Origin: an uncultured Pelagibacteraceae bacterium
Lineage (GTDB): Bacteria; Pseudomonadota; Alphaproteobacteria; Pelagibacterales; Pelagibacteraceae
Length of the DNA stretch: 64,000 nt
Reading direction: 5' to 3'
Assembly: GCA_902635335.1 (NCBI GenBank)
Contig: CACPNO010000001.1
Coordinates: forward strand, 1-64,000
Within the stretch, counting starts at the first letter, position 1, and every line of letters starts with the position of its first letter. Shown here piece after piece: positions 1-64,000 of the stretch. Made by a program: the position numbers and the translations under genes. The notes beneath the pieces are model-generated. The model worked only from the letters and a program-made list of their open reading frames with translations, had not been told where the DNA came from and did not search any database.

Positions 1-1035
1 TTTTGTTCCAGGTCTAGGACTAAATATAAATGAAAAGGAATTAATAAATTTAATTTTTTTTATCAGTTCACATGTGTGTTCAAAATCTTTCTGAGTTTCT
101 CCAGGATAGCCAATAATAAAATCGCTAGAAAATTCTATCTCTGAATTGATTTTCTTTAATCTTTCATAAACTTTTAAATAATCTTCAACAGTATGTTTTC
201 TATTCATTAACTTTAACATCTTATTTGAACCACTTTGAATGGGTAAATGAACAAATGGCATCAATTTATTACTATAAGAATAACAATCAATTAAATCGTC
301 TGTCATATCTATTGGATGCGAAGTCGTATATCTTATTCTTTCCAACTCTGAAAATTGTTCTAAATGCTTTATTAGATTAGATATTCTATACTCTCTAAAA
401 TTTTCTTTATATGAGTAAGCATTAACATTTTGACCAAGCAATGTGATTTCTTTTACACCATTTTCTATTAATTGTTCTGCCTCTTCTATAATTTTATTAA
501 ATGGTCTAGAATACTCAGGTCCTCTTGTATAAGGTACTACACAAAAATGACAAAACTTATCGCATCCTTCTTGAATTGTTAAGAAAGCAGATATTTTGCT
601 ATTGTTATTTTTTATTTGATCAAAATATCCAAACTTTGAAATAGTATCAAATTCTGTTTCTTCTTGTTTCAAATTTACAATATGGTTTTTTAACAATTCA
701 TTAACTTTATGATATGATTGAGGTCCTAATACAATATCTATATATGGTTCCCTCTTAACCATTTCTTCATTTTCAGCCTGTGCAACACAACCTGCAACTA
801 CCATTATTGGTTTTTTTTTATCTCTATATAATTTTTTAACTCTACCTATTTCATGGTAGACTTTTTCCTTAGCTTTGTCACGAATGTGACAAGTATTTAA
901 AATATAACAATCTGCATTTGATTGATTATTAGTCTTCACAAAACCCAGCTTACTTACAGAATCATAGATTCTGTTGGAATCATACTCATTCATTTGACAA
1001 CCAAAAGTTTTTATAAAGATTTTTCCGCTAAACAT
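1..1035 (-). CDS. miaB: tRNA-2-methylthio-N6-dimethylallyladenosine synthase, C-terminus cut by window edge
   Basis: MiaB is a radical-SAM enzyme that adds the methylthio group at C2 of isopentenyl-adenosine 37 in tRNAs. My translation from the ATG at 1035 gives 345 residues open to the window edge. It has the N-terminal cluster cysteines C13 (FGCQMNEYDS), C49 (LNTCHIR) and C83 (VAGCVAQ), and the radical-SAM triad C158-x3-C162-x2-C165 (EGCDKFCHFC). The family is about 450 residues, so the missing part is the end of the radical-SAM domain and the TRAM domain. It is the last gene of a tsaB-fur-miaB run, 31 bases after fur. The MiaB rather than MtaB or RimO assignment rests on the N-terminal pattern and is fairly sure. 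Confidence 0.93.
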   Translation of the reverse strand, partial: MFSGKIFIKTFGCQMNEYDSNRIYDSVSKLGFVKTNNQSNADCYILNTCHIRDKAKEKVYHEIGRVKKLYRDKKKPIMVVAGCVAQAENEEMVKREPYIDIVLGPQSYHKVNELLKNHIVNLKQEETEFDTISKFGYFDQIKNNNSKISAFLTIQEGCDKFCHFCVVPYTRGPEYSRPFNKIIEEAEQLIENGVKEITLLGQNVNAYSYKENFREYRISNLIKHLEQFSELERIRYTTSHPIDMTDDLIDCYSYSNKLMPFVHLPIQSGSNKMLKLMNRKHTVEDYLKVYERLKKINSEIEFSSDFIIGYPGETQKDFEHTCELIKKIKFINSFSFIFSPRPGTK

Positions 1036-1066
1036 ATTTTAACTTAAAAAAATTTTGAAATTCCTA

Positions 1067-1495
1067 TCATTTGCTTTTTTTAATTCCGTAAAGCTCTAGT
1101 TTGTGATCTACTAAATTATACCCATACTTCTCTGCAACTTTTTTTTGAAGTTTTTCTATATCTTCATCGACAAACTCAATTATTTCTCCCGATTTAATAT
1201 CAATAAGATGATCATGATGACTTTCATCCACAGTTTCATATCTCGCCTTTCCACCTTTAAAATCATGCTTGGTCAATATGCCTGACTCCTCAAAAAGCTT
1301 AACTGTTCTGTAAACTGTAGCAATACTTATTTTTGAATCTAGTTTAGAGACTCTTTGATATAATTCATCAACATCAGGATGATCCGATTCACCGTAAACT
1401 TCTTTTGACTCAGATAAAACTTTTGCAATTATTTTTCTTTGATCGGTGAGCTTAACACCTTTCTTTTGGCAAATTTGTTCTATAGTTTCAGACAT
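1067..1495 (-). CDS. fur: Fur-family metal-responsive repressor
   Basis: This 142-residue protein is a ferric-uptake-regulator family transcription factor, which binds DNA as a dimer when loaded with metal. The N-terminal winged helix carries the family pattern LTDQRKIIAKVL near residues 16-27 and the recognition helix ISIATVYRTVKLF near 56-68. The metal-binding HHDHLI signature is near residues 92-97. The structural CxxC zinc pairs seen in many Fur proteins are absent, as is common in alphaproteobacterial Fur/Mur. Whether it senses iron or manganese cannot be told from sequence alone. It lies 8 bases after tsaB and 31 bases before miaB, probably in one transcript, so it would not be expressed alone. 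Confidence 0.9.
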   Translation of the reverse strand: MSETIEQICQKKGVKLTDQRKIIAKVLSESKEVYGESDHPDVDELYQRVSKLDSKISIATVYRTVKLFEESGILTKHDFKGGKARYETVDESHHDHLIDIKSGEIIEFVDEDIEKLQKKVAEKYGYNLVDHKLELYGIKKSK

Positions 1496-1503
1496 AATTT
1501 ATT

Positions 1504-1869
1504 CTAACTCGAATATACAGGTTTTATCAAACTTTTATTTCTATCTAATTTTGTTAAATTGTTGTAATTTTTATTTATTAAATCATCAGAATCAAATCCA
1601 ATTAAAATAGAGTTATTTGCTAGAGAAATAGCTTTCGCTACTGATAGGGAAATTCTAAGGCTGGTAAATTTACCTGGTCCTAAATTAACAAATATTCGAT
1701 TTATATCAGATATTTTTATTTTTTTTATATTCAGAAATTTCAAAAGTATTTTCATAAAATTGTCAAAGTTTTCTCTACTGTTTGCATGCTTACTGATATA
1801 TGATTGTTTACCAGTAATGATAACAAAAACAATTTTTTCATTAGCCGCATCAATTATTAAATTTATCAT
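1504..1869 (-). CDS. tsaB: TsaB-like protein, short form (N-terminal domain only)
   Basis: TsaB (YeaZ) helps TsaD make the threonylcarbamoyl-adenosine at position 37 of ANN-decoding tRNAs. The N-terminus (MINLIIDAANEK) and NLGPGKFTSLRISLSVAKA near residues 62-80 match the first lobe of the ASKHA fold, where the family has GPGSFTGLRIGLS. The protein is only 121 residues against the usual 220-230, so the C-terminal lobe is missing. No continuation was seen on this strand, since fur follows 8 bases later. Its first 53 bases overlap the 5' end of the deacetylase gene on the other strand. It is either a reduced functional form or a decaying gene; the intact dimer-side lobe favours the first. Confidence 0.72.
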   Translation of the reverse strand: MINLIIDAANEKIVFVIITGKQSYISKHANSRENFDNFMKILLKFLNIKKIKISDINRIFVNLGPGKFTSLRISLSVAKAISLANNSILIGFDSDDLINKNYNNLTKLDRNKSLIKPVYSS

Positions 1870-2869
1870 TTTTTATCTTTTTTTTTTAAATGCTTATGCA
1901 GAAACTGTAAACAAAAAATATGAACCAAATGAAGAGGGGATTTTAGCTTTGATGTATCACAGATTTGAAGAAAATAAATATCCTTCAACCAATATAAAAA
2001 TTGATATATTTCAAGAACATTTAAATATTATCAGAGAAAATAACTTTTCTTTTTTGAATCCAAAAAACTTTGATTTAGAATTTAATAAAGTAAGTGAAGA
2101 GAAAAAAATTTTACTTACTATCGATGATGCATTTTCCTCTTTTTATTTGAATGCATGGCCAATTCTAAAAAAAGATAAAATTCCTTTTATTTTATTTGTT
2201 TCAACAGAGGCTGTAGGCAAAAACGGTTATATGAGTTGGGATGAAATTATAGAGATATCAAAGGAAGATTTTGTATTTATTGGAAATCACTCACATACAC
2301 ATGATTACTTAGTAAAATATAAATTCGAAAAATTTGAAAAAGATATAGTTAAATCAATAAAAATATTTGAAAAAAATCTTGGTTATAATTCTAATTTTTT
2401 TTCATACCCATTTGGTGAGTACAGTTTAGAACAAAAAAAATATATTTCTAAAAATTTTGAATATGCTTTTGGTCAACACTCAGGAGTTATAGATTTAAAT
2501 AAAGATAAATATGAATTACCAAGATTCCCTATAAATGAAAAATATGGAGATTTAGAAAGATTTAAATTTTTAATAAATCTTTTACCGCTACAGTATAAAG
2601 CTATAATTCCGGAAGAAAAATTTTTATTAAATACTAGTAATCCACCAAAACTAATAATAGAATTTTTTAATGATCAACCCAAAATCAATAAAATAAATTG
2701 CTTTTCAAATGAAGGAGGGGAGTGGAAAAATTCTCAACTAGACTATAAAAAAGATAAAATTGAAGTTATTTTTGATGAAAAATTTTTACCAAGAAGAGGG
2801 AGAATAAATTGCTCAATGCAAGATGAAGATGGATGGCGATGGTTTGGAACTCAATTTACTCTAAATTAA
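1817..2869 (+). CDS. Exported polysaccharide deacetylase (NodB domain)
   Basis: The product looks like a carbohydrate-esterase family 4 deacetylase, which removes acetyl groups from amino-sugar polymers outside the cytoplasm. I start it at the ATG at 1817 because this gives a signal peptide of about 28 residues (MITKTIF... ending NAYA, then ETVNKK); the reading frame opens earlier without adding anything sensible. NodB motifs are visible: LTIDDAF with the metal/catalytic aspartates, GNHSHTHDYL with the metal histidines, and SYPFGEYS. The last 80 or so residues, after the NodB domain, are unassigned. The 5' end overlaps tsaB by 53 bases and the 3' end overlaps the convergent bax-like gene by 9. 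The substrate is unknown. Confidence 0.85.
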   Translation: MITKTIFSLAASIIKFIIFYLFFLNAYAETVNKKYEPNEEGILALMYHRFEENKYPSTNIKIDIFQEHLNIIRENNFSFLNPKNFDLEFNKVSEEKKILLTIDDAFSSFYLNAWPILKKDKIPFILFVSTEAVGKNGYMSWDEIIEISKEDFVFIGNHSHTHDYLVKYKFEKFEKDIVKSIKIFEKNLGYNSNFFSYPFGEYSLEQKKYISKNFEYAFGQHSGVIDLNKDKYELPRFPINEKYGDLERFKFLINLLPLQYKAIIPEEKFLLNTSNPPKLIIEFFNDQPKINKINCFSNEGGEWKNSQLDYKKDKIEVIFDEKFLPRRGRINCSMQDEDGWRWFGTQFTLN

Positions 2870-3943
2870 ATTTTTCATTTTTAAACTTGTTGGTAAAATA
2901 TCTACATCATCAAAATCAGTTAAAGAATTCTGATTAATAATTTTTTTAAGAACCTCTGTATATTCTTTTCCCGTTTCTGCATATTTTTCTAAATACTCTA
3001 CTAGTTTTAAACTATTTAATTTTTTATCATTATCTCTTTGAATTGCTCGTTCAATTCTAAATTCTTTATAGCTAGTATGTGTATTCAAATTTCTTAGATA
3101 AGCTCTAACAGAAGCTTTTAAAATTTTAAACTTTGCAACTCTATGTTTTTTATCTTTTTCAATTTCCAAAGGCTTTATTCCTTCACCAGACCAAGTCCAC
3201 TGTCCAAATAATGCGTTTCCTTCTTGTGCAAACCTCGAACTTCCCCAACCAGTTTCTTTAGCTGCCTGAGCTATTGAAAGTGAAATAGGAATTTCATCCA
3301 TTCTTATTTTAAGTTTTGCTAAATCATTATTTTTAACGCCATACTGTTTAAATTTTAGTTCAAGCCATGCTTTATCACGTTGTGAGGTATTATTTTTATT
3401 TAAAATTTTAAAAAGTTTTTTCCGATCAAATCTTATTTTAAGATTTTCCTCAATAATTAATGGTAGCACAATTTTAATAAATAGTTTTTTTCTTTTTTTT
3501 GGACTTTCTATATTTTGAAGCTCTTTAGGAAGTTTTGATAATTGATTCCCTACATTAACCAATTTAGTTTTTTTAACAGTATCAAGATCATATCCATTAT
3601 CTTTAAATAATTCCTCAATTGTTGAGGCACTTAATCTTTGAGGGTCCTCATCTTCTTCATTCTTTCCAAAAACATCAATATCTTCAAAAATATTCCATGA
3701 ATATCTGTCTTTAATTGAGTCTTTAATTATTTTATTTTTTTTATTCTGTTTGTCTAATATTTCATCAAAATTTTGTTTTGAAGAATTTAAAACTACTTCA
3801 TTTGATTCTAAATTAATTTTCATAAAACTTAGTAAGTTAGGCAAAACTGAGAATATAAGGATTACAACTAGACTTGTTAAAAAAGTTTTAAAAAAATTTA
3901 GATTACTATTATCTTGTGTTGTTTTTAAATTTTTTTTTTTCAT
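2861..3943 (-). CDS. Bax-like glucosaminidase (peptidoglycan hydrolase family)
   Basis: This 360-residue protein has a single hydrophobic segment at about residues 18-40 and then a charged linker, so it is probably anchored in the inner membrane facing the periplasm. The C-terminal half resembles the Bax / mannosyl-glycoprotein endo-beta-N-acetylglucosaminidase (GH73-like) domain: ISLSIAQAAKETGWGSSRFA, with the likely catalytic glutamate in KETGWG, then EGNALFGQWTW. Such enzymes cut the glycan chain of peptidoglycan. It converges on the deacetylase gene with a 9-base overlap; both act on amino-sugar glycans, which may or may not be meaningful. Lysine-rich stretches in the middle are typical of proteins in this genome. 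Confidence 0.83.
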   Translation of the reverse strand: MKKKNLKTTQDNSNLNFFKTFLTSLVVILIFSVLPNLLSFMKINLESNEVVLNSSKQNFDEILDKQNKKNKIIKDSIKDRYSWNIFEDIDVFGKNEEDEDPQRLSASTIEELFKDNGYDLDTVKKTKLVNVGNQLSKLPKELQNIESPKKRKKLFIKIVLPLIIEENLKIRFDRKKLFKILNKNNTSQRDKAWLELKFKQYGVKNNDLAKLKIRMDEIPISLSIAQAAKETGWGSSRFAQEGNALFGQWTWSGEGIKPLEIEKDKKHRVAKFKILKASVRAYLRNLNTHTSYKEFRIERAIQRDNDKKLNSLKLVEYLEKYAETGKEYTEVLKKIINQNSLTDFDDVDILPTSLKMKNLI

Positions 3944-3979
3944 CTCTCTTTTAAATTCTTATAATTGATAGAAAAGATA

Positions 3980-4522
3980 TTATACAGCTAAAACTTCTTT
4001 TACTTCTGGGATATAATGACAAAGAAGGTTTTGGACACCTTGTTTTAAAGTTAAAGTTGAAGATGGGCATCCTGAACAGCTACCTTTTAGCATAACAGTA
4101 ACTTTTCCATCTTTAAACTCCTTAAATGCTATATCCCCCCCGTCTCTTGCAACTGCTGGCCTAATCTTAGTTTCTAATATCTTAATTATTTTTTTTTCAA
4201 TTTCACCATAATCTTTTTGGCCATCAACTTCTGTTTTTTTTTTTATGATAAACTCATTACCCTCATCATAGTATTCATTAAGATGTGATATCACTATATG
4301 CTTTATATTTTCCCAGTTTTCGTCTTGAGTTTTATTAATTGATAAAAAATCCTCACTTAAAAATATACCTATAACTCCATTAATTGATAAAATGCTTTTT
4401 AATATAGGAATTTCTGTTTGATCCTCATTTAAGAATTCATAAGGACCGTCATTTGACACACCTTTTCCTGGGATAAATTTAAGAGAATTTGGATTTGGCG
4501 TTTCTTGTGTTTGGATGAACAT
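3980..4522 (-). CDS. nfuA: NfuA/NFU-type iron-sulfur cluster carrier
   Basis: NFU proteins receive 4Fe-4S clusters and hand them to client enzymes. The 180-residue protein has the alphaproteobacterial/mitochondrial two-domain layout. The N-terminal Nfu domain begins MFIQTQETPNPNSLKFIPG, and the C-terminal NifU domain (about 105-180) carries the cluster-binding CxxC in GSCSGCPSSTLTLKQGVQ. It sits between the bax-like gene and trpS, 39 bases after trpS on the same strand. The only doubt is the gene name, since the N-terminal domain is the eukaryote-type one rather than the E. coli NfuA one. Confidence 0.9.
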   Translation of the reverse strand: MFIQTQETPNPNSLKFIPGKGVSNDGPYEFLNEDQTEIPILKSILSINGVIGIFLSEDFLSINKTQDENWENIKHIVISHLNEYYDEGNEFIIKKKTEVDGQKDYGEIEKKIIKILETKIRPAVARDGGDIAFKEFKDGKVTVMLKGSCSGCPSSTLTLKQGVQNLLCHYIPEVKEVLAV

Positions 4523-4561
4523 ACAATCTATATAGCAATAAATATTTAAATTTAAAGAATT

Positions 4562-5563
4562 TTAAAAACCTATAATTTTCTTCATTTCATTTATCTTTTT
4601 ACCTGCAATTTCCTCTGCTTTACTTGCTCCTTGTGCTAGAAGTTCATCTAAATATTTATGATCGTTAATCAATTTTTTAATTTCGTCGGAGATTGGTGAA
4701 ATTTTATCAAGTAAAATTTCAGCTAATTGACTTTTCAGATCTGAAAAATTTTTACCTTCAAACTCTTCTAAAGTTTTATCTAAAGTTTGATTTGAAATAC
4801 TAGAGTAAATACCAAGCAGATTTTGAGCTTCTGGCCTATCTTTTAATTTATCTTTTTCATTTGAAATTGGAAAAGAATCTGTTTTTGCTTTTTTAATTTT
4901 ATTTGTAATTTCGTCTTTTGTATCAGTTAGATTAATTCTGCTAAGATCTGATGGATCTGATTTACTCATTTTTTTTAAACCATCTTTTAAACTCATTATT
5001 CTTGAAAAATCTTTTTTAATTAAAGGTTCTGGAACTTTTAAAAAATCAGCACAATTAAAATCTTTATTAAATTTTTGAGCTATATCCCTAGTTAATTCTA
5101 AATGTTGTTTCTGATCTTCACCGACAGGAACATGCGTTGCATCATAAAGTAATATATCGCTAGCCATTAATATAGGATAAATATAAAGACCAACCGAAGC
5201 TTTTTCTTTATCTTTTCCAGCTTTTTCTTTAAATTGTGTCATTCTATTTAACCAGCCCATTGGGGCCATACAACTCAACATCCATGAACCTTCTGAATGT
5301 GCATGAACTTTTGATTGGTTAAAAATAATACTTTTACTAGGATCAATGCCACTTGCAATAAATGTTGCGGCTGTTTCACGAATATTATTCCTCAATTGTT
5401 CTTTATCTTGCTTAGTAGTTATTGCATGTAAATCTACAACGCAAAAAATACACTCATTTTCATCGTCATTGTTTAAGTCAACAAAATTTTTAATAGCTCC
5501 AAGGTAATTACCTAAATGAAGATTACCTGTGGGTTGAACACCAGAAAAAATTTTTTTAGACAT
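4562..5563 (-). CDS. trpS: Tryptophanyl-tRNA synthetase
   Basis: This cytosolic class I synthetase charges tRNA-Trp. It is 333 residues long, the usual size for bacterial TrpRS. The HIGH-equivalent is in SGVQPTGNLHLGNYLGAI (residues 7-24), and the KMSKS loop is intact in LKKMSKSDPS near residue 200. GEDQKQHLELTRDIAQKFN, typical of the tryptophan pocket region, is also present. It follows murJ by 3 bases on the same strand and precedes nfuA by 39 bases. Confidence 0.96.
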   Translation of the reverse strand: MSKKIFSGVQPTGNLHLGNYLGAIKNFVDLNNDDENECIFCVVDLHAITTKQDKEQLRNNIRETAATFIASGIDPSKSIIFNQSKVHAHSEGSWMLSCMAPMGWLNRMTQFKEKAGKDKEKASVGLYIYPILMASDILLYDATHVPVGEDQKQHLELTRDIAQKFNKDFNCADFLKVPEPLIKKDFSRIMSLKDGLKKMSKSDPSDLSRINLTDTKDEITNKIKKAKTDSFPISNEKDKLKDRPEAQNLLGIYSSISNQTLDKTLEEFEGKNFSDLKSQLAEILLDKISPISDEIKKLINDHKYLDELLAQGASKAEEIAGKKINEMKKIIGF

Positions 5564-5566
5564 TTA

Positions 5567-7096
5567 TTAATACTTTAAATTAATATCTGAAATTTTAAAG
5601 GCTTTTATAATAATTGAAATTCCAATGTATGAAAGTAAACTTAATAAAACAATCAATATAATAAAAATAAATTTATAATTATTTTCATACTCCAAGTAAG
5701 TTCCAAGAAGATTTATTAAAATATAAAATATAAAGATCAAAATTATATTTGAGAAAATGATTTTTGTTGTCTGCTTAATAAAATTAGAACTAAATTCAAA
5801 GTAATTTTTGTTAATCACAAAAACCAATAAAATTAATCCATTAAACCAAGAAGAGATTGTTGTTGCGATTGGTATTATAATAAATCCAATTTGTGAAAAA
5901 AAAGTTATACTTATAATTATATTTAAAATTACTGATATTAAAGAATACTTAAATGGTGTTTTCGTATCATTTCTTGCAAATAAAAAAGTAGAAAATATTT
6001 TAATTAAAGAAAATGCAGGAAGTCCAAAAGAAAAATAAAACAGGGCTTTTGCAGAATTACTAACGGCTAACTGATCAAAGGACCCATAACCAAATAAGGC
6101 AGATGTTATTTGCTCTGAGCCAACCATTAAAGCAAATGATGCAGGCAAACTTAAAAACAAACTTAGCTCTAAGGCTTTATTTTGAAGCTGTATTATTTTT
6201 ACAGATTTGTTACTTTTTATATGTCTGCTTAGATTTGGGAGTATTACAGTTCCTATAGCAATCCCAGCAATTGCTAGGTTTATCTGATAAATTCTATCTG
6301 CATAATATAAATAAGAAACTGCGCTTGCTTGAAAAGATGCAATAATAGTACCAACTAAAATATTTATTTGAGTTACACCAGAAGAAAATATACTTGGTAG
6401 AAGTTTACTAAAAAAGTTTTTAACTTTTTCATCTATTTTAAAATTAAAATTTATATTTATTACAAAATATTTTTTAACAAATATTAGTAAAAAAATAAAT
6501 TGAATAAGGCCGGCAAGGGTTACTGAATAAGATAAGTAATAGACCAAGTTATAATTCAAATCTTCAGCATATAATAAACATATTATTAATAATATATTTA
6601 AAATAATTGGTGCTGCTGCTGCAACGGCAAATTTATTATGCGAATTTAAAATTGCAGAAAAAAAGGATGCAAGACTAATAAAAAATAAAAATGGAAATGT
6701 AATTCTAGTTAAATCAATTGCGATATTTAATTTTTCTGAGTCATTTGAAAATCCTGGTGCAATTATTTTAATAAACACTGGCATGAATATTTCTATTATT
6801 AAGATTGTGAAAAACAGACCTAATAACAATAAATTAAAAATTGTGTTTGCAAACGAATTTGCATTTTTTTTTCCTTTAATAAGTTCTGAGGAATAAGAGG
6901 GAACAAATGCAGCATTAAAAGTTCCCTCTGAAAACAACCTTCTAAAGGTATTAGGAATTCTAAATGCTACAAAGAAAGCATCCGCTAAAGGGCCTGATCC
7001 AAGGTATATTGCTATAAAAAAATCTCTTATGTAACCAAGAACTCTACTTAATAAAACAAATAAACTAAACGTGCTAGTTGACTTAATGAGGTTCAT
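5567..7096 (-). CDS. murJ: Lipid II flippase MurJ (MviN)
   Basis: MurJ moves the peptidoglycan precursor lipid II across the inner membrane. The 509-residue protein is almost entirely hydrophobic helices, about 13-14 segments by eye, in agreement with the MOP superfamily fold. The diagnostic N-terminus is there: STSTFSLFVLLSRVLGYIRD with the conserved arginine, then AFRIPNTFRRLFSEGTFNAA with the essential arginines. The gene runs into trpS after 3 bases and is divergent from maeB, with only 49 bases between their start codons. It is of ordinary length and I see no broken motif. Confidence 0.95.
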   Translation of the reverse strand: MNLIKSTSTFSLFVLLSRVLGYIRDFFIAIYLGSGPLADAFFVAFRIPNTFRRLFSEGTFNAAFVPSYSSELIKGKKNANSFANTIFNLLLLGLFFTILIIEIFMPVFIKIIAPGFSNDSEKLNIAIDLTRITFPFLFFISLASFFSAILNSHNKFAVAAAAPIILNILLIICLLYAEDLNYNLVYYLSYSVTLAGLIQFIFLLIFVKKYFVININFNFKIDEKVKNFFSKLLPSIFSSGVTQINILVGTIIASFQASAVSYLYYADRIYQINLAIAGIAIGTVILPNLSRHIKSNKSVKIIQLQNKALELSLFLSLPASFALMVGSEQITSALFGYGSFDQLAVSNSAKALFYFSFGLPAFSLIKIFSTFLFARNDTKTPFKYSLISVILNIIISITFFSQIGFIIIPIATTISSWFNGLILLVFVINKNYFEFSSNFIKQTTKIIFSNIILIFIFYILINLLGTYLEYENNYKFIFIILIVLLSLLSYIGISIIIKAFKISDINLKY

Positions 7097-7145
7097 AAAT
7101 CATATTAGTCCTAAATTTACCTTAATAGTATATTTAATTTACCTA

Positions 7146-9434
7146 ATGAAAAAAAACAAAATTGAACATTATACAGATAAAGAGGCTCTTGAATTTCATA
7201 ATTCTGATAAATCTGGAAAGATTGAGATAAATTCATCAAAGCCGATGACATCAAAAAGGGATCTGGCTTTAGCATACTCTCCAGGTGTAGCCGCGCCAGT
7301 AAAAGAAATTTATAAAAATCCAGAACTAGCATATGATTATACAACTAAAGGAAATCTTGTAGCAGTCATAAGTAATGGGTCTGCGATTTTAGGATTAGGA
7401 GATTTAGGCGCAATTGCTTCTAAACCTGTTATGGAGGGTAAAGCAATTTTATTTAAAAGGTTTGCAGATATAGATGCAATTGATTTGGAGATTGACAACA
7501 AAGATCCTACAGAAATAGTCAATAGTATAAAAAACTTTGCTGTAAGTTTCGGAGGAATTAACCTTGAAGATATTGCGGCACCAGAATGTTTCATAATTGA
7601 GGAAAATCTAAAAAAAATACTTGATATACCGGTATTTCATGATGATCAACATGGAACAGCTATTATTACATCAGCAGCACTTATTAATTCAATACATATC
7701 ACAAAAAAAAAAATTTCTAAAATTAAAGTTGTCGTAAACGGTGCGGGAGCATCTGCTATGGCATGTTCAGATTTATTTTTAAGATTAGGAGTTAAAAAAC
7801 AAAATTTAACAATGATTGATAGTAAAGGTGTAATTAGTTTAGCTAGAAAAGGATTAAATAAATGGAAATTAAAATACGCAAAAAAAACAAGTGACAAAAA
7901 TTTAAATGATGCATTAAAAAATGCTGATGTTTTTTTAGGATTATCATCTGCAGGTATTCTTAAAAAAGAAATGATTAAAAAGATGGCAAAAAATCCAATC
8001 ATATTTGCATGTGCTAATCCTGATCCAGAAATTTTACCTGAAGAAGCTTACAAAATTAGAAAAGATGCAATTATAGCAACTGGTAGATCAGATTATGCAA
8101 ACCAGGTTAATAATTTGATAGGATTTCCTTATATATTTAGAGGTGCACTAGACGTAAGAGCGAAAACTATTAATGAGGAAATGAAAATTTCTGCAGCTAA
8201 TGCTATTGCTAAACTTGCTAGAGAAAGAGTTCCTGACGAAGTTGCAGCAGCAATGGGAGGAGACAGACCTAAATATGGAAAAGATTATATAATTCCATCC
8301 ACATTTGATCCAAGATTAATAAGTGTTATTCCAGTAGCAGTAGCTAAAGCAGCAATTAAAAGCGGTGTAGCACGAAAAAAAATAGATAATTTTGATTTAT
8401 ATTCTGAGCAATTAAAACAAAGATTAGATCCATCTGTTACTATTCTGCAGGGAATAAATTCTAAAATTAAGAAAAATCAAAAAACTGTTGTATTTGCAGA
8501 TGGCGAAGATGAAAATACTTTAAAAGCAGCAATTGCTTTTAAAAATAGTGGATTAGGAACTCCTATAATTGTTGCAAAAGAAAATATAGTTAAACAAAGA
8601 TTAAAAGAAATTGGATATGGACAAAATTTAGATATTAAAATTGTTAATTCTACTGATAAAACTTTGAGAGATAAATACTTAAAATTTCTCTTTAAGAAAA
8701 TGCATAGAGAGCAAGGTTTACTTGAGAGAGATTGTGACAGAATGATTAGAAATGACAGGGTCATTTGGGCATCATGTATGGTTGAATGTGGAGATGCTGA
8801 CGCAATGGTAACAGGTAATACACGAAGATATTCTCAATCGTTAGAAAAAATTAAAAAAGTTATTCCTGCCAGAGAAGGTGAAATAATGTTTGGATTAAAT
8901 ATGGTAGTTAGTAAAGGAAAAACAGTTTTTATTGGCGACACATCAGTTAATGAATATCCATCATCTCAAGAATTAGCTGATATAGCAATTTCATCAGCTA
9001 GAGTTGTAAGATTGTTTGGATTTGATCCTAAAGTTGCTTTTTTATCTCATTCGACATTTGGCCAACCAATAACCAGTAGAACAAAACATATTAGGGATGC
9101 AGTAAAAATTTTAAAAGAAAGAAAAGTCAATTTTAAGTTTGACGGCGACATGCAACCTGACGTTGCTCTCAATGAGGAATACTCTGAATTATATCCATTT
9201 TCAGAGATAGTTGGAAATGCAAATATTTTAATAATGCCTGGTCAACATAGTGCAGCAATTTCTAACAAAATTATGAAAACATTAGGAGGTGCTAAAGTTA
9301 TTGGTCCATTATTAATAGGTTTAGCTCAACCAATAGAAATTGCTCCTTTAAGATCTTCCACTTCAGAAATATTAGATTTAGCCTCAGTTGCTGCTTATTC
9401 AGCAGGTGTTATTGAATACAAAAAATATAAATAA
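7146..9434 (+). CDS. maeB: NADP-dependent malic enzyme with C-terminal phosphotransacetylase-like domain
   Basis: MaeB decarboxylates malate to pyruvate with reduction of NADP. I start at the ATG at 7146 (MKKNKIEHYTDKEAL), giving 762 residues, the normal length for the long form; an upstream in-frame extension reaches into murJ and is not credible. The malic domain has LALAYSPGVAAPVKEI and VFHDDQHGTAIITSAAL. The nucleotide-binding domain has VVNGAGASAMACSDL. From about residue 430 a phosphate-acetyltransferase-like domain follows (TVVFADGEDENTLKAA, MVTGNTRRYSQSL). In other long malic enzymes this domain is regulatory, sensing acetyl-CoA, and does not carry out transacetylation. Confidence 0.95.
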   Translation: MKKNKIEHYTDKEALEFHNSDKSGKIEINSSKPMTSKRDLALAYSPGVAAPVKEIYKNPELAYDYTTKGNLVAVISNGSAILGLGDLGAIASKPVMEGKAILFKRFADIDAIDLEIDNKDPTEIVNSIKNFAVSFGGINLEDIAAPECFIIEENLKKILDIPVFHDDQHGTAIITSAALINSIHITKKKISKIKVVVNGAGASAMACSDLFLRLGVKKQNLTMIDSKGVISLARKGLNKWKLKYAKKTSDKNLNDALKNADVFLGLSSAGILKKEMIKKMAKNPIIFACANPDPEILPEEAYKIRKDAIIATGRSDYANQVNNLIGFPYIFRGALDVRAKTINEEMKISAANAIAKLARERVPDEVAAAMGGDRPKYGKDYIIPSTFDPRLISVIPVAVAKAAIKSGVARKKIDNFDLYSEQLKQRLDPSVTILQGINSKIKKNQKTVVFADGEDENTLKAAIAFKNSGLGTPIIVAKENIVKQRLKEIGYGQNLDIKIVNSTDKTLRDKYLKFLFKKMHREQGLLERDCDRMIRNDRVIWASCMVECGDADAMVTGNTRRYSQSLEKIKKVIPAREGEIMFGLNMVVSKGKTVFIGDTSVNEYPSSQELADIAISSARVVRLFGFDPKVAFLSHSTFGQPITSRTKHIRDAVKILKERKVNFKFDGDMQPDVALNEEYSELYPFSEIVGNANILIMPGQHSAAISNKIMKTLGGAKVIGPLLIGLAQPIEIAPLRSSTSEILDLASVAAYSAGVIEYKKYK

Positions 9435-9442
9435 AAGTATTA

Positions 9443-10036
9443 CTATTTTTTAGTAACTCTAAGATCATCAACTAAAAAAATACTAGTTATTACATCCTTG
9501 ACGTCTAAAATTTGTTTTGCCTCTTTAGTTACTTCGTCTCTTTCAGTTTTATTTTGAGCTATACCATAAATATAAATTTTTTTTTTATGAGTATCGATAT
9601 TGTAGTTAACTGATTTTACTTTTTTGTTACTTATTAATGCTGCCCTTAATTGTGAGGTTATAAGTAAATCCTTTGCAGACCTAGAAAAATTAAATTTTTC
9701 TTTTATTTGTAAATCATTATTGACTGACCTTGCACCTTTAATTTCCCAAGCTAATTTTGTAATTTTTAGTTTGTCCTCTACTGCATTTACTTTACCAGTA
9801 AGAAATATTCTTCCATCAAGAATCTTCGTTTTTACAGATATGATATAGCTTTTATCATTTGCTAATAACTTTGCTCTTAAATTTTGTTGCATTATAGAGT
9901 CATCTATTTGTGTTCCGAGGCTTCTAGGATCTAGTGCTATTGATACACCTGTACCGAGGACTCCTGTGGAAGAATAGCCAACACAGCCAAAAAGGACTAT
10001 AAAACTAATTAATAATATAATTTTTTTAATTTTCAT
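9443..10036 (-). CDS. BON-domain outer-membrane lipoprotein (DolP/YraP-like)
   Basis: This 197-residue lipoprotein has a signal peptide and lipobox (LFGCVGYSS, lipid-bearing Cys near residue 18). Two BON domains follow, about residues 45-110 and 120-190, with typical strands such as VKTKILDGRIFLTGKVNAVEDK and KKIYIYGIAQNKTERDE. In enterobacteria DolP sits in the outer membrane, binds anionic lipid and supports envelope integrity, and its gene is near rsmI and lpoA. The same partners are here: rsmI overlaps this gene by 11 bases, and the lpoA-like gene is divergent just beyond. The name is therefore supported by both domain and context. Confidence 0.82.
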   Translation of the reverse strand: MKIKKIILLISFIVLFGCVGYSSTGVLGTGVSIALDPRSLGTQIDDSIMQQNLRAKLLANDKSYIISVKTKILDGRIFLTGKVNAVEDKLKITKLAWEIKGARSVNNDLQIKEKFNFSRSAKDLLITSQLRAALISNKKVKSVNYNIDTHKKKIYIYGIAQNKTERDEVTKEAKQILDVKDVITSIFLVDDLRVTKK

Positions 10037-10877
10037 TCTTTATTTCAAGACAATAATTGTAAATAATCTTTTTAGAAATTAATCTATTTTCTGAAATTTT
10101 TTTTACGATATCTTTTATAGACATTTTTTTAATTAATTTATTAATTTTTTTTTTATCAGATTCTTCAAGTCCTTTATAACTTAATTTTTCATTTTTTATT
10201 TCTGAAATTACTACAGTTATTTCACCTTTTCTTGAAAAGTTTACATTGGATAACTCTTTTACTGATGTTCTTATATATTCTTCATGATATTTTGTAATTT
10301 CTCTACAAATTAAAATATCTCTATCAAAAAAAAATTCTTTTAATTCATCTATTCTTTTATCAAGTTTATTTGGTGATATGAAAAATACAATTGAACTCTC
10401 TAGAGATGATAAGTTTTCAAATAATTTCTTTATTTGATTTTGCTTTTCAGGAAGAAATCCACAAAAATAAAAATTATCAGAAAAACCACTTATTGATATT
10501 GCAGCACTTACTGCTGATGCTCCTGGAATTGGAAAAATATCAATTCCATTTTTTATACATTCTTGAACTAATATTTTACCAGGATCAGAAACTGCAGGAG
10601 TTCCCGCATCTGAAACTAATACTACTATTTTGTTATTTTTCAGAATTTTTAGTATTTTCTCTAAATTTTTAATTTCATTAAATTTATGATTTGAAATAAT
10701 TCTTTTATTTATTTCAAACTTTTGAAGTATTTTTTTTGTAACTCTTGTATCTTCACATAAAATTAAATCTGATTCTTGTAGGACTTTAATGGCTCTAAAT
10801 GAAATATCACCCATATTTCCAATTGGTGTTGCGACACAATATAGTCCAGGTTTAAATTTATTATTATTTAAATTCAT
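10026..10877 (-). CDS. rsmI: 16S rRNA 2'-O-methyltransferase RsmI
   Basis: RsmI methylates the ribose of C1402 in 16S rRNA using S-adenosylmethionine. The 283-residue protein has the family motifs LYCVATPIGNMGDISFRAI near the N-terminus, LILCEDTRVTKKIL near residues 38-51, VLVSDAGTPAVSDPG near 85-99, and IPGASAVSAAISISGF near 116-131. The last 60 residues are very lysine-rich and less conserved. It begins 36 bases from the divergent lpoA-like gene and overlaps the BON lipoprotein gene downstream, so the two are probably cotranscribed. Confidence 0.94.
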   Translation of the reverse strand: MNLNNNKFKPGLYCVATPIGNMGDISFRAIKVLQESDLILCEDTRVTKKILQKFEINKRIISNHKFNEIKNLEKILKILKNNKIVVLVSDAGTPAVSDPGKILVQECIKNGIDIFPIPGASAVSAAISISGFSDNFYFCGFLPEKQNQIKKLFENLSSLESSIVFFISPNKLDKRIDELKEFFFDRDILICREITKYHEEYIRTSVKELSNVNFSRKGEITVVISEIKNEKLSYKGLEESDKKKINKLIKKMSIKDIVKKISENRLISKKIIYNYCLEIKNEN

Positions 10878-10913
10878 ATGAATTCTTTAATTAAATATAT
10901 TATTAAAACTTAA

Positions 10914-12065
10914 ATGAAAACTTTAATTAAATTGTTAATATTTCTTTTATTAAGTATCTCCCTATTTAATCAAAATATATTTGCTTCTGATAAAATTAAG
11001 ATTGGATTAATTGTTCCTCTAAGTGGTGAAAATTCTTTAATTGGCGAAAAAATTGTAAAATCAATAAGAATGGCAATAAATAAAATTAATGATGAAAGAG
11101 TGCAGATAATTCCAAAAGATACGAAATCAAATCCTATTGATGCTTTGAAAGTATCTAAAGAATTATATAAAGACGGTGTAAGAATAATCATTGGTCCAGT
11201 CTTCAACGAAAGTACAAAATATCTTGATGATTTGAAAGAAGTAACTTTTATATCTTTTACCAACAAATTAATTGGTAATCCAAAAAATGTAATTAGTGCT
11301 GGCGTCAATGCAATATCACAAATACAAACAATAAAAAAATTTAAGAATAAAAAAAATTTATCAAAAAGTATTATTTTAATTCCAAGAGCACAATTTAAAA
11401 AAGAGATAGAGGAAGCAATTAATAGAACTAAAATTAAACATAAAGAAGTATTTTATTATGACAGAGAGCCAACAAAACTTACCAAACAAATTGAAGAATT
11501 AACTAGATATAAAATAAGGAAAAATAATCTTAAATTTGAAATAAAAAGACTTGAAAATTTGTCATTTAAAGACAAGGAAAAAAAAATACAAAATTTAAAG
11601 AAAAGAGATACGCTTGGAAATATTAATTTTGATTCAGTCGTTATAGCTGACTTTGATGAAAATTTAAAAAGTGTAGCTACGTCACTTCTCTATACAGATG
11701 TCTCATCAAAGAGAATTTCTTATATAACTTTAAATCAATGGTTTGATGAAAGTCTCTTAAAAGATGACTCTATTCATCCAATATATTTTCCGTCAATTAA
11801 TAAAGATAACTATGAGTCATTTATGAGAGATTTTAAAAAAACTTATGGTTTAAATGGAGATCAGCTTTCATTTTTAAGCTATGATTTGGTGGGATTAGTA
11901 TATTTTTTAATTTATGAAAATGATTTTAAGATTTCAAAAAAAATGTTTGTTAAAAAAAATAAATTTAAAGGCAAAATAGGAGTTTTTGAAATAAGCAAAA
12001 ATACAATTACCCATCAACTAAACTTTTATAGCATTGAAGATAATAAATTTAAAAAAATTTTCTAA
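10914..12065 (+). CDS. Periplasmic-binding-fold protein, LpoA / penicillin-binding-protein-activator type
   Basis: The 383-residue protein starts with a signal peptide (MKTLIKLLIFLLLSISLFNQ... NIFAS). It then has a type I periplasmic-binding fold of the Peripla_BP_6 kind (KIKIGLIVPLSGENSLIGEK, DGVRIIIGPVFNESTK). No ABC transporter genes are nearby. The gene is divergent from rsmI with a BON lipoprotein gene beyond, the arrangement that surrounds lpoA in gammaproteobacteria. There the C-terminal domain of LpoA has the same fold and activates a peptidoglycan synthase. No lipobox cysteine is visible, so it may be free in the periplasm. An amino-acid or other ligand-binding role cannot be excluded. 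Confidence 0.7.
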   Translation: MKTLIKLLIFLLLSISLFNQNIFASDKIKIGLIVPLSGENSLIGEKIVKSIRMAINKINDERVQIIPKDTKSNPIDALKVSKELYKDGVRIIIGPVFNESTKYLDDLKEVTFISFTNKLIGNPKNVISAGVNAISQIQTIKKFKNKKNLSKSIILIPRAQFKKEIEEAINRTKIKHKEVFYYDREPTKLTKQIEELTRYKIRKNNLKFEIKRLENLSFKDKEKKIQNLKKRDTLGNINFDSVVIADFDENLKSVATSLLYTDVSSKRISYITLNQWFDESLLKDDSIHPIYFPSINKDNYESFMRDFKKTYGLNGDQLSFLSYDLVGLVYFLIYENDFKISKKMFVKKNKFKGKIGVFEISKNTITHQLNFYSIEDNKFKKIF

Positions 12066-12076
12066 TTTTTTTAAAT
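12047..12076. terminator. Perfect 13-bp A/T inverted repeat at convergent gene ends
   Basis: The arms at 12047-12059 and 12064-12076 are perfect reverse complements (13 pairs, all A/T) around a 4-base loop. They sit exactly where the lpoA-like gene and rdgB converge and overlap by 17 bases. There is no GC core, so stability is modest, but the arms contain runs of seven A and seven T and would act in either direction. I infer a weak bidirectional terminator. Confidence 0.4.
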
Positions 12077-12651
12077 GCATTAAAACGATGGTCTATACTA
12101 TATTTTTTATAAGGGTCCATCTCACCAAATGTAAATCTTTTTCCTTTAGGTATAAAGATTGGATCATATCCAAAACCATTTTTTCCTCTCTTTGAATTAG
12201 ATATTCGTCCCTCTATTTTACCAATTTTACTTATAAATTTACCATTTGGCCAAAAGATAGTGAGTACACAAATAAATCTCGCACTTAATTTCTTTTTTTT
12301 CCAATTTTTATCTTTTTTAGAAATTTCTTTGTAAACTTTTTTAATAGCTAAATTGAAATTTCTTTTTTTTCCTGACCAATCTGCTGAATATACACCGGGC
12401 GCTTTATTTAAAATGTCAATCTCAATTCCTGAGTCATCTGATAAACAAATTTTGTTAGTTTTTTTTGAAAAATATTTTGCTTTTAAAAGAGAGTTTTGTG
12501 TAAATGTGGTTCCAGTTTCTATTGGACTAGGTATGTTAAAGTCCAAATTTGAGTAAATTTTTAAACTTTTGGGTAATAGATCTGCTATTTCCTTTAGTTT
12601 TCCTTTATTATTTGAGCCAATGAATATCTCTTTAATTTTTTTTTTAGGCAC
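12049..12651 (-). CDS. rdgB: RdgB/HAM1 non-canonical purine NTP pyrophosphatase
   Basis: The enzyme hydrolyses ITP, dITP and XTP to monophosphates and so keeps deaminated purines out of nucleic acids. Motifs: IFIGSNNKGKLKEIADLLP at the N-terminus, CLSDDSGIEIDILNKAPGVY with the catalytic aspartate near residue 70, NGFGYDPIFIP near 158-168, and a C-terminal SIDHRFNAFKKI. Its 200 residues are the normal length. The start codon appears to be GTG at 12651, because no ATG lies before the SNNKGK motif. That start lies against the putative heat-shock promoter of divergent grpE. Confidence 0.93.
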   Translation of the reverse strand: MPKKKIKEIFIGSNNKGKLKEIADLLPKSLKIYSNLDFNIPSPIETGTTFTQNSLLKAKYFSKKTNKICLSDDSGIEIDILNKAPGVYSADWSGKKRNFNLAIKKVYKEISKKDKNWKKKKLSARFICVLTIFWPNGKFISKIGKIEGRISNSKRGKNGFGYDPIFIPKGKRFTFGEMDPYKKYSIDHRFNAFKKIRKFF

Positions 12652-12679
12652 CTAGAAATTATACTTTTTCTTACCATAT
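12652..12679 (+). promoter_or_regulatory. Putative RpoH (sigma-32) promoter of grpE
   Basis: A -35-like CTAGAA (12652-12657) is followed after 16 bases by CCATAT (12674-12679). This fits the sigma-32 pattern CTTGAA ... CCCCATnT. Only 7 bases separate the -10 element from the grpE ATG at 12687, so the transcript would start at or within a base or two of the start codon. The same spacing and the same 7-base gap occur before hslV. Confidence 0.5.
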
Positions 12680-12686
12680 AAACAAT

Positions 12687-13337
12687 ATGGATAAAGAAGA
12701 AATAAAAAAAAATATAAATAATAGTAAAACTGAAGAAGATAAGTTAGATGCTCAAATAGCCGAAAATGATATTGAGGCTCAAAAGAGTGAGGATAAAAAT
12801 TCAGAGTCAGAGAAAAATGATGATGAGAAGCTAACTCCAGAACAAGAGTTAGAAATACTTAATGATAAATTAGCAAGAACATTTGCAGAGATGGAAAATC
12901 AAAGACGAAGATTTGAAAAAGAAAAAGAAGATGCATACGAGTATGGTGGATATTCTTTTGCAAAAGAGGCATTAAACCTATTAGATAATCTTGAGAGATC
13001 AAAATCTGTATTGGTAAATGATGATAAATTAAAAGATACTGAAGCACTTAAAAAAATCATAGAACATTTAGATATTATAAACAATGATATGCTTTCAATA
13101 TTTAAAAAAAATAATATTGAGCCTATTAAATCTATTAATGAAAAACTTGATCCAAACCTTCATCAAGCAATGATGGAAGTGGAGGATGATACAAAAGAGC
13201 CAGGAACTATCGTTCAAGAAATACAAAAAGGCTTTATGATGAAAGAAAGATTATTGAGACCTTCTTTAGTTGGGGTTTCAAAGAAAAAAGTTAAAGATAT
13301 GAAAAAAGAAGAACAAAAAGATGAAAAAAGTCAATAA
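12687..13337 (+). CDS. grpE: Nucleotide exchange factor GrpE
   Basis: GrpE releases ADP from DnaK and resets the chaperone cycle. The 216-residue protein begins with a highly acidic, low-complexity tail (residues 1-50). A long coiled coil follows (about 50-90: LEILNDKLARTFAEMENQRRR), then a compact beta domain with the family signature near LDPNLHQAMMEVED and KGFMMKERLLRPSLVGVSK. The C-terminus is lysine-rich. It lies 76 bases upstream of dnaK on the same strand. No Shine-Dalgarno sequence is visible before its ATG, which fits the leaderless start suggested by the promoter at 12652-12679. Confidence 0.95.
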   Translation: MDKEEIKKNINNSKTEEDKLDAQIAENDIEAQKSEDKNSESEKNDDEKLTPEQELEILNDKLARTFAEMENQRRRFEKEKEDAYEYGGYSFAKEALNLLDNLERSKSVLVNDDKLKDTEALKKIIEHLDIINNDMLSIFKKNNIEPIKSINEKLDPNLHQAMMEVEDDTKEPGTIVQEIQKGFMMKERLLRPSLVGVSKKKVKDMKKEEQKDEKSQ

Positions 13338-13413
13338 ATACAACAAAAATTTAAATCTTATAGACGGTTGTAGTCTTATAATTAGCACTTATATGTCGGA
13401 AAGGTATTAAATA

Positions 13414-15333
13414 ATGAGCAAAGTAATAGGAATAGATTTAGGAACAACAAACTCGTGTGTGGCTGTAATGGAGGGCACACAAGCTAAAGTTTTAGAAAAT
13501 GCTGAAGGTGCAAGAACTACTCCTTCTGTTGTTGCATTTTCAGATAATGATGAAAAATTAATTGGACAACCTGCTAAAAGACAGGCGGTAACTAATCCTG
13601 AAAATACAATATTTGCAGTTAAAAGATTGATAGGAAGAAATTTTGATGATCCATCTGTCAAAAAAGATGTTGAGACTGCTCCATTTAAAATTGTTAACTC
13701 TGATAAAGGAGACGCTTGGATTGAAGCGAAAGGCGAAAAATATTCTCCTTCTCAAATTTCAGCGTTTACGCTTCAGAAAATGAGAGAGACTGCTGAAAAA
13801 TATTTAGGTCAAGAAGTTTCTCAAGCAGTAATAACTGTTCCAGCTTATTTTAATGATGCGCAAAGACAAGCAACTAAAGATGCTGGTAAAATAGCTGGAC
13901 TAGAGGTTTTAAGGATTATTAATGAACCAACTGCAGCATCACTTGCATATGGTTTGGATAAAAAAACAAACAATAAAATAGCAGTTTATGATTTAGGAGG
14001 TGGTACTTTTGATGTATCAATTCTGGAGTTGGGAGATGGAGTGTTCGAGGTTAAATCTACAAATGGTGACACTTTTTTAGGCGGTGAAGACTTTGATAAT
14101 ACAATTGTTGATTACTTATTGACTGAATTTAAAAAAGAAAATGGTATCGATTTAAAATCAGATAAATTAGCATTACAAAGACTTAAGGAAGCTGCTGAGA
14201 AAGCAAAAATTGAGTTATCATCTGCCGCTCAAACTGAAATAAATTTACCATTTATTACAGCTGATAAAACAGGCCCAAAACACATTAACATGAAAATGAC
14301 TAGAGCAAAACTTGAGGCTCTTGTTGAAGATCTAATTTCTAGAACTATTCCACCATGTGAGACAGCTCTTAAAGATGCTGGTTTAAGCGCTAGTGAAATT
14401 GATGAAATAATACTTGTTGGCGGAATGACAAGAATGCCAAAAGTAATAGAAGAAGTTAAAAATTTCTTTGGTAAAGAACCAAACAAGTCTGTAAATCCAG
14501 ATGAAGTTGTTGCAATGGGGGCTGCAATTCAAGCAGGAGTATTACAGGGAGATGTAAAAGACGTGCTACTTCTAGATGTAACACCACTTTCACTTGGAAT
14601 AGAGACTTTAGGAGGAGTTTCGACTAAATTGATAGAAAAAAATACAACAATACCAACTAAAAAAAGTCAGGTTTTCTCCACAGCTGAGGATAACCAACCT
14701 GCAGTCTCAATTAGAGTATTACAGGGTGAAAGAGATATGGCTTCAGACAACAAAATTTTAGGTAATTTTGAGCTAGTAGGTATAGCTCCAGCTCCAAGAG
14801 GTGTTCCTCAAATTGAAGTTACATTTGATATTGACGCGAATGGAATTGTAAATGTTTCGGCAAAAGATAAAGGGACAGGTAAGGAACAAAAGATTCAGAT
14901 CCAAGCATCAGGTGGTTTAAGCGATGAAGAAATAAATCAAATGGTTAAAGATGCTGAAACAAATAAAGAAGCTGACAAAAAGAAAAGAGAAGCTGTAGAT
15001 GCAAGAAATCAAGCTGATACTCTTCTTCATTCCACAGAAAAGAACTTAAAAGAGCATGGTAGTAAAGTTTCTGATGCTGATAAAAAAGCTATTGAAGATG
15101 CATCTGCCAATGTAAGAAATGCTTTAAAAGGAACTGATGTAGAAGAAATTAAAAAGAAAACTCAAGATTTGGTTCAAGCTTCAATGAAACTAGGAGAAGC
15201 TATTTACAAATCACAACAAAGTACAAAACCTGGTGATGCACCTAAAGATGCAAAAGATGAAGGGAAAAAAGACGATAATGTTGTTGATGCAGACTTTGAA
15301 GAAGTAAAAGACGATAAAGAAAAAAGCGCCTAA
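13414..15333 (+). CDS. dnaK: Chaperone DnaK (Hsp70)
   Basis: DnaK binds exposed hydrophobic segments of proteins in an ATP-driven cycle with DnaJ and GrpE. At 639 residues it is of standard length. The ATPase domain shows [30 protein letters not shown] and [15 protein letters not shown], and the substrate domain starts near [14 protein letters not shown]. The C-terminal tail ends with the acidic [17 protein letters not shown] typical of proteobacterial DnaK. A good Shine-Dalgarno sequence (GGAAAGG, 13398-13404) lies 9 bases before the ATG. TATAAT at 13377 could be a -10 box, but I see no convincing -35 at the right spacing. It is probably also read through from grpE. Confidence 0.98.
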
Positions 15334-15361
15334 ACTATCAACCATTTGTCTATAACTAGTT

Positions 15362-16489
15362 ATGGCAAAAAGAGATTACTACGATGTCTTAGGTGTTGAA
15401 AAAAGTGCTAGCCCAGATCAAATAAAAGCAGCTTACAGAAAACAAGCAGTCAAATATCATCCTGATAAAAATAAAGGCGACAAAGGAGCTGAGGAAAAAT
15501 TTAAAGAAGCTTCTGAAGCATATCACGTTTTGTCAAACTCAGAGAGAAAACAAAATTATGACAATTTTGGACATGCAGCTTTTGAAAATGGTGGAGGTGG
15601 CAGAGGAGGTTTTGGAAACTTTGATTTTTCTGGCTCTTTCTCAGATATTTTTGAGGACTTTTTTGGAGAAGGTTTTGGTGGAGGTGGAAGAAGATCAAGA
15701 AGATCCAATAATAGAGGATCAGATTTAAGATACGATCTTTCAATAAGTCTTGAGGATGCTTACACTGGAAAAAAACAAGATATTAAATTTTCAACATCTG
15801 AAAGATGTGATACATGCAGCGGTTCAGGATCAAAACCAGGCCATAGTGCAAGTTCCTGTTCAATGTGTGGCGGTCATGGACAAGTACGATCAAGTCAGGG
15901 TTTTTTTACAGTTCAACAAACATGTCCTCAATGTGCCGGTTCTGGTGAAGAAATTACTGATCCATGTACAAGTTGTGGAGGGCAAGGCAAAAAACAAGCT
16001 AGTAAAAGACTTTCTGTAACTATTCCTAAAGGAGTTGATGATGGTACAAGAATTAGATTATCTGGCAAAGGAGAAGCTGGATCAAGAGGAGCAAGTAATG
16101 GTGATCTTTATTTATTTATAAATGTTGAATCACATGAACTTTTTAAAAGATCAGAAGTGAATTTATTTTTTGAATTCCCGATTTCATTTACAGATGCAGC
16201 ACTTGGAACAACGATTGAGATACCTACAATAGATGGAGGTAAAGCAAAAATAAAAATTCCAGACGGAACACAAAGTGGAAAACAATTTAGATTGAAAGGC
16301 AAAGGAATGCCATTTATGAGAAGAGGAGACTATGGAGATTTATACGTTCAAGTTAACACTGAAGTACCAGTATCCTTAAACAAAGAACAAAAAGAATTAC
16401 TTGAAAAATTTAGAAAAATTGAAAATGATCGATCAAATCCAAGTATAAAAAAGTTTTTTCAAAAAGCTAAAAATTTCTGGAAAAATTAA
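15362..16489 (+). CDS. dnaJ: Co-chaperone DnaJ (Hsp40)
   Basis: DnaJ delivers clients to DnaK and stimulates its ATPase. The 375-residue protein has all the class A parts. The J domain at residues 1-70 has the HPD triad in YHPDKNKG, and a glycine/phenylalanine-rich linker runs about 78-120. Four zinc-finger repeats follow (CDTCSGSG, CSMCGGHG, CPQCAGSG, CTSCGGQG), then the C-terminal substrate domains (IPKGVDDGTRIRLSGKG). It follows dnaK by 28 bases. Its stop codon is followed with no gap by the ATG of a tiny membrane-peptide gene. Confidence 0.98.
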   Translation: MAKRDYYDVLGVEKSASPDQIKAAYRKQAVKYHPDKNKGDKGAEEKFKEASEAYHVLSNSERKQNYDNFGHAAFENGGGGRGGFGNFDFSGSFSDIFEDFFGEGFGGGGRRSRRSNNRGSDLRYDLSISLEDAYTGKKQDIKFSTSERCDTCSGSGSKPGHSASSCSMCGGHGQVRSSQGFFTVQQTCPQCAGSGEEITDPCTSCGGQGKKQASKRLSVTIPKGVDDGTRIRLSGKGEAGSRGASNGDLYLFINVESHELFKRSEVNLFFEFPISFTDAALGTTIEIPTIDGGKAKIKIPDGTQSGKQFRLKGKGMPFMRRGDYGDLYVQVNTEVPVSLNKEQKELLEKFRKIENDRSNPSIKKFFQKAKNFWKN

Positions 16490-16591
16490 ATGAAAAAAAA
16501 AATTAAATATATTATTTTTGGTATTGTTTATGTTTTGGCGATTTTAATATTGGGTGCTTATTTTTACAAAGAAGGTATCGGTATAATCTAA
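16490..16591 (+). CDS. Small single-pass membrane peptide (33 aa) abutting dnaJ
   Basis: An ATG starts on the base after the dnaJ stop codon and opens a 33-residue frame ending at TAA. The peptide is MKKKIKYIIFGIVYVLAI followed by LILGAYFYKEGIGII. It has a basic N-terminus, then one hydrophobic helix of about 18-20 residues (YIIFGIVYVLAILILGAYF), then a short tail, so it would sit N-in in the inner membrane. Its position suggests translational coupling to dnaJ. I do not recognise the family. A chance frame is possible at this length, but the clean charge-helix-tail layout and the zero-base spacing argue for a real gene. Confidence 0.5.
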   Translation: MKKKIKYIIFGIVYVLAILILGAYFYKEGIGII

Positions 16592-16634
16592 ATTAATAGT
16601 TAAAAAACATGTGAGTTTAAGTTCAAGAAGATAA

Positions 16635-17366
16635 TTAATCTCTTGCCATTTTAATAAAAATATCACCCATACCACCTTGAACCTGTTCTAGTGGTGCATT
16701 ATTTCTTAATTGACAATAAGCTCCAGTGTACTCATCTTTATCAATAGCCGCAATACTCTGTTCATTACATTTTGATGAATTATGTAATAGACCAATAACA
16801 AGTCTATTATCTATTGAAACAACTTGATTATTGTCAAGAACTTCACCATTGCAGAAATAATTTCTATTTACTTCTCGAGGAAAATCTTTTTTTCTACAAG
16901 GGTTTTTAATAGTTAAAACAGTAAATTCTTTTTCTCCATCTGAGAATTTATGTTTCATATTTTTAACTTGAGAATATTTCATTAAATCACATGAGCATGG
17001 AAAACAGCATTTATGATAAAAACCGCAAATTTTTTCTCCATTTTCTGAACTTTTTAAATAGACAAAATCTGGTCTACTGTTTGGAGATATTAATGAACCA
17101 GAGACCGCACAGTATAGTTTATTATATTCTATAAAATCTTGATAAGTGATTTCTTTATCCAAAATATGTTTGAAAAATTTCGGCCCGGCAGCATTCCTAT
17201 TTTGATCAGGAAAGATTTTGATCCAATCTTTTACAAGGTCCTCATAGTAATTAAAGTCTTTTGAGTACGTAGGTTTTATAAAACAAAAAAAAGTTATTAA
17301 TAAACATATAAACAATGTTTTTTTAAGGCCAATTTTTTTAAAAAATATGTCGATTATTTCTCTCAT
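16635..17366 (-). CDS. Secreted cysteine-rich protein of unknown function
   Basis: I do not recognise this 243-residue protein. A hydrophobic segment at about residues 15-35 (KKTLFICLLITFFCFIKPTYS) looks like a signal peptide with an extended N-region. The mature part has ten cysteines, an even number, five of them clustered in KICGFYHKCCFPCSCDLMKYS near residues 113-133. That is consistent with disulfide bonds in the periplasm or outside the cell, or with metal binding. The rest is rich in charged residues. It starts 1 base after the stop of the ASPIC/UnbV gene on the same strand, so the two proteins are almost certainly made together. Confidence 0.75.
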   Translation of the reverse strand: MREIIDIFFKKIGLKKTLFICLLITFFCFIKPTYSKDFNYYEDLVKDWIKIFPDQNRNAAGPKFFKHILDKEITYQDFIEYNKLYCAVSGSLISPNSRPDFVYLKSSENGEKICGFYHKCCFPCSCDLMKYSQVKNMKHKFSDGEKEFTVLTIKNPCRKKDFPREVNRNYFCNGEVLDNNQVVSIDNRLVIGLLHNSSKCNEQSIAAIDKDEYTGAYCQLRNNAPLEQVQGGMGDIFIKMARD

Positions 17367-17367
17367 A

Positions 17368-18804
17368 TTATTTTTGTTTTATTTCTATTGTTTTATTAAA
17401 TTCATTTATATTAAATGTCTCTAATAATCCATTTGTCCAAACAACATCTATAGATATATTTTTTTCACCTTCTCTTATACCGTAGTGAGCTACAGGCTCC
17501 ATTTGACATAAATACCCTGAGCCAGCATCTATAGTTTTAGCATGTTTTCTCAAATTAGAATTTAATATTACAGTTGCTCCTCTAGCAGGAGCCCCAAATT
17601 TATTTAATGGTTTAATCCTCAAATAATTAAAATCTTTTTTAATATCAGCTTTGTACATCGTTAATGGTTGCATTCCAGACTCACCGTGAGCAATCAACAA
17701 TTCTAAAATTCCATCATCATCTATATCTGCAACTGCTGCACCTGTTCCAAGACCATTTACTTCATAAGCATTTTTAATATTAATTTCTTCAAAAAATCCA
17801 TTTTCTTTTATTTTGAATAGTTTATTTGGTTCACCGATGTTATTCATAAATATCTCATCGTAACCATCATTATCAAAGTCTGCTGATATTACAGTTCTAA
17901 TTCTAGTTGGGATATTGTAAGTTGGAGTTGCAATATCTCTAAATTTGTTGTCTTCTAAAACAAAGACCCTATGATAGCCATTCCAATTAGACGTAACTAT
18001 ATCTAATCTTCCTCTATAAAATATATCAGTTAAAGTTGTACCTCTTCCATTTTCATATTGATCGTCCACTTTATAATCTTCGGCAATGTCCTGAAAATAT
18101 CCATCAGAGTTATAATATAAAAAGTTTTTACCTCTCTCATTTGCAGCAAAAATGTCAGTTTTTCCAGATAAAATATTTCCTGCAACCACTGCTCTTCCAC
18201 CAGTTATTTTATTGATTTTAAGCTGTTCTGCTAAATCTAAAATTTGTCCAGCACGCAGTTCATAAAATCTAGTAGGACCTCCATAATTAGCAACATATAT
18301 GCCATATTTTCCATCACCATTTCTATCAACACAAACTACTGATCTGCCAGCAGTTAAATTCAAGTTTTTTTTATTGATCTCTTTTTCAAACAAATCTACA
18401 AAACCGTTGCCACTATTATCAATCAATCTATCTGAATATTTTTTCTCTCCACTATATGTGTCTGTGTTTAAAAAATAAATTTCTTCAAAACCATCTTGAT
18501 CTATATCACACGCAGCTACACCAATTGTTTTTCTTTTAACATCATCAAAAATTTTATTTTTATTAATGTTTACCATTTTACCATTTTGGTATGTAAGTGA
18601 TAAATTTGAAAATCCAAATCCAGTAACCACAAATTCATATTTGTTGTCTTGGTTTACATCTGTTACGGAAATACCATAACTAAGTCTAAAGTCATTATCA
18701 TCAATTTGAGATGTAATATCTTTAAAAAAGTCTGCTTTAGAAACATTGTGAGACACAAAAAAAAATAAAACCAGAAAAAATTTTAATGGGTATTTAATAG
18801 CCAT
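17368..18804 (-). CDS. Secreted FG-GAP/VCBS-repeat protein with ASPIC/UnbV domain
   Basis: The 478-residue protein has a signal peptide (MAIKYPLKFFLVLFFFVSHN, cleavage probably after KA near residue 24). A series of beta-propeller repeats follows with calcium-loop motifs of the D-x-D-x-D-G type: DVNQDNKYEFV, DIDQDGFEEIYF, DRNGDGKYGIYV, DFDNDGYDEIFM, DIDDDGILELLI. The last 90 residues match the ASPIC/UnbV domain (APARGATVILNSNLRKHAKT, GSGYLCQMEPVAHYGIRE). Such CRTAC1-like proteins are exported and their roles in bacteria are mostly unknown. It forms a two-gene operon with the cysteine-rich protein downstream and is divergent from dapB. Confidence 0.85.
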   Translation of the reverse strand: MAIKYPLKFFLVLFFFVSHNVSKADFFKDITSQIDDNDFRLSYGISVTDVNQDNKYEFVVTGFGFSNLSLTYQNGKMVNINKNKIFDDVKRKTIGVAACDIDQDGFEEIYFLNTDTYSGEKKYSDRLIDNSGNGFVDLFEKEINKKNLNLTAGRSVVCVDRNGDGKYGIYVANYGGPTRFYELRAGQILDLAEQLKINKITGGRAVVAGNILSGKTDIFAANERGKNFLYYNSDGYFQDIAEDYKVDDQYENGRGTTLTDIFYRGRLDIVTSNWNGYHRVFVLEDNKFRDIATPTYNIPTRIRTVISADFDNDGYDEIFMNNIGEPNKLFKIKENGFFEEINIKNAYEVNGLGTGAAVADIDDDGILELLIAHGESGMQPLTMYKADIKKDFNYLRIKPLNKFGAPARGATVILNSNLRKHAKTIDAGSGYLCQMEPVAHYGIREGEKNISIDVVWTNGLLETFNINEFNKTIEIKQK

Positions 18805-18845
18805 AATTGTTGTATATTGGTAAAAAAATATATTAAAATAATTTA

Positions 18846-19622
18846 ATGAGCAAAGTAAAATTAGCGATATCTGGTTGCATGGGACGAATGGGCCAACAAC
18901 TAGTAAAATCTTCTATAGCAGATAAAAATTTTCAATTAACAACACTTACAGAAAATAGATTAATAAAAAAAAAAATTGCAGGGATAAAGCCTAGTTTAAA
19001 TAATGAAAATTCTTTTAAAAATGTTGATTTAATTATCGATTTCACAATCCCTGAATGTACTTTTGAAATTCTTAAAATTGCTTCAAAGCTAAAAAAAAGG
19101 GTTGTTATTGGCACTACTGGATTTACTAAAAAAGAGGAGAATTTAATTAAAAAATTTTCAAAGAAAGTCCCAATATTAAAAGCTGGAAACATGAGTTTAG
19201 GTATAAATTTATTAATGTATTTGACTGAAATAGCCTCAAAATCTTTAGGAAATAATTTTTTAAGTAAAGTTTACGAAGTTCATCATAAACATAAGATAGA
19301 TCATCCCTCTGGAACTGCACTAATGTTAGGTAAAGGAATAGCAGTTGGTAAAAATAAAGATTTTTATAATTTAATTGGAAAAAAATTTTTGAATAAAAAA
19401 AATTTTCCCTATGGGAAAAAAATTAATTTTAACTCAATTCGTAAAGGTAAAACTGTAGGTGAACACGAAGTAAAGTTTTCTAGTGGCAAGGAAATTATTA
19501 CATTAAATCATGAGGCTTTTGATAGGGCTTTATACAGTGAAGGAGCTTTGACAGCTGGAAAATGGTTAATGAAAAAAAAACCAGGTTTATATACGATGCG
19601 CGATGTTTTAAATTTTAAATGA
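18846..19622 (+). CDS. dapB: 4-hydroxy-tetrahydrodipicolinate reductase
   Basis: DapB catalyses the NAD(P)H-dependent step in lysine and diaminopimelate synthesis, so it serves both protein and cell-wall synthesis. The 258-residue protein has the nucleotide-binding GCMGRMGQQLVKSS at residues 10-23, VVIGTTGFTKKE near 88-99, and the catalytic EVHHKHKIDHPSGTALML near 142-159. Its stop overlaps the nth start by 4 bases (ATGA). Length and motifs are ordinary. Confidence 0.95.
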   Translation: MSKVKLAISGCMGRMGQQLVKSSIADKNFQLTTLTENRLIKKKIAGIKPSLNNENSFKNVDLIIDFTIPECTFEILKIASKLKKRVVIGTTGFTKKEENLIKKFSKKVPILKAGNMSLGINLLMYLTEIASKSLGNNFLSKVYEVHHKHKIDHPSGTALMLGKGIAVGKNKDFYNLIGKKFLNKKNFPYGKKINFNSIRKGKTVGEHEVKFSSGKEIITLNHEAFDRALYSEGALTAGKWLMKKKPGLYTMRDVLNFK

Positions 19623-20272
19623 GTGAGGAGCAAAGGGCAAAAATTGTTCTTCGAATTTTAAACAAAATATATCCAAAGACGCCAATTCCTCTTAAACACA
19701 GAAATATTTTTACTTTACTAGTTTCTGTTCTTTTATCTGCGCAATGTACAGACGTAAATGTTAATAATGTTACTAAAAATATATATCCAAAATATAATAA
19801 GCCTGAGCATTTTGTTAAGCTTGGAAGAAAAAAAATTGAAAAACTAATACGAAGTATTGGTATTTTTAGAATTAAAGCAAAAAGTATTTATAATTTATCA
19901 AAAACTTTAGTTGAAAAGTATAACGGTAAGGTTCCAAAAACATTCGAACAACTTGAGGAATTACCGGGTGTTGGTCATAAAACAGCCAGTGTTGTTATGT
20001 CTCAAGGATTTGGACATGCTGCCTTTCCAGTAGACACCCATATACATAGGCTGGCGCAAAGATGGGGCTTAACAAACGGAAAGAATGTTGTTCAAACAGA
20101 AGTAGATCTTAAAAGACTTTTCCCTAAAAAATATTGGAATAAATTACATCTTCAAATAATTTATTATGGAAGAGAATTTTGCAAGGCAAGAGAGTGTTAT
20201 GGTTTATCTTGTAAAATCTGTACTACTTGTTATCCTAAGAGGAAAAAACCACTTATAACTAAGAAAGCATAA
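19619..20272 (+). CDS. nth: Endonuclease III, DNA glycosylase/AP lyase
   Basis: Nth removes oxidised pyrimidines and cuts at the resulting abasic site. The 217-residue protein has the helix-hairpin-helix LEELPGVGHKTASVV, with the catalytic lysine in GHKTA, and the catalytic aspartate in AFPVDTHIHRL. At the C-terminus, where the family has the 4Fe-4S ligands C-x6-C-x2-C-x5-C, this protein has CKARECYGLSCKICTTC. That contains five cysteines at relative positions 1, 6, 11, 14 and 17, so the second canonical ligand (relative position 8) is a glycine. A cluster may still form with a shifted cysteine. The start overlaps dapB by 4 bases. Confidence 0.92.
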   Translation: MSEEQRAKIVLRILNKIYPKTPIPLKHRNIFTLLVSVLLSAQCTDVNVNNVTKNIYPKYNKPEHFVKLGRKKIEKLIRSIGIFRIKAKSIYNLSKTLVEKYNGKVPKTFEQLEELPGVGHKTASVVMSQGFGHAAFPVDTHIHRLAQRWGLTNGKNVVQTEVDLKRLFPKKYWNKLHLQIIYYGREFCKARECYGLSCKICTTCYPKRKKPLITKKA

Positions 20273-20275
20273 AAA

Positions 20276-21205
20276 ATGAAAATATTAGGTATTGGAAACG
20301 CAATTGTAGATGTGATTTGTAAAGTAGAAGATGATTTTATAACAAAGAATAATTTAACTAAAAGCACAATGAAATTAATTTTTGATGATAAAGAATTTAA
20401 AGATTTATTATCAAATCTTAAAATAGAAAAAACTGTTTCAGGTGGATCAGTTGCTAATTCAATTGTTGGACTATCTCAACTTGGTAATGAGGTAGGTTTT
20501 ATAGGTAAAGTTAATGATGATGATCTTGGTGGTAAATACGAAGATGGTTTAAAGCAAGAAAACGTAAAATATATTTACTCAAAAAAGAAAGAAGATTTAC
20601 CTACAGGAACTTGTTTAATATTAGTTACACCTGACTCTGAAAGGACTATGTGCACCTTTTTAGGAACTGCGGGTAAAATAAATGAGAATGATGTTAATGC
20701 TGATGCAATTAAACAAAGTGAAACAATACTTTTAGAAGGCTATCTTTGGGACGAAGGTGAACCCAAAAAAGCTTTTGAAAAAGCAATACAAAGTGCAAAA
20801 AAAGTTGCAATGTCTTTATCAGATCAGTTTTGTGTTGATAGACACAAACCTCATTTTTTAGAACTGGTTAAAAACAAATTAGATATAACTTTTGCAAATG
20901 AACAAGAGATAATGTCTTTGATAGATGCAAAATCTTTTGACGAAGTAATTAGTTTCACAAAGTCTCTTGGTAAAATAATTGTTTTAACAAGAGGTGAAAA
21001 AGGTGCAGTTGCAATTAACGGGGATGAAGTTTTTGAATGCGGTGTTAAGCAAGGTCTTAAGATTGTTGATTTGACTGGTGCTGGAGATCTTTTTGCAGCA
21101 GGTTTTTTACATGGACACTTAAATAAAATGTCATTGAAAGAAAGTTTAGATAAAGGAACTGAAATGTCTTCAAAAGTTATACAACAAATAGGTGCTAGAC
21201 TATAA
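20276..21205 (+). CDS. PfkB-family sugar/nucleoside kinase (adenosine-kinase-like)
   Basis: The 309-residue protein belongs to the ribokinase (PfkB) family. It has an N-terminal GNAIVDVICKVED, the substrate-binding glycine pair in TVSGGSVANSIVGLSQLG near residues 54-71, and the catalytic signature VDLTGAGDLFAAGFLHGH near 265-282 with the GAGD aspartate base. Alphaproteobacterial proteins of this type are often named adenosine kinase, but the substrate cannot be fixed from sequence alone. It follows nth by 3 bases, with no functional link apparent. Confidence 0.86.
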   Translation: MKILGIGNAIVDVICKVEDDFITKNNLTKSTMKLIFDDKEFKDLLSNLKIEKTVSGGSVANSIVGLSQLGNEVGFIGKVNDDDLGGKYEDGLKQENVKYIYSKKKEDLPTGTCLILVTPDSERTMCTFLGTAGKINENDVNADAIKQSETILLEGYLWDEGEPKKAFEKAIQSAKKVAMSLSDQFCVDRHKPHFLELVKNKLDITFANEQEIMSLIDAKSFDEVISFTKSLGKIIVLTRGEKGAVAINGDEVFECGVKQGLKIVDLTGAGDLFAAGFLHGHLNKMSLKESLDKGTEMSSKVIQQIGARL

Positions 21206-21209
21206 AAGA

Positions 21210-21317
21210 TTATTTTTTCTTTCTTTTAAAACTACCTTTACCCTTCTTGGGTTTAACTACACGAGATTTATATTTTGGTGTTAATAAATCTTTAGCAATA
21301 AGATTTTTTTTTTTCAT
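21210..21317 (-). CDS. ArfA-like alternative ribosome-rescue peptide (35 aa)
   Basis: A 35-residue frame starts at ATG 21317: MKKKNLIAKDLLTPKYKSRV followed by VKPKKGKGSFKRKKK. The core resembles E. coli ArfA (LLHDPLFRQRV...KKGKGSYMRK): an LL-x-P-x-y/f-x-x-R-V stretch and then KKGKGS with a basic tail. ArfA enters the empty mRNA channel of ribosomes stalled on broken messages and recruits RF2 to release the peptide. Here the ATG overlaps the stop of the winged-helix regulator gene (ATGA), so the two are translationally coupled. At 35 residues it is shorter than the E. coli protein, having lost the N-terminal extension. The call rests on my alignment by eye. Confidence 0.6.
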   Translation of the reverse strand: MKKKNLIAKDLLTPKYKSRVVKPKKGKGSFKRKKK

Positions 21318-21868
21318 TTAATAATATAACCAGACTTAGAACTTTTGATAAAATTTTGATCTTCAAAAAAATTATTTATTTTTTTTCTTAGTCTATAAAT
21401 ATGTGTTTCTACAGTATGAGTTTCTAATTTTGAATTATGACCCCATACCTCGGTTTGTAATTGACTAATTTTAACTGGCCTTTTTGAGCTGTTAAGGAAA
21501 ATTATAATATTTGCTTCCCTTTCAGTTAAATTAAGACTTTTTTTTTCATTAAAAATTTTTCTTGAGTTAAGATTTAGTTTGTAATTTCCCACATCTATAT
21601 CTGACTGCTGATTATATTTTTTTTTGAGAAATTTGATATTTATAGTTTCGACTAATTTATTAATAGCGATTGGAAATTGATTGATTATAATTTGTTCCTT
21701 AACATTTTTTTTTTTGTCAGAAATTATAAGAAAGTTTTCTTGTGCTTTTAAATTAAGATCTGTAATTTTTTTTATATTAATTAAATTGAAGTTGATATGA
21801 TTTTCAATTTCACTTAAAATCTCATAAAGTGTGTTAAAATCATAAATTACTAAAGTTTGATTCTTCAT
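21314..21868 (-). CDS. OmpR/PhoB-type winged-helix regulator with degenerate receiver
   Basis: From the ATG at 21868 this is 184 residues. The C-terminal 90 residues form a trans_reg_C winged helix: KSLNLTEREANIIIFLNSS, VKISQLQTEVWG, and the recognition helix THTVETHIYRLRKKIN, ending with the wing SSKSGYIIK. The N-terminal 80 residues would correspond to a receiver domain. They are shortened, and the usual aspartates and the K of a phospho-receiver are not evident, so regulation by a histidine kinase is doubtful. No kinase gene is adjacent. Its stop overlaps the ArfA-like gene by 4 bases, and it is divergent from the ykuD-like gene with 14 bases between. Confidence 0.82.
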   Translation of the reverse strand: MKNQTLVIYDFNTLYEILSEIENHINFNLINIKKITDLNLKAQENFLIISDKKKNVKEQIIINQFPIAINKLVETINIKFLKKKYNQQSDIDVGNYKLNLNSRKIFNEKKSLNLTEREANIIIFLNSSKRPVKISQLQTEVWGHNSKLETHTVETHIYRLRKKINNFFEDQNFIKSSKSGYIIK

Positions 21869-21882
21869 ATACAATTAAGAAT

Positions 21883-22380
21883 ATGACAATTATTTTAAAA
21901 AATAAAGTATCACTTATTTTTAATGATTTTATTTTTAAATGTTCAATTGGTACTAAAGGTCTAACCAAAAACAAGGTAGAGGGAGACAAAAAAACTCCAA
22001 TTGGGATATTTTCACTAGGTAATTTATACTATAGAAGAGACCGTCATTCTAGGCCCACCACAAAATTAAAATGTATTCCGATTGAAAGAAATATGGGTTG
22101 GTGCAATGATGTGAAAAGTAAAAAATATTATAATCAATTAATAAAAATTAATAAAAAGAAAATTCGTCACGAGAAACTATTTAGAAAAGATTATAAATAT
22201 GATTTTATAATTCCAATTAATTACAATATTAAAAGAACTAAAATTGGAAAAGGAAGCGCAATTTTTCTTCATTTAACTAAGAAATATAAAACAACAGCTG
22301 GGTGCGTTGCACTTAAGAGGAAAGATTTTTTAATTTTATTAAAACTTATTAATAATAAAACAAAAATTAAATTAGCCTAG
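21883..22380 (+). CDS. L,D-transpeptidase (YkuD) family protein
   Basis: The 165-residue protein resembles the compact YkuD-domain proteins of alphaproteobacteria (COG3786 type). The family pattern is seen in GDKKTPIGIFSLGNLYYRRD, GSAIFLHLTKKYKTTAGCVALKRKDF and the catalytic Cys of TAGCVAL, with the histidine in FLHL. L,D-transpeptidases make 3-3 crosslinks in peptidoglycan or attach proteins to it. No signal peptide is visible in this frame (MTIILKNKVSLIFNDF), so the protein's location is uncertain. It converges on yggS with a 4-base overlap. Confidence 0.8.
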   Translation: MTIILKNKVSLIFNDFIFKCSIGTKGLTKNKVEGDKKTPIGIFSLGNLYYRRDRHSRPTTKLKCIPIERNMGWCNDVKSKKYYNQLIKINKKKIRHEKLFRKDYKYDFIIPINYNIKRTKIGKGSAIFLHLTKKYKTTAGCVALKRKDFLILLKLINNKTKIKLA

Positions 22381-23039
22381 CCCCTTTGACCAAAAATACT
22401 AGATCCAATTCTTAAATAGGTTGAATTAAATTTAATAGCATTCATATAATCTGAGGACATGCCCATACTTAATTCTTCGAGATTAATAAAATTATTCAGT
22501 TCACTCATCTTTTCAAAAAATATTTTAGAATCTTTATTAAATGGAGGAATGCACATTGTTCCAATTATATTCAGGCCTATATTTTTTGAAAAATTATAGA
22601 AATCTAATAAGTTTTCTTTTGAGATACCAGATTTTTGCTCTTCTTCTCCAAGATTTATTTGAATAAAAATTTTAGGCTTTACATTTTGTTTTTTTTGCTC
22701 GTCAGCAATTTTTTTCGCTAATTTTTCACTATCTAGGGAATGAATATAATCAAAAATATTTAATGCTAGTTTAACTTTATTAGTTTGTAATTTTCCAATT
22801 AGATGTAATTTAATTTTCTTATTTTGTTTTTTTATTTCTGTCCATTTTTCATTTGCTTCTTGGACTTTATTTTCACCATAATCTAAATGCCCATGTTCAA
22901 TTAACGGTAAAATATGATCTATTTTAAAGGTTTTTGAAACAGCAATGATTTTGGGTGTCTTATTTTTATCTTTCAAATCTAAAAATTTTGATTTAATTGA
23001 ACTTTGAATAGATAATAAATTTTTTACAGTTTGATGCAT
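22377..23039 (-). CDS. YggS/PLPBP family pyridoxal-phosphate-binding protein
   Basis: These proteins bind pyridoxal phosphate without known enzyme activity and influence vitamin B6 and amino-acid balance. From the ATG at 23039 it is 220 residues. The PLP lysine is in KIIAVSKTFKIDHILP near residues 28-43; GENKVQEANEKW, HLIGKLQTNKVKLAL and the phosphate-binding LSMGMSSDYMNAIKFNSTYLRIGSSIFG are all present. Its ATG is directly back to back with the ATG of the thiE-like gene on the other strand, so neither has an upstream non-coding leader. Confidence 0.93.
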   Translation of the reverse strand: MHQTVKNLLSIQSSIKSKFLDLKDKNKTPKIIAVSKTFKIDHILPLIEHGHLDYGENKVQEANEKWTEIKKQNKKIKLHLIGKLQTNKVKLALNIFDYIHSLDSEKLAKKIADEQKKQNVKPKIFIQINLGEEEQKSGISKENLLDFYNFSKNIGLNIIGTMCIPPFNKDSKIFFEKMSELNNFINLEELSMGMSSDYMNAIKFNSTYLRIGSSIFGQRG

Positions 23040-23600
23040 AAACAATTAATAAAAAAATACTATTTTATAGATAAATTTGAAAAAGAAAACATTGATAAAC
23101 AAACTGCAAATACAACTATAATATATAGAAACTATAATAAAACTTATTCAGTCAAAGAGCTAGTTTTTTTAAAATATTATTTAAAAAAAAAAGGACATAA
23201 ATTTATCCTTTCCAATAACGTTAAATTGTCAATTAAATTAGGCCTTGATGGAGTATACTTGCCCTCTTTCAACAAAAATTTTATTCATTTAACCTACAAA
23301 TTTAAGAAGAATTTTATAGTAATTGGATCTGCACATAATCTGAAAGAGATAAGAATTAAAGAAAAACAAAAAGTTAAAGAAATTTTTTTATCGTCAATAT
23401 TTAAGGAAAATAAAAATTATTTAGGACTTAATAAGTTTAACTTAATATCAAAGTATTCAAATAATGAAATTATTGCACTTGGTGGAGTTTCAAAAAATAA
23501 TATTAGTCTACTTAAATTAACAAAATCAATAGGTTTTGCAGGAATTTCGTATTTTAAAAAAAAGGCCTCTATTAAAGAGGCCTTTTTTAAAGAAATTTGA
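23034..23600 (+). CDS. ThiE/TenI-like TIM-barrel protein (thiamine phosphate synthase family)
   Basis: The 188-residue protein shows scattered ThiE/TenI barrel motifs: KLGLDGVYLPS (family GADGVHLG), FIVIGSAHNLKEIRIKEK, and EIIALGGVSKNNISLLKLTKSIGFAGISYF, which matches the GGI phosphate-binding strand and the AGVA strand. It is shorter than ThiE (about 210) and the pyrophosphate-binding residues are not all clear, so a catalytic thiamine role is only possible. Its ATG at 23034 touches the yggS ATG. Its last 15 codons contain a strong bidirectional terminator hairpin serving the convergent porin gene. Confidence 0.6.
   Translation: MHKQLIKKYYFIDKFEKENIDKQTANTTIIYRNYNKTYSVKELVFLKYYLKKKGHKFILSNNVKLSIKLGLDGVYLPSFNKNFIHLTYKFKKNFIVIGSAHNLKEIRIKEKQKVKEIFLSSIFKENKNYLGLNKFNLISKYSNNEIIALGGVSKNNISLLKLTKSIGFAGISYFKKKASIKEAFFKEI
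23556..23588. terminator. Bidirectional Rho-independent terminator for porin and thiE-like genes
   Basis: GGCCTCT (23564-23570) and AGAGGCC (23576-23582) form a perfect 7-bp stem with a 5-base loop. Eight A before the stem and six T after it give a U-tract in both directions. It lies inside the last codons of the thiE-like gene and 21 bases beyond the porin stop codon. It is the clearest intrinsic terminator in the window, as expected after a highly expressed porin. Confidence 0.85.
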
Positions 23601-23608
23601 TTCTTTAA

Positions 23609-24553
23609 TTAGAATGCAAATACAAAATTGATTTCGTATCCAGTATTGTCTGCTGACTCTGAACCAGCTACGTTATCAATTGTAGAATGAGTTCCAGAGA
23701 TAGTCATTCCACCTGAAGTGTAAGAGAAACTTACACCAGTAGCTTCCTGATCTTCTGCTGAAGACTCAAAATCAATCTCAGATTGGTTTAATGATACTGA
23801 AAGATCATCACTTACCGCATAAGAAACACCAAGAGCTGTAAAGTCTTCGTCTTGACTTGCAGCACCTGAGTCTGTCTCATTTATTTGGTAACCAACTGTT
23901 AATGCACCCGCAGCATATGTAACAGCCATAGCTGATAAGTCAGATTTTCCAGTAATACCAGTTAGAGGTTGGTCGTTATTTTCACCCATTGCTAAGTATA
24001 CTGATAGACCATCTATACCTGTGTATAATGCACCAACTTCAGTTGAGCTTTCAACTCTTCCAACTCCAGCTGAAGGTGTGTAAGCAGCTTTAATTGCTAA
24101 TCCGTCCATTGCAGTGTAGTCAAAAACGAATCTGTTTGCTGAACTTGCAGCATTTGCAGCTCCAGCAGCTGTTCCAGCTACTGCTACTCCATGTGCTTCT
24201 TCGTTTGCAGAAGGAGTTACATCATCCCATGCTCCGATTGGCCCAGAAGTACCACTACCTGAGAAAGTTAGTTTACCCATATCGCCAGTGTCGATAGATA
24301 TGCTTCTGTCATCAAGAGCAGAACCGTCTAACTCTAAAGTTGTTGAAACAGTGAAACCATTATCCATTTCACCACTTGCAGTAAATGAGATTGAGTCAGT
24401 CATTGACCAACCATTTCCAAGGTTACTGTTATCTTCACCATTGAAAAAGATTGAAGTACTAGCTGAAACAGATAGAGCAGCTGCTTGAGCTGAACCTGCT
24501 GTTACTAACGCAGTACCTAATGCTGTCAATCCAATTTTTTTTAGATTGTTCAT
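23609..24553 (-). CDS. Outer-membrane porin
   Basis: From the ATG at 24553 (MNNLKKIGLTALGTALVTAG, signal peptide ending AQA) the protein is 314 residues. The mature part is a run of alternating, glycine-, serine- and aspartate-rich amphipathic strands (GLSVYLAMGENNDQPLTG, ALTVGYQINETDSGA) ending in the aromatic YEINFVFAF, typical of Gram-negative porins of about 16 strands. A strong Shine-Dalgarno AAAGG lies 8 bases before this ATG, which rules out the longer open frame. Codon use is more GC-rich and regular than in neighbouring genes, as for a highly expressed gene. The 220-base gap to the divergent lipoprotein gene is long for this genome and probably holds its promoter. Confidence 0.88.
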   Translation of the reverse strand: MNNLKKIGLTALGTALVTAGSAQAAALSVSASTSIFFNGEDNSNLGNGWSMTDSISFTASGEMDNGFTVSTTLELDGSALDDRSISIDTGDMGKLTFSGSGTSGPIGAWDDVTPSANEEAHGVAVAGTAAGAANAASSANRFVFDYTAMDGLAIKAAYTPSAGVGRVESSTEVGALYTGIDGLSVYLAMGENNDQPLTGITGKSDLSAMAVTYAAGALTVGYQINETDSGAASQDEDFTALGVSYAVSDDLSVSLNQSEIDFESSAEDQEATGVSFSYTSGGMTISGTHSTIDNVAGSESADNTGYEINFVFAF

Positions 24554-24773
24554 ATTATTACCTTTCGTTATTTGTTTAATATTAAACACTCACTATTTAC
24601 CAATTATTCATAGTAATTATCTCTAATATTGAATTATAAATGGTTATTTTGTAATAGTGTTGTATTTTTACATCAGTAATAAATGTTGATTTATACGATA
24701 TTTTAACCAAATAAAAAAAAAATCTTTTAATTATTAAGTTTTTTCATCTATTAGTAATATTTTAATAACAATT

Positions 24774-25340
24774 ATGCAAAATTTGAGAAGTTCACAAATA
24801 CTCATACTTTTAGGTTTCGTTTTCTTCACACTTACCTCTTGTGAAGGTATGCCAGGAGCTGATGCAAGAAAATACCCACCAGATCCTAAGAAAAGAGTAA
24901 AAAAAAATTTGGAAGAAGGAAGGGGATTTAGACTAGATAATGCTTTAGGCGGAGCTAAAAAGGGAGGTGATTTTATGTTTGCAAGTTCAAACGAACTATG
25001 GAGAGCCTCTCTTGATACAATCGACTTTATGCCTCTTTCATCTGTAAACTATGGAGGAGGAATAATTATCACAGACTGGTACTCTGATGGAGATAATTTA
25101 GAAGAGTCAGTAAAAATTAGTATTCGATTCTTAAGTAATGAAGTTAGAGCTGACGCAATTGATATAAAAGTTTTTTATAAAAAATGTAATCAGATTTCTA
25201 GTTGTAAAATTATACAGAAAACTGGAGCATTAACAGCAGAGCTAAAGAAAGAAATATTAACTAAAGCCACTATTTACAAAAAACAAAAAAAAGATAAAAA
25301 CTTTAAGCCTTACACAGGCTCAGCAGTCAAAGACAAGTAG
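24774..25340 (+). CDS. DUF3576 lipoprotein
   Basis: The 188-residue protein has a signal peptide and lipobox (FFTLTSCEGMPGADARK, lipidated Cys near residue 23). The body matches the DUF3576 family of alphaproteobacteria: KKNLEEGRGFRL, NELWRASLDTIDFMPLSSVNYGGGIIITDWY and SIRFLSNEVRADAIDIKVF. The function is unknown. In alphaproteobacteria the family gene commonly lies just before leuS and the LPS-assembly gene lptE, as here (leuS is 22 bases downstream), which suggests an outer-membrane role. The lysine-rich tail is typical of this genome. Confidence 0.88.
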   Translation: MQNLRSSQILILLGFVFFTLTSCEGMPGADARKYPPDPKKRVKKNLEEGRGFRLDNALGGAKKGGDFMFASSNELWRASLDTIDFMPLSSVNYGGGIIITDWYSDGDNLEESVKISIRFLSNEVRADAIDIKVFYKKCNQISSCKIIQKTGALTAELKKEILTKATIYKKQKKDKNFKPYTGSAVKDK

Positions 25341-25362
25341 AAACAATAATCGGTAATTTTCT

Positions 25363-27909
25363 ATGGATAGATATAATTTTAAAATTGTTGAAAATAAGTG
25401 GCAAGAAAAATGGCAGAAATCAAAAGTTTTTAAGGCAAAAATAGATAAATCAAAAAAAAAATTTTATTGTTTAGAAATGTTTCCTTATCCATCAGGAAAA
25501 ATTCATATGGGACACGTACGAAATTACACAATAGGAGATGTCCTATCTAGGTATAAATCTTTAAAGGGGTTTAACGTTATGCATCCAATGGGATGGGATG
25601 CATTTGGAATGCCAGCAGAAAACGCTGCCAGAGAAAATAATTTAGATCCTAAAGAGTGGACAAATGAGAACATATCTACAATGAAAAAACAGTTAAAAAG
25701 ACTAGGTCTTTCAATAGACTGGGATAGAGAAATTTCTACGTGTTCAGAGGAATATTACAAACATCAACAATTATTTTTTTTAGAATTATTTGAAAAAGGT
25801 CTTGTTTATAGAAAAGAAAATTATGTGAACTGGGATCCTGTAGATCAGACTGTGCTTGCAAATGAACAAGTAATAGATGGCAAAGGTTGGCGATCTGGAG
25901 CAATAGTTGAACGAAAAAAATTAAATCAATGGTTTTTTAATATTTCTAAATTTTCTGAAGATCTTCTCAAAGGTTTGGATGAACTTGAAGAGTGGCCAAA
26001 TAAAGTGAAAATAATGCAAAAAAATTGGATTGGAAAGTCATTTGGATGTGAAATTTCTTTTCAAACTGAGGGTGAACTTCCTGTAAAAGAAATTAAATGT
26101 TTTACAACAAGACCTGATACTTTATTTGGATTTTCTTTTTTAGCACTTTCAGTAGATCATGAAATTTCAAAATATTTTTCTAAGGATAAAGAATTTTTAA
26201 AATTCAGAGATGCATGTTCTAAAACAGGCACTACTGAAGAAGCAATTGCTATAGGTGAAAAAATAGGTTTTAAGACTAAATTATTAGCTATTAATCCTTT
26301 GAATCCAAACCAGAAAGTCCCAGTTTTTTTTGCTAATTTTGTTTTAATGGATTATGGTTTTGGAGCTGTATTTGGGTGTCCTGCACATGATCAAAGGGAT
26401 TTTGATTTTGCCAAGAAGTATAATCTTCAAATTAAAACTGTTGTAAAACCTGACAATGAAAATGATAATTTTGAGGTTAAAGATAAAGCTTATTCAGGTG
26501 CGGGGGTATTAATAAATTCAGAATTTTTAAATGGTCTTAAAGTTCCAAATGATTCAATTTTAAAAACAATTGATATTTTAGAGAAAAAAAAACTAGGTAA
26601 AAAAAAAGTAAATTTCAGGTTAAAAGATTGGGGAGTCTCCAGGCAAAGATATTGGGGTTGCCCTATACCAATTGCGTATAATGAAAATGGGCATGTAATG
26701 CCAATACCAAAAAATCAACTGCCAATTAAACTTCCTGAAAATGTAAATCTTAACTCAAAAGGAAATCCTCTTGATTCAGAAAATGAGTGGAAGAATATTA
26801 TTATAGATGGAAAAAAATGTATTAGGGAAACTGACACACTAGATACATTTGTTTGTTCATCTTGGTATTATTTGAGATTTTGTTCTCCAAAAGAAGAGGA
26901 ATATGGATTTACACAAGATGAAATAAATTACTGGATGCCAGTAGATCAATATATTGGTGGAGTAGAACATGCAATATTACATTTATTGTATTCTCGCTTC
27001 TTTATTAAAGCACTAGGGTTTAAAAATAACAATTTTAAATTTACTGAACCCTTCAAAGGGCTATTCACGCAAGGAATGGTATGTCACGAAACTTACAAAG
27101 ATCAGAATAATAATTGGCTTAGCCCTGAAGAAGTAGAGTTAGTTGAAAATCAATATAGAAAAAAAAATGATCCAACTAATAAAGTAAAAGTTGGGCCATC
27201 AGAATCTATGTCAAAATCAAAAAAAAATGTAATTGATCCAGAAAAAATAATAGAAAATTTTGGTGCAGATGCCGTAAGACTATTTATTTTATCAGATAGT
27301 CCTCCAGAAAAAGATGTACAATGGTCAGAGCAGGGTATGCTTGCATCTTATAAATTTATACAAAAATTATGGTTACTTAATGAAAAAGTTAAAAAAAAAA
27401 TTAAATTAGATATAAAAGAAATATACAATAATAGCGATTTAGAAAAATTTACAAATCAAATAATTAATAAATACACCTATAATTTAGAGAATTTTAATTA
27501 TAATGTAATTATTGCAAATATTTACGAGATATACAATTTTTTAAACAAGGAGGTTGATAAGAATATTAATAGTGAGACACTCAAAAAAAACTATAGAAAA
27601 ATTTTAATTTTATATTTACCGGTCATTCCACACTTTGCGTCAGAATGCTTATTTGACTTAGAATATGATGACAAATTTGATTGGCCAAAAGTTAATGCAA
27701 ATTTTTTGAAAGAAGACAAAGTGGATTTTGTAATACAAATAAATGGTAAAAAAAGAGCTATTTTAAAAGAAAATAAAGATATAGATCAAGAAAGTCTTTT
27801 AGTTAAAATAAAATCTAATAAATTATCTGAAAAGTATTTGAAAAATAAATCGATAAATAAAATTATATTTGTAAAAAATAGACTAATAAATTTAATTATA
27901 AATGAATAA
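25363..27909 (+). CDS. leuS: Leucyl-tRNA synthetase
   Basis: LeuRS charges tRNA-Leu. The 848-residue protein has the class I HIGH motif in [18 protein letters not shown] (about residues 45-62) and the KMSKS motif as [14 protein letters not shown]. The CP1 editing domain lies between them, including the threonine-rich [14 protein letters not shown] and [16 protein letters not shown] segments of the editing pocket. The C-terminal anticodon domain is shorter and lysine-rich. It overlaps lptE by 8 bases. Confidence 0.97.
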
Positions 27910-28378
27910 TTTTTTAGCCAAACCAACAATTTTTATAGCATTTTTATTAATATACTCTTGTTCTTATGAACCAATATTCTCTAGCAAAAATTATAATTTT
28001 GGAATTAATAATATGGAATTCGCAGGAGAAAAAGAAATTAACAGAGTCATAAAAAATAAACTTGAGCTTGTAAAAAAGATAAACAAAGACTCAGAAAATA
28101 AGTACAATATTGATATTGAAACAAAAAAATTTAGAAAAATTGTATCGAAAGACTCCAAGGGTGATCCAGAAAAATTTGAGTTTGAAGTTGTAGTTTCTCT
28201 TAAAGTATTAAGTAAAAAGCGAATTTTAATAAATAAAGAAATCGAGAAAAGTAATATTTATAATAATGATGCTGATAAATTTAAACTTGAGCAAAAAGAA
28301 AGGATAATAATTAATAATTTATCTCGAATAATTACTGACAATATACTATCTGCAATCATAAATCTAAATGATAATTAA
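27902..28378 (+). CDS. lptE: LPS-assembly lipoprotein LptE
   Basis: LptE plugs the LptD barrel that inserts lipopolysaccharide in the outer leaflet. The 158-residue protein has a signal sequence and lipobox ([13 protein letters not shown], Cys near residue 20). The Y-x-P-x-F pattern after it is the alphaproteobacterial LptE hallmark (GYRPLY-type). The remainder is alternating charged strands. Sequence similarity in this family is weak, so position between leuS and holA, its usual alphaproteobacterial and enterobacterial place, is the stronger evidence. It overlaps holA by 11 bases. Confidence 0.85.
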
Positions 28379-29345
28379 AAGTTTTGAATTAGAAAAACTT
28401 AAATCCTCAAATTCCAATATACATTTAATTTTTGGAAAAAATGATGGTATTAAAGAAGATATAATTAGCACAATTTACCTAAAAGATTTTGTTGGAGAAA
28501 TATTAAAATACGATGAAACAGAAATTTTAAATAGTAAAGATGAATTTATATCAAATTTATTAACAAGGTCTCTTTTTGAAAGTAATAAAATTATAATTAT
28601 TTCAAGAGCTACAGAAAAATTATATCCTATAATAAATGACATTTTGGAAAGAAAAAAACTACAAACTAAAATTATAATTAAATCCTCAAATCTAGAGAAA
28701 AAATCGAAACTAAGAAGTGTGTTTGAAAAAGATAAAACTTTAGTTTGTACTCCAGTTTATGAAGATGATGTAAGAGCTCTTAACCAAGTTATTAATAATT
28801 TTTTAAGAGATCAAAAATTAAATTTATCCCAAGAAATTAAAAATTTACTTATAGAAAGGTCAAAAGGAGACAGAATTAATTTGAAAAATGAACTTCTCAA
28901 ATTAAAATTTTTATCTATTACTAAACATAAATTAACTACCGAGGATGTTTTTAAATTAACAAATCTGGCAGATAATTACAGTGTATTTGAATTATCAGAT
29001 AATTATTTGGCTAAAAATTATAAGAAAGTTTCTAATATTCTAAATGAAAATAATTATTCATCTGAAGATTGTATAGTAATCATTCGAACTCTATTAAGTA
29101 AATCTAAAAGACTTTTAAAGATTAGAAATGAAATTGATAATAATCCAAATATTGATCAAGTTATATCTAACTTTAAACCACCTTTATTTTGGAAAGAGAA
29201 AGACATAGTAAAAAAACAAGCTCAATCATGGTCAACTGATGAGGTAAAAGAGATGATATACAAAGTCAATGACTTAGAGGCATTAGTAAAGAAAAATGCA
29301 GCCAATTCTGTGTTTTTTGTTTCAAATTTTATAAGTAATTATTAA
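28368..29345 (+). CDS. holA: DNA polymerase III delta subunit
   Basis: HolA opens the beta clamp in the clamp-loader complex. The 325-residue protein has the expected start (IHLIFGKNDGIKEDII, equivalent to the YLIYGEDxFL segment). The middle RGDRINLKNELLKLKFL matches the family RGNLLAAxQEIEKL region with a conserved (G/D)xxxLxNELxKL pattern. Nothing suggests ATPase activity, as expected for delta. It converges on parB with a 4-base overlap of stop codons. Confidence 0.9.
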   Translation: MIIKSFELEKLKSSNSNIHLIFGKNDGIKEDIISTIYLKDFVGEILKYDETEILNSKDEFISNLLTRSLFESNKIIIISRATEKLYPIINDILERKKLQTKIIIKSSNLEKKSKLRSVFEKDKTLVCTPVYEDDVRALNQVINNFLRDQKLNLSQEIKNLLIERSKGDRINLKNELLKLKFLSITKHKLTTEDVFKLTNLADNYSVFELSDNYLAKNYKKVSNILNENNYSSEDCIVIIRTLLSKSKRLLKIRNEIDNNPNIDQVISNFKPPLFWKEKDIVKKQAQSWSTDEVKEMIYKVNDLEALVKKNAANSVFFVSNFISNY

Positions 29346-30193
29346 TAATTTTCTTTAATAATCTCTACCAACCTATCTAATTGGTCGACTCCCTTATACT
29401 CTAAGCTAATTGTACCAGTGTTATTTTTTTTATTCTTAACAAAAACTCTCATTCCAATTTTATCTGTTAACTCCTCTTCAAGACTTATAATATTTGGATC
29501 TTTTTTCTTAGAAGAACTATTAGAATTGGACTTCAACATACGAACTAAACTTTCAGATTGTCTGACTGATAATTTTTTTGAAATAATTTTTTTTGCTAAA
29601 TGAGTTGCATTGTCTAATCCAACTAAAATTTTTGCGTGGCCTTGTGATAATTTCTCCTCAATTATTAATTCTATTATTTCTTGTGGGAGGGATAGAAGTC
29701 TTAAACAATTAGATATATACGCTCGACTTTTGCCAATAAACTTTGATACTTTGTCTTGGTCATAACTAAATTCATCTATTAATCTTTTGTACCCTTCTGC
29801 TTCTTCAATTGGATTTAAATCTTTTCTTTGAACATTTTCAACAATTGCAAATTCTAATGATTTAAGATTGTCTACATTAATTACAATCACTGGCACTTCA
29901 TGAAGACCCGCAAATTGTGCTGCCTGCCATCTTCTTTCTCCAGCTATTATTTCAAATTTACTTTCTTCATCGGGAGATGGTCTTGCAATAATAGGTTGGA
30001 TAATTCCCCGCTCTCTTATAGAGTTGGTTAATTCCTCTAAACTAATTTCGTCAAATTTTTTTCTTGGTTGGTACTTATTTCTAACTAGTGAACTTATAGA
30101 GATGTTTTTTTTATCATCAATTTTTTCACTATCTCCTATTAAGGAAGATAATCCTCTTCCAAGTCCTTTTTTTGATTTAAACGGATTAATCAT
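29342..30193 (-). CDS. parB: Chromosome-partitioning protein ParB
   Basis: ParB binds parS sites near the origin, spreads along DNA as a CTP-dependent clamp and loads SMC. The 283-residue protein begins KKGLGRGLSSLIGD. It carries the CTP-binding motifs IQPIIARPS and EIIAGERRWQAAQ and the ENVQRKDLNPIEEAEGY segment. A helix-turn-helix (KVSKFIGKSRAYISNCLRLL) follows, then the C-terminal dimer domain. It overlaps parA by 4 bases and is the last gene of the mnmE-to-parB run. Two parS sites lie 1.4-1.7 kb upstream. Confidence 0.97.
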   Translation of the reverse strand: MINPFKSKKGLGRGLSSLIGDSEKIDDKKNISISSLVRNKYQPRKKFDEISLEELTNSIRERGIIQPIIARPSPDEESKFEIIAGERRWQAAQFAGLHEVPVIVINVDNLKSLEFAIVENVQRKDLNPIEEAEGYKRLIDEFSYDQDKVSKFIGKSRAYISNCLRLLSLPQEIIELIIEEKLSQGHAKILVGLDNATHLAKKIISKKLSVRQSESLVRMLKSNSNSSSKKKDPNIISLEEELTDKIGMRVFVKNKKNNTGTISLEYKGVDQLDRLVEIIKENY

Positions 30194-30990
30194 GCTGCAC
30201 TCTCCACTGGTTTATCTTGGTTTAAAAATTGCTCTGTAAAACTAAAATATGCTCTGCTACCTGGACATGACTTATCATAAATTAAAACTGGAACACCGTG
30301 TGAGGGTGCTTCTGATAATCTAACATTTCTTGGAACAGCAGTGCTATAAACTTTATCCTTAAAATAATTTCTTGCCTCTGTCTCTACCTCTCCAGATAAT
30401 TTATTTCTCTTATCATACATTGTCAGTAGTATTCCTCTTATGTCTAAAGATGGATTTAGATTCGATTTTATCCTCTCAATTGTTTTCAAGAGCTGTGTAA
30501 GCCCCTCTAAAGCAAAGAATTCTGTCTGAAGTGGTACCACGAGCGCATCTGAGGCTACCAATGCCATTATTGTTAGGAGGCTTAAAGATGGTGGACAGTC
30601 AATTATGACATAATCATAGGCTGGCTCAGAATTGTTTAAAATTGGGGTTAATTCGTCTTTTAATTTAAAGGCTCTCCGACTGTCTCCGGCTGTCTCCACT
30701 TCTAGCCCCGACAAATCAACATTTGATGATATTAAATCTAAATTTTCAAAGCTTGTAGGCTGGATTACTTCAGAAATTTTTTTATTTCCATTTAATACAT
30801 TGTAAATTGTTTGATCAGAACTTGTTGCGTTAGATAATCCAAGACCCGTTGAAGCATTACCTTGTGGATCAAGATCAATTACAAGAATTTTTTTTCCTTT
30901 CATGGTTAGACCAGCCGCAAGATTAATGACGGTTGTGGTCTTTCCTACTCCACCTTTTTGATTTATGACTGAAATAATTTTTTTATTCAT
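30190..30990 (-). CDS. parA: Chromosome-partitioning ATPase ParA
   Basis: ParA forms a nucleoid-bound ATP gradient that pulls ParB-parS complexes to the poles. The 266-residue protein starts with the deviant Walker A INQKGGVGKTTTVINLAAGL. It has DLDPQGNASTGLG and DYVIIDCPPSLSLLT (Walker B) and no N-terminal DNA-binding extension, so it is the chromosomal (type Ib-like) form. It overlaps rsmG by 8 bases and parB by 4, so the five-gene block is tightly coupled. Confidence 0.97.
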   Translation of the reverse strand: MNKKIISVINQKGGVGKTTTVINLAAGLTMKGKKILVIDLDPQGNASTGLGLSNATSSDQTIYNVLNGNKKISEVIQPTSFENLDLISSNVDLSGLEVETAGDSRRAFKLKDELTPILNNSEPAYDYVIIDCPPSLSLLTIMALVASDALVVPLQTEFFALEGLTQLLKTIERIKSNLNPSLDIRGILLTMYDKRNKLSGEVETEARNYFKDKVYSTAVPRNVRLSEAPSHGVPVLIYDKSCPGSRAYFSFTEQFLNQDKPVESAA

Positions 30991-31627
30991 ATTTTTTTTT
31001 TAAATTAGAAATTTTTACTACTGATGACTCATTACTTGTAAGACTTTTCATTACCTCTATATCAAATTTCCATTTTGTAGAGACTTCTTTTAAAATTTTT
31101 TTTCCACTCTTTCCTAAATACATGACTATATATTTAAAATTTTTAAAATTTTTTGTTGCTATATCAAAAATCACAGGTAAAGGTTTGAATGCTCTACAAA
31201 TTATTACATCTGTAACTAAATTTTTCTCATCAAATATATTTTTTTGGTAAACTTTTGCTTCCAATTTAAATTTTTCTATCATCTCCTTTAAAAAATTACT
31301 CTTATGATAGCTCTTCTCATAAAAAATTAGCTTAAAACCTTGCTTTTTAGATTTCATCAAAATACCTAAAACTATACTAGGAAGCCCTGCACCTGAGCCG
31401 AGATCAGTACATACCTTGATGTCATTTTTATTAATAAATTCAATGGTTTGTGCACTATCATAAATATGCCTTGTATTTATTGACTTTTCTGTAGTTGAAC
31501 TTATCAAATTTATTTTCTTGTTTGTGCTCAATATTGACTGAGAATATTCTTCTAACTCCTTAAGTGTTTCACGTGAAACATTTGGGATATAAATTTTATT
31601 AGTTTTTATTATTTTCGAATCAATCAA
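30983..31627 (-). CDS. rsmG: 16S rRNA m7G527 methyltransferase RsmG (GidB)
   Basis: RsmG methylates G527 in 16S rRNA. The 214-residue protein has the SAM-binding [18 protein letters not shown] near residues 70-87, the N-terminal [12 protein letters not shown], and [11 protein letters not shown]. The VSRET codons near the start are also a perfect parS site, a dual use seen in many alphaproteobacteria. It overlaps mnmG by 4 bases and parA by 8. Confidence 0.95.
31565..31580. promoter_or_regulatory. parS centromere site, perfect palindrome
   Basis: The sequence is TGTTTCACGTGAAACA, a perfect match to the conserved bacterial parS consensus. It lies inside rsmG, encoding Val-Ser-Arg-Glu-Thr of that protein. 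ParB made from the same operon should bind it. It is about 9 kb from the proposed replication origin. Confidence 0.95.
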
Positions 31628-33495
31628 GCTATATGCTTAATAGACTTTCTTTTGACATGAGACAACAAAATATATACTGCTGCTGGAGTAATTCCATCTA
31701 TTCTTAGTGCTTGTCCTAGTGTTTTTGGCTTTATTTCCTTAAATTTTGACTTAACTTCATTTGATAATCCAGAAAATTGATCATAATCTAGATTTTCTGG
31801 TATTTTAAGATTTTCATCCCTTTTGAATGCTAAAATATCTGCATTTTGTTTCTTTAAATAACCTTTATAATGAGCCTTTATCTCAATTTGCTCATCAATT
31901 TCACGTGAAACATATTCAATTTCTGGCCAAATATCCCTAATTTTACTCATATTTACTGACTTTTGCCTTAATATTTCTATTGCATTTCTTTTAACGCCGT
32001 CTTTTGCAATGTTAATTCCAAATTTAGATGCTTTCGATGGCGAAATTAGCGAATTTTCCATCTTTTTAAGACTTTTTTCCAATTTTAAAGCTTTCTCTTT
32101 AAATATAATTTTTCTTTCATCTAATATTAAACCAATATCAATTCCTTTTTGGGTAAGTCGAATATCTGCATTATCAGATCTCAAAGATAGCCTATATTCT
32201 GCCCTTGATGTGAACATTCTATAGGGTTCTGCAACCCCTTTTGTAACTAAATCGTCTATCATAACACCTATGTATGCCTCAGATCTATCAAGGATAAATG
32301 GTTCTTTAACTTTAATAGAGAGAGCAGCATTTATTCCAGCTATCAGTCCTTGTGCTGCTGCTTCTTCATAGCCTGTGGTTCCATTAATTTGTCCTGCAAG
32401 GTAAAGATTTTTTATTTTTTTTGTCTCTAAAGTTAGAAATAGCTCGCGAGGATCAACAAAATCATACTCTATTGCATATCCAGGCCTTAAAATCTTAACA
32501 TTTTCTAAACCATTGATATTATTACATATTTCTTGCTGTATATTAGCTGGAAGAGAAGTTGAAATTCCATTAGGGTAAATAGTTTTATCATTCAAACCCT
32601 CTGGCTCCAAAAATATTTGATGCTTTTGCTTATCAGCAAACTTTACAATTTTATCCTCTATTGAGGGACAATATCTTGGACCAACTCCTTGGATGCTGCC
32701 AGAATACATAGCACTACTTTTTATATTTTTAGAAATAATCTTATGCACTGCTTGATTGGTATAAGTCATCCTACATGAAATTTGTCTGTTGATATTTTTT
32801 TTTGTGAGGAAAGAAAAAAAATATGGATCTTCATCTGGATGCTGCTCTTCAAGTTTTTCGAAATTAATTGTCGTTGCATCCAATCTTGGAGGTGTACCTG
32901 TTTTTAATCTTCCAATTTTAAAATCATATTTTTCTAATTGTTCACTTAAACCTGTTGAAGGTTTTTCATTAAATCTTCCTGCAGGTGTTTTTTCTTCACC
33001 AATGTGAATTAAACCATTTAAAAAAGTTCCAGTTGTGAGGATTACTTTAGATGATAGTACTTTTTTACCTTCTCGTGTAATAAAACCAATTATATTGTTT
33101 TTTACAAAAATAAACTCTATTACAGGATCTGAAAAAATGCTTAAATTACAGTAATTTACAAGTTTTCCTTGCATATATTTCTTATATAATGATCTATCAC
33201 TTTGAGTTCTTGGCCCACGAACTGCAGGGCCTCTGCTTCTATTCAATAATCGAAATTGTATTCCTGATTTATCTGCAACTTCGCCCATTACGCCATCTAA
33301 CGCATCTATCTCTCTAACAAGATGACCTTTACCTAATCCACCTATAGCTGGATTACATGACATCTCACCAATAGTATCAAATTTATGTGTAAATAAGGCT
33401 GTATTTACTCCTAATCTAGCAGATGCTGCTGCTGCTTCACAGCCAGCATGACCACCACCAATCACAACTACATCAAATGACAACTCATTATTCAT
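31624..33495 (-). CDS. mnmG: tRNA uridine 5-carboxymethylaminomethyl modification enzyme MnmG (GidA)
   Basis: MnmG works with MnmE to modify the wobble uridine of several tRNAs, using FAD. The 623-residue protein begins with the FAD-binding [21 protein letters not shown]. It has the family motifs [39 protein letters not shown] with a conserved catalytic cysteine region upstream (MSCNPAIG), and [20 protein letters not shown]-like text ([16 protein letters not shown]). A second parS-like site lies in its C-terminal part. It precedes rsmG with a 4-base overlap. Confidence 0.97.
31897..31912. promoter_or_regulatory. Second parS-like site, 14 of 16 bases
   Basis: AATTTCACGTGAAACA matches parS except for the first two bases, so one half-site is perfect. 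It lies inside mnmG, again over a Val-Ser-Arg-Glu coding stretch, 332 bases from the perfect site. Paired parS sites in this operon are common in bacteria. Binding by ParB is likely but weaker. Confidence 0.8.
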
Positions 33496-33571
33496 ACCCT
33501 TAATTTATTATTGATCTTAAAATTTACAAGAAAACACTTAAAAATGCTCAAAAAACAAGCAAATTCAATAC

Positions 33572-34903
33572 TTATTTGCCTATACAAAAATCACTAAAAA
33601 TGGAACCTAATATTTCTTCAACATCTACTTTACCAACAATCATACCTAGATGTCTTGTTGCTAACCTTAAGTCCTCTGCAGCTTTATCAAAATCTTCTTT
33701 CGAATTTTTTTCCTCGAAATTTTTTAAATTTTGAACACAAGCTTCTAAACTTTGCCTATGTCTTTCTCTAGTAATTAGAGTTTCGTTTGAACTAACAAAT
33801 TTATTTTTTAGTTTATCTTTAATTCTAGTTATTAACCCATCTAAGTTTGTTTCATTTTTAATTGATAAAAAAATTGGATTAAACTTTCCAATTTGTTGAT
33901 TTATATTTTTATAACCAAGATCTATTTTATTGATTACAATTATTGATTTTTCACTAACCAAATCGTTCAAAAATCCAGTGAAATCTATACTTTTTGGCTC
34001 AATTACTATTATGTTTAAATCGGCATCATCAGCACGTTTAAGAGCTAATTTAATTCCTTTTTTTTCAATCTCATTTTCAGACTCTCTTATTCCAGCGGTA
34101 TCAGAAATTACAACTGGATAACCATCCAAATTTAAATGAGCTTCGATAACGTCTCTTGTTGTTCCTGCAATTTCTGAAACGATAGCCACATCTCTGTTAG
34201 AAAGATAATTTAACAAAGAAGATTTTCCTGCATTTGCCGGTCCAATAATTGCAATCTTAAAACCTTCTCTAATTCTTTCTCCAACTTTTTCATCATTTAA
34301 AATTTTTTCAATTTCATTTCTTATTTTTTCAGAATCTATTTTTATATTTTTTATCACATCTTCTGGAAGATCATCTTCAGGAAAATCAATTTTAGCCTCA
34401 ACGTTTGATAAAATTTTTAAAAGCATTTCACGAAGAGAATTGAATTTATCAGAACTTCTACCACTCATTATTTTTAGTGCTTGTTGTCTTTGAATTTCAG
34501 TTTCTGCAGAAATTAGATCGGATATACTCTCAGCTTTAAGAAGATTTATTTTTCCATTTTGAAAAGCAATTTTTGTAAATTCTCCAGGCTCTGCAATACG
34601 GCAATTATGTATTTTCGATAATTGATGTAAAATTGATCGAATTACAGCAATACTACCATGGACGTGTAATTCAGCCATATCTTCACCTGTGTAGCTCTCA
34701 GGGCCTGGAAACCATAATAATAGTCCCTCATCAATTAGTTCAGAAGTATTGATATTATTGAATTTTTTGAGTGTTGCTAATCTTGGTGGAGGAAGTTCAT
34801 CTTTTATGAGACTTCGAATAATTTCTTTAGTGCCAATTCCAGATATTCTTATTACAGCTACACCCGAGACTCCATTTCCAGATGATAGCGCATATATTGT
34901 CAT
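33572..34903 (-). CDS. mnmE: tRNA modification GTPase MnmE (TrmE)
   Basis: MnmE is the GTPase partner of MnmG. I start at the ATG at 34903 (MTIYALSSGNGVSGVAVIRI), which matches the usual MnmE N-terminus; an upstream extension adds 22 unrelated residues. The 443-residue protein has the G1 loop IGPANAGKSSLLNYLS, the G2/switch region with G3 as VISDTAGIRES, and G4 as INKIDL. It ends with the essential C-terminal FSDFCIGK (C-I-G-K). It is 76 bases upstream of mnmG and divergent from the first sulfotransferase gene. Confidence 0.96.
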   Translation of the reverse strand: MTIYALSSGNGVSGVAVIRISGIGTKEIIRSLIKDELPPPRLATLKKFNNINTSELIDEGLLLWFPGPESYTGEDMAELHVHGSIAVIRSILHQLSKIHNCRIAEPGEFTKIAFQNGKINLLKAESISDLISAETEIQRQQALKIMSGRSSDKFNSLREMLLKILSNVEAKIDFPEDDLPEDVIKNIKIDSEKIRNEIEKILNDEKVGERIREGFKIAIIGPANAGKSSLLNYLSNRDVAIVSEIAGTTRDVIEAHLNLDGYPVVISDTAGIRESENEIEKKGIKLALKRADDADLNIIVIEPKSIDFTGFLNDLVSEKSIIVINKIDLGYKNINQQIGKFNPIFLSIKNETNLDGLITRIKDKLKNKFVSSNETLITRERHRQSLEACVQNLKNFEEKNSKEDFDKAAEDLRLATRHLGMIVGKVDVEEILGSIFSDFCIGK

Positions 34904-34950
34904 AACAATTATTATAGTTTTATATTGTCCAAAATTATATAATTTTATTG

Positions 34951-35814
34951 ATGATAATTTGGTTAGCATCTTATCCTAAAAGTGGAAACACTTGGCTAAG
35001 ATTTTTTATAGTTTCTCTTCTTTTAAAAGAAAATAACGAAGTAAGCTTAAAAAACTTAGAAAGCATTAAACAATTTCCTACAAACTATCATTACAGAGAT
35101 TTTAGTATTTCTAAACCTGATCTTGGAAATCTTAATAAAATTTCTAAATATTGGGTGAGCGCTCAAAAAAAAATTAATTCTGATAATAAAATTAGATTTT
35201 TCAAAACACACAATGCTCTTTGTAAGTTGGACAATAATATTTTTACTAATGAAGAGAATACTCTAGGTACAATTCATATTGTGAGAGATCCAAGAAATGT
35301 TATTTCATCAGTAAATAATCATTTTCATCATGAGAGCCTTGAGGAGTCTAAAAAATTTATTCTTGATGAGAGAAAAGGAATATTCAATAAATCTAAAATT
35401 GAGCACAATAATATTTTTACGCTTCCCCAGGTTATAGGCTCATGGAAAACACATTATAATTCATGGAAACTAATAAGAAAAAATTATATTCTAGTTAAAT
35501 ATGAGGATTTAATAGAAAAACCAGAATTGGAATTTAAAAGAATTGCTCGTTATTTAGAACCTTTAATAAAATTAAAATTTACTGATGAGAATATTTCAAA
35601 AGCAATAGAATTAAGCAGTTTTGATAGACTTAAAAAAATTGAGGAAAAAGAGGGATTTGTTGAGAGTGTTAGAAATTTAAAAACTGGAAAAAAGGAAACT
35701 TTTTTTAATCTTGGACCAAAAAATGATTGGAAAAAAATTTTAGATAAAAATATTATAAAGGAAGTTAATAAAAAATTCGAACTAGAGATGAAGGAATTAG
35801 GTTATCTTAAATAA
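34951..35814 (+). CDS. Sulfotransferase, first of a tandem pair
   Basis: The 287-residue protein transfers sulfate, presumably from PAPS, to an unknown acceptor. The PAPS 5'-phosphosulfate loop is at the N-terminus (WLASYPKSGNTWLRFFIVS), and the 3'-phosphate loop is IHIVRDPRNVISSVNNH near residue 108. I use the ATG at 34951 rather than a TTG three bases before. No signal peptide is visible, so it is cytosolic or associated with the membrane inner face. The next gene is a paralogue of the same length. It interrupts the otherwise conserved interval between mnmE and rho, which suggests a gained gene. Confidence 0.88.
   Translation: MIIWLASYPKSGNTWLRFFIVSLLLKENNEVSLKNLESIKQFPTNYHYRDFSISKPDLGNLNKISKYWVSAQKKINSDNKIRFFKTHNALCKLDNNIFTNEENTLGTIHIVRDPRNVISSVNNHFHHESLEESKKFILDERKGIFNKSKIEHNNIFTLPQVIGSWKTHYNSWKLIRKNYILVKYEDLIEKPELEFKRIARYLEPLIKLKFTDENISKAIELSSFDRLKKIEEKEGFVESVRNLKTGKKETFFNLGPKNDWKKILDKNIIKEVNKKFELEMKELGYLK
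35710..35759 (+). repeat. 50-bp direct repeat, copy 1 (3' end of first sulfotransferase gene)
   Basis: This stretch matches 36642-36691 at 49 of 50 bases, although the two genes differ much more elsewhere. It encodes LGPKN(D/N)WKKILDKNII. The local near-identity suggests a recent duplication or gene conversion. Confidence 0.85.
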
Positions 35815-35879
35815 ATTAAATATCTAATCTGTTTGAATATAGTAAAAAATTATTTAAATAAGTTAGTGGAGCTCCTTTT

Positions 35880-36746
35880 ATGATCATTTGGTTATCTTCT
35901 TACCCCAAAAGTGGAAACACTTGGCTGAGATTTTTTATCATTTCTTTATTGATGGGTAAGAAAACTAAGTTAAATTTAAATCATCTTAAGGCTATAAATA
36001 CATACCCCCATGTAGATCAATTCAAAGATTTAATATCTAATTTTTTAGACCTTGGTGAAGTTGCAAAAAATTGGATCACTTCGCAAGAGAAAGTTAATTC
36101 AGATAAAGCATTGAGGTTTTTTAAAACACATAATATGCTTGGAAACTTAAATGGGTATCCTTTTACAAATAGTCAAAATACACTTGGCACTATCCACATA
36201 GTTAGAGATCCAAGGAATGTTGTTACATCTGTTAAAAATCATTACAATTTTTCAACTTTTGATAATGCACTAAAATTTATTTCTAATGAAAAACAAATTT
36301 TGACTTTGTCTGATGAAGAAAAAAAAAAATACAGGGAAAAAGAGATTAGGTATCCACTTCCTCAAATAATTGGATCCTGGGGATCACACTATAAATCATG
36401 GAAAAGAATGAAAACAAATTATCTTTTAGTAAAATATGAAGATCTTGTTGATAAACCAAACGAAGAATTTGCTAGGATTGCAATCTTTATTGAAAGTTTA
36501 ATTAAAGTAAATTTTAGTAATGACCAAATCAGCACTGCAATCGAATTAAGCTCATTTAATAAGTTAGAAAATATGGAGAAAAGGTATGGGTTTATTGAAA
36601 GTTCATTAAATAAAAAAGGTGAAAAAAATAAATTTTTTTATCTTGGACCAAAAAATAATTGGAAAAAAATTTTAGATAAAAATATTATAAAAGAAATTGA
36701 TAAAAAATTTAAATTAGAGATGAGAGAATTAGGTTATTTAAAATAA
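35880..36746 (+). CDS. Sulfotransferase, second of a tandem pair
   Basis: The 288-residue paralogue of the preceding gene has the same PAPS motifs: WLSSYPKSGNTWLRFFIISL at the start and IHIVRDPRNVVTSVKNH. It also has the conserved LPQIIGSWGSHYKSWKRM and YLLVKYEDLVDKP segments. The two proteins are near-identical at both ends and diverge in the middle, near residues 30-70 and 125-145, the part likely to choose the acceptor. It ends one base before the rho stop on the other strand, with no spacer. The acceptor molecule is unknown. Confidence 0.88.
   Translation: MIIWLSSYPKSGNTWLRFFIISLLMGKKTKLNLNHLKAINTYPHVDQFKDLISNFLDLGEVAKNWITSQEKVNSDKALRFFKTHNMLGNLNGYPFTNSQNTLGTIHIVRDPRNVVTSVKNHYNFSTFDNALKFISNEKQILTLSDEEKKKYREKEIRYPLPQIIGSWGSHYKSWKRMKTNYLLVKYEDLVDKPNEEFARIAIFIESLIKVNFSNDQISTAIELSSFNKLENMEKRYGFIESSLNKKGEKNKFFYLGPKNNWKKILDKNIIKEIDKKFKLEMRELGYLK
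36642..36691 (+). repeat. 50-bp direct repeat, copy 2 (3' end of second sulfotransferase gene)
   Basis: This is the partner of 35710-35759, differing at one base. See that entry. Confidence 0.85.
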
Positions 36747-38019
36747 CTATGAAGGTTTATTCATTGAATTAAAAAATTCTGCGTTATTTTTAGTTGTCTT
36801 TAATTTAGAATTTATGAAGTCAATTGCATCCATAGATCCCATTGGGGCAATTATTCTTCTTAAAACATTCATTTTTTGTAGGTCGTTTTTGTCAAAAATT
36901 AGCTCTTCTCTTCTTGTTCCTGATTTAGTTATATCTATTGCTGGATAAATCCTCTTTTCAGAAATCTTTCTATCTAAAATAGTCTCACTGTTTCCAGTTC
37001 CTTTAAATTCCTCAAAGATAACTTCATCCATTCTACTTCCTGTATCAATTAAAGCTGTAGCAATAATAGTTAAAGAACCTCCTTCTTCAATGTTTCTTGC
37101 TGCGCCAAAAAATCTTTTGGGTCTTTGAAGAGCATTAGCATCTACACCACCAGTTAAAACTTTTCCTGAACTTGGTACAACAGCATTATAAGCTCTTCCT
37201 AATCTAGTGATTGAGTCTAATAAGATTACAACATCTTTTTTATGTTCTGTTAATCTTTTTGCTTTTTCTATAACCATTTCAGCAACAGCCACATGTCTTT
37301 GAGCAGGTTCATCAAAAGTAGAACTTATAACTTCACCTTTAACTGTTCTTTGCATATCGGTTACTTCCTCAGGTCTTTCATCTATAAGTAATACCATTAA
37401 ATAACATTCTGGATGATTGGCAGTTATAGAATTTGCTATACTTTGGAGTATCATGGTTTTTTCCAGCTTTGGGAGGTGATATAATCAAAGACCTTTGGCC
37501 TTTACCAATAGGACTAACTAAGTCAATTAGTCTTGGGGTTAAATCAGGTTTTTTTTCAATTTTATTTATTTCTACTTCCATTGCTAACTGTTTATTTGGA
37601 TATAAGGGTGTAAGGTTATCAAAAGCAATCTTATGCTTAAATTTATCGGGTTCTTCAAAGTTTATTTTGCTTACTTGAAGTAATGCAAAATATCTTTCTC
37701 CTTCTTTTGGAGATCTAATAGGACCTTCTACTGAATCACCAGTTCTTAAACCAAATCTTCTTATTTGACTTGGGCTTACATATATATCATCTGCTCCAGG
37801 TAAATAATTTGATTCCATTGCTCTAAGAAAGCCAAAACCATCTTGAAGGAGTTGTAAAACTCCACCACCAGTTATCTCTTCACCTTTTTCTGCAAGTTTT
37901 TTTAAAATAGCAAAATAAATTTCTTGCCGTCTTAATGTGCTAGCGTTTTCTATGCCAAGCTTTTCAGCATCAGTGATTAGCTTTTCAGAGCTTGTTTCTT
38001 TTAATTCTTGAATATTCAT
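36747..38019 (-). CDS. rho: Transcription terminator Rho, interrupted by a one-base frameshift in the P-loop
   Basis: Rho is the hexameric RNA helicase that ends transcription. Two overlapping frames cover it. Residues 1-187 ([15 protein letters not shown] to PPKAGK) hold the RNA-binding domain with [23 protein letters not shown] second frame from 37454 ([16 protein letters not shown] to the C-terminus) holds the ATPase core, with [15 protein letters not shown] and SKVLTGG-type segments ([17 protein letters not shown]). The break is at a run of six A (37457-37462, coding strand GG-A6-CC). With five A, PKAGKTMILQ is restored and a normal 423-residue Rho results. As written, the Walker A threonine and everything after it are lost. 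A sequencing or assembly error, transcript slippage or a real mutation are all possible. Confidence 0.9.
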
Positions 38020-38078
38020 GTATGGAGGTTTTTTTTAAAGATGTTGTAAATATATATACTGATTTAAAAATTTCAACC

Positions 38079-38513
38079 CTAGATAGGCTTAAAAACTACA
38101 ATAAATACAATTAAAATAAGTAAAACCGTCGGTATTTCATTAATAATCCTAAAAAATTTTGATGATTTAGTGTTTTCTCTTGAATGTAAAAACCGCATAC
38201 ATCTCCCCAAATATTCATGGTAAATCGTTAAAATTACCACAAAAAGAATTTTAACCTGAATCCATAAATAGGCAAAGCTCTCAATTCCATTTATCCAAAT
38301 TAATATAATTCCAAAAAGCCAAGATAAAATCATAGCCGGCCGCATTATATAATTATAAAGCTTGCTTTCCATTGTCTCAAAAATTTTAGTAGCTTGTTCT
38401 TTTTCAAAATTTTCTACGTGATAAACAAATATTCTTGGTAAATATAATAATCCTGCCATCCAAGAAATTACTGCTATTAGATGAAGTGATTTAAATAAAA
38501 GATATCCACTCAT
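38079..38513 (-). CDS. hemJ: Protoporphyrinogen IX oxidase HemJ-type membrane protein
   Basis: The 144-residue protein has four hydrophobic helices and the HemJ (UPF0093) pattern: KSLHLIAVISWMAGLLYLPRIFVYH with a conserved histidine in the first helix, then KIFETMESKLYNYIMRPAM and VKILFVVILTIYHEYLGRC. HemJ oxidises protoporphyrinogen to protoporphyrin, the step before ferrochelatase. It follows hemH by 3 bases and hemE lies just before that, so three late haem genes are together. That makes the assignment firm. Confidence 0.92.
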   Translation of the reverse strand: MSGYLLFKSLHLIAVISWMAGLLYLPRIFVYHVENFEKEQATKIFETMESKLYNYIMRPAMILSWLFGIILIWINGIESFAYLWIQVKILFVVILTIYHEYLGRCMRFLHSRENTKSSKFFRIINEIPTVLLILIVFIVVFKPI

Positions 38514-38516
38514 TGA

Positions 38517-39509
38517 TTATAAATTCTTAGAAATAAGATGTTTGAATAAAGAAATATGATCTTCATTATCATTTAAGCAAGGTATCATTTCAAAGTTTTC
38601 ACCACCTGATTTGATAAAACTATCTTTCCCTTGGATGGATATTTCTTCTAAAGTCTCAACACAATCTGATGAAAAACCAGGACATATAACTAAAATATTT
38701 TTTTTTCCCTGTTTGGGCAAGGCTTCAAAAGTTTTGTCTGTATAAGGTTGAAGCCATTCTTGAGGACCAAATCTTGACTGAAATGTTGTCATAATTTTAA
38801 TGTTTGAATATTTTTCAGAAATTAGTCTAGTAGTTTTATGACAATAGCAATGATAAGGGTCACCCTTGTCAAAATATTTTTTTGGTATTCCGTGATATGA
38901 AGCTACTATTAAGTCTGGTTTCCAATTAATTTCGTTAATTTTTTTTTCAATACTATTTTTAATAGCATCTATATATAGAGGTTCAGACTCATAATGAGGA
39001 ATTATTTTTAAATTTGGTTGCCATCTCATTTTCATAAGAGTTCTATAAACCTCATCACATACAGTTGCAGTTGTTGCAGCAGCATATTGAGGATAGAGAG
39101 GTAGTATAATTAAATTTTCACAACCCTTTTCATGAAGTTCATTGATTTTACTTTTAATACTTGGATTACCGTATCTCATAGCAAAATCAACAATCAACTT
39201 TTCATTACCAATTTTCTCAGATAATTTATGAGCTTGGCTTTCTGTAAAAAACCTAAGTGGTGACATGTTCTTATCTTTCATCCATATTTCTTTGTAAGCT
39301 TTAGCAGTTTTTGATGGCCTGAATGTAAGTATAAATAAGTTAAGAATTACTTGCCAAATAAGTGGATTTACTTCAATAACTCTTCTATCTGACAAAAATT
39401 CCTTTAAATATTTCCTTATATCCAGCCAACTAGTGGAGTCAGGTGTCCCAAGATTTATAATTAAAACCCCTGTTTTGCCATAATTAACTTTTGGGTGGTC
39501 TGATTTCAT
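38517..39509 (-). CDS. hemH: Ferrochelatase
   Basis: HemH inserts ferrous iron into protoporphyrin IX. The 330-residue protein has GVLIINLGTPDSTSW at the N-terminus, the catalytic histidine in VASYHGIPKKYFDKGDPY near residues 182-199, and FQSRFGPQEWLQPYTD near 240. It begins inside the last codons of hemE (4-base ATGA overlap) and is followed after 3 bases by hemJ. Nothing unusual is seen. Confidence 0.96.
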   Translation of the reverse strand: MKSDHPKVNYGKTGVLIINLGTPDSTSWLDIRKYLKEFLSDRRVIEVNPLIWQVILNLFILTFRPSKTAKAYKEIWMKDKNMSPLRFFTESQAHKLSEKIGNEKLIVDFAMRYGNPSIKSKINELHEKGCENLIILPLYPQYAAATTATVCDEVYRTLMKMRWQPNLKIIPHYESEPLYIDAIKNSIEKKINEINWKPDLIVASYHGIPKKYFDKGDPYHCYCHKTTRLISEKYSNIKIMTTFQSRFGPQEWLQPYTDKTFEALPKQGKKNILVICPGFSSDCVETLEEISIQGKDSFIKSGGENFEMIPCLNDNEDHISLFKHLISKNL

Positions 39510-40507
39510 TTAAAGTTTCTTACGATTTTAATTAAATCTTCGACCATTTCAATTTTAGTTTCTGGTAAGATTCCATGTCCTAAATTAAATATGTATGGAT
39601 GATCCTTAAAAATATGAAGATATTTTTCCACTTCTTTTTTTAGAGTTTTCTTATCAGTTAATAATATTTTAGGGTCAAGCCCGCCTTGGATGGGAATTTT
39701 TATTTCTTTTACTATTTTTTCTGGATCAACATCATAATCTATATTTACCGCATCTGGTTTAACTATTTCGCAAAAATTTTTGTAATCTTTAATACCTCTT
39801 GGAAAACAAATTACAGGCACGCCTAATTGTTTAACATATTCTACAATATTTAATGTGGGTATATAAATATATTCTGGAATTTTATCATTTAATAATCCTG
39901 CCCAACTATCAAAGATTTGGATTACTTTAGCACCAGCCTCAACTTGATTTTTAATATGAACTTTTAAAAATTTTTCAATAATTCCTAAAAGTCTATTTAT
40001 TAGAAATTCATCTTTAAAGAATTCACCTGTTAGACCTTTTTTGGGTGATGATCTATTAATCATATATACAAGAATAGTCCACGGAGCTCCAACAAATCCT
40101 ATCATATCTCTACTATCCATCAAAGGATCCTTGGAAGTTTTGGAAATTGCTTTGTAAACTTTATAAACTCTTTCTGTAAAATTAATTTCATCAACATTTT
40201 TAATATTATCTAACTCTAGCTCTCCAAGCTTTGGCCCAAAATTTTTTTCAAATTCTACTTTCTGACCAAGTCCGTATGGTAACATCAAAATGTCAGAAAA
40301 TATGACTGCACCATCAAACCCAAATCTCTCTATAGGTTGAAGAGTTATCTCAGATGCTAAATCGCTATTTAAACAAAGTTTAATAAAATCTGTATTTTTT
40401 TTTCTTATGTCTCTAAATTCAGGTAAATATCTTCCTGCTTGTCTCATTAACCATATAGGATTGGTTTTAGTATCTTTATTTTTTATACAGTTTGTTATGA
40501 GACTCAT
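39506..40507 (-). CDS. hemE: Uroporphyrinogen decarboxylase
   Basis: HemE removes four carboxyl groups from uroporphyrinogen III on the way to haem. The 333-residue protein has the signature PIWLMRQAGRYLPEFR near residues 17-32 with the substrate-binding arginines, FSDILMLPYGLGQKVEF with the key aspartate, and FNLGHGILPET near the C-terminus. It is the first gene of the leftward hemE-hemH-hemJ group. In alphaproteobacteria hemE classically flanks the replication origin, and the AT-rich gap upstream of it (40508-40791) fits that. Confidence 0.96.
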   Translation of the reverse strand: MSLITNCIKNKDTKTNPIWLMRQAGRYLPEFRDIRKKNTDFIKLCLNSDLASEITLQPIERFGFDGAVIFSDILMLPYGLGQKVEFEKNFGPKLGELELDNIKNVDEINFTERVYKVYKAISKTSKDPLMDSRDMIGFVGAPWTILVYMINRSSPKKGLTGEFFKDEFLINRLLGIIEKFLKVHIKNQVEAGAKVIQIFDSWAGLLNDKIPEYIYIPTLNIVEYVKQLGVPVICFPRGIKDYKNFCEIVKPDAVNIDYDVDPEKIVKEIKIPIQGGLDPKILLTDKKTLKKEVEKYLHIFKDHPYIFNLGHGILPETKIEMVEDLIKIVRNFK

Positions 40508-40548
40508 ATAAATAGATTTATATTATTTACTTTATTAGTATTATGAAT

Positions 40549-40557
40549 TGTGGATAA
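40549..40557 (-). promoter_or_regulatory. DnaA box, perfect consensus
   Basis: The plus strand reads TGTGGATAA, the exact complement of TTATCCACA. It lies 41 bases from the hemE start inside the proposed origin. Confidence 0.8.
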
Positions 40558-40729
40558 CGTAAATTATTCAATTATCACAGTTTTCTAACTTTTTATTAAT
40601 AATTTAGATCTCTAATAAGTAATATTTTACGGTGATTAATTAAGATTTCTCATATTTTATGCATATTATGTATAATTTTATTAACATTTTATAATTTAGC
40701 TAATTTAATGGAAAAAAAACTAACAATTA

Positions 40730-40738
40730 TTATCCAGA
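40730..40738 (+). promoter_or_regulatory. DnaA box, 8 of 9
   Basis: TTATCCAGA differs from the DnaA consensus TTATCCACA only at the eighth base. It lies on the other side of the AT-rich tract from the perfect box and points the opposite way. Confidence 0.65.
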
Positions 40739-40791
40739 GGTATAAATCTGAATTTTTCTTATTTTACTTATAGATTATAAACACTTTATAC

Positions 40792-41619
40792 ATGAAAAAT
40801 TTATATCAAATATACTTAATATCAGATTCTACTGGTGAAACACTTGATAGAATATTTTTAGCATTGAAAGCACAATTTCCTAATTTCGAATACGAGACAA
40901 ACCATTTTTCTTTTACTCGAACTGAAAGTCAAACCCTAGCTATACTAAAACAGGCAAAAGGAGAAAAAAACTCAATTATTTTATATACAATTGTTAACAG
41001 CAAATTAGCAAAGTACCTTACAGAAAAAGCTTACGAAAGAAATATACCTTGTTTTGGAGTTCTTGGTGAATTGATTTTAAATTTTTCAAAAGTCTTAAAT
41101 CAAAAAGCCTCTCACCAACCAAGTGGACAACATATTCTAAATGAAGAATACTACGACAGAATTGAAGCTATTCAATTTACGATGAACCATGACGATGGTA
41201 ATCAAACTGATGATATAGAAAAATCAGATATTATTTTGTTAGGAGTAAGTAGAACAAGCAAAACACCAACTTCTATTTATCTAGCTAATAAAGGATTCAA
41301 AACTTCAAATATTCCACTAGTAAACAAAAATTCTGTACCATCTAAAGTTACTGAAAAAAATTTTAAACCGTGCGTTGTTGGTTTAGTTACAGAGGCAGAA
41401 AGATTATATGATTTAAGAAAAAATAGATTGAATTCACTGAAAGAAGATCAAAATAGTGAATATGTAAATATTGATAAAATTAAAGATGAACTAAATAGTT
41501 CTAGAAAATTATTCAAAGAGAATAATTGGCCAACTATAGATGTAACAAGAAAATCAGTTGAAGAAACTGCTGCGTCAGTAATAAAAATTTTTGAAATAAA
41601 GAACAAAAAAAATGCCTAG
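40792..41619 (+). CDS. Pyruvate,phosphate dikinase / PEP synthase regulatory protein (DUF299)
   Basis: This family is a bifunctional kinase and phosphorylase that switches pyruvate,phosphate dikinase or PEP synthase off and on by acting on a threonine. The 275-residue protein has the expected N-terminus (IYLISDSTGETLDRIFLA) and the P-loop-like GVSRTSKTPTSIYLANKGFK near residues 150-170. The partner kinase is not in this window. It is the first rightward gene from the proposed origin and overlaps maf by 8 bases. The family sits at this position in Rickettsia and Caulobacter too. Confidence 0.93.
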   Translation: MKNLYQIYLISDSTGETLDRIFLALKAQFPNFEYETNHFSFTRTESQTLAILKQAKGEKNSIILYTIVNSKLAKYLTEKAYERNIPCFGVLGELILNFSKVLNQKASHQPSGQHILNEEYYDRIEAIQFTMNHDDGNQTDDIEKSDIILLGVSRTSKTPTSIYLANKGFKTSNIPLVNKNSVPSKVTEKNFKPCVVGLVTEAERLYDLRKNRLNSLKEDQNSEYVNIDKIKDELNSSRKLFKENNWPTIDVTRKSVEETAASVIKIFEIKNKKNA

Positions 41620-42196
41620 CATAATTTTAGCTTCAAAAAGTAAAGTTAGAAAAGAAATACTAGATAATCATAATATTAATAGTAAGGTTGAAGCCTCAAA
41701 TGTTGATGAAGACCCTATAAAAGAAAGTTTATTAAAGGAAGGAGCTTCACCAGAAATTATTTCTAAAAATCTAGCAGAATTAAAAGCAAACAAGGTAAGT
41801 CAAAAAATTAATAATGCTCTAGTATTAGGAGCAGATAGCGTCATCGATCTAACTGGAGAATTAATTTCAAAACCAGAAAGTAGAGAAGAAGCTTTGAATA
41901 TTTTAAAGAAACTCAATGGAAAAAAACATTCTCTGATCAGTTCAGTTTGTATATCTAAAAATGGATCTATGGTTTGGAACTATACTGACAAAGCTTACTT
42001 GACCATGAAGGATTTTTCTGAAAATGAATTAACTACTTATCTAAGTAAAATAAGTGATGAAGCTTTATATGCTTATAATGTTTATCAAATTGAAGGAGAA
42101 GGTAGAGCTTTATTCTCAAATATCGATGGAGATGAAGATACGATAATGGGCTTACCTATCAAAAAAATTAAGGAATATTTAGAAATTCAAAAATGA
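41612..42196 (+). CDS. Maf-like nucleoside triphosphate pyrophosphatase
   Basis: Maf proteins hydrolyse nucleotides such as dTTP, UTP or modified forms to monophosphates. The 194-residue protein begins IILASKSKVRKEILDN and has NALVLGADSVIDL with the catalytic aspartate near residue 75. Toward the end are YAYNVYQIEGEGRALFSNIDGDEDTIMGLP, of which the EGEGR and IxGDxxxxxGLP parts are family hallmarks. The exact substrate (YhdE- or YceF-type) is not certain. It overlaps the upstream PPSR gene by 8 bases and aroE by 4. Confidence 0.9.
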   Translation: MPSIILASKSKVRKEILDNHNINSKVEASNVDEDPIKESLLKEGASPEIISKNLAELKANKVSQKINNALVLGADSVIDLTGELISKPESREEALNILKKLNGKKHSLISSVCISKNGSMVWNYTDKAYLTMKDFSENELTTYLSKISDEALYAYNVYQIEGEGRALFSNIDGDEDTIMGLPIKKIKEYLEIQK

Positions 42197-42987
42197 AAAA
42201 ATTTTTAGTAATAGGGAACCCAATTGAACATTCTTTGTCTCCAAAGCTACATAATTATTGGATTAAAAAAAATAGTTTAGATGCAATTTATGGGAAACTG
42301 GAAACTTATGATAATGATTTGCCTGAACTATGTAAATCTATAAAAAAGGGAGATTTGGAGGGTTTAAATATTACTGTCCCTTTTAAAAAATCAATAATAT
42401 CTCACCTAGATATTTTAAGTAGTAATGCATTAAGGACACAATCTGTAAATACTATCTCATTAATCAAAGGTAATCTGGTTGGAGATAACACTGATATTAA
42501 TGGATTTGAATTAAGCATTAGAAAATTGAATTATGATGTAAGTGACAAGACAGTTCTCATATTAGGTGCTGGTGGAGTTGTGCCGTCAATAATTTTTTCA
42601 TTGTTAAGAATGAAAGTATCAAAAATATTTTTGAGTAACAGAACTAAAAAAAAAGCTGATGATTTAAAAAATTTATTCAACGAGATTAATGTAGTAGAAT
42701 GGGCTGAATTACCAGAGTTTGATATGATAATAAATGCCACTACTTTAGGTTTAAATAAAGTAGATAAATTTGGTATAGACTTTTCTCAGGTTGGCCAAAA
42801 TAAGCTTTTTTATGATGTTATATATGCACCATTTCAAACAGAGTTTTCTGAGGCAGGAAATTCTAAGGGTAATACAATTGTAAATGGTTTAAATATGTTT
42901 TTATATCAGGGGCAACAAGCTTTTAATATTTGGCATAATATTGAGCCAGAAATTAACAAAGAATTAATTGAATTTCTAAAAAACTGA
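42193..42987 (+). CDS. aroE: Shikimate dehydrogenase
   Basis: AroE reduces 3-dehydroshikimate to shikimate with NADPH in aromatic amino-acid synthesis. The 264-residue protein has the substrate site VIGNPIEHSLSPKLHNYWI, the catalytic lysine in LNITVPFKKSIISHLD, the asparagine/aspartate pair in GDNTDINGFELSI, and the nucleotide loop LILGAGGVVPSI. It overlaps maf by 4 bases and precedes coaE by 23 bases. Everything looks standard. Confidence 0.96.
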   Translation: MKKFLVIGNPIEHSLSPKLHNYWIKKNSLDAIYGKLETYDNDLPELCKSIKKGDLEGLNITVPFKKSIISHLDILSSNALRTQSVNTISLIKGNLVGDNTDINGFELSIRKLNYDVSDKTVLILGAGGVVPSIIFSLLRMKVSKIFLSNRTKKKADDLKNLFNEINVVEWAELPEFDMIINATTLGLNKVDKFGIDFSQVGQNKLFYDVIYAPFQTEFSEAGNSKGNTIVNGLNMFLYQGQQAFNIWHNIEPEINKELIEFLKN

Positions 42988-43010
42988 AACTATGAGATCT
43001 AAAATTAAAA

Positions 43011-43604
43011 ATGATTAGAGTTGGAATAATTGGCGGTATAGGTTCAGGAAAATCTTTTATCTCAAGACTTTTTGGCTATCCAGTATTTAATGCAGATAAT
43101 GAAGTAAAATATATTTATAAAAAGAATAAAGAGTGTTTTAAAAAATTAAAAAAAAAATTACCAAAATTTATAAAAACATTTCCCATTAAAAAAAAGGAGC
43201 TTATATCCTCCATTAGCTCAAATAAAAAAAATCTAAAAATTATATCTTCCGTTGTTCATCCATTTGTGAGAAAAAATATGAAAAAATTTATAATAAAAAA
43301 TAAGAAGAGTGAAATGATTATTTTTGATATACCTTTATTAATAGAAAATAAGCTCAATAAAAAAAAAGATATAATTATTTTTGTTAAATCAAAAAAAACA
43401 AAAGTTTTAAACAGATTAAAAAAGAGACCTAACTTTGATGAGAAATTGATTAAGAAACTCACAGAAAATCAGGTTATTTTATCTAAAAAAAAAAAATTAG
43501 CTGACTTTGTAATAAATAATAATTTTTCAGCAAATGTGATGAAAAAAAAAATTAAACTAATTAAAAATGAAATTTTAAATGAAAGAAATAGTTCTAGATA
43601 CTGA
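43011..43604 (+). CDS. coaE: Dephospho-CoA kinase
   Basis: CoaE makes the last step of coenzyme A synthesis. The 197-residue protein has the P-loop VGIIGGIGSGKSFISRLF at residues 3-20, NADNEVKYIYK near 28, and the conserved IFDIPLLIENK near 102-112. A lid-like LKRRPNFDEKLIKK-type segment follows (RLKKRPNFDEKLIKK). It is unusually lysine-rich even for this genome, with poly-A runs throughout. Its end overlaps the dnaQ start by 26 bases in another frame. The order aroE-coaE-dnaQ-secB is conserved in alphaproteobacteria. Confidence 0.93.
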   Translation: MIRVGIIGGIGSGKSFISRLFGYPVFNADNEVKYIYKKNKECFKKLKKKLPKFIKTFPIKKKELISSISSNKKNLKIISSVVHPFVRKNMKKFIIKNKKSEMIIFDIPLLIENKLNKKKDIIIFVKSKKTKVLNRLKKRPNFDEKLIKKLTENQVILSKKKKLADFVINNNFSANVMKKKIKLIKNEILNERNSSRY

Positions 43605-44244
43605 GACAACAGGCTTATCCGTTAGAGATGGTCATAGAATTGTTGAAATTGGATGTATAGAGTTAGATAATTTAGTACCGACAAAAAATATATTTCATTT
43701 TTATTTGAATCCAGAAAGAAAAGTGTCACAAAAAGCATTTGAGGTTCATGGTTATTCTGATGAATTTTTATCAACCAAGCAAAAATTTATTGAGATTGCA
43801 GATGAATTTTTAGAATTTATTAAGGATAAAAGGATAATCATTCACAACGCAGAGTTTGATATTGGTCATCTTAATAATGAATTATCTTTAATTGGTAAGA
43901 AAAAAATTAATATTTCAAATGTTATTGATACATTGGAATTAGCAAGGAATAAATTTCCTGGGTCGGGTATTAGTCTAGATGCATTGTGTAAAAGATTTAG
44001 AATAGATAACTCAAAAAGGGAAAAGCATACTGCATTGATAGATTGTGAATTACTCGCTAAAGTATACATAAACTTAATTGGTCAAAAAGAACCAACCTTA
44101 AATTTAAATGAAAGTAATGAAATTAAAATTTCTTTAAAAAATACTGTCTTAGATTATTACAAAAAAATAGTTACTCCCAGTGAAGAGGAACTTTCAAATC
44201 ATAGAGAATTTTTAAAAAAAAATTTAAAAAAAAATTTCTTTTAA
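43579..44244 (+). CDS. dnaQ: DNA polymerase III epsilon subunit (3'-5' proofreading exonuclease)
   Basis: DnaQ proofreads newly made DNA. The 221-residue protein has all exonuclease motifs of the DEDDh class: ExoI VLDTETTGLSVRDGHRIVEIG, ExoII IIHNAEFDIGHLN, and ExoIII EKHTALIDCELLAKVY with the catalytic histidine and aspartate. The C-terminal tail is about 50 residues and basic; it would contact the alpha subunit. The first 26 bases overlap coaE, and the end overlaps convergent secB by 4 bases. Confidence 0.95.
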   Translation: MKEIVLDTETTGLSVRDGHRIVEIGCIELDNLVPTKNIFHFYLNPERKVSQKAFEVHGYSDEFLSTKQKFIEIADEFLEFIKDKRIIIHNAEFDIGHLNNELSLIGKKKINISNVIDTLELARNKFPGSGISLDALCKRFRIDNSKREKHTALIDCELLAKVYINLIGQKEPTLNLNESNEIKISLKNTVLDYYKKIVTPSEEELSNHREFLKKNLKKNFF

Positions 44245-44663
44245 TTCAATCGTGATTTATACAATTCCTCAAAATCAATTTTCTTTCCAAACTTTAAATC
44301 GGGTAAACCAGAATTTTTAAGAATAGTTAAAAACTTTTGTTCCAACTCAGGATAAATCTTTGTTTGTAAATCGCATAATACTATTTTTTCTAATTCAGCT
44401 TTTTTAATTTTTAAATCTAATATATCTATTGCGGTCGCATATTTAATTTGAAAAAAACCACTAATTTTTTTTTTGTTAGGGTTCTCGTATGTTAAAGTTG
44501 TTTGAACTTCTATCATCTTTCTCTTTAAAGGTTTTGAAGATATATTTACTTTCATCTGGTATTCTGGGATTGAATTTCTAATTGTTACAAGACTTTCTGG
44601 ACTTGGTATCTCTACTGATAAATCTTGAATATAACTAACAATTATTTTGTATTTATTTTCCAT
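44241..44663 (-). CDS. secB: Protein-export chaperone SecB
   Basis: SecB keeps precursor proteins unfolded and hands them to SecA. The 140-residue protein has the fold core YKIIVSYIQDLSVEIPSPE at residues 4-22, then VQTTLTYENPNKKKISGFFQIKYA. The later IVLCDLQTKIYPELEQKFLTIL fits the SecB family CPxxLFPYxR region only loosely, and the proline-rich part is altered. It is shorter than the usual 155-165. Context (dnaQ-secB-fxsA-Tim44) is the standard alphaproteobacterial arrangement and supports the name. It overlaps fxsA by 11 bases. Confidence 0.85.
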   Translation of the reverse strand: MENKYKIIVSYIQDLSVEIPSPESLVTIRNSIPEYQMKVNISSKPLKRKMIEVQTTLTYENPNKKKISGFFQIKYATAIDILDLKIKKAELEKIVLCDLQTKIYPELEQKFLTILKNSGLPDLKFGKKIDFEELYKSRLN

Positions 44664-45081
44664 CTTTATCCTCTATATCTTCATACTCACCTTCAATATA
44701 ATTTTTTTCTCTATAAGTATTTTTGTTATTTTCTGAATTTTTTTTTGAATACTTTCTTAAAATGATTCTTCTTGTAAATGGAAAAACTAATAAAATACCA
44801 ATTATGTCAGTAGCGAAACCAGGTAATATCAATAGCAGAGCTGCAAAAGCTATTGCTGCTCCAGAAACTATCTCATAAAGAGGAATTTCATTTTTGACTA
44901 ATTGAGACATCCCTGAGCGTAATGTGTTGAAGCCCTCATATCTCGCGTACCAAATACCTACTACTGCTGTTGTTAGAATGAGTAAAATAGTGTTTATTGC
45001 ACCTATTTCTGATCCAACCTTTATAAATAGGTAGATTTCAATAAGAGGTATCCCCAAAATAAGAATTATTACTGTGTTCAT
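44653..45081 (-). CDS. fxsA: FxsA family membrane protein
   Basis: The 142-residue protein has the FxsA layout: helix 1 (VIILILGIPLIEIYLFIKVG), helix 2 (INTILLILTTAVVGIWYARY), and helices around ETVSGAAIAFAALLLILPGFATDIIGILLVFP, followed by a charged cytoplasmic tail. The GAxxAxxxxLLILPGFATDxxGxLL signature is clear. E. coli FxsA lessens phage exclusion when overexpressed; its normal role is not known. It overlaps secB by 11 bases and is divergent from the Tim44-like gene. Confidence 0.9.
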   Translation of the reverse strand: MNTVIILILGIPLIEIYLFIKVGSEIGAINTILLILTTAVVGIWYARYEGFNTLRSGMSQLVKNEIPLYEIVSGAAIAFAALLLILPGFATDIIGILLVFPFTRRIILRKYSKKNSENNKNTYREKNYIEGEYEDIEDKDGK

Positions 45082-45139
45082 TTGTCTATAATGTAAATTC
45101 CAGGTTGAAATTAATCAACATAGTAAATATTATTACTAT

Positions 45140-45730
45140 ATGAGTTACAGCTTTGAGTACATCGATATTATATTATTAGCAATGATAGCAGGTTTTATTT
45201 TCCTCAGATTAAGAGGAATTTTGGGAAAAAAAACAGGTTTTGACGAAAATATTGACTCAAGTTTTCCTCACGAAAAGATGCAAGAAACAAAAAGTGCTCC
45301 TATTTTAAATGCTGAAACGTTTGATGATGCTGCAAAGAAAGATTTTATAAACGGTGCAAAAATTGCTTACGAAAGCATTATTACTAGTTTTTCCAAAGGA
45401 GATCTAAAATCAATAAAAAATCTTTTGGCTAAAGATGTATACGATCAATTTGACGAAGCAATCAAAGACAAAAAAGTAAGAAATGTAACATCTGAGACTA
45501 CATTTATTGGAATTAATTCTGCAGAAATTAAAGAACATAATCAAAATAAAAATATGCTTGAAGTGACGGTTGAATTTGTAAGTGAAATTATATCTTGCAT
45601 CAAAGATAAAGACAACAAAATTGTATCAGGTGATGCTCAAAAAGTTAAAAAAGTTTTAGATACTTGGAAATTTACAAAAGATAGTAATTCAAAAAATCCT
45701 AATTGGTTAATAGTAGACACCCAGGCTTAG
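45140..45730 (+). CDS. Tim44-like domain inner-membrane protein (TimA family)
   Basis: The 196-residue protein has one N-terminal membrane helix (IDIILLAMIAGFIFLRLRGILG). A linker and then a Tim44/MRP-L45-like domain from about residue 65 follow: FINGAKIAYESIITSFSKGDLKSIKNLLAKDVYDQF and TWKFTKDSNSKNPNWLIVDTQ. In mitochondria Tim44 recruits the import motor; the alphaproteobacterial proteins are thought to be membrane tethers of unknown function. The usual alphaproteobacterial neighbour mltA between this gene and smr is missing. It abuts the smr-domain gene with no gap. Confidence 0.88.
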   Translation: MSYSFEYIDIILLAMIAGFIFLRLRGILGKKTGFDENIDSSFPHEKMQETKSAPILNAETFDDAAKKDFINGAKIAYESIITSFSKGDLKSIKNLLAKDVYDQFDEAIKDKKVRNVTSETTFIGINSAEIKEHNQNKNMLEVTVEFVSEIISCIKDKDNKIVSGDAQKVKKVLDTWKFTKDSNSKNPNWLIVDTQA

Positions 45731-46147
45731 TTGAATAAAAAAATATCAGATAAAGATAAGCACGACTGGCAAGAGTTTTTAAATAGTACTGATAAATTAG
45801 AAAATAAAGATCAAAAAATTTCATCAACACCCAAAAGATATATTGAAAGATCTATTGATTTACATGGTTATACCTTAGAGGAAGCAAATCAAAAGATGAT
45901 TTCTTATATAGAAGAATGTTTTATTAATGGAGTAAACAAAATTAATGTAATCACAGGAAAGGGTCTAAGATCAAAAAATTTAAATGACCCATATCAATCC
46001 AGTAATTTGAGCATATTAAAATACTCAGTTCCTAATTTTATTAAAGGTAGTGATCATTTAATGAAAAAAATTATAAGTATTGATTTTGAGGCTGTTGAAA
46101 ATCCATCAGTTGGAAATTTTAATATTTTTTTAAGAAAAAAAAAATAA
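45731..46147 (+). CDS. Smr-domain protein
   Basis: The 138-residue protein has the N-terminal DKDKHDWQEFLNST typical of alphaproteobacterial Smr proteins. The Smr nuclease-like domain runs from about residue 42: SIDLHGYTLEEANQKMISYIEEC, VNKINVITGKGLRSK, then NFNIFLRKKK. The DLHG and GKG motifs are intact. Smr domains can cut or unwind stalled RNA or branched DNA; which applies here is unknown. The start is TTG directly after the upstream stop codon; no in-frame ATG gives the conserved N-terminus. It converges on hslU with a 3-base gap. Confidence 0.88.
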   Translation: MNKKISDKDKHDWQEFLNSTDKLENKDQKISSTPKRYIERSIDLHGYTLEEANQKMISYIEECFINGVNKINVITGKGLRSKNLNDPYQSSNLSILKYSVPNFIKGSDHLMKKIISIDFEAVENPSVGNFNIFLRKKK

Positions 46148-46150
46148 GAA

Positions 46151-47521
46151 TTATAAAATAAATTTTGAAAGATCTGCGTCTTTTACAAGTTCACCAATAT
46201 TTTTCTTAATATAATCCGAGTCTATACTGATCTTTTCACCAGCTCTATCTGTTGCTGTAAAACTAATTTCATCTAAAACTCTTTCGATTATAGTATGCAG
46301 TCTTCTAGCGCCAATATTTTCAACTGTTGTATTTACTTCGCTTGCAATTGTTGCAATTGTATCAATTCCATCTTCAGTAAATTCTAAATCTACATTTTCA
46401 GTTTTAAGTAAAGCTTTGTATTGTTTAATTAAACTGTTATCTGGCTCTTTTAAAATTCGCTTAAAATCCTCACTGTTCAATGCATCTAGCTCAACTCTGA
46501 TCGGCAATCTTCCTTGAAGCTCAGGTAAAAGATCTGATGGCTTTGCTAGTTGAAAGGCTCCTGAAGCTATAAATAATATGTGATCTGTTTTTATTGGACC
46601 GTATTTTGTACTTACAGTTGTTCCTTCAATTAGAGGTAGCAAGTCTCTTTGAACACCTTCTCTTGAAACATCTCCACCAACTCTATCAGTTCGTGCTGAA
46701 ATTTTATCAATTTCATCTAAAAATACGATACCGTTATTCTCCGTTGTATTTTTTGCAGATTTTATAATTTTGTCTTGTTCTATTAATTTATCTGCCTCTT
46801 CATTAAGTAATATTTCATGAGATTCTTTAACTGACATTTTTTTCTTTTTAGCCTTCTGTCCCATAGATTTACCTAGCATATCTGAAATATTAATCATTCC
46901 AACATTAGCTCCAGGCATTCCAGGAATTTCAAATGATGGCATACCCCCACCACTTTCAGTAACAGCAATCTCTATTTCGTTATCATCGAGATCGCCATCT
47001 CTCAATCTTTTTCTAAAACTTTCTCGTGTTGCAACACTTGCTTTATTCCCAACTATTGCATCAAGAACTCTGTCCTCTGCCAATTTCTGAGCTTTCGCGT
47101 GAACTTCTTTTCTTTTCTTTACTTTTTCCATTGCAATAGCAATTTCTAAAAGATCTCTAATTATTTGTTCAACATCTCTTCCTACGTAACCTACCTCAGT
47201 AAATCTAGTAGCTTCAACTTTTACAAATGGTGCTTCAGCTAATTTGGATAATCTTCTAGATATTTCTGTTTTCCCAACACCAGTTGGCCCCATCATTAAA
47301 ATATTTTTTGGAAGAACTTCATCTTTCATGTCACCTTCTAAAGCTTGTCTTCTCCATCTATTCCTTAAAGCAATTGCAACAGCTCTTTTTGCATTGTTTT
47401 GACCAACAACAAATCTATCCAACTCAGAAACTATTTCTCTTGGAGATAGTGAATTTTGAATATTACTTGTTTCTTTTTTTACTTTAGTGTTTGGTAAAGT
47501 TGTAACGTTTGATTTTTCCAT
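46151..47521 (-). CDS. hslU: ATP-dependent protease ATPase subunit HslU
   Basis: HslU is the AAA+ unfoldase that feeds substrates to the HslV peptidase. The 456-residue protein has [21 protein letters not shown] at the start, Walker [17 protein letters not shown], the pore motif [15 protein letters not shown], Walker [11 protein letters not shown], and the C-terminal DLSKFIL. Its last residues insert into HslV in related enzymes. It starts on the base after the hslV stop codon, so the pair is coupled. Confidence 0.97.
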
Positions 47522-48037
47522 TTAAATTTTCTCTATATTTAAATTATCATTTGTAAAAACACATATTTCAGATGCAACTTTAATTGCTTTTTTAGCAACT
47601 TCCTCAGCTGATAAATCTGTATCCATCAGTACTTTAGCTGATGCTAATGCATAATTTCCACCTGATCCTATTCCAATCACATCTCCTTCAGGCTCCAAAA
47701 CATCTCCAGTTCCAGAAATAATAAAACTATTTTCTTTGTCACCAACTGCCATTAAGGCTTCTAGTCTTCTCAAATACTTATCAGTACGCCAATCTTTAGC
47801 TAATTCAACGGCTGCTCTTGCTAAATTTCCAGCATGTTTTTCTAACTTAGACTCTAATCTTTCAAATAATGTTAAGGCATCTGCCGTAGAACCAGCAAAT
47901 CCTGCGATCACATTTCTTTTCTCAATCTTACGAACTTTGTTTGCAGTTTTCTTAATTACTGTATTTCCCATACTTACTTGGCCATCACCAGCAACTACTA
48001 CTTCGTTATTTTTTCTTACTAATACTATCGTTGTCAT
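47522..48037 (-). CDS. hslV: ATP-dependent protease peptidase subunit HslV
   Basis: HslV is a proteasome-like threonine peptidase. The 171-residue protein starts [20 protein letters not shown], so removal of Met exposes the catalytic threonine at once, with no propeptide. [18 protein letters not shown] and [20 protein letters not shown] are family segments, and the lysine of KTANK matches the catalytic base region. No Shine-Dalgarno sequence precedes the ATG. A heat-shock-type promoter ends 7 bases before it, which suggests a leaderless message. hslU follows with no gap. Confidence 0.96.
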
Positions 48038-48044
48038 GAGATAT

Positions 48045-48072
48045 AGATGGATATTAAATCTTATAGTTCAAG
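48045..48072 (-). promoter_or_regulatory. Putative RpoH (sigma-32) promoter of hslVU
   Basis: On the minus strand CTTGAA (48072-48067) is followed after 16 bases by CCATCT (48050-48045). This fits the sigma-32 consensus well, with a perfect -35. Seven bases then lead to the hslV ATG. The element spacing and the distance to the start codon are identical to those before grpE (12652-12679). Confidence 0.58.
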
Positions 48073-48128
48073 ACCAAGGCTAGAATTATTGCCATAATTG
48101 AATAATAGATATATACCTTTTTCAGATT

Positions 48129-48719
48129 ATGAAACGTAAAGCCAAAATTAGTAGAAAAACAAAAGAGACCAACATCAGTGTTGATCTAAATATTGATGGT
48201 AAGGGTAAGTACAAAGTTGACACAGGCATAGGATTTTTAGATCACATGCTTGAGCAATTATCAAAACACTCTTCTATGGATATGAATATTAAAGCTAAAG
48301 GTGATACGCACATTGATCTTCACCACACAACTGAAGATACTGGAATTGCAATTGGCGAATGTTTGAAAAAAGCATCTAAAAAGTTTGTTGGTATAAAAAG
48401 ATATGCCCATGCGATGATACCGATGGATGAAACATTAACTAGAGTTGCAATTGACGTATCAAACAGACCTTACTTAATTTGGAAAGTAAAATTGAAAGTA
48501 GAAAAATTAGGCGAGATGGATACGGAACTGTTTAAAGAATGGTTTCAAGCTTTTTCGCAAGCTGCAGGAATTACTTTGCACATTGAAAATATCTATGGTG
48601 ATAACAGTCACCACATAATCGAATCTTGCTTTAAAGGATTAGCAAGATCATTACGTGCTGCTTTAGAAATGGATCCAAGAAATAAAACTACAATACCTTC
48701 TACAAAAGGTTCTTTATAA
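48129..48719 (+). CDS. hisB: Imidazoleglycerol-phosphate dehydratase
   Basis: HisB performs the sixth step of histidine synthesis. The 196-residue single-domain form has [20 protein letters not shown] with manganese ligands near residues 37-56, [17 protein letters not shown] near 69-85, and [19 protein letters not shown] near 159-177. It leads a rightward hisB-hisH-hisA-hisF-hisE operon with almost no spacers. No his leader peptide or attenuator is seen in the 91 bases upstream. Confidence 0.96.
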
Positions 48720-48724
48720 ATTTA

Positions 48725-49351
48725 ATGAATGTCACAATTGTTGACTACAATTCAGGCAATATAAGTTCTGTAATAAATTCTTTTAAAGAAGTTGCAAAAG
48801 ACAAAGTAAACATTGCAGTAACATCAGATCTTGAAACAATTAAAACTAGCGATAAAGTTGTATTACCTGGACAAGGATCTTTTAAGAGCTGTATTGATGG
48901 TCTCAATAGTATTAACGGCTTGATAGATACCCTTAATGAATTTGCATTAGAAAGTAAAAAACCACTTCTTGGAATTTGTGTTGGACTTCAAATGTTTTCA
49001 GATGTTGGCTATGAAGAAACTGAAACTAAAGGGCTGGGATGGATTTCAGGTAAAGTTTCTAAAATTGACAACCAAGGGGGTAAATTTAAGCTTCCACACA
49101 TAGGTTGGAATGAAATAAATATAATGAAAGATAGTAAGATTTTTAAAGGCATAGAAAATAACTCTCACATGTATTTTGTTCATAGTTATGAATTTGTACC
49201 CAAAGATAAATCTGTAATTTCAGCAACTACCGATTACTCATCTAATGTTGTTTGTGCTGTAGAAAAAGAAAACATATTTGGAACCCAATTTCATCCTGAA
49301 AAGAGTGATAAAATTGGTCTTAAAATAATTAATAACTTCATAAGTCTATGA
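48725..49351 (+). CDS. hisH: Imidazole glycerol phosphate synthase, glutaminase subunit
   Basis: HisH makes ammonia from glutamine for HisF. The 208-residue class I amidotransferase has the catalytic triad segments: PLLGICVGLQMFSDVGYEE with the nucleophile cysteine near residue 79, and GTQFHPEKSDKIGL with the histidine and glutamate. NYNSGNISSV-like text at the start (VDYNSGNISSVINSF) is the family N-terminus. It overlaps hisA by 4 bases. Confidence 0.96.
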   Translation: MNVTIVDYNSGNISSVINSFKEVAKDKVNIAVTSDLETIKTSDKVVLPGQGSFKSCIDGLNSINGLIDTLNEFALESKKPLLGICVGLQMFSDVGYEETETKGLGWISGKVSKIDNQGGKFKLPHIGWNEINIMKDSKIFKGIENNSHMYFVHSYEFVPKDKSVISATTDYSSNVVCAVEKENIFGTQFHPEKSDKIGLKIINNFISL

Positions 49352-50073
49352 AAATTTTTCCTGCAATAGATATTAAAGATAAAAAGTGCGTGAGGTTAGT
49401 TAAAGGAGACTTTGATAATAAAACCGAATATGAAATGTCGCCAGTTGAACAAGCTGGTAATTATAAAGACCATGGTTTTAAAAACTTGCACATAGTTGAT
49501 TTGGATGGAGCATTAACAGGAGAGACTGTAAATATTGATATTATTGAGAAGATTGTTGGTAAATTTGACCTTAAAATTGAAATTGGTGGAGGTGTCAGAA
49601 ACTTTGAAAGTATTGAAAAATATACAGATGCAGGTGTTGAAAAAGTGATTTTAGGAAGTGCTGCAATAAAAGATAAAAATTTTTTAAAAGAAGCTTGTCT
49701 AAAATTTCCAGATAAAATTGCTTTAGGTCTAGATGCTAAAGATGGTTATTTATCTTTATCTGGATGGAAAGAAAATTCTAATTTAAAAACTTTAGATTTT
49801 TTAAAAGATGTAAATAATTATGGAGCTAGTAGATTAATTTATACAGATATTAATAGAGATGGCATGAAGCTGAGCCCAAACTTTGATGAAACAGAAAATG
49901 TTGCTAACAATTCAAATTGTCCAGTGATTATTTCTGGGGGAGTTTCTTCAATTAATGACATTAGAAAAGCAAAAGAATTAGGAAATAAAAATATTGAAGG
50001 AATTATAGTTGGTAAAGCTATATATGATGGAGATATTAAATTAGAGGAACTTGCAAAAGAAATAGATGCTTAA
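49348..50073 (+). CDS. hisA: ProFAR isomerase
   Basis: HisA isomerises the ProFAR aminoaldose to PRFAR in histidine synthesis. The 241-residue half-barrel repeat protein starts [20 protein letters not shown] with the catalytic aspartate in AIDI, and has [20 protein letters not shown] and [16 protein letters not shown] with the second acid. The C-terminal [13 protein letters not shown] is typical. It overlaps hisH by 4 bases and hisF by 8 bases. Confidence 0.96.
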
Positions 50074-50821
50074 AAATAGAATTATACCCTGCTTAGATGT
50101 TAAAAATGGAAGAGTTGTAAAAGGTATAAACTTTGTTGACCTTCAAGATGCAGGTGATCCAGTAGAACAAGCAAAAATTTATAGTGATGGTGGTGCAGAT
50201 GAAATTTGTTTTTTAGATATCACAGCATCAAATGAAAATAGAGATACAATTTATGAGGTAGTTAAAGATACTTCTAAAAAATGTTTTGTACCTTTAACAG
50301 TGGGTGGTGGAGTTAGAAGTGTGGATGATATTAGCAAACTTTTAAACTGTGGGGCTGATAAGGTTTCAATTAATACAGCTGCAGTCCAAAACGCAGATGT
50401 TGTAGTTCAAAGTTCAAAAAAATTTGGATCACAATGTATTGTTGTTGCAATTGATGCTAAGAAAAACGGAGAAAAATGGGAAGTTTTTACCTACGGAGGT
50501 AGAAATAATACTGGAATTGATGCTTTAGAGTTTGCCAAAAAAATGGAAGAAAGCGGAGCAGGTGAGTTGTTGGTCACTTCAATGGATAGAGACGGTACCC
50601 AGGTTGGTTATGATATTGATCTGATATCAAAAATATCATCTATAGTAAATATACCTACAATAGCATCAGGTGGGGTTGGGGATCTTGATCATTTAGTCGA
50701 TGGCATCAAATTAGGCAATGCTAGCGCTGTTTTAGCAGCATCCATATTTCACTATGGAAAATATTCCGTGAAAGAAGCTAAAGAATATCTGGACTCAAAA
50801 GGTATACCTGTTAGGATTTGA
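50066..50821 (+). CDS. hisF: Imidazole glycerol phosphate synthase, cyclase subunit
   Basis: HisF uses ammonia from HisH to make imidazole glycerol phosphate and the purine intermediate AICAR. The 251-residue barrel has [19 protein letters not shown] with the catalytic aspartate, [26 protein letters not shown] and [15 protein letters not shown] with the second aspartate. The HisA-like twofold repeat is visible. It overlaps hisA by 8 bases. Confidence 0.97.
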
Positions 50822-50822
50822 G

Positions 50823-51095
50823 ATGCTAAATACCCTAGAAAGTCTATTTAACCTTGCTCGAGAAAGAAAATTAGATCCAGTTGATGGTTCTTATACTAAT
50901 AAACTTTTGAGTGATAAATCTTTAAGCAAAGCAAAAGTGCTTGAAGAGATAAATGAACTAATAGAGGCTGTTGAAGAAGATTCAAATAAAATCCATGAAG
51001 CAGCTGATGTATTTTATCATTTAATAATGTACCTTGAGGCAAATAATATAAAAATTGAAGATGTAATGAGCGAATTAGATAAAAGAAAAAAATGA
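50823..51095 (+). CDS. hisE: Phosphoribosyl-ATP pyrophosphatase
   Basis: HisE removes pyrophosphate from phosphoribosyl-ATP, the second histidine step. The 90-residue all-helical protein has GSYTNKLLSDKSLSKAKVLEEINELIEAV and the metal-binding EAADVFYHLIMYLE, standard for the MazG-like family. It is a stand-alone HisE rather than a HisIE fusion. It starts 1 base after hisF and overlaps the malyl-CoA lyase gene by 4 bases, which joins histidine synthesis and the C4/C2 genes in one likely transcript. Confidence 0.94.
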   Translation: MLNTLESLFNLARERKLDPVDGSYTNKLLSDKSLSKAKVLEEINELIEAVEEDSNKIHEAADVFYHLIMYLEANNIKIEDVMSELDKRKK

Positions 51096-52030
51096 GTCAT
51101 AAATTTTATAAACCTGCAAGATCAAGATTACAAAGAAGTGAATTAGCTGTTCCAGGCTCTTCTCCGAAAATGTTTGAGAAAGCTTTAAGTTCGTCAGCTG
51201 ATTACGTTTTTTTAGATCTAGAGGATGCAGTTTCTCCTAATGATAAAATTTCTGCTAGAGAAAATGTTATTAAATCTTTAAATGAAATGAATTGGAGAGG
51301 AAGTGGTAAAACTATTTCTGTAAGAATAAATAGTTTAGATACTCATTACATGTATTCAGATTTAATTGAGATTGTTGAACAAGCTGGAGAAAATGTAGAT
51401 ACGATTTTAGTTCCAAAGGCAGGTACAGCAAGTGATGTTTACATGGTTGATTGTTTATTAACTCAAATTGAAACAAATAAAAAATTAAAAAATAAAATTG
51501 GAATTGAATGTCTGATTGAAACTGCATTAGGGATGTCAAACATCAAAGAAATTGCAACTTCTAGTGAAAGACTTGAGGCATTGCATTTTGGTGTTGCAGA
51601 TTACGCAGCAAGTTTAAGAGCAAGAACAACCGTCATAGGTGGGCTTAATGAAAATTATCCAGGAGATCAGTGGCATCACGGCTTATCAGAATTGGTAATG
51701 ATTTGTAGAGCTTATGGCCTTAGAGCAATTGACGGACCTTTTGGAGATTTTAATGATCCTGATGCTTATACTGCTGCTGCTAAAAGAGGAGCCGCAATTG
51801 GCATTGAGGGTAAATGGGCTATACATCCATCTCAAATTGAACTTGCAAATAAAGTATTTTCTCCTCCTGAGGCTGAAGTTACTAAGGCTAAAAGGATCCT
51901 AGAAGAGCTAGAAAAGGCTGCAAATGAAGGAAAAGGTGCCGCTCAGCTTGATGGTAGGATGATTGATGCTGCATCAGCTAGAATGGCTGAAAATATTGTA
52001 AACATCGACAAGTTAATCCATAATAAATAA
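51092..52030 (+). CDS. mcl: Malyl-CoA lyase-type CoA ester lyase
   Basis: The 312-residue CitE-like protein should cleave malyl-CoA to acetyl-CoA and glyoxylate, or the reverse. It carries RLQRSELAVPGSSPKMFEKA, VFLDLEDAVSPNDK with the magnesium site, VRINSLDTHYMY, IGIECLIETALGMSN, FGVADYAASLRARTTVIGG and GKWAIHPSQIELAN. This run resembles the serine-cycle Mcl of methylotrophs more than citrate lyase beta; that comparison is from memory of the family. The two malate-CoA ligase genes right after it make the same choice likely. It overlaps hisE by 4 bases. Confidence 0.88.
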   Translation: MSHKFYKPARSRLQRSELAVPGSSPKMFEKALSSSADYVFLDLEDAVSPNDKISARENVIKSLNEMNWRGSGKTISVRINSLDTHYMYSDLIEIVEQAGENVDTILVPKAGTASDVYMVDCLLTQIETNKKLKNKIGIECLIETALGMSNIKEIATSSERLEALHFGVADYAASLRARTTVIGGLNENYPGDQWHHGLSELVMICRAYGLRAIDGPFGDFNDPDAYTAAAKRGAAIGIEGKWAIHPSQIELANKVFSPPEAEVTKAKRILEELEKAANEGKGAAQLDGRMIDAASARMAENIVNIDKLIHNK

Positions 52031-52038
52031 TTATAATT

Positions 52039-53205
52039 ATGGATATCCACGAATACCAAGCAAAAAAAATACTTTCAAACTTTGGAGTTACAATTCCAAG
52101 AGGTGGAATTGTATACAGCCCAGAAAATGCTGAGAATAAAGCTAGAGAAATTGGTGGATCAAGATGGGTAGTAAAAGCACAAATCCATTCTGGCGCTAGA
52201 GGAAAAGCCGGAGGGATAATTGTTTGCAATACACCATTAGAAGTTGCTCAAGCAACAGATAAATTATTAGGAAAAAAATTAGTAACAAATCAAACAGGAC
52301 CTGAAGGTAAAATTGTAAATAGAATTTATATTGAAGAAGCTACAGATATTGAAAAGGAATTATATTTAGGATTGGTTTTTGATAGAAGCTCAGAAAGTAT
52401 TATGGTAGTTGCATCAACAGAAGGTGGAATGAGTGTTGAAGAAATTTCAAAGGAAAAACCAGAAACAATTATTAGATCTAAAATTGAAGTTGCAGTTGGT
52501 ATGCAAAATTTTCAAGCTAGAGAATTAGCATTTGGTCTTGGTATAGAGCCAGATTTAATTAGAAGAGCTTCTGATACTATTATTGGATGTTATAAAGCTT
52601 TTAGTGAATTAGATGCAACAATGGTTGAGGTTAATCCATTGGTAATTTCAAAACAAAAACAAATTTTAGCTTTAGATTGTAAAATGAGTTTTGATAATAA
52701 TGCAATGTTTAGAAGAAGCCAAGTTTCTGAGCTAAGAGATAAAACTCAAGAAGATTCAAAAGAAATTTTTGCATCAGACAGAGGTTTAAATTATGTCAGT
52801 TTAGATGGAAATATAGGTAATATAATTAATGGTGCAGGACTTGCAATGGCATCTATGGATATGATTAAGTTAGCTGGAGGAGCTCCTGCAAATTTTTTAG
52901 ATGTAGGAGGTGGAGCAACGCCAGAAAAAATAGTTAAAGCCTTTAAATTAGTTACAATGGATGAAAAAGTTAAAGTAATTCTTGTAAATATTTTTGCTGG
53001 TATCAATAGATGTGATTGGGTTGCAGAGGGAATTGTAGATGCATTAAAAAAAATTGAAATTAAAGTTCCATTAGTTATCCGTTTAGCAGGTACTAATGTA
53101 GAAAAAGGGAATATAATCTTAAAAGAGAGTAAAATAAATTATATAGAGGCAAATACTTTAGAAGATGCAGCTAATAAAGCGGTTGCAGCACTAAATAAAT
53201 CATGA
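52039..53205 (+). CDS. mtkA: Malate-CoA ligase beta subunit (MtkA; SucC homologue)
   Basis: The 388-residue ATP-grasp protein has the succinyl-CoA synthetase beta layout: MDIHEYQAKKILSNFGVTIP, KAQIHSGARGKAGGI and LVNIFAGINRCDWVAEG. SucC and MtkA are close relatives. I prefer MtkA because of details such as LVTNQTGPEGKIVNRIYIEE, VGMQNFQARELAFGLG and ANFLDVGGGATPEK, which fit the methylotroph malate thiokinase, and because the malyl-CoA lyase gene is adjacent. The product would join malate to CoA at the cost of ATP. A succinate-specific role remains possible. Confidence 0.8.
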   Translation: MDIHEYQAKKILSNFGVTIPRGGIVYSPENAENKAREIGGSRWVVKAQIHSGARGKAGGIIVCNTPLEVAQATDKLLGKKLVTNQTGPEGKIVNRIYIEEATDIEKELYLGLVFDRSSESIMVVASTEGGMSVEEISKEKPETIIRSKIEVAVGMQNFQARELAFGLGIEPDLIRRASDTIIGCYKAFSELDATMVEVNPLVISKQKQILALDCKMSFDNNAMFRRSQVSELRDKTQEDSKEIFASDRGLNYVSLDGNIGNIINGAGLAMASMDMIKLAGGAPANFLDVGGGATPEKIVKAFKLVTMDEKVKVILVNIFAGINRCDWVAEGIVDALKKIEIKVPLVIRLAGTNVEKGNIILKESKINYIEANTLEDAANKAVAALNKS

Positions 53206-54089
53206 CTGTACTAGTAGATAAAAATAGTAAGATAATTATCCAGGGTTTTACAGGTAAAATGGGCTCTTTTCATGCGGATGAGATGATAAAATATGGCTCA
53301 AATGTAGTCGGTGGAGTAACTCCAGGAAAAGGAGGCTCAAAGCATTTAGATTTACCGGTTTTTAATACAGTTAAAGATGCTGTTAATGAAACAGGAGCTG
53401 ATGCATCTATTTTATTTGTTCCCCCAGCTTTTGCAGCCGACTCTGCGATGGAAGCAGCAGACGCTGGAATAAAAATATGTGTAGCAATAGTTGATGGAAT
53501 ACCTTCTCACGATATGATCAGAATCAAAAGGTATATGAGAAGATACACTAAAAGTTCTAAAATGACATTAGTTGGACCAAACTGTGCTGGAATTATTAGT
53601 CCTGGAAAATCAATGTTAGGAATAATGCCTGGACATATTTATAAAGAAGGTAGAATTGGAATTATTAGTAGATCAGGAACATTAGGCTATGAGGCTGCCC
53701 AACAACTAAAAAACTTAAATATTGGTGTTTCAACAAGTGTAGGAATTGGAGGGGACCCAATTAATGGTAGCTCATTTAGAGATATAATAGAAAAGTTTGA
53801 AACAGATGACGAGACAGATGCAATATTGATGATTGGTGAAATTGGTGGTCCACAAGAGGTTGCAGCAGGTGAATTTGCAAAAGAAAATATGAAGAAACCA
53901 GTTATTGCTTATATAGCTGGACTAACTGCACCAAAAGGAAGAGTGATGGGTCATGCAGGTGCAATAGTTTCAGCTTACGGAGAAAGCGCAATTGAAAAAG
54001 TTGAAATTTTAAAAGAGTGTGGAATTACAATTTCTAAAAATCCATCTGTTATGGGTGATACAGTAAAATCAGTTCTAGAAAAAATATAA
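53202..54089 (+). CDS. mtkB: Malate-CoA ligase alpha subunit (MtkB; SucD homologue)
   Basis: The 295-residue protein has the CoA-binding Rossmann domain (IIQGFTGKMGSFHADEMIKYG, NVVGGVTPGKGG) and the phosphohistidine segment near VMGHAGAIVSAYGES. VGPNCAGIISPGKSMLGIMPGHIY is the family signature. The DMIRIKRYMRRYTK stretch, longer and more basic than in SucD, is the pattern of MtkB. It overlaps mtkA by 4 bases and is followed 2 bases later by a HIT gene. Confidence 0.8.
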   Translation: MTVLVDKNSKIIIQGFTGKMGSFHADEMIKYGSNVVGGVTPGKGGSKHLDLPVFNTVKDAVNETGADASILFVPPAFAADSAMEAADAGIKICVAIVDGIPSHDMIRIKRYMRRYTKSSKMTLVGPNCAGIISPGKSMLGIMPGHIYKEGRIGIISRSGTLGYEAAQQLKNLNIGVSTSVGIGGDPINGSSFRDIIEKFETDDETDAILMIGEIGGPQEVAAGEFAKENMKKPVIAYIAGLTAPKGRVMGHAGAIVSAYGESAIEKVEILKECGITISKNPSVMGDTVKSVLEKI

Positions 54090-54091
54090 TA

Positions 54092-54457
54092 ATGAGTTAC
54101 GATGACAATAATATATTTGCAAAAATATTAAGAAATGAGATACCTTGTAATAAAATTTATGAGGATGAATTCGTTTTATCTTTTCATGATATAAATCCTC
54201 AAAAAAAAATTCATGCTTTAGTAATTCCAAAAGGAAAATATGTTGACTTGGATGATTTTAGTCAAAACGCATCATCTGAAGAAATGGTTGGATTATTAAA
54301 AGGTATAAATACTGTAGCAAAGAAATTAAATATATCTGTTGATACCGGCAAAGGATATAGAGCGCTAGCAAATATAAGCGAAGATGGAGGACAAGAAGTT
54401 CCACATTTGCATTTTCATTTGTTTGGTGGGGAGAAAATCGGTAAAATGGTCTCGTGA
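54092..54457 (+). CDS. HIT-family nucleotide-binding hydrolase (HinT-like)
   Basis: The 121-residue protein has the histidine-triad motif as HLHFHLFGG near residues 106-114 and DDNNIFAKILRNEIPCNKIYEDEFVLSFHDINP at the start. It should hydrolyse adenylated or AMP-linked small molecules. The physiological substrate is unknown. Its stop overlaps the GTG start of the acetyltransferase gene (GTGA), and it follows mtkB by 2 bases. Confidence 0.93.
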   Translation: MSYDDNNIFAKILRNEIPCNKIYEDEFVLSFHDINPQKKIHALVIPKGKYVDLDDFSQNASSEEMVGLLKGINTVAKKLNISVDTGKGYRALANISEDGGQEVPHLHFHLFGGEKIGKMVS

Positions 54458-54966
54458 AAATTAATGTAGATAGAAGTTTTTTAGAGATAAATTCAATAAG
54501 TGACCTAAACCGTTCAAAAAGTCCAGGTTCAAATTTTAAAATTAGTGAAGTAGACCCACCAGATTTCCATCTAAACAAATTTTTCTATAAGCAAATTGGA
54601 AAAAAGCATAGATGGATAGATAGATTAACCTGGGGAGATAAAAAATGGATTGAGTATGTTGAAAATCCTAGAATAAAAACCTTTATTTTAAAGGATAATA
54701 ACAACCTAGCTGGATATTATGAAACTATTCGTGATCTGGACCATAATCATTCTGAAATCGCATATTTTGGTATTTTGGAGGAATATTTTGGAAGAAAATG
54801 TGGTGGCTATCTTCTTTCTGAGGCTATTAAGAAATTATTTGAGGAAGGTATGACAAGAGTTTGGCTCCACACTTGTTCACTAGATCATGAAAATGCAATT
54901 AAAAATTATTTAGCCAGAGGAATGCAGGTATTTAAATCTGAAAAAATAAATGTTGAGGTTAATTAA
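54454..54966 (+). CDS. GNAT-family N-acetyltransferase
   Basis: The 170-residue protein has the GNAT core: IKTFILKDNNNLAGYYETI (strands 2-4), IAYFGILEEYFGRKCGGYLL (strand 4 and the acetyl-CoA loop, a degenerate R/Q-x-x-G-x-G/A), and HENAIKNYLARGMQVFKSE. The acceptor is unknown. The start codon is GTG at 54454, within the stop of the HIT gene. The end overlaps convergent lolA by 8 bases. Confidence 0.83.
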   Translation: MKINVDRSFLEINSISDLNRSKSPGSNFKISEVDPPDFHLNKFFYKQIGKKHRWIDRLTWGDKKWIEYVENPRIKTFILKDNNNLAGYYETIRDLDHNHSEIAYFGILEEYFGRKCGGYLLSEAIKKLFEEGMTRVWLHTCSLDHENAIKNYLARGMQVFKSEKINVEVN

Positions 54967-55516
54967 TATACTTTTGTAAAGAAAATATTTTTTCTTCAAC
55001 ATTAACATTTACATTAATATCACTTAAAAAAGTTTGTATTAGATTTTGGTATATGTCTTTTGTCTCCCAACCTATTAAATCTAAACTTTCTTTATCAAAA
55101 AAAACCTTAATTTGGTTATTTTCGTATTCAAAATTAAATACATAATAAAAAGGGTAATTTTTGTCATTTTCTACTTTTTTCATTTTTGAAATTAAAAACT
55201 TTTTATCTAAAATAAAATTTAAAGGTGTTTTATCTAAAGGATATCTATAATAATTTTTTATTTTATCTGAATTAATAACTAAAGATTTACCATTCGAAAC
55301 TAAGATTTTATTGTAAATATCATAATACTTACAAAGAATTTTTTTCGGATATAAAATAATACACTCACCTTTTTCAATATTATTATTATCTATCTTTTGT
55401 ATAAATTTAAATTCCAAAGAATTTATTTTTTCCAAATGACTTATAATTTCTTGATTTGAACTATGTGCATTTAAATTAAAAAATAAAATGAAAAAATAAA
55501 TTAAACATTTTCTCAT
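54959..55516 (-). CDS. lolA: Outer-membrane lipoprotein carrier LolA
   Basis: LolA ferries lipoproteins across the periplasm. The 185-residue protein has a signal peptide (KCLIYFFILFFNLNAHS). The mature part follows the half-barrel pattern: LEKINSLEFKFIQKIDNNNIEKGECII, ILVSNGKSLVINSDKIKNYYRYPLDKTPLNFIL and KVFFDKESLDLIGWETKD. Sequence identity to E. coli LolA would be low, but the gene lies directly after ftsK with a 4-base overlap, the same ftsK-lolA order as in many proteobacteria. Confidence 0.85.
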   Translation of the reverse strand: MRKCLIYFFILFFNLNAHSSNQEIISHLEKINSLEFKFIQKIDNNNIEKGECIILYPKKILCKYYDIYNKILVSNGKSLVINSDKIKNYYRYPLDKTPLNFILDKKFLISKMKKVENDKNYPFYYVFNFEYENNQIKVFFDKESLDLIGWETKDIYQNLIQTFLSDINVNVNVEEKIFSLQKYIN

Positions 55517-57600
55517 TTAAGAACTTCTCTTTTACCAACGTGATTCGCTTGACTTACTTCTCCGTTTGCCTCCATTTGATCAACTATTCTAGCTGCTCTA
55601 TTGTAACCAATTTGTAATTTTCTTTGTAGAAAAGATGTCGATGCTTTTCTCTCAGATTTAACTATTTCAAGGGCTGTATTGTACAATTCATCTAAGTTTT
55701 CATTATCTTTTGAATTATTATTAATTTCTTTTCCGTCTGCAAAATTTAGAATTTCATCCACATAATCTGGCTCAGCCTGATTTCTTAAGAAGTTATTTAT
55801 TTTCTCAATTTCTCCTTCCGATACAAATGGCGCATGGATTCTCGTCATTCTGTTAGCAGAGGTCATATAAAGCATATCTCCTTTACCTAACAATTGCTCA
55901 GCTCCTTGTTCTCCAAGAATTGTTCTACTATCTATTTTAGATGTAACTTGAAATGATATTCTAGTTGGAAAATTAGCTTTTATTGTTCCTGTGATTACAT
56001 CAACACTTGGTCTTTGAGTAGCCATTATTATATGTATTCCAGCTGCTCTCGCCATTTGTGAAAGTTTTTGAATATAATTCTCTATGTCCTTTCCAGCAAC
56101 CAACATTAAATCTGACATCTCATCAACTATTACAACAATATAAGGCATAGAAACCTTATGTTTTTCGTTATATCCATCAATATTTCTAACCCCAACTTTC
56201 GTCATTAATTTGTATCTATTTTCCATTTCTTTAACAACCCAACCTAAAACTGAAGCAGCTCTTTTTGCTTCTGTTATTACTGGACACAGCAAATGAGGAA
56301 TTCCTTCGTATGTTGATAATTCTAACATTTTAGGATCGATCAATATAAATTTGCATTTTTCCGGGGAGTGTTTGTATAAAAGGGATAAAATAATTGTATT
56401 AATACAAACTGATTTACCTGAACCAGTTGTACCAGCTATTAGCAAATGAGGCATACTGCTTAAATCACTTGTTATTGGCAACCCAGAAATACTTTTACCA
56501 AGAGCAATCGGGAGTTTTATGTCTTTCTTTTTATAACTAGAGTCAGAAATTATTTCACTTAAGAAAACATTCTCGCGTTGAGGTTTAGGTAATTCAACTC
56601 CTATAGTATTGCTTCCAGGAATTGTTGCAATCCTTGCAGATTCTGAACTAGTATTTCTAGCAATATCCTCAGAAAGATTAATTATCTTTGATACTTTAAC
56701 ACCTGGAGCAGGTTCAAACTCATATAATGTAACAACAGGACCTTGGCTAACTTTTTTAACCTCTCCTTCTACGCTAAAATCTAATAAAATTTTTTCTAAC
56801 ATTTTTTCATCGATCTTATTTTCTGATGGATTTTTATCTTTCTTTGAAGGATTTTTTAAAAAGTCTAATGAGGGTAATTTATATTTAATAACTTTTTTAT
56901 TTGGCTGAGTCGTATTTTTATCAAATGAAAAGTTTTCTTGGACCCTAGTTTCATTATTAAGATATTCAGCTTCATCTAATAAATTTTCATTATAATTTTC
57001 AACAGTACTTATAGAAGGTGCCTTTTTAGATCTAGAGAAAATTATTAACAAGAATTTTAAATATCTTAACTTGAAATTAATACTAAGAAGAAAAAATAAT
57101 GATATTAAAATAATTAAAATTACATAACTAATTTGATTATTTAAGTTTATTAAATTCATAAAAAAGGTCTCTTCAAACAAATTACCTAAAAATCCATTAT
57201 TTCCATTAATTGTAAGCCAGTATGTTTCAGTATGGAAAGCTGTAAAGAATAACGTTCCTGTTATAGAATATAGAATTGTAAAAAATAAACTTTCAATAAT
57301 ATGTAAAATTTTTTTTTCGATTATTACTGATATAGATATAAACAAAAAAGAAATCGGTACTAATAATGAGATTAAACCGATTGATTGAAATAAAATATCA
57401 GAGGCATAGCTGCCTTTTGAGCCTAATAAATTCTTAATTTCTGTATTCTCTGGAAAAATAAAGTTAGGATCTTCAGGTGAGTAGCTAATTAATGATGCTA
57501 GGAGTAACATAGACAAACAAAGTAAGGCTAAACCCATTAATTCAGATAACCTTTTCAGAAGAAAACTTGTTGTATTATCTACTAAATTTTTAATTTTCAT
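55513..57600 (-). CDS. ftsK: DNA translocase FtsK
   Basis: FtsK anchors at the septum and pumps chromosome ends apart. The 695-residue protein has four membrane helices in the first 180 residues. A short linker follows instead of the long one of E. coli, then the RecA-like motor with Walker A IAGTTGSGKSVCINTI and Walker B YIVVIVDEMSDLM. The C-terminal gamma winged helix (TSFLQRKLQIGYNRAARIVDQMEANGEVS) reads KOPS-type sequences and contacts XerD. Its short linker agrees with genome streamlining. Confidence 0.96.
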   Translation of the reverse strand: MKIKNLVDNTTSFLLKRLSELMGLALLCLSMLLLASLISYSPEDPNFIFPENTEIKNLLGSKGSYASDILFQSIGLISLLVPISFLFISISVIIEKKILHIIESLFFTILYSITGTLFFTAFHTETYWLTINGNNGFLGNLFEETFFMNLINLNNQISYVILIILISLFFLLSINFKLRYLKFLLIIFSRSKKAPSISTVENYNENLLDEAEYLNNETRVQENFSFDKNTTQPNKKVIKYKLPSLDFLKNPSKKDKNPSENKIDEKMLEKILLDFSVEGEVKKVSQGPVVTLYEFEPAPGVKVSKIINLSEDIARNTSSESARIATIPGSNTIGVELPKPQRENVFLSEIISDSSYKKKDIKLPIALGKSISGLPITSDLSSMPHLLIAGTTGSGKSVCINTIILSLLYKHSPEKCKFILIDPKMLELSTYEGIPHLLCPVITEAKRAASVLGWVVKEMENRYKLMTKVGVRNIDGYNEKHKVSMPYIVVIVDEMSDLMLVAGKDIENYIQKLSQMARAAGIHIIMATQRPSVDVITGTIKANFPTRISFQVTSKIDSRTILGEQGAEQLLGKGDMLYMTSANRMTRIHAPFVSEGEIEKINNFLRNQAEPDYVDEILNFADGKEINNNSKDNENLDELYNTALEIVKSERKASTSFLQRKLQIGYNRAARIVDQMEANGEVSQANHVGKREVLK

Positions 57601-57663
57601 TTTATCACTAATGATTTGTCACTTTGTATCATTTAATTTTTGCTGATAAAATTAAATAATATT

Positions 57664-58725
57664 ATGAATATTTGTCTTTTAGGAAATAATTTAACAAATT
57701 TAGTTTTAGCAAACATATTACTCAAGAAAAGGATCAACGTTGATATTATCTCACAAACTAATCCATTAATATTAACAAATACAGTTAGGACAATCGCTAT
57801 ATCAAATGAAAATTATAAATTTTTGAGAGAAAATATTAAAGGAATTTCCAATTTGGGGTGGCCAACAGAAAAAATTAAAATTTATTCTGACAAAAACAAA
57901 TCATCAGAGTTATTTGAGTTCAAAAATAAACATCAAAAAAATTTTTACTTATTTAAATATAGTACATTACATAATTTGATGAAAAAAAATAAATCTTTAA
58001 AATTTATTAAACTTAAAAATTATAATTTAGATATTATTAAAAAAAGAAACTATGATTTAATTATTAACTCAGAACAAAATAATCCAATAACAAAAAAGTA
58101 TTTTCAAAAAAAAATAGAAAAAAATTATAAGTCTTTAGCTCACACAGCAATAATAGATCACAAAAAAGTTGAAAATAAAATTGCTAATCAAATTTTTACA
58201 AAAAAAGGTCCTATAGCATTTCTTCCTTTGTCTAATAATCAAACTTCAATTGTATTTTCAAATAATTCAACTAAACTAATTGACAAATTAAATCTTCTTC
58301 AAATCATTAATAAATGTAATCATCAATATATGATCACTAAAATTAGTGAAGTTGAGTCTATTAGCATTAAATTCTTGGTACTTAGAGACTATTTTTATAA
58401 AAATATTCTATCTTTTGGAGATTTAATTCATAAAGTTCACCCACTGGCAGGACAAGGGTTCAATATGACAATAAGAGATATAAAATCGCTATTAAATATA
58501 TTAGATGAAAATATTAAATCAGGTATTAATGACGGAGAAATAATTGCCCAAAAATTTCAAGAAAAAAATAAACATTTGAATTTTATCTATGGATTAGGAA
58601 TAGACATTATAAATACCTTTTTCAACCTCGATAGTAAGTTAAAAAATAATTTATCAGAACCGATGTTTAAACTTTTAAAAGGCAATAAACTTTTGAACAA
58701 ATATGCAACTTTCTTATCTAATTGA
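57664..58725 (+). CDS. UbiH-family FAD-dependent hydroxylase, divergent
   Basis: From the ATG at 57664 the protein is 353 residues. The C-terminal FAD-binding block is recognisable (ILSFGDLIHKVHPLAGQGFNMTIRDIKSLL), matching the UbiH/UbiF/COQ6 family GDAAHxxxPxxGQGxNxGxxD pattern. Members hydroxylate the ubiquinone ring. The N-terminal dinucleotide loop is unusual: ICLLGNNLTNLVLANILLKK lacks the GxGxxG glycines. The protein is shorter than the normal 390-400 residues. It may be a specialised or partly eroded ubiquinone gene. It is divergent from ftsK. Confidence 0.72.
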   Translation: MNICLLGNNLTNLVLANILLKKRINVDIISQTNPLILTNTVRTIAISNENYKFLRENIKGISNLGWPTEKIKIYSDKNKSSELFEFKNKHQKNFYLFKYSTLHNLMKKNKSLKFIKLKNYNLDIIKKRNYDLIINSEQNNPITKKYFQKKIEKNYKSLAHTAIIDHKKVENKIANQIFTKKGPIAFLPLSNNQTSIVFSNNSTKLIDKLNLLQIINKCNHQYMITKISEVESISIKFLVLRDYFYKNILSFGDLIHKVHPLAGQGFNMTIRDIKSLLNILDENIKSGINDGEIIAQKFQEKNKHLNFIYGLGIDIINTFFNLDSKLKNNLSEPMFKLLKGNKLLNKYATFLSN

Positions 58726-58731
58726 ATATTA

Positions 58732-59373
58732 TTATTGTAAAGTTTTGTTATTAAAATTGTCTAAAATATAAGTATTTAGAATTTCTTCTAACTTCTCTTT
58801 TCTTATATTTAAATCCTTACTTTCAAGTAAAACTTGTTTTTCTTCTAATGAAAACGGAGATGCCATAGATAATGTGTTAACTGTTTGGTCTAAACTTTGT
58901 TTTTCGATCTCTTTCCAATTAATTTCATATCCTTGTTTTTTAAAAAGTCCTTTAAGATTTTGAAATATTAATTTTAAGTCTGAAAATTTGATTGAATCTT
59001 TCTTTTCAACTAAATCACCATAAAAATCACTATATTCTACTTTGCATTCTCTAAATAAGTTATCATTAATAACTTCGTCTGTAATTTTAAACCTACAAAT
59101 CCCATTTAAAACTATCAAATATCTTCCATCATCGGTTTCATTAAAACTTGTAATTTTACCAGCACAACCAACACTGTGTAAATCAGGTTTTTTTAACTCT
59201 CCTGTCTTTTTGGGCTGTATCATACCTATAATTCTGTTACTTTTCATACACTTATCTATCATCTGAACATATCTTGGCTCGAAGATATTTAATGGAACAG
59301 TTGTTCGGGGAAAGATTATAAAATTTGAAAGTGGAAAAACTGGTAATATATTTGGAAGATCTTCTTTTTTCAT
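58732..59373 (-). CDS. Lon substrate-binding-domain protein (stand-alone)
   Basis: From the ATG at 59373 (MKKEDLPNILPVFPLSNFII) it is 213 residues. It matches the N-terminal LON domain: VFPLSNFIIFPRTTVPLNIFEPRYVQMIDKC, NRIIGMIQPKKTG, VGCAGKITSFNETDDGRYLIVLNGICRF. There is no ATPase or protease part, so it is the short form found widely in alphaproteobacteria. It may bind unfolded or specific proteins; no function is established. It is divergent from the TPR-sulfotransferase gene with 26 bases between. Confidence 0.9.
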   Translation of the reverse strand: MKKEDLPNILPVFPLSNFIIFPRTTVPLNIFEPRYVQMIDKCMKSNRIIGMIQPKKTGELKKPDLHSVGCAGKITSFNETDDGRYLIVLNGICRFKITDEVINDNLFRECKVEYSDFYGDLVEKKDSIKFSDLKLIFQNLKGLFKKQGYEINWKEIEKQSLDQTVNTLSMASPFSLEEKQVLLESKDLNIRKEKLEEILNTYILDNFNNKTLQ

Positions 59374-59399
59374 ATTTTTTAAAATATAACAAATAATTA

Positions 59400-61043
59400 A
59401 TGAATTCAAATAATTTTGGCAAAGAAAAAAAAAAAATTCTTAAACTATTTAAAGAAAAAGAATATTTAGAAGTTTCTAAACTAGGATCTCTATTGCACCA
59501 ACAAACACCTGAGGATAGTGATTTAGTTCATATATTAGGACTAACTTCTATTAACACTCAAAACTTCTTAGAAGCCGAAAATTATTTTAAAAAACTTTTG
59601 ATATTAAAAAAAAGTGATGAAGCCTACTATACTTTAGGTAATATTCAGAAAAAGATAAAAAAATATGAAAATGCTATTTCATCTTTTGAAAATGCAATAA
59701 AACTTAACCCTAAATTTTCTGAAGCTTTTAATAATTTAGGAAACACTAAAAAATTGATCCACAAAAGAGATGAGGCTATATCTCATTATAGAAAAGCAAT
59801 AAGTTTAAAAGAGGACAATATTCCAGCACTTATAAACTTATCAATAATTTTAAAAGAAAATAATAATTATAAAGAGTTGATAAATATATACAAAAAAATA
59901 TTAAATTTAGATTCTAAAAATATTAAGACAATTTATAATCTAGGAACCGCCCATCTTTTTTTAGGAAATTCATTAGAAAGTAGAAAATGTTTCGAAAAAG
60001 TAATTGAACTTGATAACTTTAATATTCCGAGTTTTAGGAATTATGTTTCAATAACATCAATAAATAAAACTAATAAAGTATTCAAACAATTTGAAAAAAT
60101 TGATTTATCTAAATTAGATCATATAAATAAAATCTTAATTTTAGATGCTTTAAGTAAATGTTATTTTGATTTGAATAAAGTTGACCTTGCATTTAATTGT
60201 CTTAATAGATCAAATTTATTAAAAAAAGAACAATCAAAATTTTCTATGCATGATGAAGAAAAATTATTTCAAAAAATTAAATACTTATTTTCAAAAATAA
60301 ATAATGACGAGTTGCAATATGATGATAAAATTAAAAGCACGCCTGTTTTCATTGTTGGAATGCCAAGATCAGGTACTTCACTTATTGAACAAATTTTATC
60401 AACGCATTCCCAAATCTATGGAGCTGGAGAGCTCAATTATTTTCAGAAAATTGTTGTAAAGGCTGGTTTTGAAATACCAAATAAAAATCATAAATATTTT
60501 GCAGATATAAGAAAATCTTATTATGAGAAAATAAATAAAATATCTAATACCACTTTCATTATTGACAAATTACCATCAAATTTTAGATGGATAGGTTTTA
60601 TTTTAAAATCATTTCCAGAGGCAAAAATTATTCATATTCAAAGAAATCCAATGGCTGTTTGTTGGTCTAATTATAAAACTTTTTTTATAGATCAAGGTTT
60701 GGATTTTAATTTAACTCAAAAAGATGTAGCCCAATATTATTCTATGTACTCAGATTTAATGAATTTTTGGAATAACAAATTTAAAAATAATATCTTAACA
60801 GTAAATTACGAAATTTTTGTTAATAACTTTGAACAAAACACAAAAAAAATTTTAAATTATCTAGATTTAGAATGGGAAGATCAATTATTAGAATATGCAA
60901 AAACTAGTAGACCAGTTACAACTGCTTCACACAATCAAGTAAGAGAAAAAATTAAAAAAGATACATCTGATCAATGGAAGAAGTATACAAATTACCTTGG
61001 TATTATGCGTGATACTTTAACAAGTTTAAAAATAAAATACTAA
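59400..61043 (+). CDS. TPR-repeat sulfotransferase
   Basis: The 547-residue protein has about seven tetratricopeptide repeats in residues 1-240 (for example ENAISSFENAIKLNPKFSEA and DEAISHYRKAISLKED). A sulfotransferase domain with the PAPS loop VFIVGMPRSGTSLIEQILSTH near residue 318 and the 3'-phosphate loop IIHIQRNPMAVCWSNYK near 418 follows. The fusion resembles a family common in marine bacteria, distant from tyrosylprotein sulfotransferases (HSQIYGAGELNYFQ). The acceptor may be a protein or a polysaccharide. There is no signal peptide. It is the third sulfotransferase in the window. Confidence 0.88.
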   Translation: MNSNNFGKEKKKILKLFKEKEYLEVSKLGSLLHQQTPEDSDLVHILGLTSINTQNFLEAENYFKKLLILKKSDEAYYTLGNIQKKIKKYENAISSFENAIKLNPKFSEAFNNLGNTKKLIHKRDEAISHYRKAISLKEDNIPALINLSIILKENNNYKELINIYKKILNLDSKNIKTIYNLGTAHLFLGNSLESRKCFEKVIELDNFNIPSFRNYVSITSINKTNKVFKQFEKIDLSKLDHINKILILDALSKCYFDLNKVDLAFNCLNRSNLLKKEQSKFSMHDEEKLFQKIKYLFSKINNDELQYDDKIKSTPVFIVGMPRSGTSLIEQILSTHSQIYGAGELNYFQKIVVKAGFEIPNKNHKYFADIRKSYYEKINKISNTTFIIDKLPSNFRWIGFILKSFPEAKIIHIQRNPMAVCWSNYKTFFIDQGLDFNLTQKDVAQYYSMYSDLMNFWNNKFKNNILTVNYEIFVNNFEQNTKKILNYLDLEWEDQLLEYAKTSRPVTTASHNQVREKIKKDTSDQWKKYTNYLGIMRDTLTSLKIKY

Positions 61044-61049
61044 ATTAAT

Positions 61050-61214
61050 CTCTATAGTTAAGTTTCTTAAAATCGTTCTTAAATATTTAATAAGCAATAT
61101 ATTTTTGATTAGGTGTAAGATTTTTTTCCACTTATTTTTATTTTGTGTACTTGTAATTGTTTCTGGAAAACCTTTCTCTCTTTCTTGATATTTTAGTTGT
61201 TCAATATCAATAAT
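61050..61214 (-). pseudogene. Probable remnant of a sulfotransferase C-terminus
   Basis: Reading the minus strand from 61214, right after a stop codon, a frame without any start codon gives IEQLKYQEREKGFPETITST, then NKNKWKKILHLIKNILLIKY. This resembles the C-terminal end of the sulfotransferases in this window (E-x-x-x-GF-x-E, then a WKKIL motif as in NDWKKILDKN). The frame runs on to a stop just inside the 3' end of the TPR-sulfotransferase gene. The rest of the domain is missing. I infer a decayed copy, but the match is short and by eye only. Confidence 0.4.
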
Positions 61215-61231
61215 TTAGATCGATTTTACAT

Positions 61232-62530
61232 TTAAAGTTCATTTTTTCTGAAATCGATTTGATTTTTTAATCGTAAATTTAAAAAATTAGGTGATGCTTT
61301 CATTTTATAAAATTTTTTAAAGGACTCATCTCCAATTAACTCGGCATAATTTAACCAATTTTTAATTATTAAAAAGTCAGACAGATTCACTTTATTAATA
61401 GATTCTACTATTACTCTTTTATCTCTGTTTGGAGACTCGTCGTCTATAATTTTTTCAAATTTTTTCCACGTCTCACTGTAAAGCATTTTTTGTGGACCAT
61501 TTAAGTTAATTTTTTTAAAATCGGGATATTTTTGATAATATTCTGTGCAACCGTGTTTTATCTCAATATTTTTGTAATTAATACCGAATTCATTCAATTT
61601 AACTTTTGTGGTTTCACATATATTTTTAGCATCATCTAGACCTGTGCAATAAATAAATCCTTTATAGTTTTCTTTAACTTGATATCTAGTTTCAACCATA
61701 CATTTTCTGATATGATTTGATAAAAAATCAGAATTAAATAAAAATAATAATTTTATTAATTGAAAAACATTCGTAGTATTGATCTGTACCTTATAACAAC
61801 CAAAGCAATATTCTGGTATTATACTGAATTTATCAAAAACTTTAAAATGTCTTTTACAATCTAAGTTTAATCTATTTCTTCTAAAAATTTCAGTTTTATT
61901 ATAATCTATTTGACTATTTTCTTTTTCTAGTGTTTTCTCAATTTCTTCAATTATTGGTATTATATCTAAATTTTTTGATATATCAGTAATTTTCTTGTTG
62001 TAAAAAAAATCTAATATTTGTTTATTTAGTTGTAATATATAGTTATCCGTTTCATCATTCGGGACTACATAATTTAATATATCAATCAATAAAATATTAC
62101 AATTTTTATTCCTCTTATTAATTGTTAAAGCTTTTACAAAATTTTTTATAGCATTTTGATATTCTCCAATATGCACATAACACATTCCCAAATTTTGATA
62201 AGGAGATACAATATTATTATTCTTTTCTATACACTTAATAAAATATTTTATAGCTATGTTTACTTTGCCAAGCTGAAAAAGTGTAACAGCTAAATTATTG
62301 TAGACTTCAAAAGATCCATCTTCATGAGAAAGTAATTTGTTATGATAAATAAGTGAATTTTCCCATTCTTGTGATAAAAAATATATTGATGCATAGAGCT
62401 GTAATTTAAAAATTTTAAAATTCTTGTTTTCAGGAATTTTATCCAAAAGTTTTAAAGCATTTTTAAAATCTCTATTGTTATACTTTATTATTATATCTTT
62501 GAATTCAGATGGAAAGTTTATAGATGGCAT
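61232..62530 (-). CDS. TPR-repeat protein with unrecognised C-terminal domain
   Basis: The 432-residue protein has tetratricopeptide repeats in residues 1-150 (FKNALKLLDKIPENKNFKIF, GSFEVYNNLAVTLFQLGKVN, PYQNLGMCYVHIGEYQNAIKN). A domain of about 250 residues follows that I do not recognise. It contains NRLNLDCKRHFKVFDKFSII, PEYCFGCYKVQINTTNVFQL with a CxxC pair, GFIYCTGLDDAKNICETTKV and IKHGCTEYYQKYPDFKKIN. The cysteines could bind metal. There is no signal peptide. It sits between a sulfotransferase remnant and the broken tRNA-Gly, so it is probably accessory, perhaps part of surface-glycan modification. Confidence 0.72.
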   Translation of the reverse strand: MPSINFPSEFKDIIIKYNNRDFKNALKLLDKIPENKNFKIFKLQLYASIYFLSQEWENSLIYHNKLLSHEDGSFEVYNNLAVTLFQLGKVNIAIKYFIKCIEKNNNIVSPYQNLGMCYVHIGEYQNAIKNFVKALTINKRNKNCNILLIDILNYVVPNDETDNYILQLNKQILDFFYNKKITDISKNLDIIPIIEEIEKTLEKENSQIDYNKTEIFRRNRLNLDCKRHFKVFDKFSIIPEYCFGCYKVQINTTNVFQLIKLLFLFNSDFLSNHIRKCMVETRYQVKENYKGFIYCTGLDDAKNICETTKVKLNEFGINYKNIEIKHGCTEYYQKYPDFKKINLNGPQKMLYSETWKKFEKIIDDESPNRDKRVIVESINKVNLSDFLIIKNWLNYAELIGDESFKKFYKMKASPNFLNLRLKNQIDFRKNEL

Positions 62531-62658
62531 ATTTAGTGATCATATTTATCATAAAATAAAATTAATCTACACACTCAGAAGACAGTTGATTAAATTTCAC
62601 ATATTTTGCCTATTGCTTAATTATTAAAAAGCTAATAGTTTCAACACTTATAGAACAG

Positions 62659-62701
62659 GCGGGCATAGCTCAGTGGTAGAGCGTCTCGTTGCCAACGAGG
62701 T
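62659..62701 (+). tRNA. tRNA-Gly (GCC), 5' part only
   Basis: GCGGGCATAGCTCAGTGGTA at the start matches the acceptor strand, D stem and D loop of bacterial tRNA-Gly. An anticodon stem-loop follows, TCTCG-TTGCCAA-CGAGG, with anticodon GCC. After that no T-arm (GGTTCAAATCC type) and no 3' acceptor GCCCGC are found in the next 150 bases, so the gene ends about half-way. It cannot yield a functional tRNA. The break lies just after the anticodon arm, in the part of tRNA genes often used by phage-type integrases. Confidence 0.85.
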
Positions 62702-62756
62702 AGTCCTTAGTTTTTTATCCTTGCTAATCTTAGTCTTTCTCAACGTCTAGTTAATC

Positions 62757-62786
62757 TCGACACACTCATGACACACTTCGACACAG
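62757..62786. repeat. Three GACACA repeats at one-helical-turn spacing
   Basis: GACACA occurs at 62759-62764, 62770-62775 and 62780-62785, giving start-to-start steps of 11 and 10 bases. Read on the minus strand this is TGTGTC three times. Such spacing suits a protein that binds one face of the helix as tandem units, as PhoB does (CTGTCAT repeats 11 bases apart). It lies about 107 bases before the beta-propeller gene. The function is inferred only. Confidence 0.4.
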
Positions 62787-62892
62787 AAAAGAAAAACTAT
62801 GGTGAGTGGAATAAAATATAATTGTAATTAAACTGTTACAAATTTTTCATCTTGTTTTGATATCTTTCCATAAAAACAAAAAGGAATATATA

Positions 62893-64000
62893 ATGATAAA
62901 ATTTATCTTAGCAGGCCTTCTGGCCTCAACCGCATTTGTTAGCACAGTAAATGCAGACTTTAAAGAAATTGGGAAATTTGGAACACCAGCAAATAACCCT
63001 AGTGCAGAAGAAACATCAGCAGAAATAATTGCGGCAACAGCAGATGGCATGAAACTGGTATATAGCGATAGCCCTGCAAACGCATTAGGCATGATTGATA
63101 TTACTGATCCAGCAAATCCGAAACCATTAGGCCACATGAATTTAGGTGGTGAACCAACTAGTGTTGCAATCAAAAATGGACAAGCATTTGTAGGTATTAA
63201 TACTTCTCCAAACTATGTAGAGCCAAGTGGTCACTTATTAGTTGTTGATCTTGCCTCAGGAAAAGAAGTTACAAAAGTAGAACTAGGTGGACAGCCAGAC
63301 TCGGTTGCAGTTAGTCCAGATGGAACTTTTGTGGCAGTAGCTATTGAAAATGAACGTAACGAAGATATCAACGATGAAAAAATTCCACAACTTCCAGGGG
63401 GTTTTGTGGCAATTATTAATTTAGCAGATAACAGTGTTACTAAAGCGGACTTAGTTGGTTTTTCAACTATTGCTCCTAACGATCCAGAGCCTGAGTTTGT
63501 TGATATCAATAATTTAGGTGAAATAGTTGTTACTATGCAAGAGAATAACTGGATGGCGGTTATTGATCGAAGTGGAAAAGTAATTTCAGAGTTTGATGCA
63601 GGACTAGTAACATTAGTAGGTATTGATAACAAAAAAGATGGTGAACTAAAGATGGTTGATACCATTGAGAATGTTCGTAGAGAACCAGACGCAGTTAAGT
63701 GGATTGACGATGATCATTTTGCAACTGCAAATGAAGGTGACTATAAACATGAAGCACCAGGTCAAGCGAAACGTGGTGGTAGTCGTGGATGGACAATCTT
63801 CAATAAAAATGGTTCGGTGGTATACGAGTCAGGTTCGTCATATGAAAGAGCACTCGCTTCAGCAGGTTACTGGCCAGAAAAACGTGCAGAGAAAAAAGGT
63901 GTAGAACCAGAGTCAGTTGAAGTAGCAATATATGGTGATACACGTTATATCTTTGTTGGTGCTGAAAGAGCAAATGCTATCGGCGTTTATAAAGCAAACG
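62893..64000 (+). CDS. Secreted beta-propeller protein, C-terminus cut by window end
   Basis: The frame is open to the window end (369 codons seen). A signal peptide (MIKFILAGLLASTAFVSTVN, then A before DF) is followed by YncE/lactonase-like propeller repeats: ANALGMIDITDPANPKPLGH, GHLLVVDLASGKEVTKVELGGQPDSVAVSPDG, and VEVAIYGDTRYIFVGAERAN. It resembles the large 'choice-of-anchor I' or esterase-like propellers, some associated with phosphate stress, but the family cannot be fixed from this part. GC content is about 40% in sampled lines and CGT is used for arginine many times, in contrast to the AGA-only genes nearby, which suggests a transferred gene. A Shine-Dalgarno sequence (AAGGAA) lies 6 bases before the ATG. 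Confidence 0.8.
   Translation, partial: MIKFILAGLLASTAFVSTVNADFKEIGKFGTPANNPSAEETSAEIIAATADGMKLVYSDSPANALGMIDITDPANPKPLGHMNLGGEPTSVAIKNGQAFVGINTSPNYVEPSGHLLVVDLASGKEVTKVELGGQPDSVAVSPDGTFVAVAIENERNEDINDEKIPQLPGGFVAIINLADNSVTKADLVGFSTIAPNDPEPEFVDINNLGEIVVTMQENNWMAVIDRSGKVISEFDAGLVTLVGIDNKKDGELKMVDTIENVRREPDAVKWIDDDHFATANEGDYKHEAPGQAKRGGSRGWTIFNKNGSVVYESGSSYERALASAGYWPEKRAEKKGVEPESVEVAIYGDTRYIFVGAERANAIGVYKAN

Follow-up and report, generated by a model that had tools for sequence, protein, structure and literature searches.

SAR11 bacteria are the most abundant bacteria of the ocean and keep few genes per cell, and the locus described here raises the question of what two adjacent and apparently exported proteins may do together in such a cell. 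It lies in a window of 64,000 nucleotides (the whole stretch of DNA analysed) from a SAR11 (Pelagibacteraceae) genome, and the closest loci, with identity up to 97%, come from single-cell genomes. No paper on this gene pair was found in the open-access literature.

The locus and its two genes

The features of the pair, with the evidence for each, are as follows.

17368..18804, minus strand: propeller gene, CRTAC1-like, with FG-GAP repeats and UnbV_ASPIC domain, 478 aa (ORF, Pfam, homology to 9ETN_A)
18733..18804, minus strand: signal-like N-terminus of the propeller protein, residues 1-24, cleavage likely after SKA (inspection and homologues)
17386..17586, minus strand: UnbV_ASPIC domain, residues 407-473 (39.8 / 35.6 bits, cut-off 23.4)
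16635..17366, minus strand: gene of the ten-cysteine partner, 243 aa, without known family (ORF; no profile or structure match)
17262..17366, minus strand: signal-like N-terminus of the cysteine protein, residues 1-35 (inspection and homologue alignment)
16989..17027, minus strand: cysteine cluster C-x5-CC-x2-C-x-C, residues 114-126 (invariant in 65/65 homologues)

The first-pass annotation had described two genes 1 base apart, signal peptides on both products, calcium-loop FG-GAP repeats with an ASPIC/UnbV domain in one and ten cysteines with a tight cluster in the other, and each of these points is borne out. The two genes are codirectional with a 1-bp gap, the propeller gene being the upstream member, and the pair is flanked by dnaJ (15362-16489, plus strand) and dapB (18846-19622, plus strand), both on the strand opposite to it. 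Signal peptides were called by eye (basic, hydrophobic, AxA-like); the N-terminal sequences of homologues differ, and the signal-like layout is kept in both proteins, again by eye. Export of both proteins by Sec may be inferred from these N-termini. Between relatives, dN/dS is 0.02-0.22 for the propeller gene and the cysteine gene alike, and therefore both are under purifying selection.

The propeller protein matches FG-GAP_3 (1.7e-23), FG-GAP (7e-11) and UnbV_ASPIC (8.6e-9, above the curated cut-off) in Pfam. Five FG-GAP_3 and four FG-GAP stretches precede the ASPIC domain, and loops of the DxDxDG type are present. Residues 33-475 are homologous to human CRTAC1 (PDB code: 9ETN_A; E=9e-102), with an identity of about 45% as measured on L029, a close relative of the protein in the window.

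The 243-aa precursor of the partner contains 12 cysteines, of which the signal-like N-terminus accounts for two and the mature part for ten. The cluster has the spacing C114-x5-C120-C121-x2-C124-x-C126, and each of the 65 homologues compared, over two orders, keeps all ten mature cysteines; these cysteines probably form disulfides, likely five, judging from sequence. Overall, 53 residues are invariant in these homologues, including parts of the NRNAAGP, C-x-VSGS and GMGDIFI segments, and no histidine is strictly invariant in the same comparison. Searches of Pfam, NCBIfam, PHROGs and PDB sequences gave no credible match, either with the single sequence or with a profile. Weak Pfam matches to zf_DPOE_2 and ETRAMP occurred in only one or two members and were taken as chance. 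AlphaFold models built from 19 and 50 sequences had mean pLDDT values of 85.6 and 87.8 and near-identical secondary structure. Since Foldseek gave no match at E<=0.001, either in the PDB, where both models were compared, or among viral models, the predicted fold may be new, as judged against these two collections only. The gene was not found in viral contigs and phages.

Elsewhere in the window, the rho termination factor (36747-38019, minus strand) is split into two overlapping ORFs, 213 and 235 aa long, whose frames differ; the break, near 37378-37454, reflects either a frameshift or a sequencing error. At 34948-36746 (plus strand) there are two tandem paralogous ORFs of 288 aa, sulfotransferase-like in appearance.

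Co-occurrence and adjacency across genomes

Two sets of genomes were compared: 147 of the SAR11 family and 110 of another alphaproteobacterial order, the latter mostly 1.1-1.6 Mb in size. In the SAR11 family the cysteine gene is present in 27/147 and the propeller gene in 28/147, and the same 27 genomes hold both; G106 was rejected as a propeller-only genome, its locus running into a contig end. The corresponding counts in the second order are 75/110 and 74/110, with the same 74 genomes holding both, and the only single is G1053, which has the cysteine gene alone, 320 bases from the contig start. Save for this one, homologues of the cysteine gene occur only beside a CRTAC1-like gene. Fisher's test, which ignores phylogeny, gave p<1e-27 for co-occurrence in each set. 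A second SAR11 family, f88, carries the pair too, and about 40-50% of the near-complete SAR11 genomes sampled keep it (20/53; 49/105). In a profile search of 399 Pseudomonadota, the cysteine gene was found in the window's own genome alone.

The arrangement of the genes was compared in 65 pairs in which both are near full length. Adjacency is held through REARRANGEMENT, that is, in all four relative arrangements and at about 11 chromosomal sites: the propeller gene precedes the cysteine gene on the same strand in 26 pairs and follows it in 10, while 16 pairs are convergent and 13 divergent. The intergenic gap ranges from -17 to 558 bp; the widest holds a fasciclin-domain gene on the opposite strand (L142:7866-8339), and even there the pair stays together. 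On the propeller tree, where the pair-bearing proteins form a clade of their own (support 100/100), six labels (four arrangements, unpaired homologues and human) need six changes. Protein distances of the two members correlate in a mirror-tree comparison (r=0.93), to which shared descent contributes. No fusion of the two families was observed.

The two-gene observation is not due to chance. Since the two genes are always inherited as a pair, whichever of the four arrangements they have, they are probably one working unit, and adjacency through every arrangement is hard to explain other than by selection for co-inheritance or co-expression. Rare co-occurrence had been named at the outset as the observation that would speak against a joint function; what was found is near-perfect co-occurrence in two orders, which strongly supports a joint function when taken together with the adjacency. 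Therefore, the propeller and cysteine proteins are almost certainly an obligate functional partnership. That they also form a physical complex is somewhat more probable than that they do not.

Loci L049 and L053 share one contig (CABYFX010000017.1), on which the cysteine gene occurs twice in mirror image; this is probably a chimera that arose in the amplification of a single-cell genome.

Neighbouring genes and competing explanations

In 37 of 60 pair-bearing genomes the surrounding 8 kb on either side of the pair include a photolyase-domain gene (PF03441), as against 2.0 expected from random placement, the classes of neighbouring genes having been picked after inspection of the data. Because the pair-bearing genomes are related, independent sites weigh more than the number of genomes. 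Photolyase genes (PF03441/PF04244) accompany the pair at sites B, C, F and H and in a subset of site A. In that subset (L035, L036, L037) the photolyase gene abuts the cysteine gene with zero gap, and at site H it overlaps it by 4 bp (L193, L194); site B has a DPRP + SDR cluster. MsrB is beside the pair at sites D, G and I, 3 bp upstream in L080 and L084, and within 8 kb in 4 of 39 genomes searched (G027, G545, G611, G641). Three of these genes (L195:8858-9490, L080:5539-5988 and L203:8375-8833) have signal-like N-termini, and they therefore appear to encode exported methionine sulfoxide reductases at three independent sites. CfaS and DUF1365 genes are found near the pair at site H, with an amine oxidase in addition in L197, fasciclin genes at sites B and K, DUF4174 at sites B and C, and a DCC1-like oxidoreductase at B.

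Overall, nine of the 11 sites have a neighbour of these regulon types in one genome or more. No neighbour of the light-repair type is present in the window, in most genomes of site A or at site E; site J has just a paralogous SDR, in a single genome, and most pairs of the second order are likewise without such a neighbour. The spot between the cysteine gene and dnaJ is variable, with a TPR and glycosyltransferase family 41 gene present there in three loci (L033:6736-8670, L041:6792-8750 and L073:1584-3530; the gene is annotated in L033). In family f213 (L235, L264-L271, L282), genes for DUF4396, TPR-like and DUF4149 proteins follow the pair on the same strand, and two SAR11 sites (L195, L203/L204) also have DUF4149-type genes close to the pair.

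From this neighbourhood, a role of the pair in defence of the envelope against photo-oxidative damage can be tentatively proposed, with a probability that falls a little short of even. Another explanation is that the pair is obligate and exported yet unrelated to light, and that it and the light-repair genes merely share flexible insertion spots. Both sets of genes would then often be gained and lost at the same spots in streamlined surface-ocean genomes. The pair itself is patchy over about 11 sites, site A also hosts the unrelated TPR/glycosyltransferase insert, and the bare neighbourhoods of most second-order pairs fit as well. Against this, the same gene classes recur by the pair at independent sites, down to the 4-bp overlap, the zero gap and the 3-bp spacing; sharing of spots as the sole cause is rather unlikely, although it carries more weight than the two explanations that follow.

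A surface complex for recognition or adhesion (ligand, receptor or phage-exposed), comparable to the extracellular CRTAC1 of vertebrates, would agree with the signal-like N-termini, the richness in cysteine, the propeller scaffold, the patchy distribution and the extracellular location of the animal protein. Low dN/dS and 53 invariant residues over two orders are nevertheless unlike a diversifying surface target, and neither an anchor motif nor an outer-membrane partner was seen, which makes this explanation improbable. Capture of metal, which the first-pass annotation had suggested, or of phosphate is more improbable still. In such a scheme the cysteine cluster would bind metal and the propeller would present it, as the cluster and the calcium-loop motifs might allow, but the invariant residues include no histidine, no genes for metal or phosphate uptake recur next to the pair, ten cysteines in an oxidising compartment fit disulfides, and neither family nor fold searches gave a match for metal binding. 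The suggestion is therefore unsupported.

Under the preferred reading of photo-oxidative defence, both proteins would cross the inner membrane via Sec. The CRTAC1-like protein, a metal-loop beta-propeller followed by the UnbV_ASPIC domain, would be a rigid scaffold, and the disulfide-bonded cysteine protein would dock on it or act on the same substrate, bearing a putative active or binding surface formed by the NRNxAGP, C-x-VSGS and GMGDIFI segments. Working beside photolyase, exported MsrB, CfaS and fasciclin, the pair may then shield the envelope from oxidation driven by light (singlet oxygen/UV) or repair it. This reading as a whole, an obligate exported pair for envelope photo-oxidative defence, is favoured with reserve and could well prove wrong. 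Its most specific form is doubtful: a new envelope system of two proteins in marine Alphaproteobacteria with small genomes, in which an exported CRTAC1 propeller and its obligate partner, a ten-cysteine protein of new fold, make up a complex for light-damage repair or singlet-oxygen protection.

Comparison with known systems

CRTAC1 (cartilage acidic protein 1; 9ETN) is extracellular in animals, and the SAR11 protein shares with it domain order, whole-length homology and, by its N-terminus, apparent export. Unlike the human chain, which reaches residue 586, the SAR11 protein stops at residue 478, just past the ASPIC domain; the C-terminal extension of vertebrate CRTAC1 is EGF-like. Alphaproteobacteria with larger genomes also have CRTAC1 homologues. 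Six of these, included in the tree, share 37-46% identity with the SAR11 protein and have no export signal by eye. The cysteine gene is absent from the flanks of these six, the region examined, whereas the SAR11 clade is tied to this second gene. Transfer from animals was considered and dropped, because ordinary alphaproteobacterial homologues (40-51%) are as near to human CRTAC1 as the SAR11 protein is (45%).

The already-known CRTAC1 family is thus joined by a new, obligate and unmatched partner, the first candidate partner for its bacterial members, and the cysteine protein represents a family without relatives in the libraries searched. Despite the gene economy of SAR11, the pair is among the clearer conserved partnerships without assigned function, and envelope protection from sunlight in streamlined surface-ocean bacteria is offered as a hypothesis for it.

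For this hypothesis the closest known system is the RpoE-ChrR response. According to the available excerpts of one paper, the RpoE singlet-oxygen regulon of R. sphaeroides includes phrA, cfaS, RSP_1090/1091, an SDR and a fasciclin protein, and Msr proteins are induced in the singlet-oxygen response of R. sphaeroides and R. capsulatus (PMC7074977). Excerpts of another give a DPRP + SDR pair, phrB and cfa in the predicted RpoE2-ChrR regulon of S. oneidensis (PMC4336711). The propeller and cysteine genes are not among the members described in these excerpts, and no gene for an RpoE/ChrR regulator or sigma factor was seen adjoining the pair, gene neighbourhood being the sole link. In that neighbourhood, the likeness to the Rhodobacter and Shewanella regulons, as far as the excerpts describe them, extends to photolyase, DPRP + SDR, CfaS, fasciclin and methionine sulfoxide reductase, all of which are neighbours of the pair.
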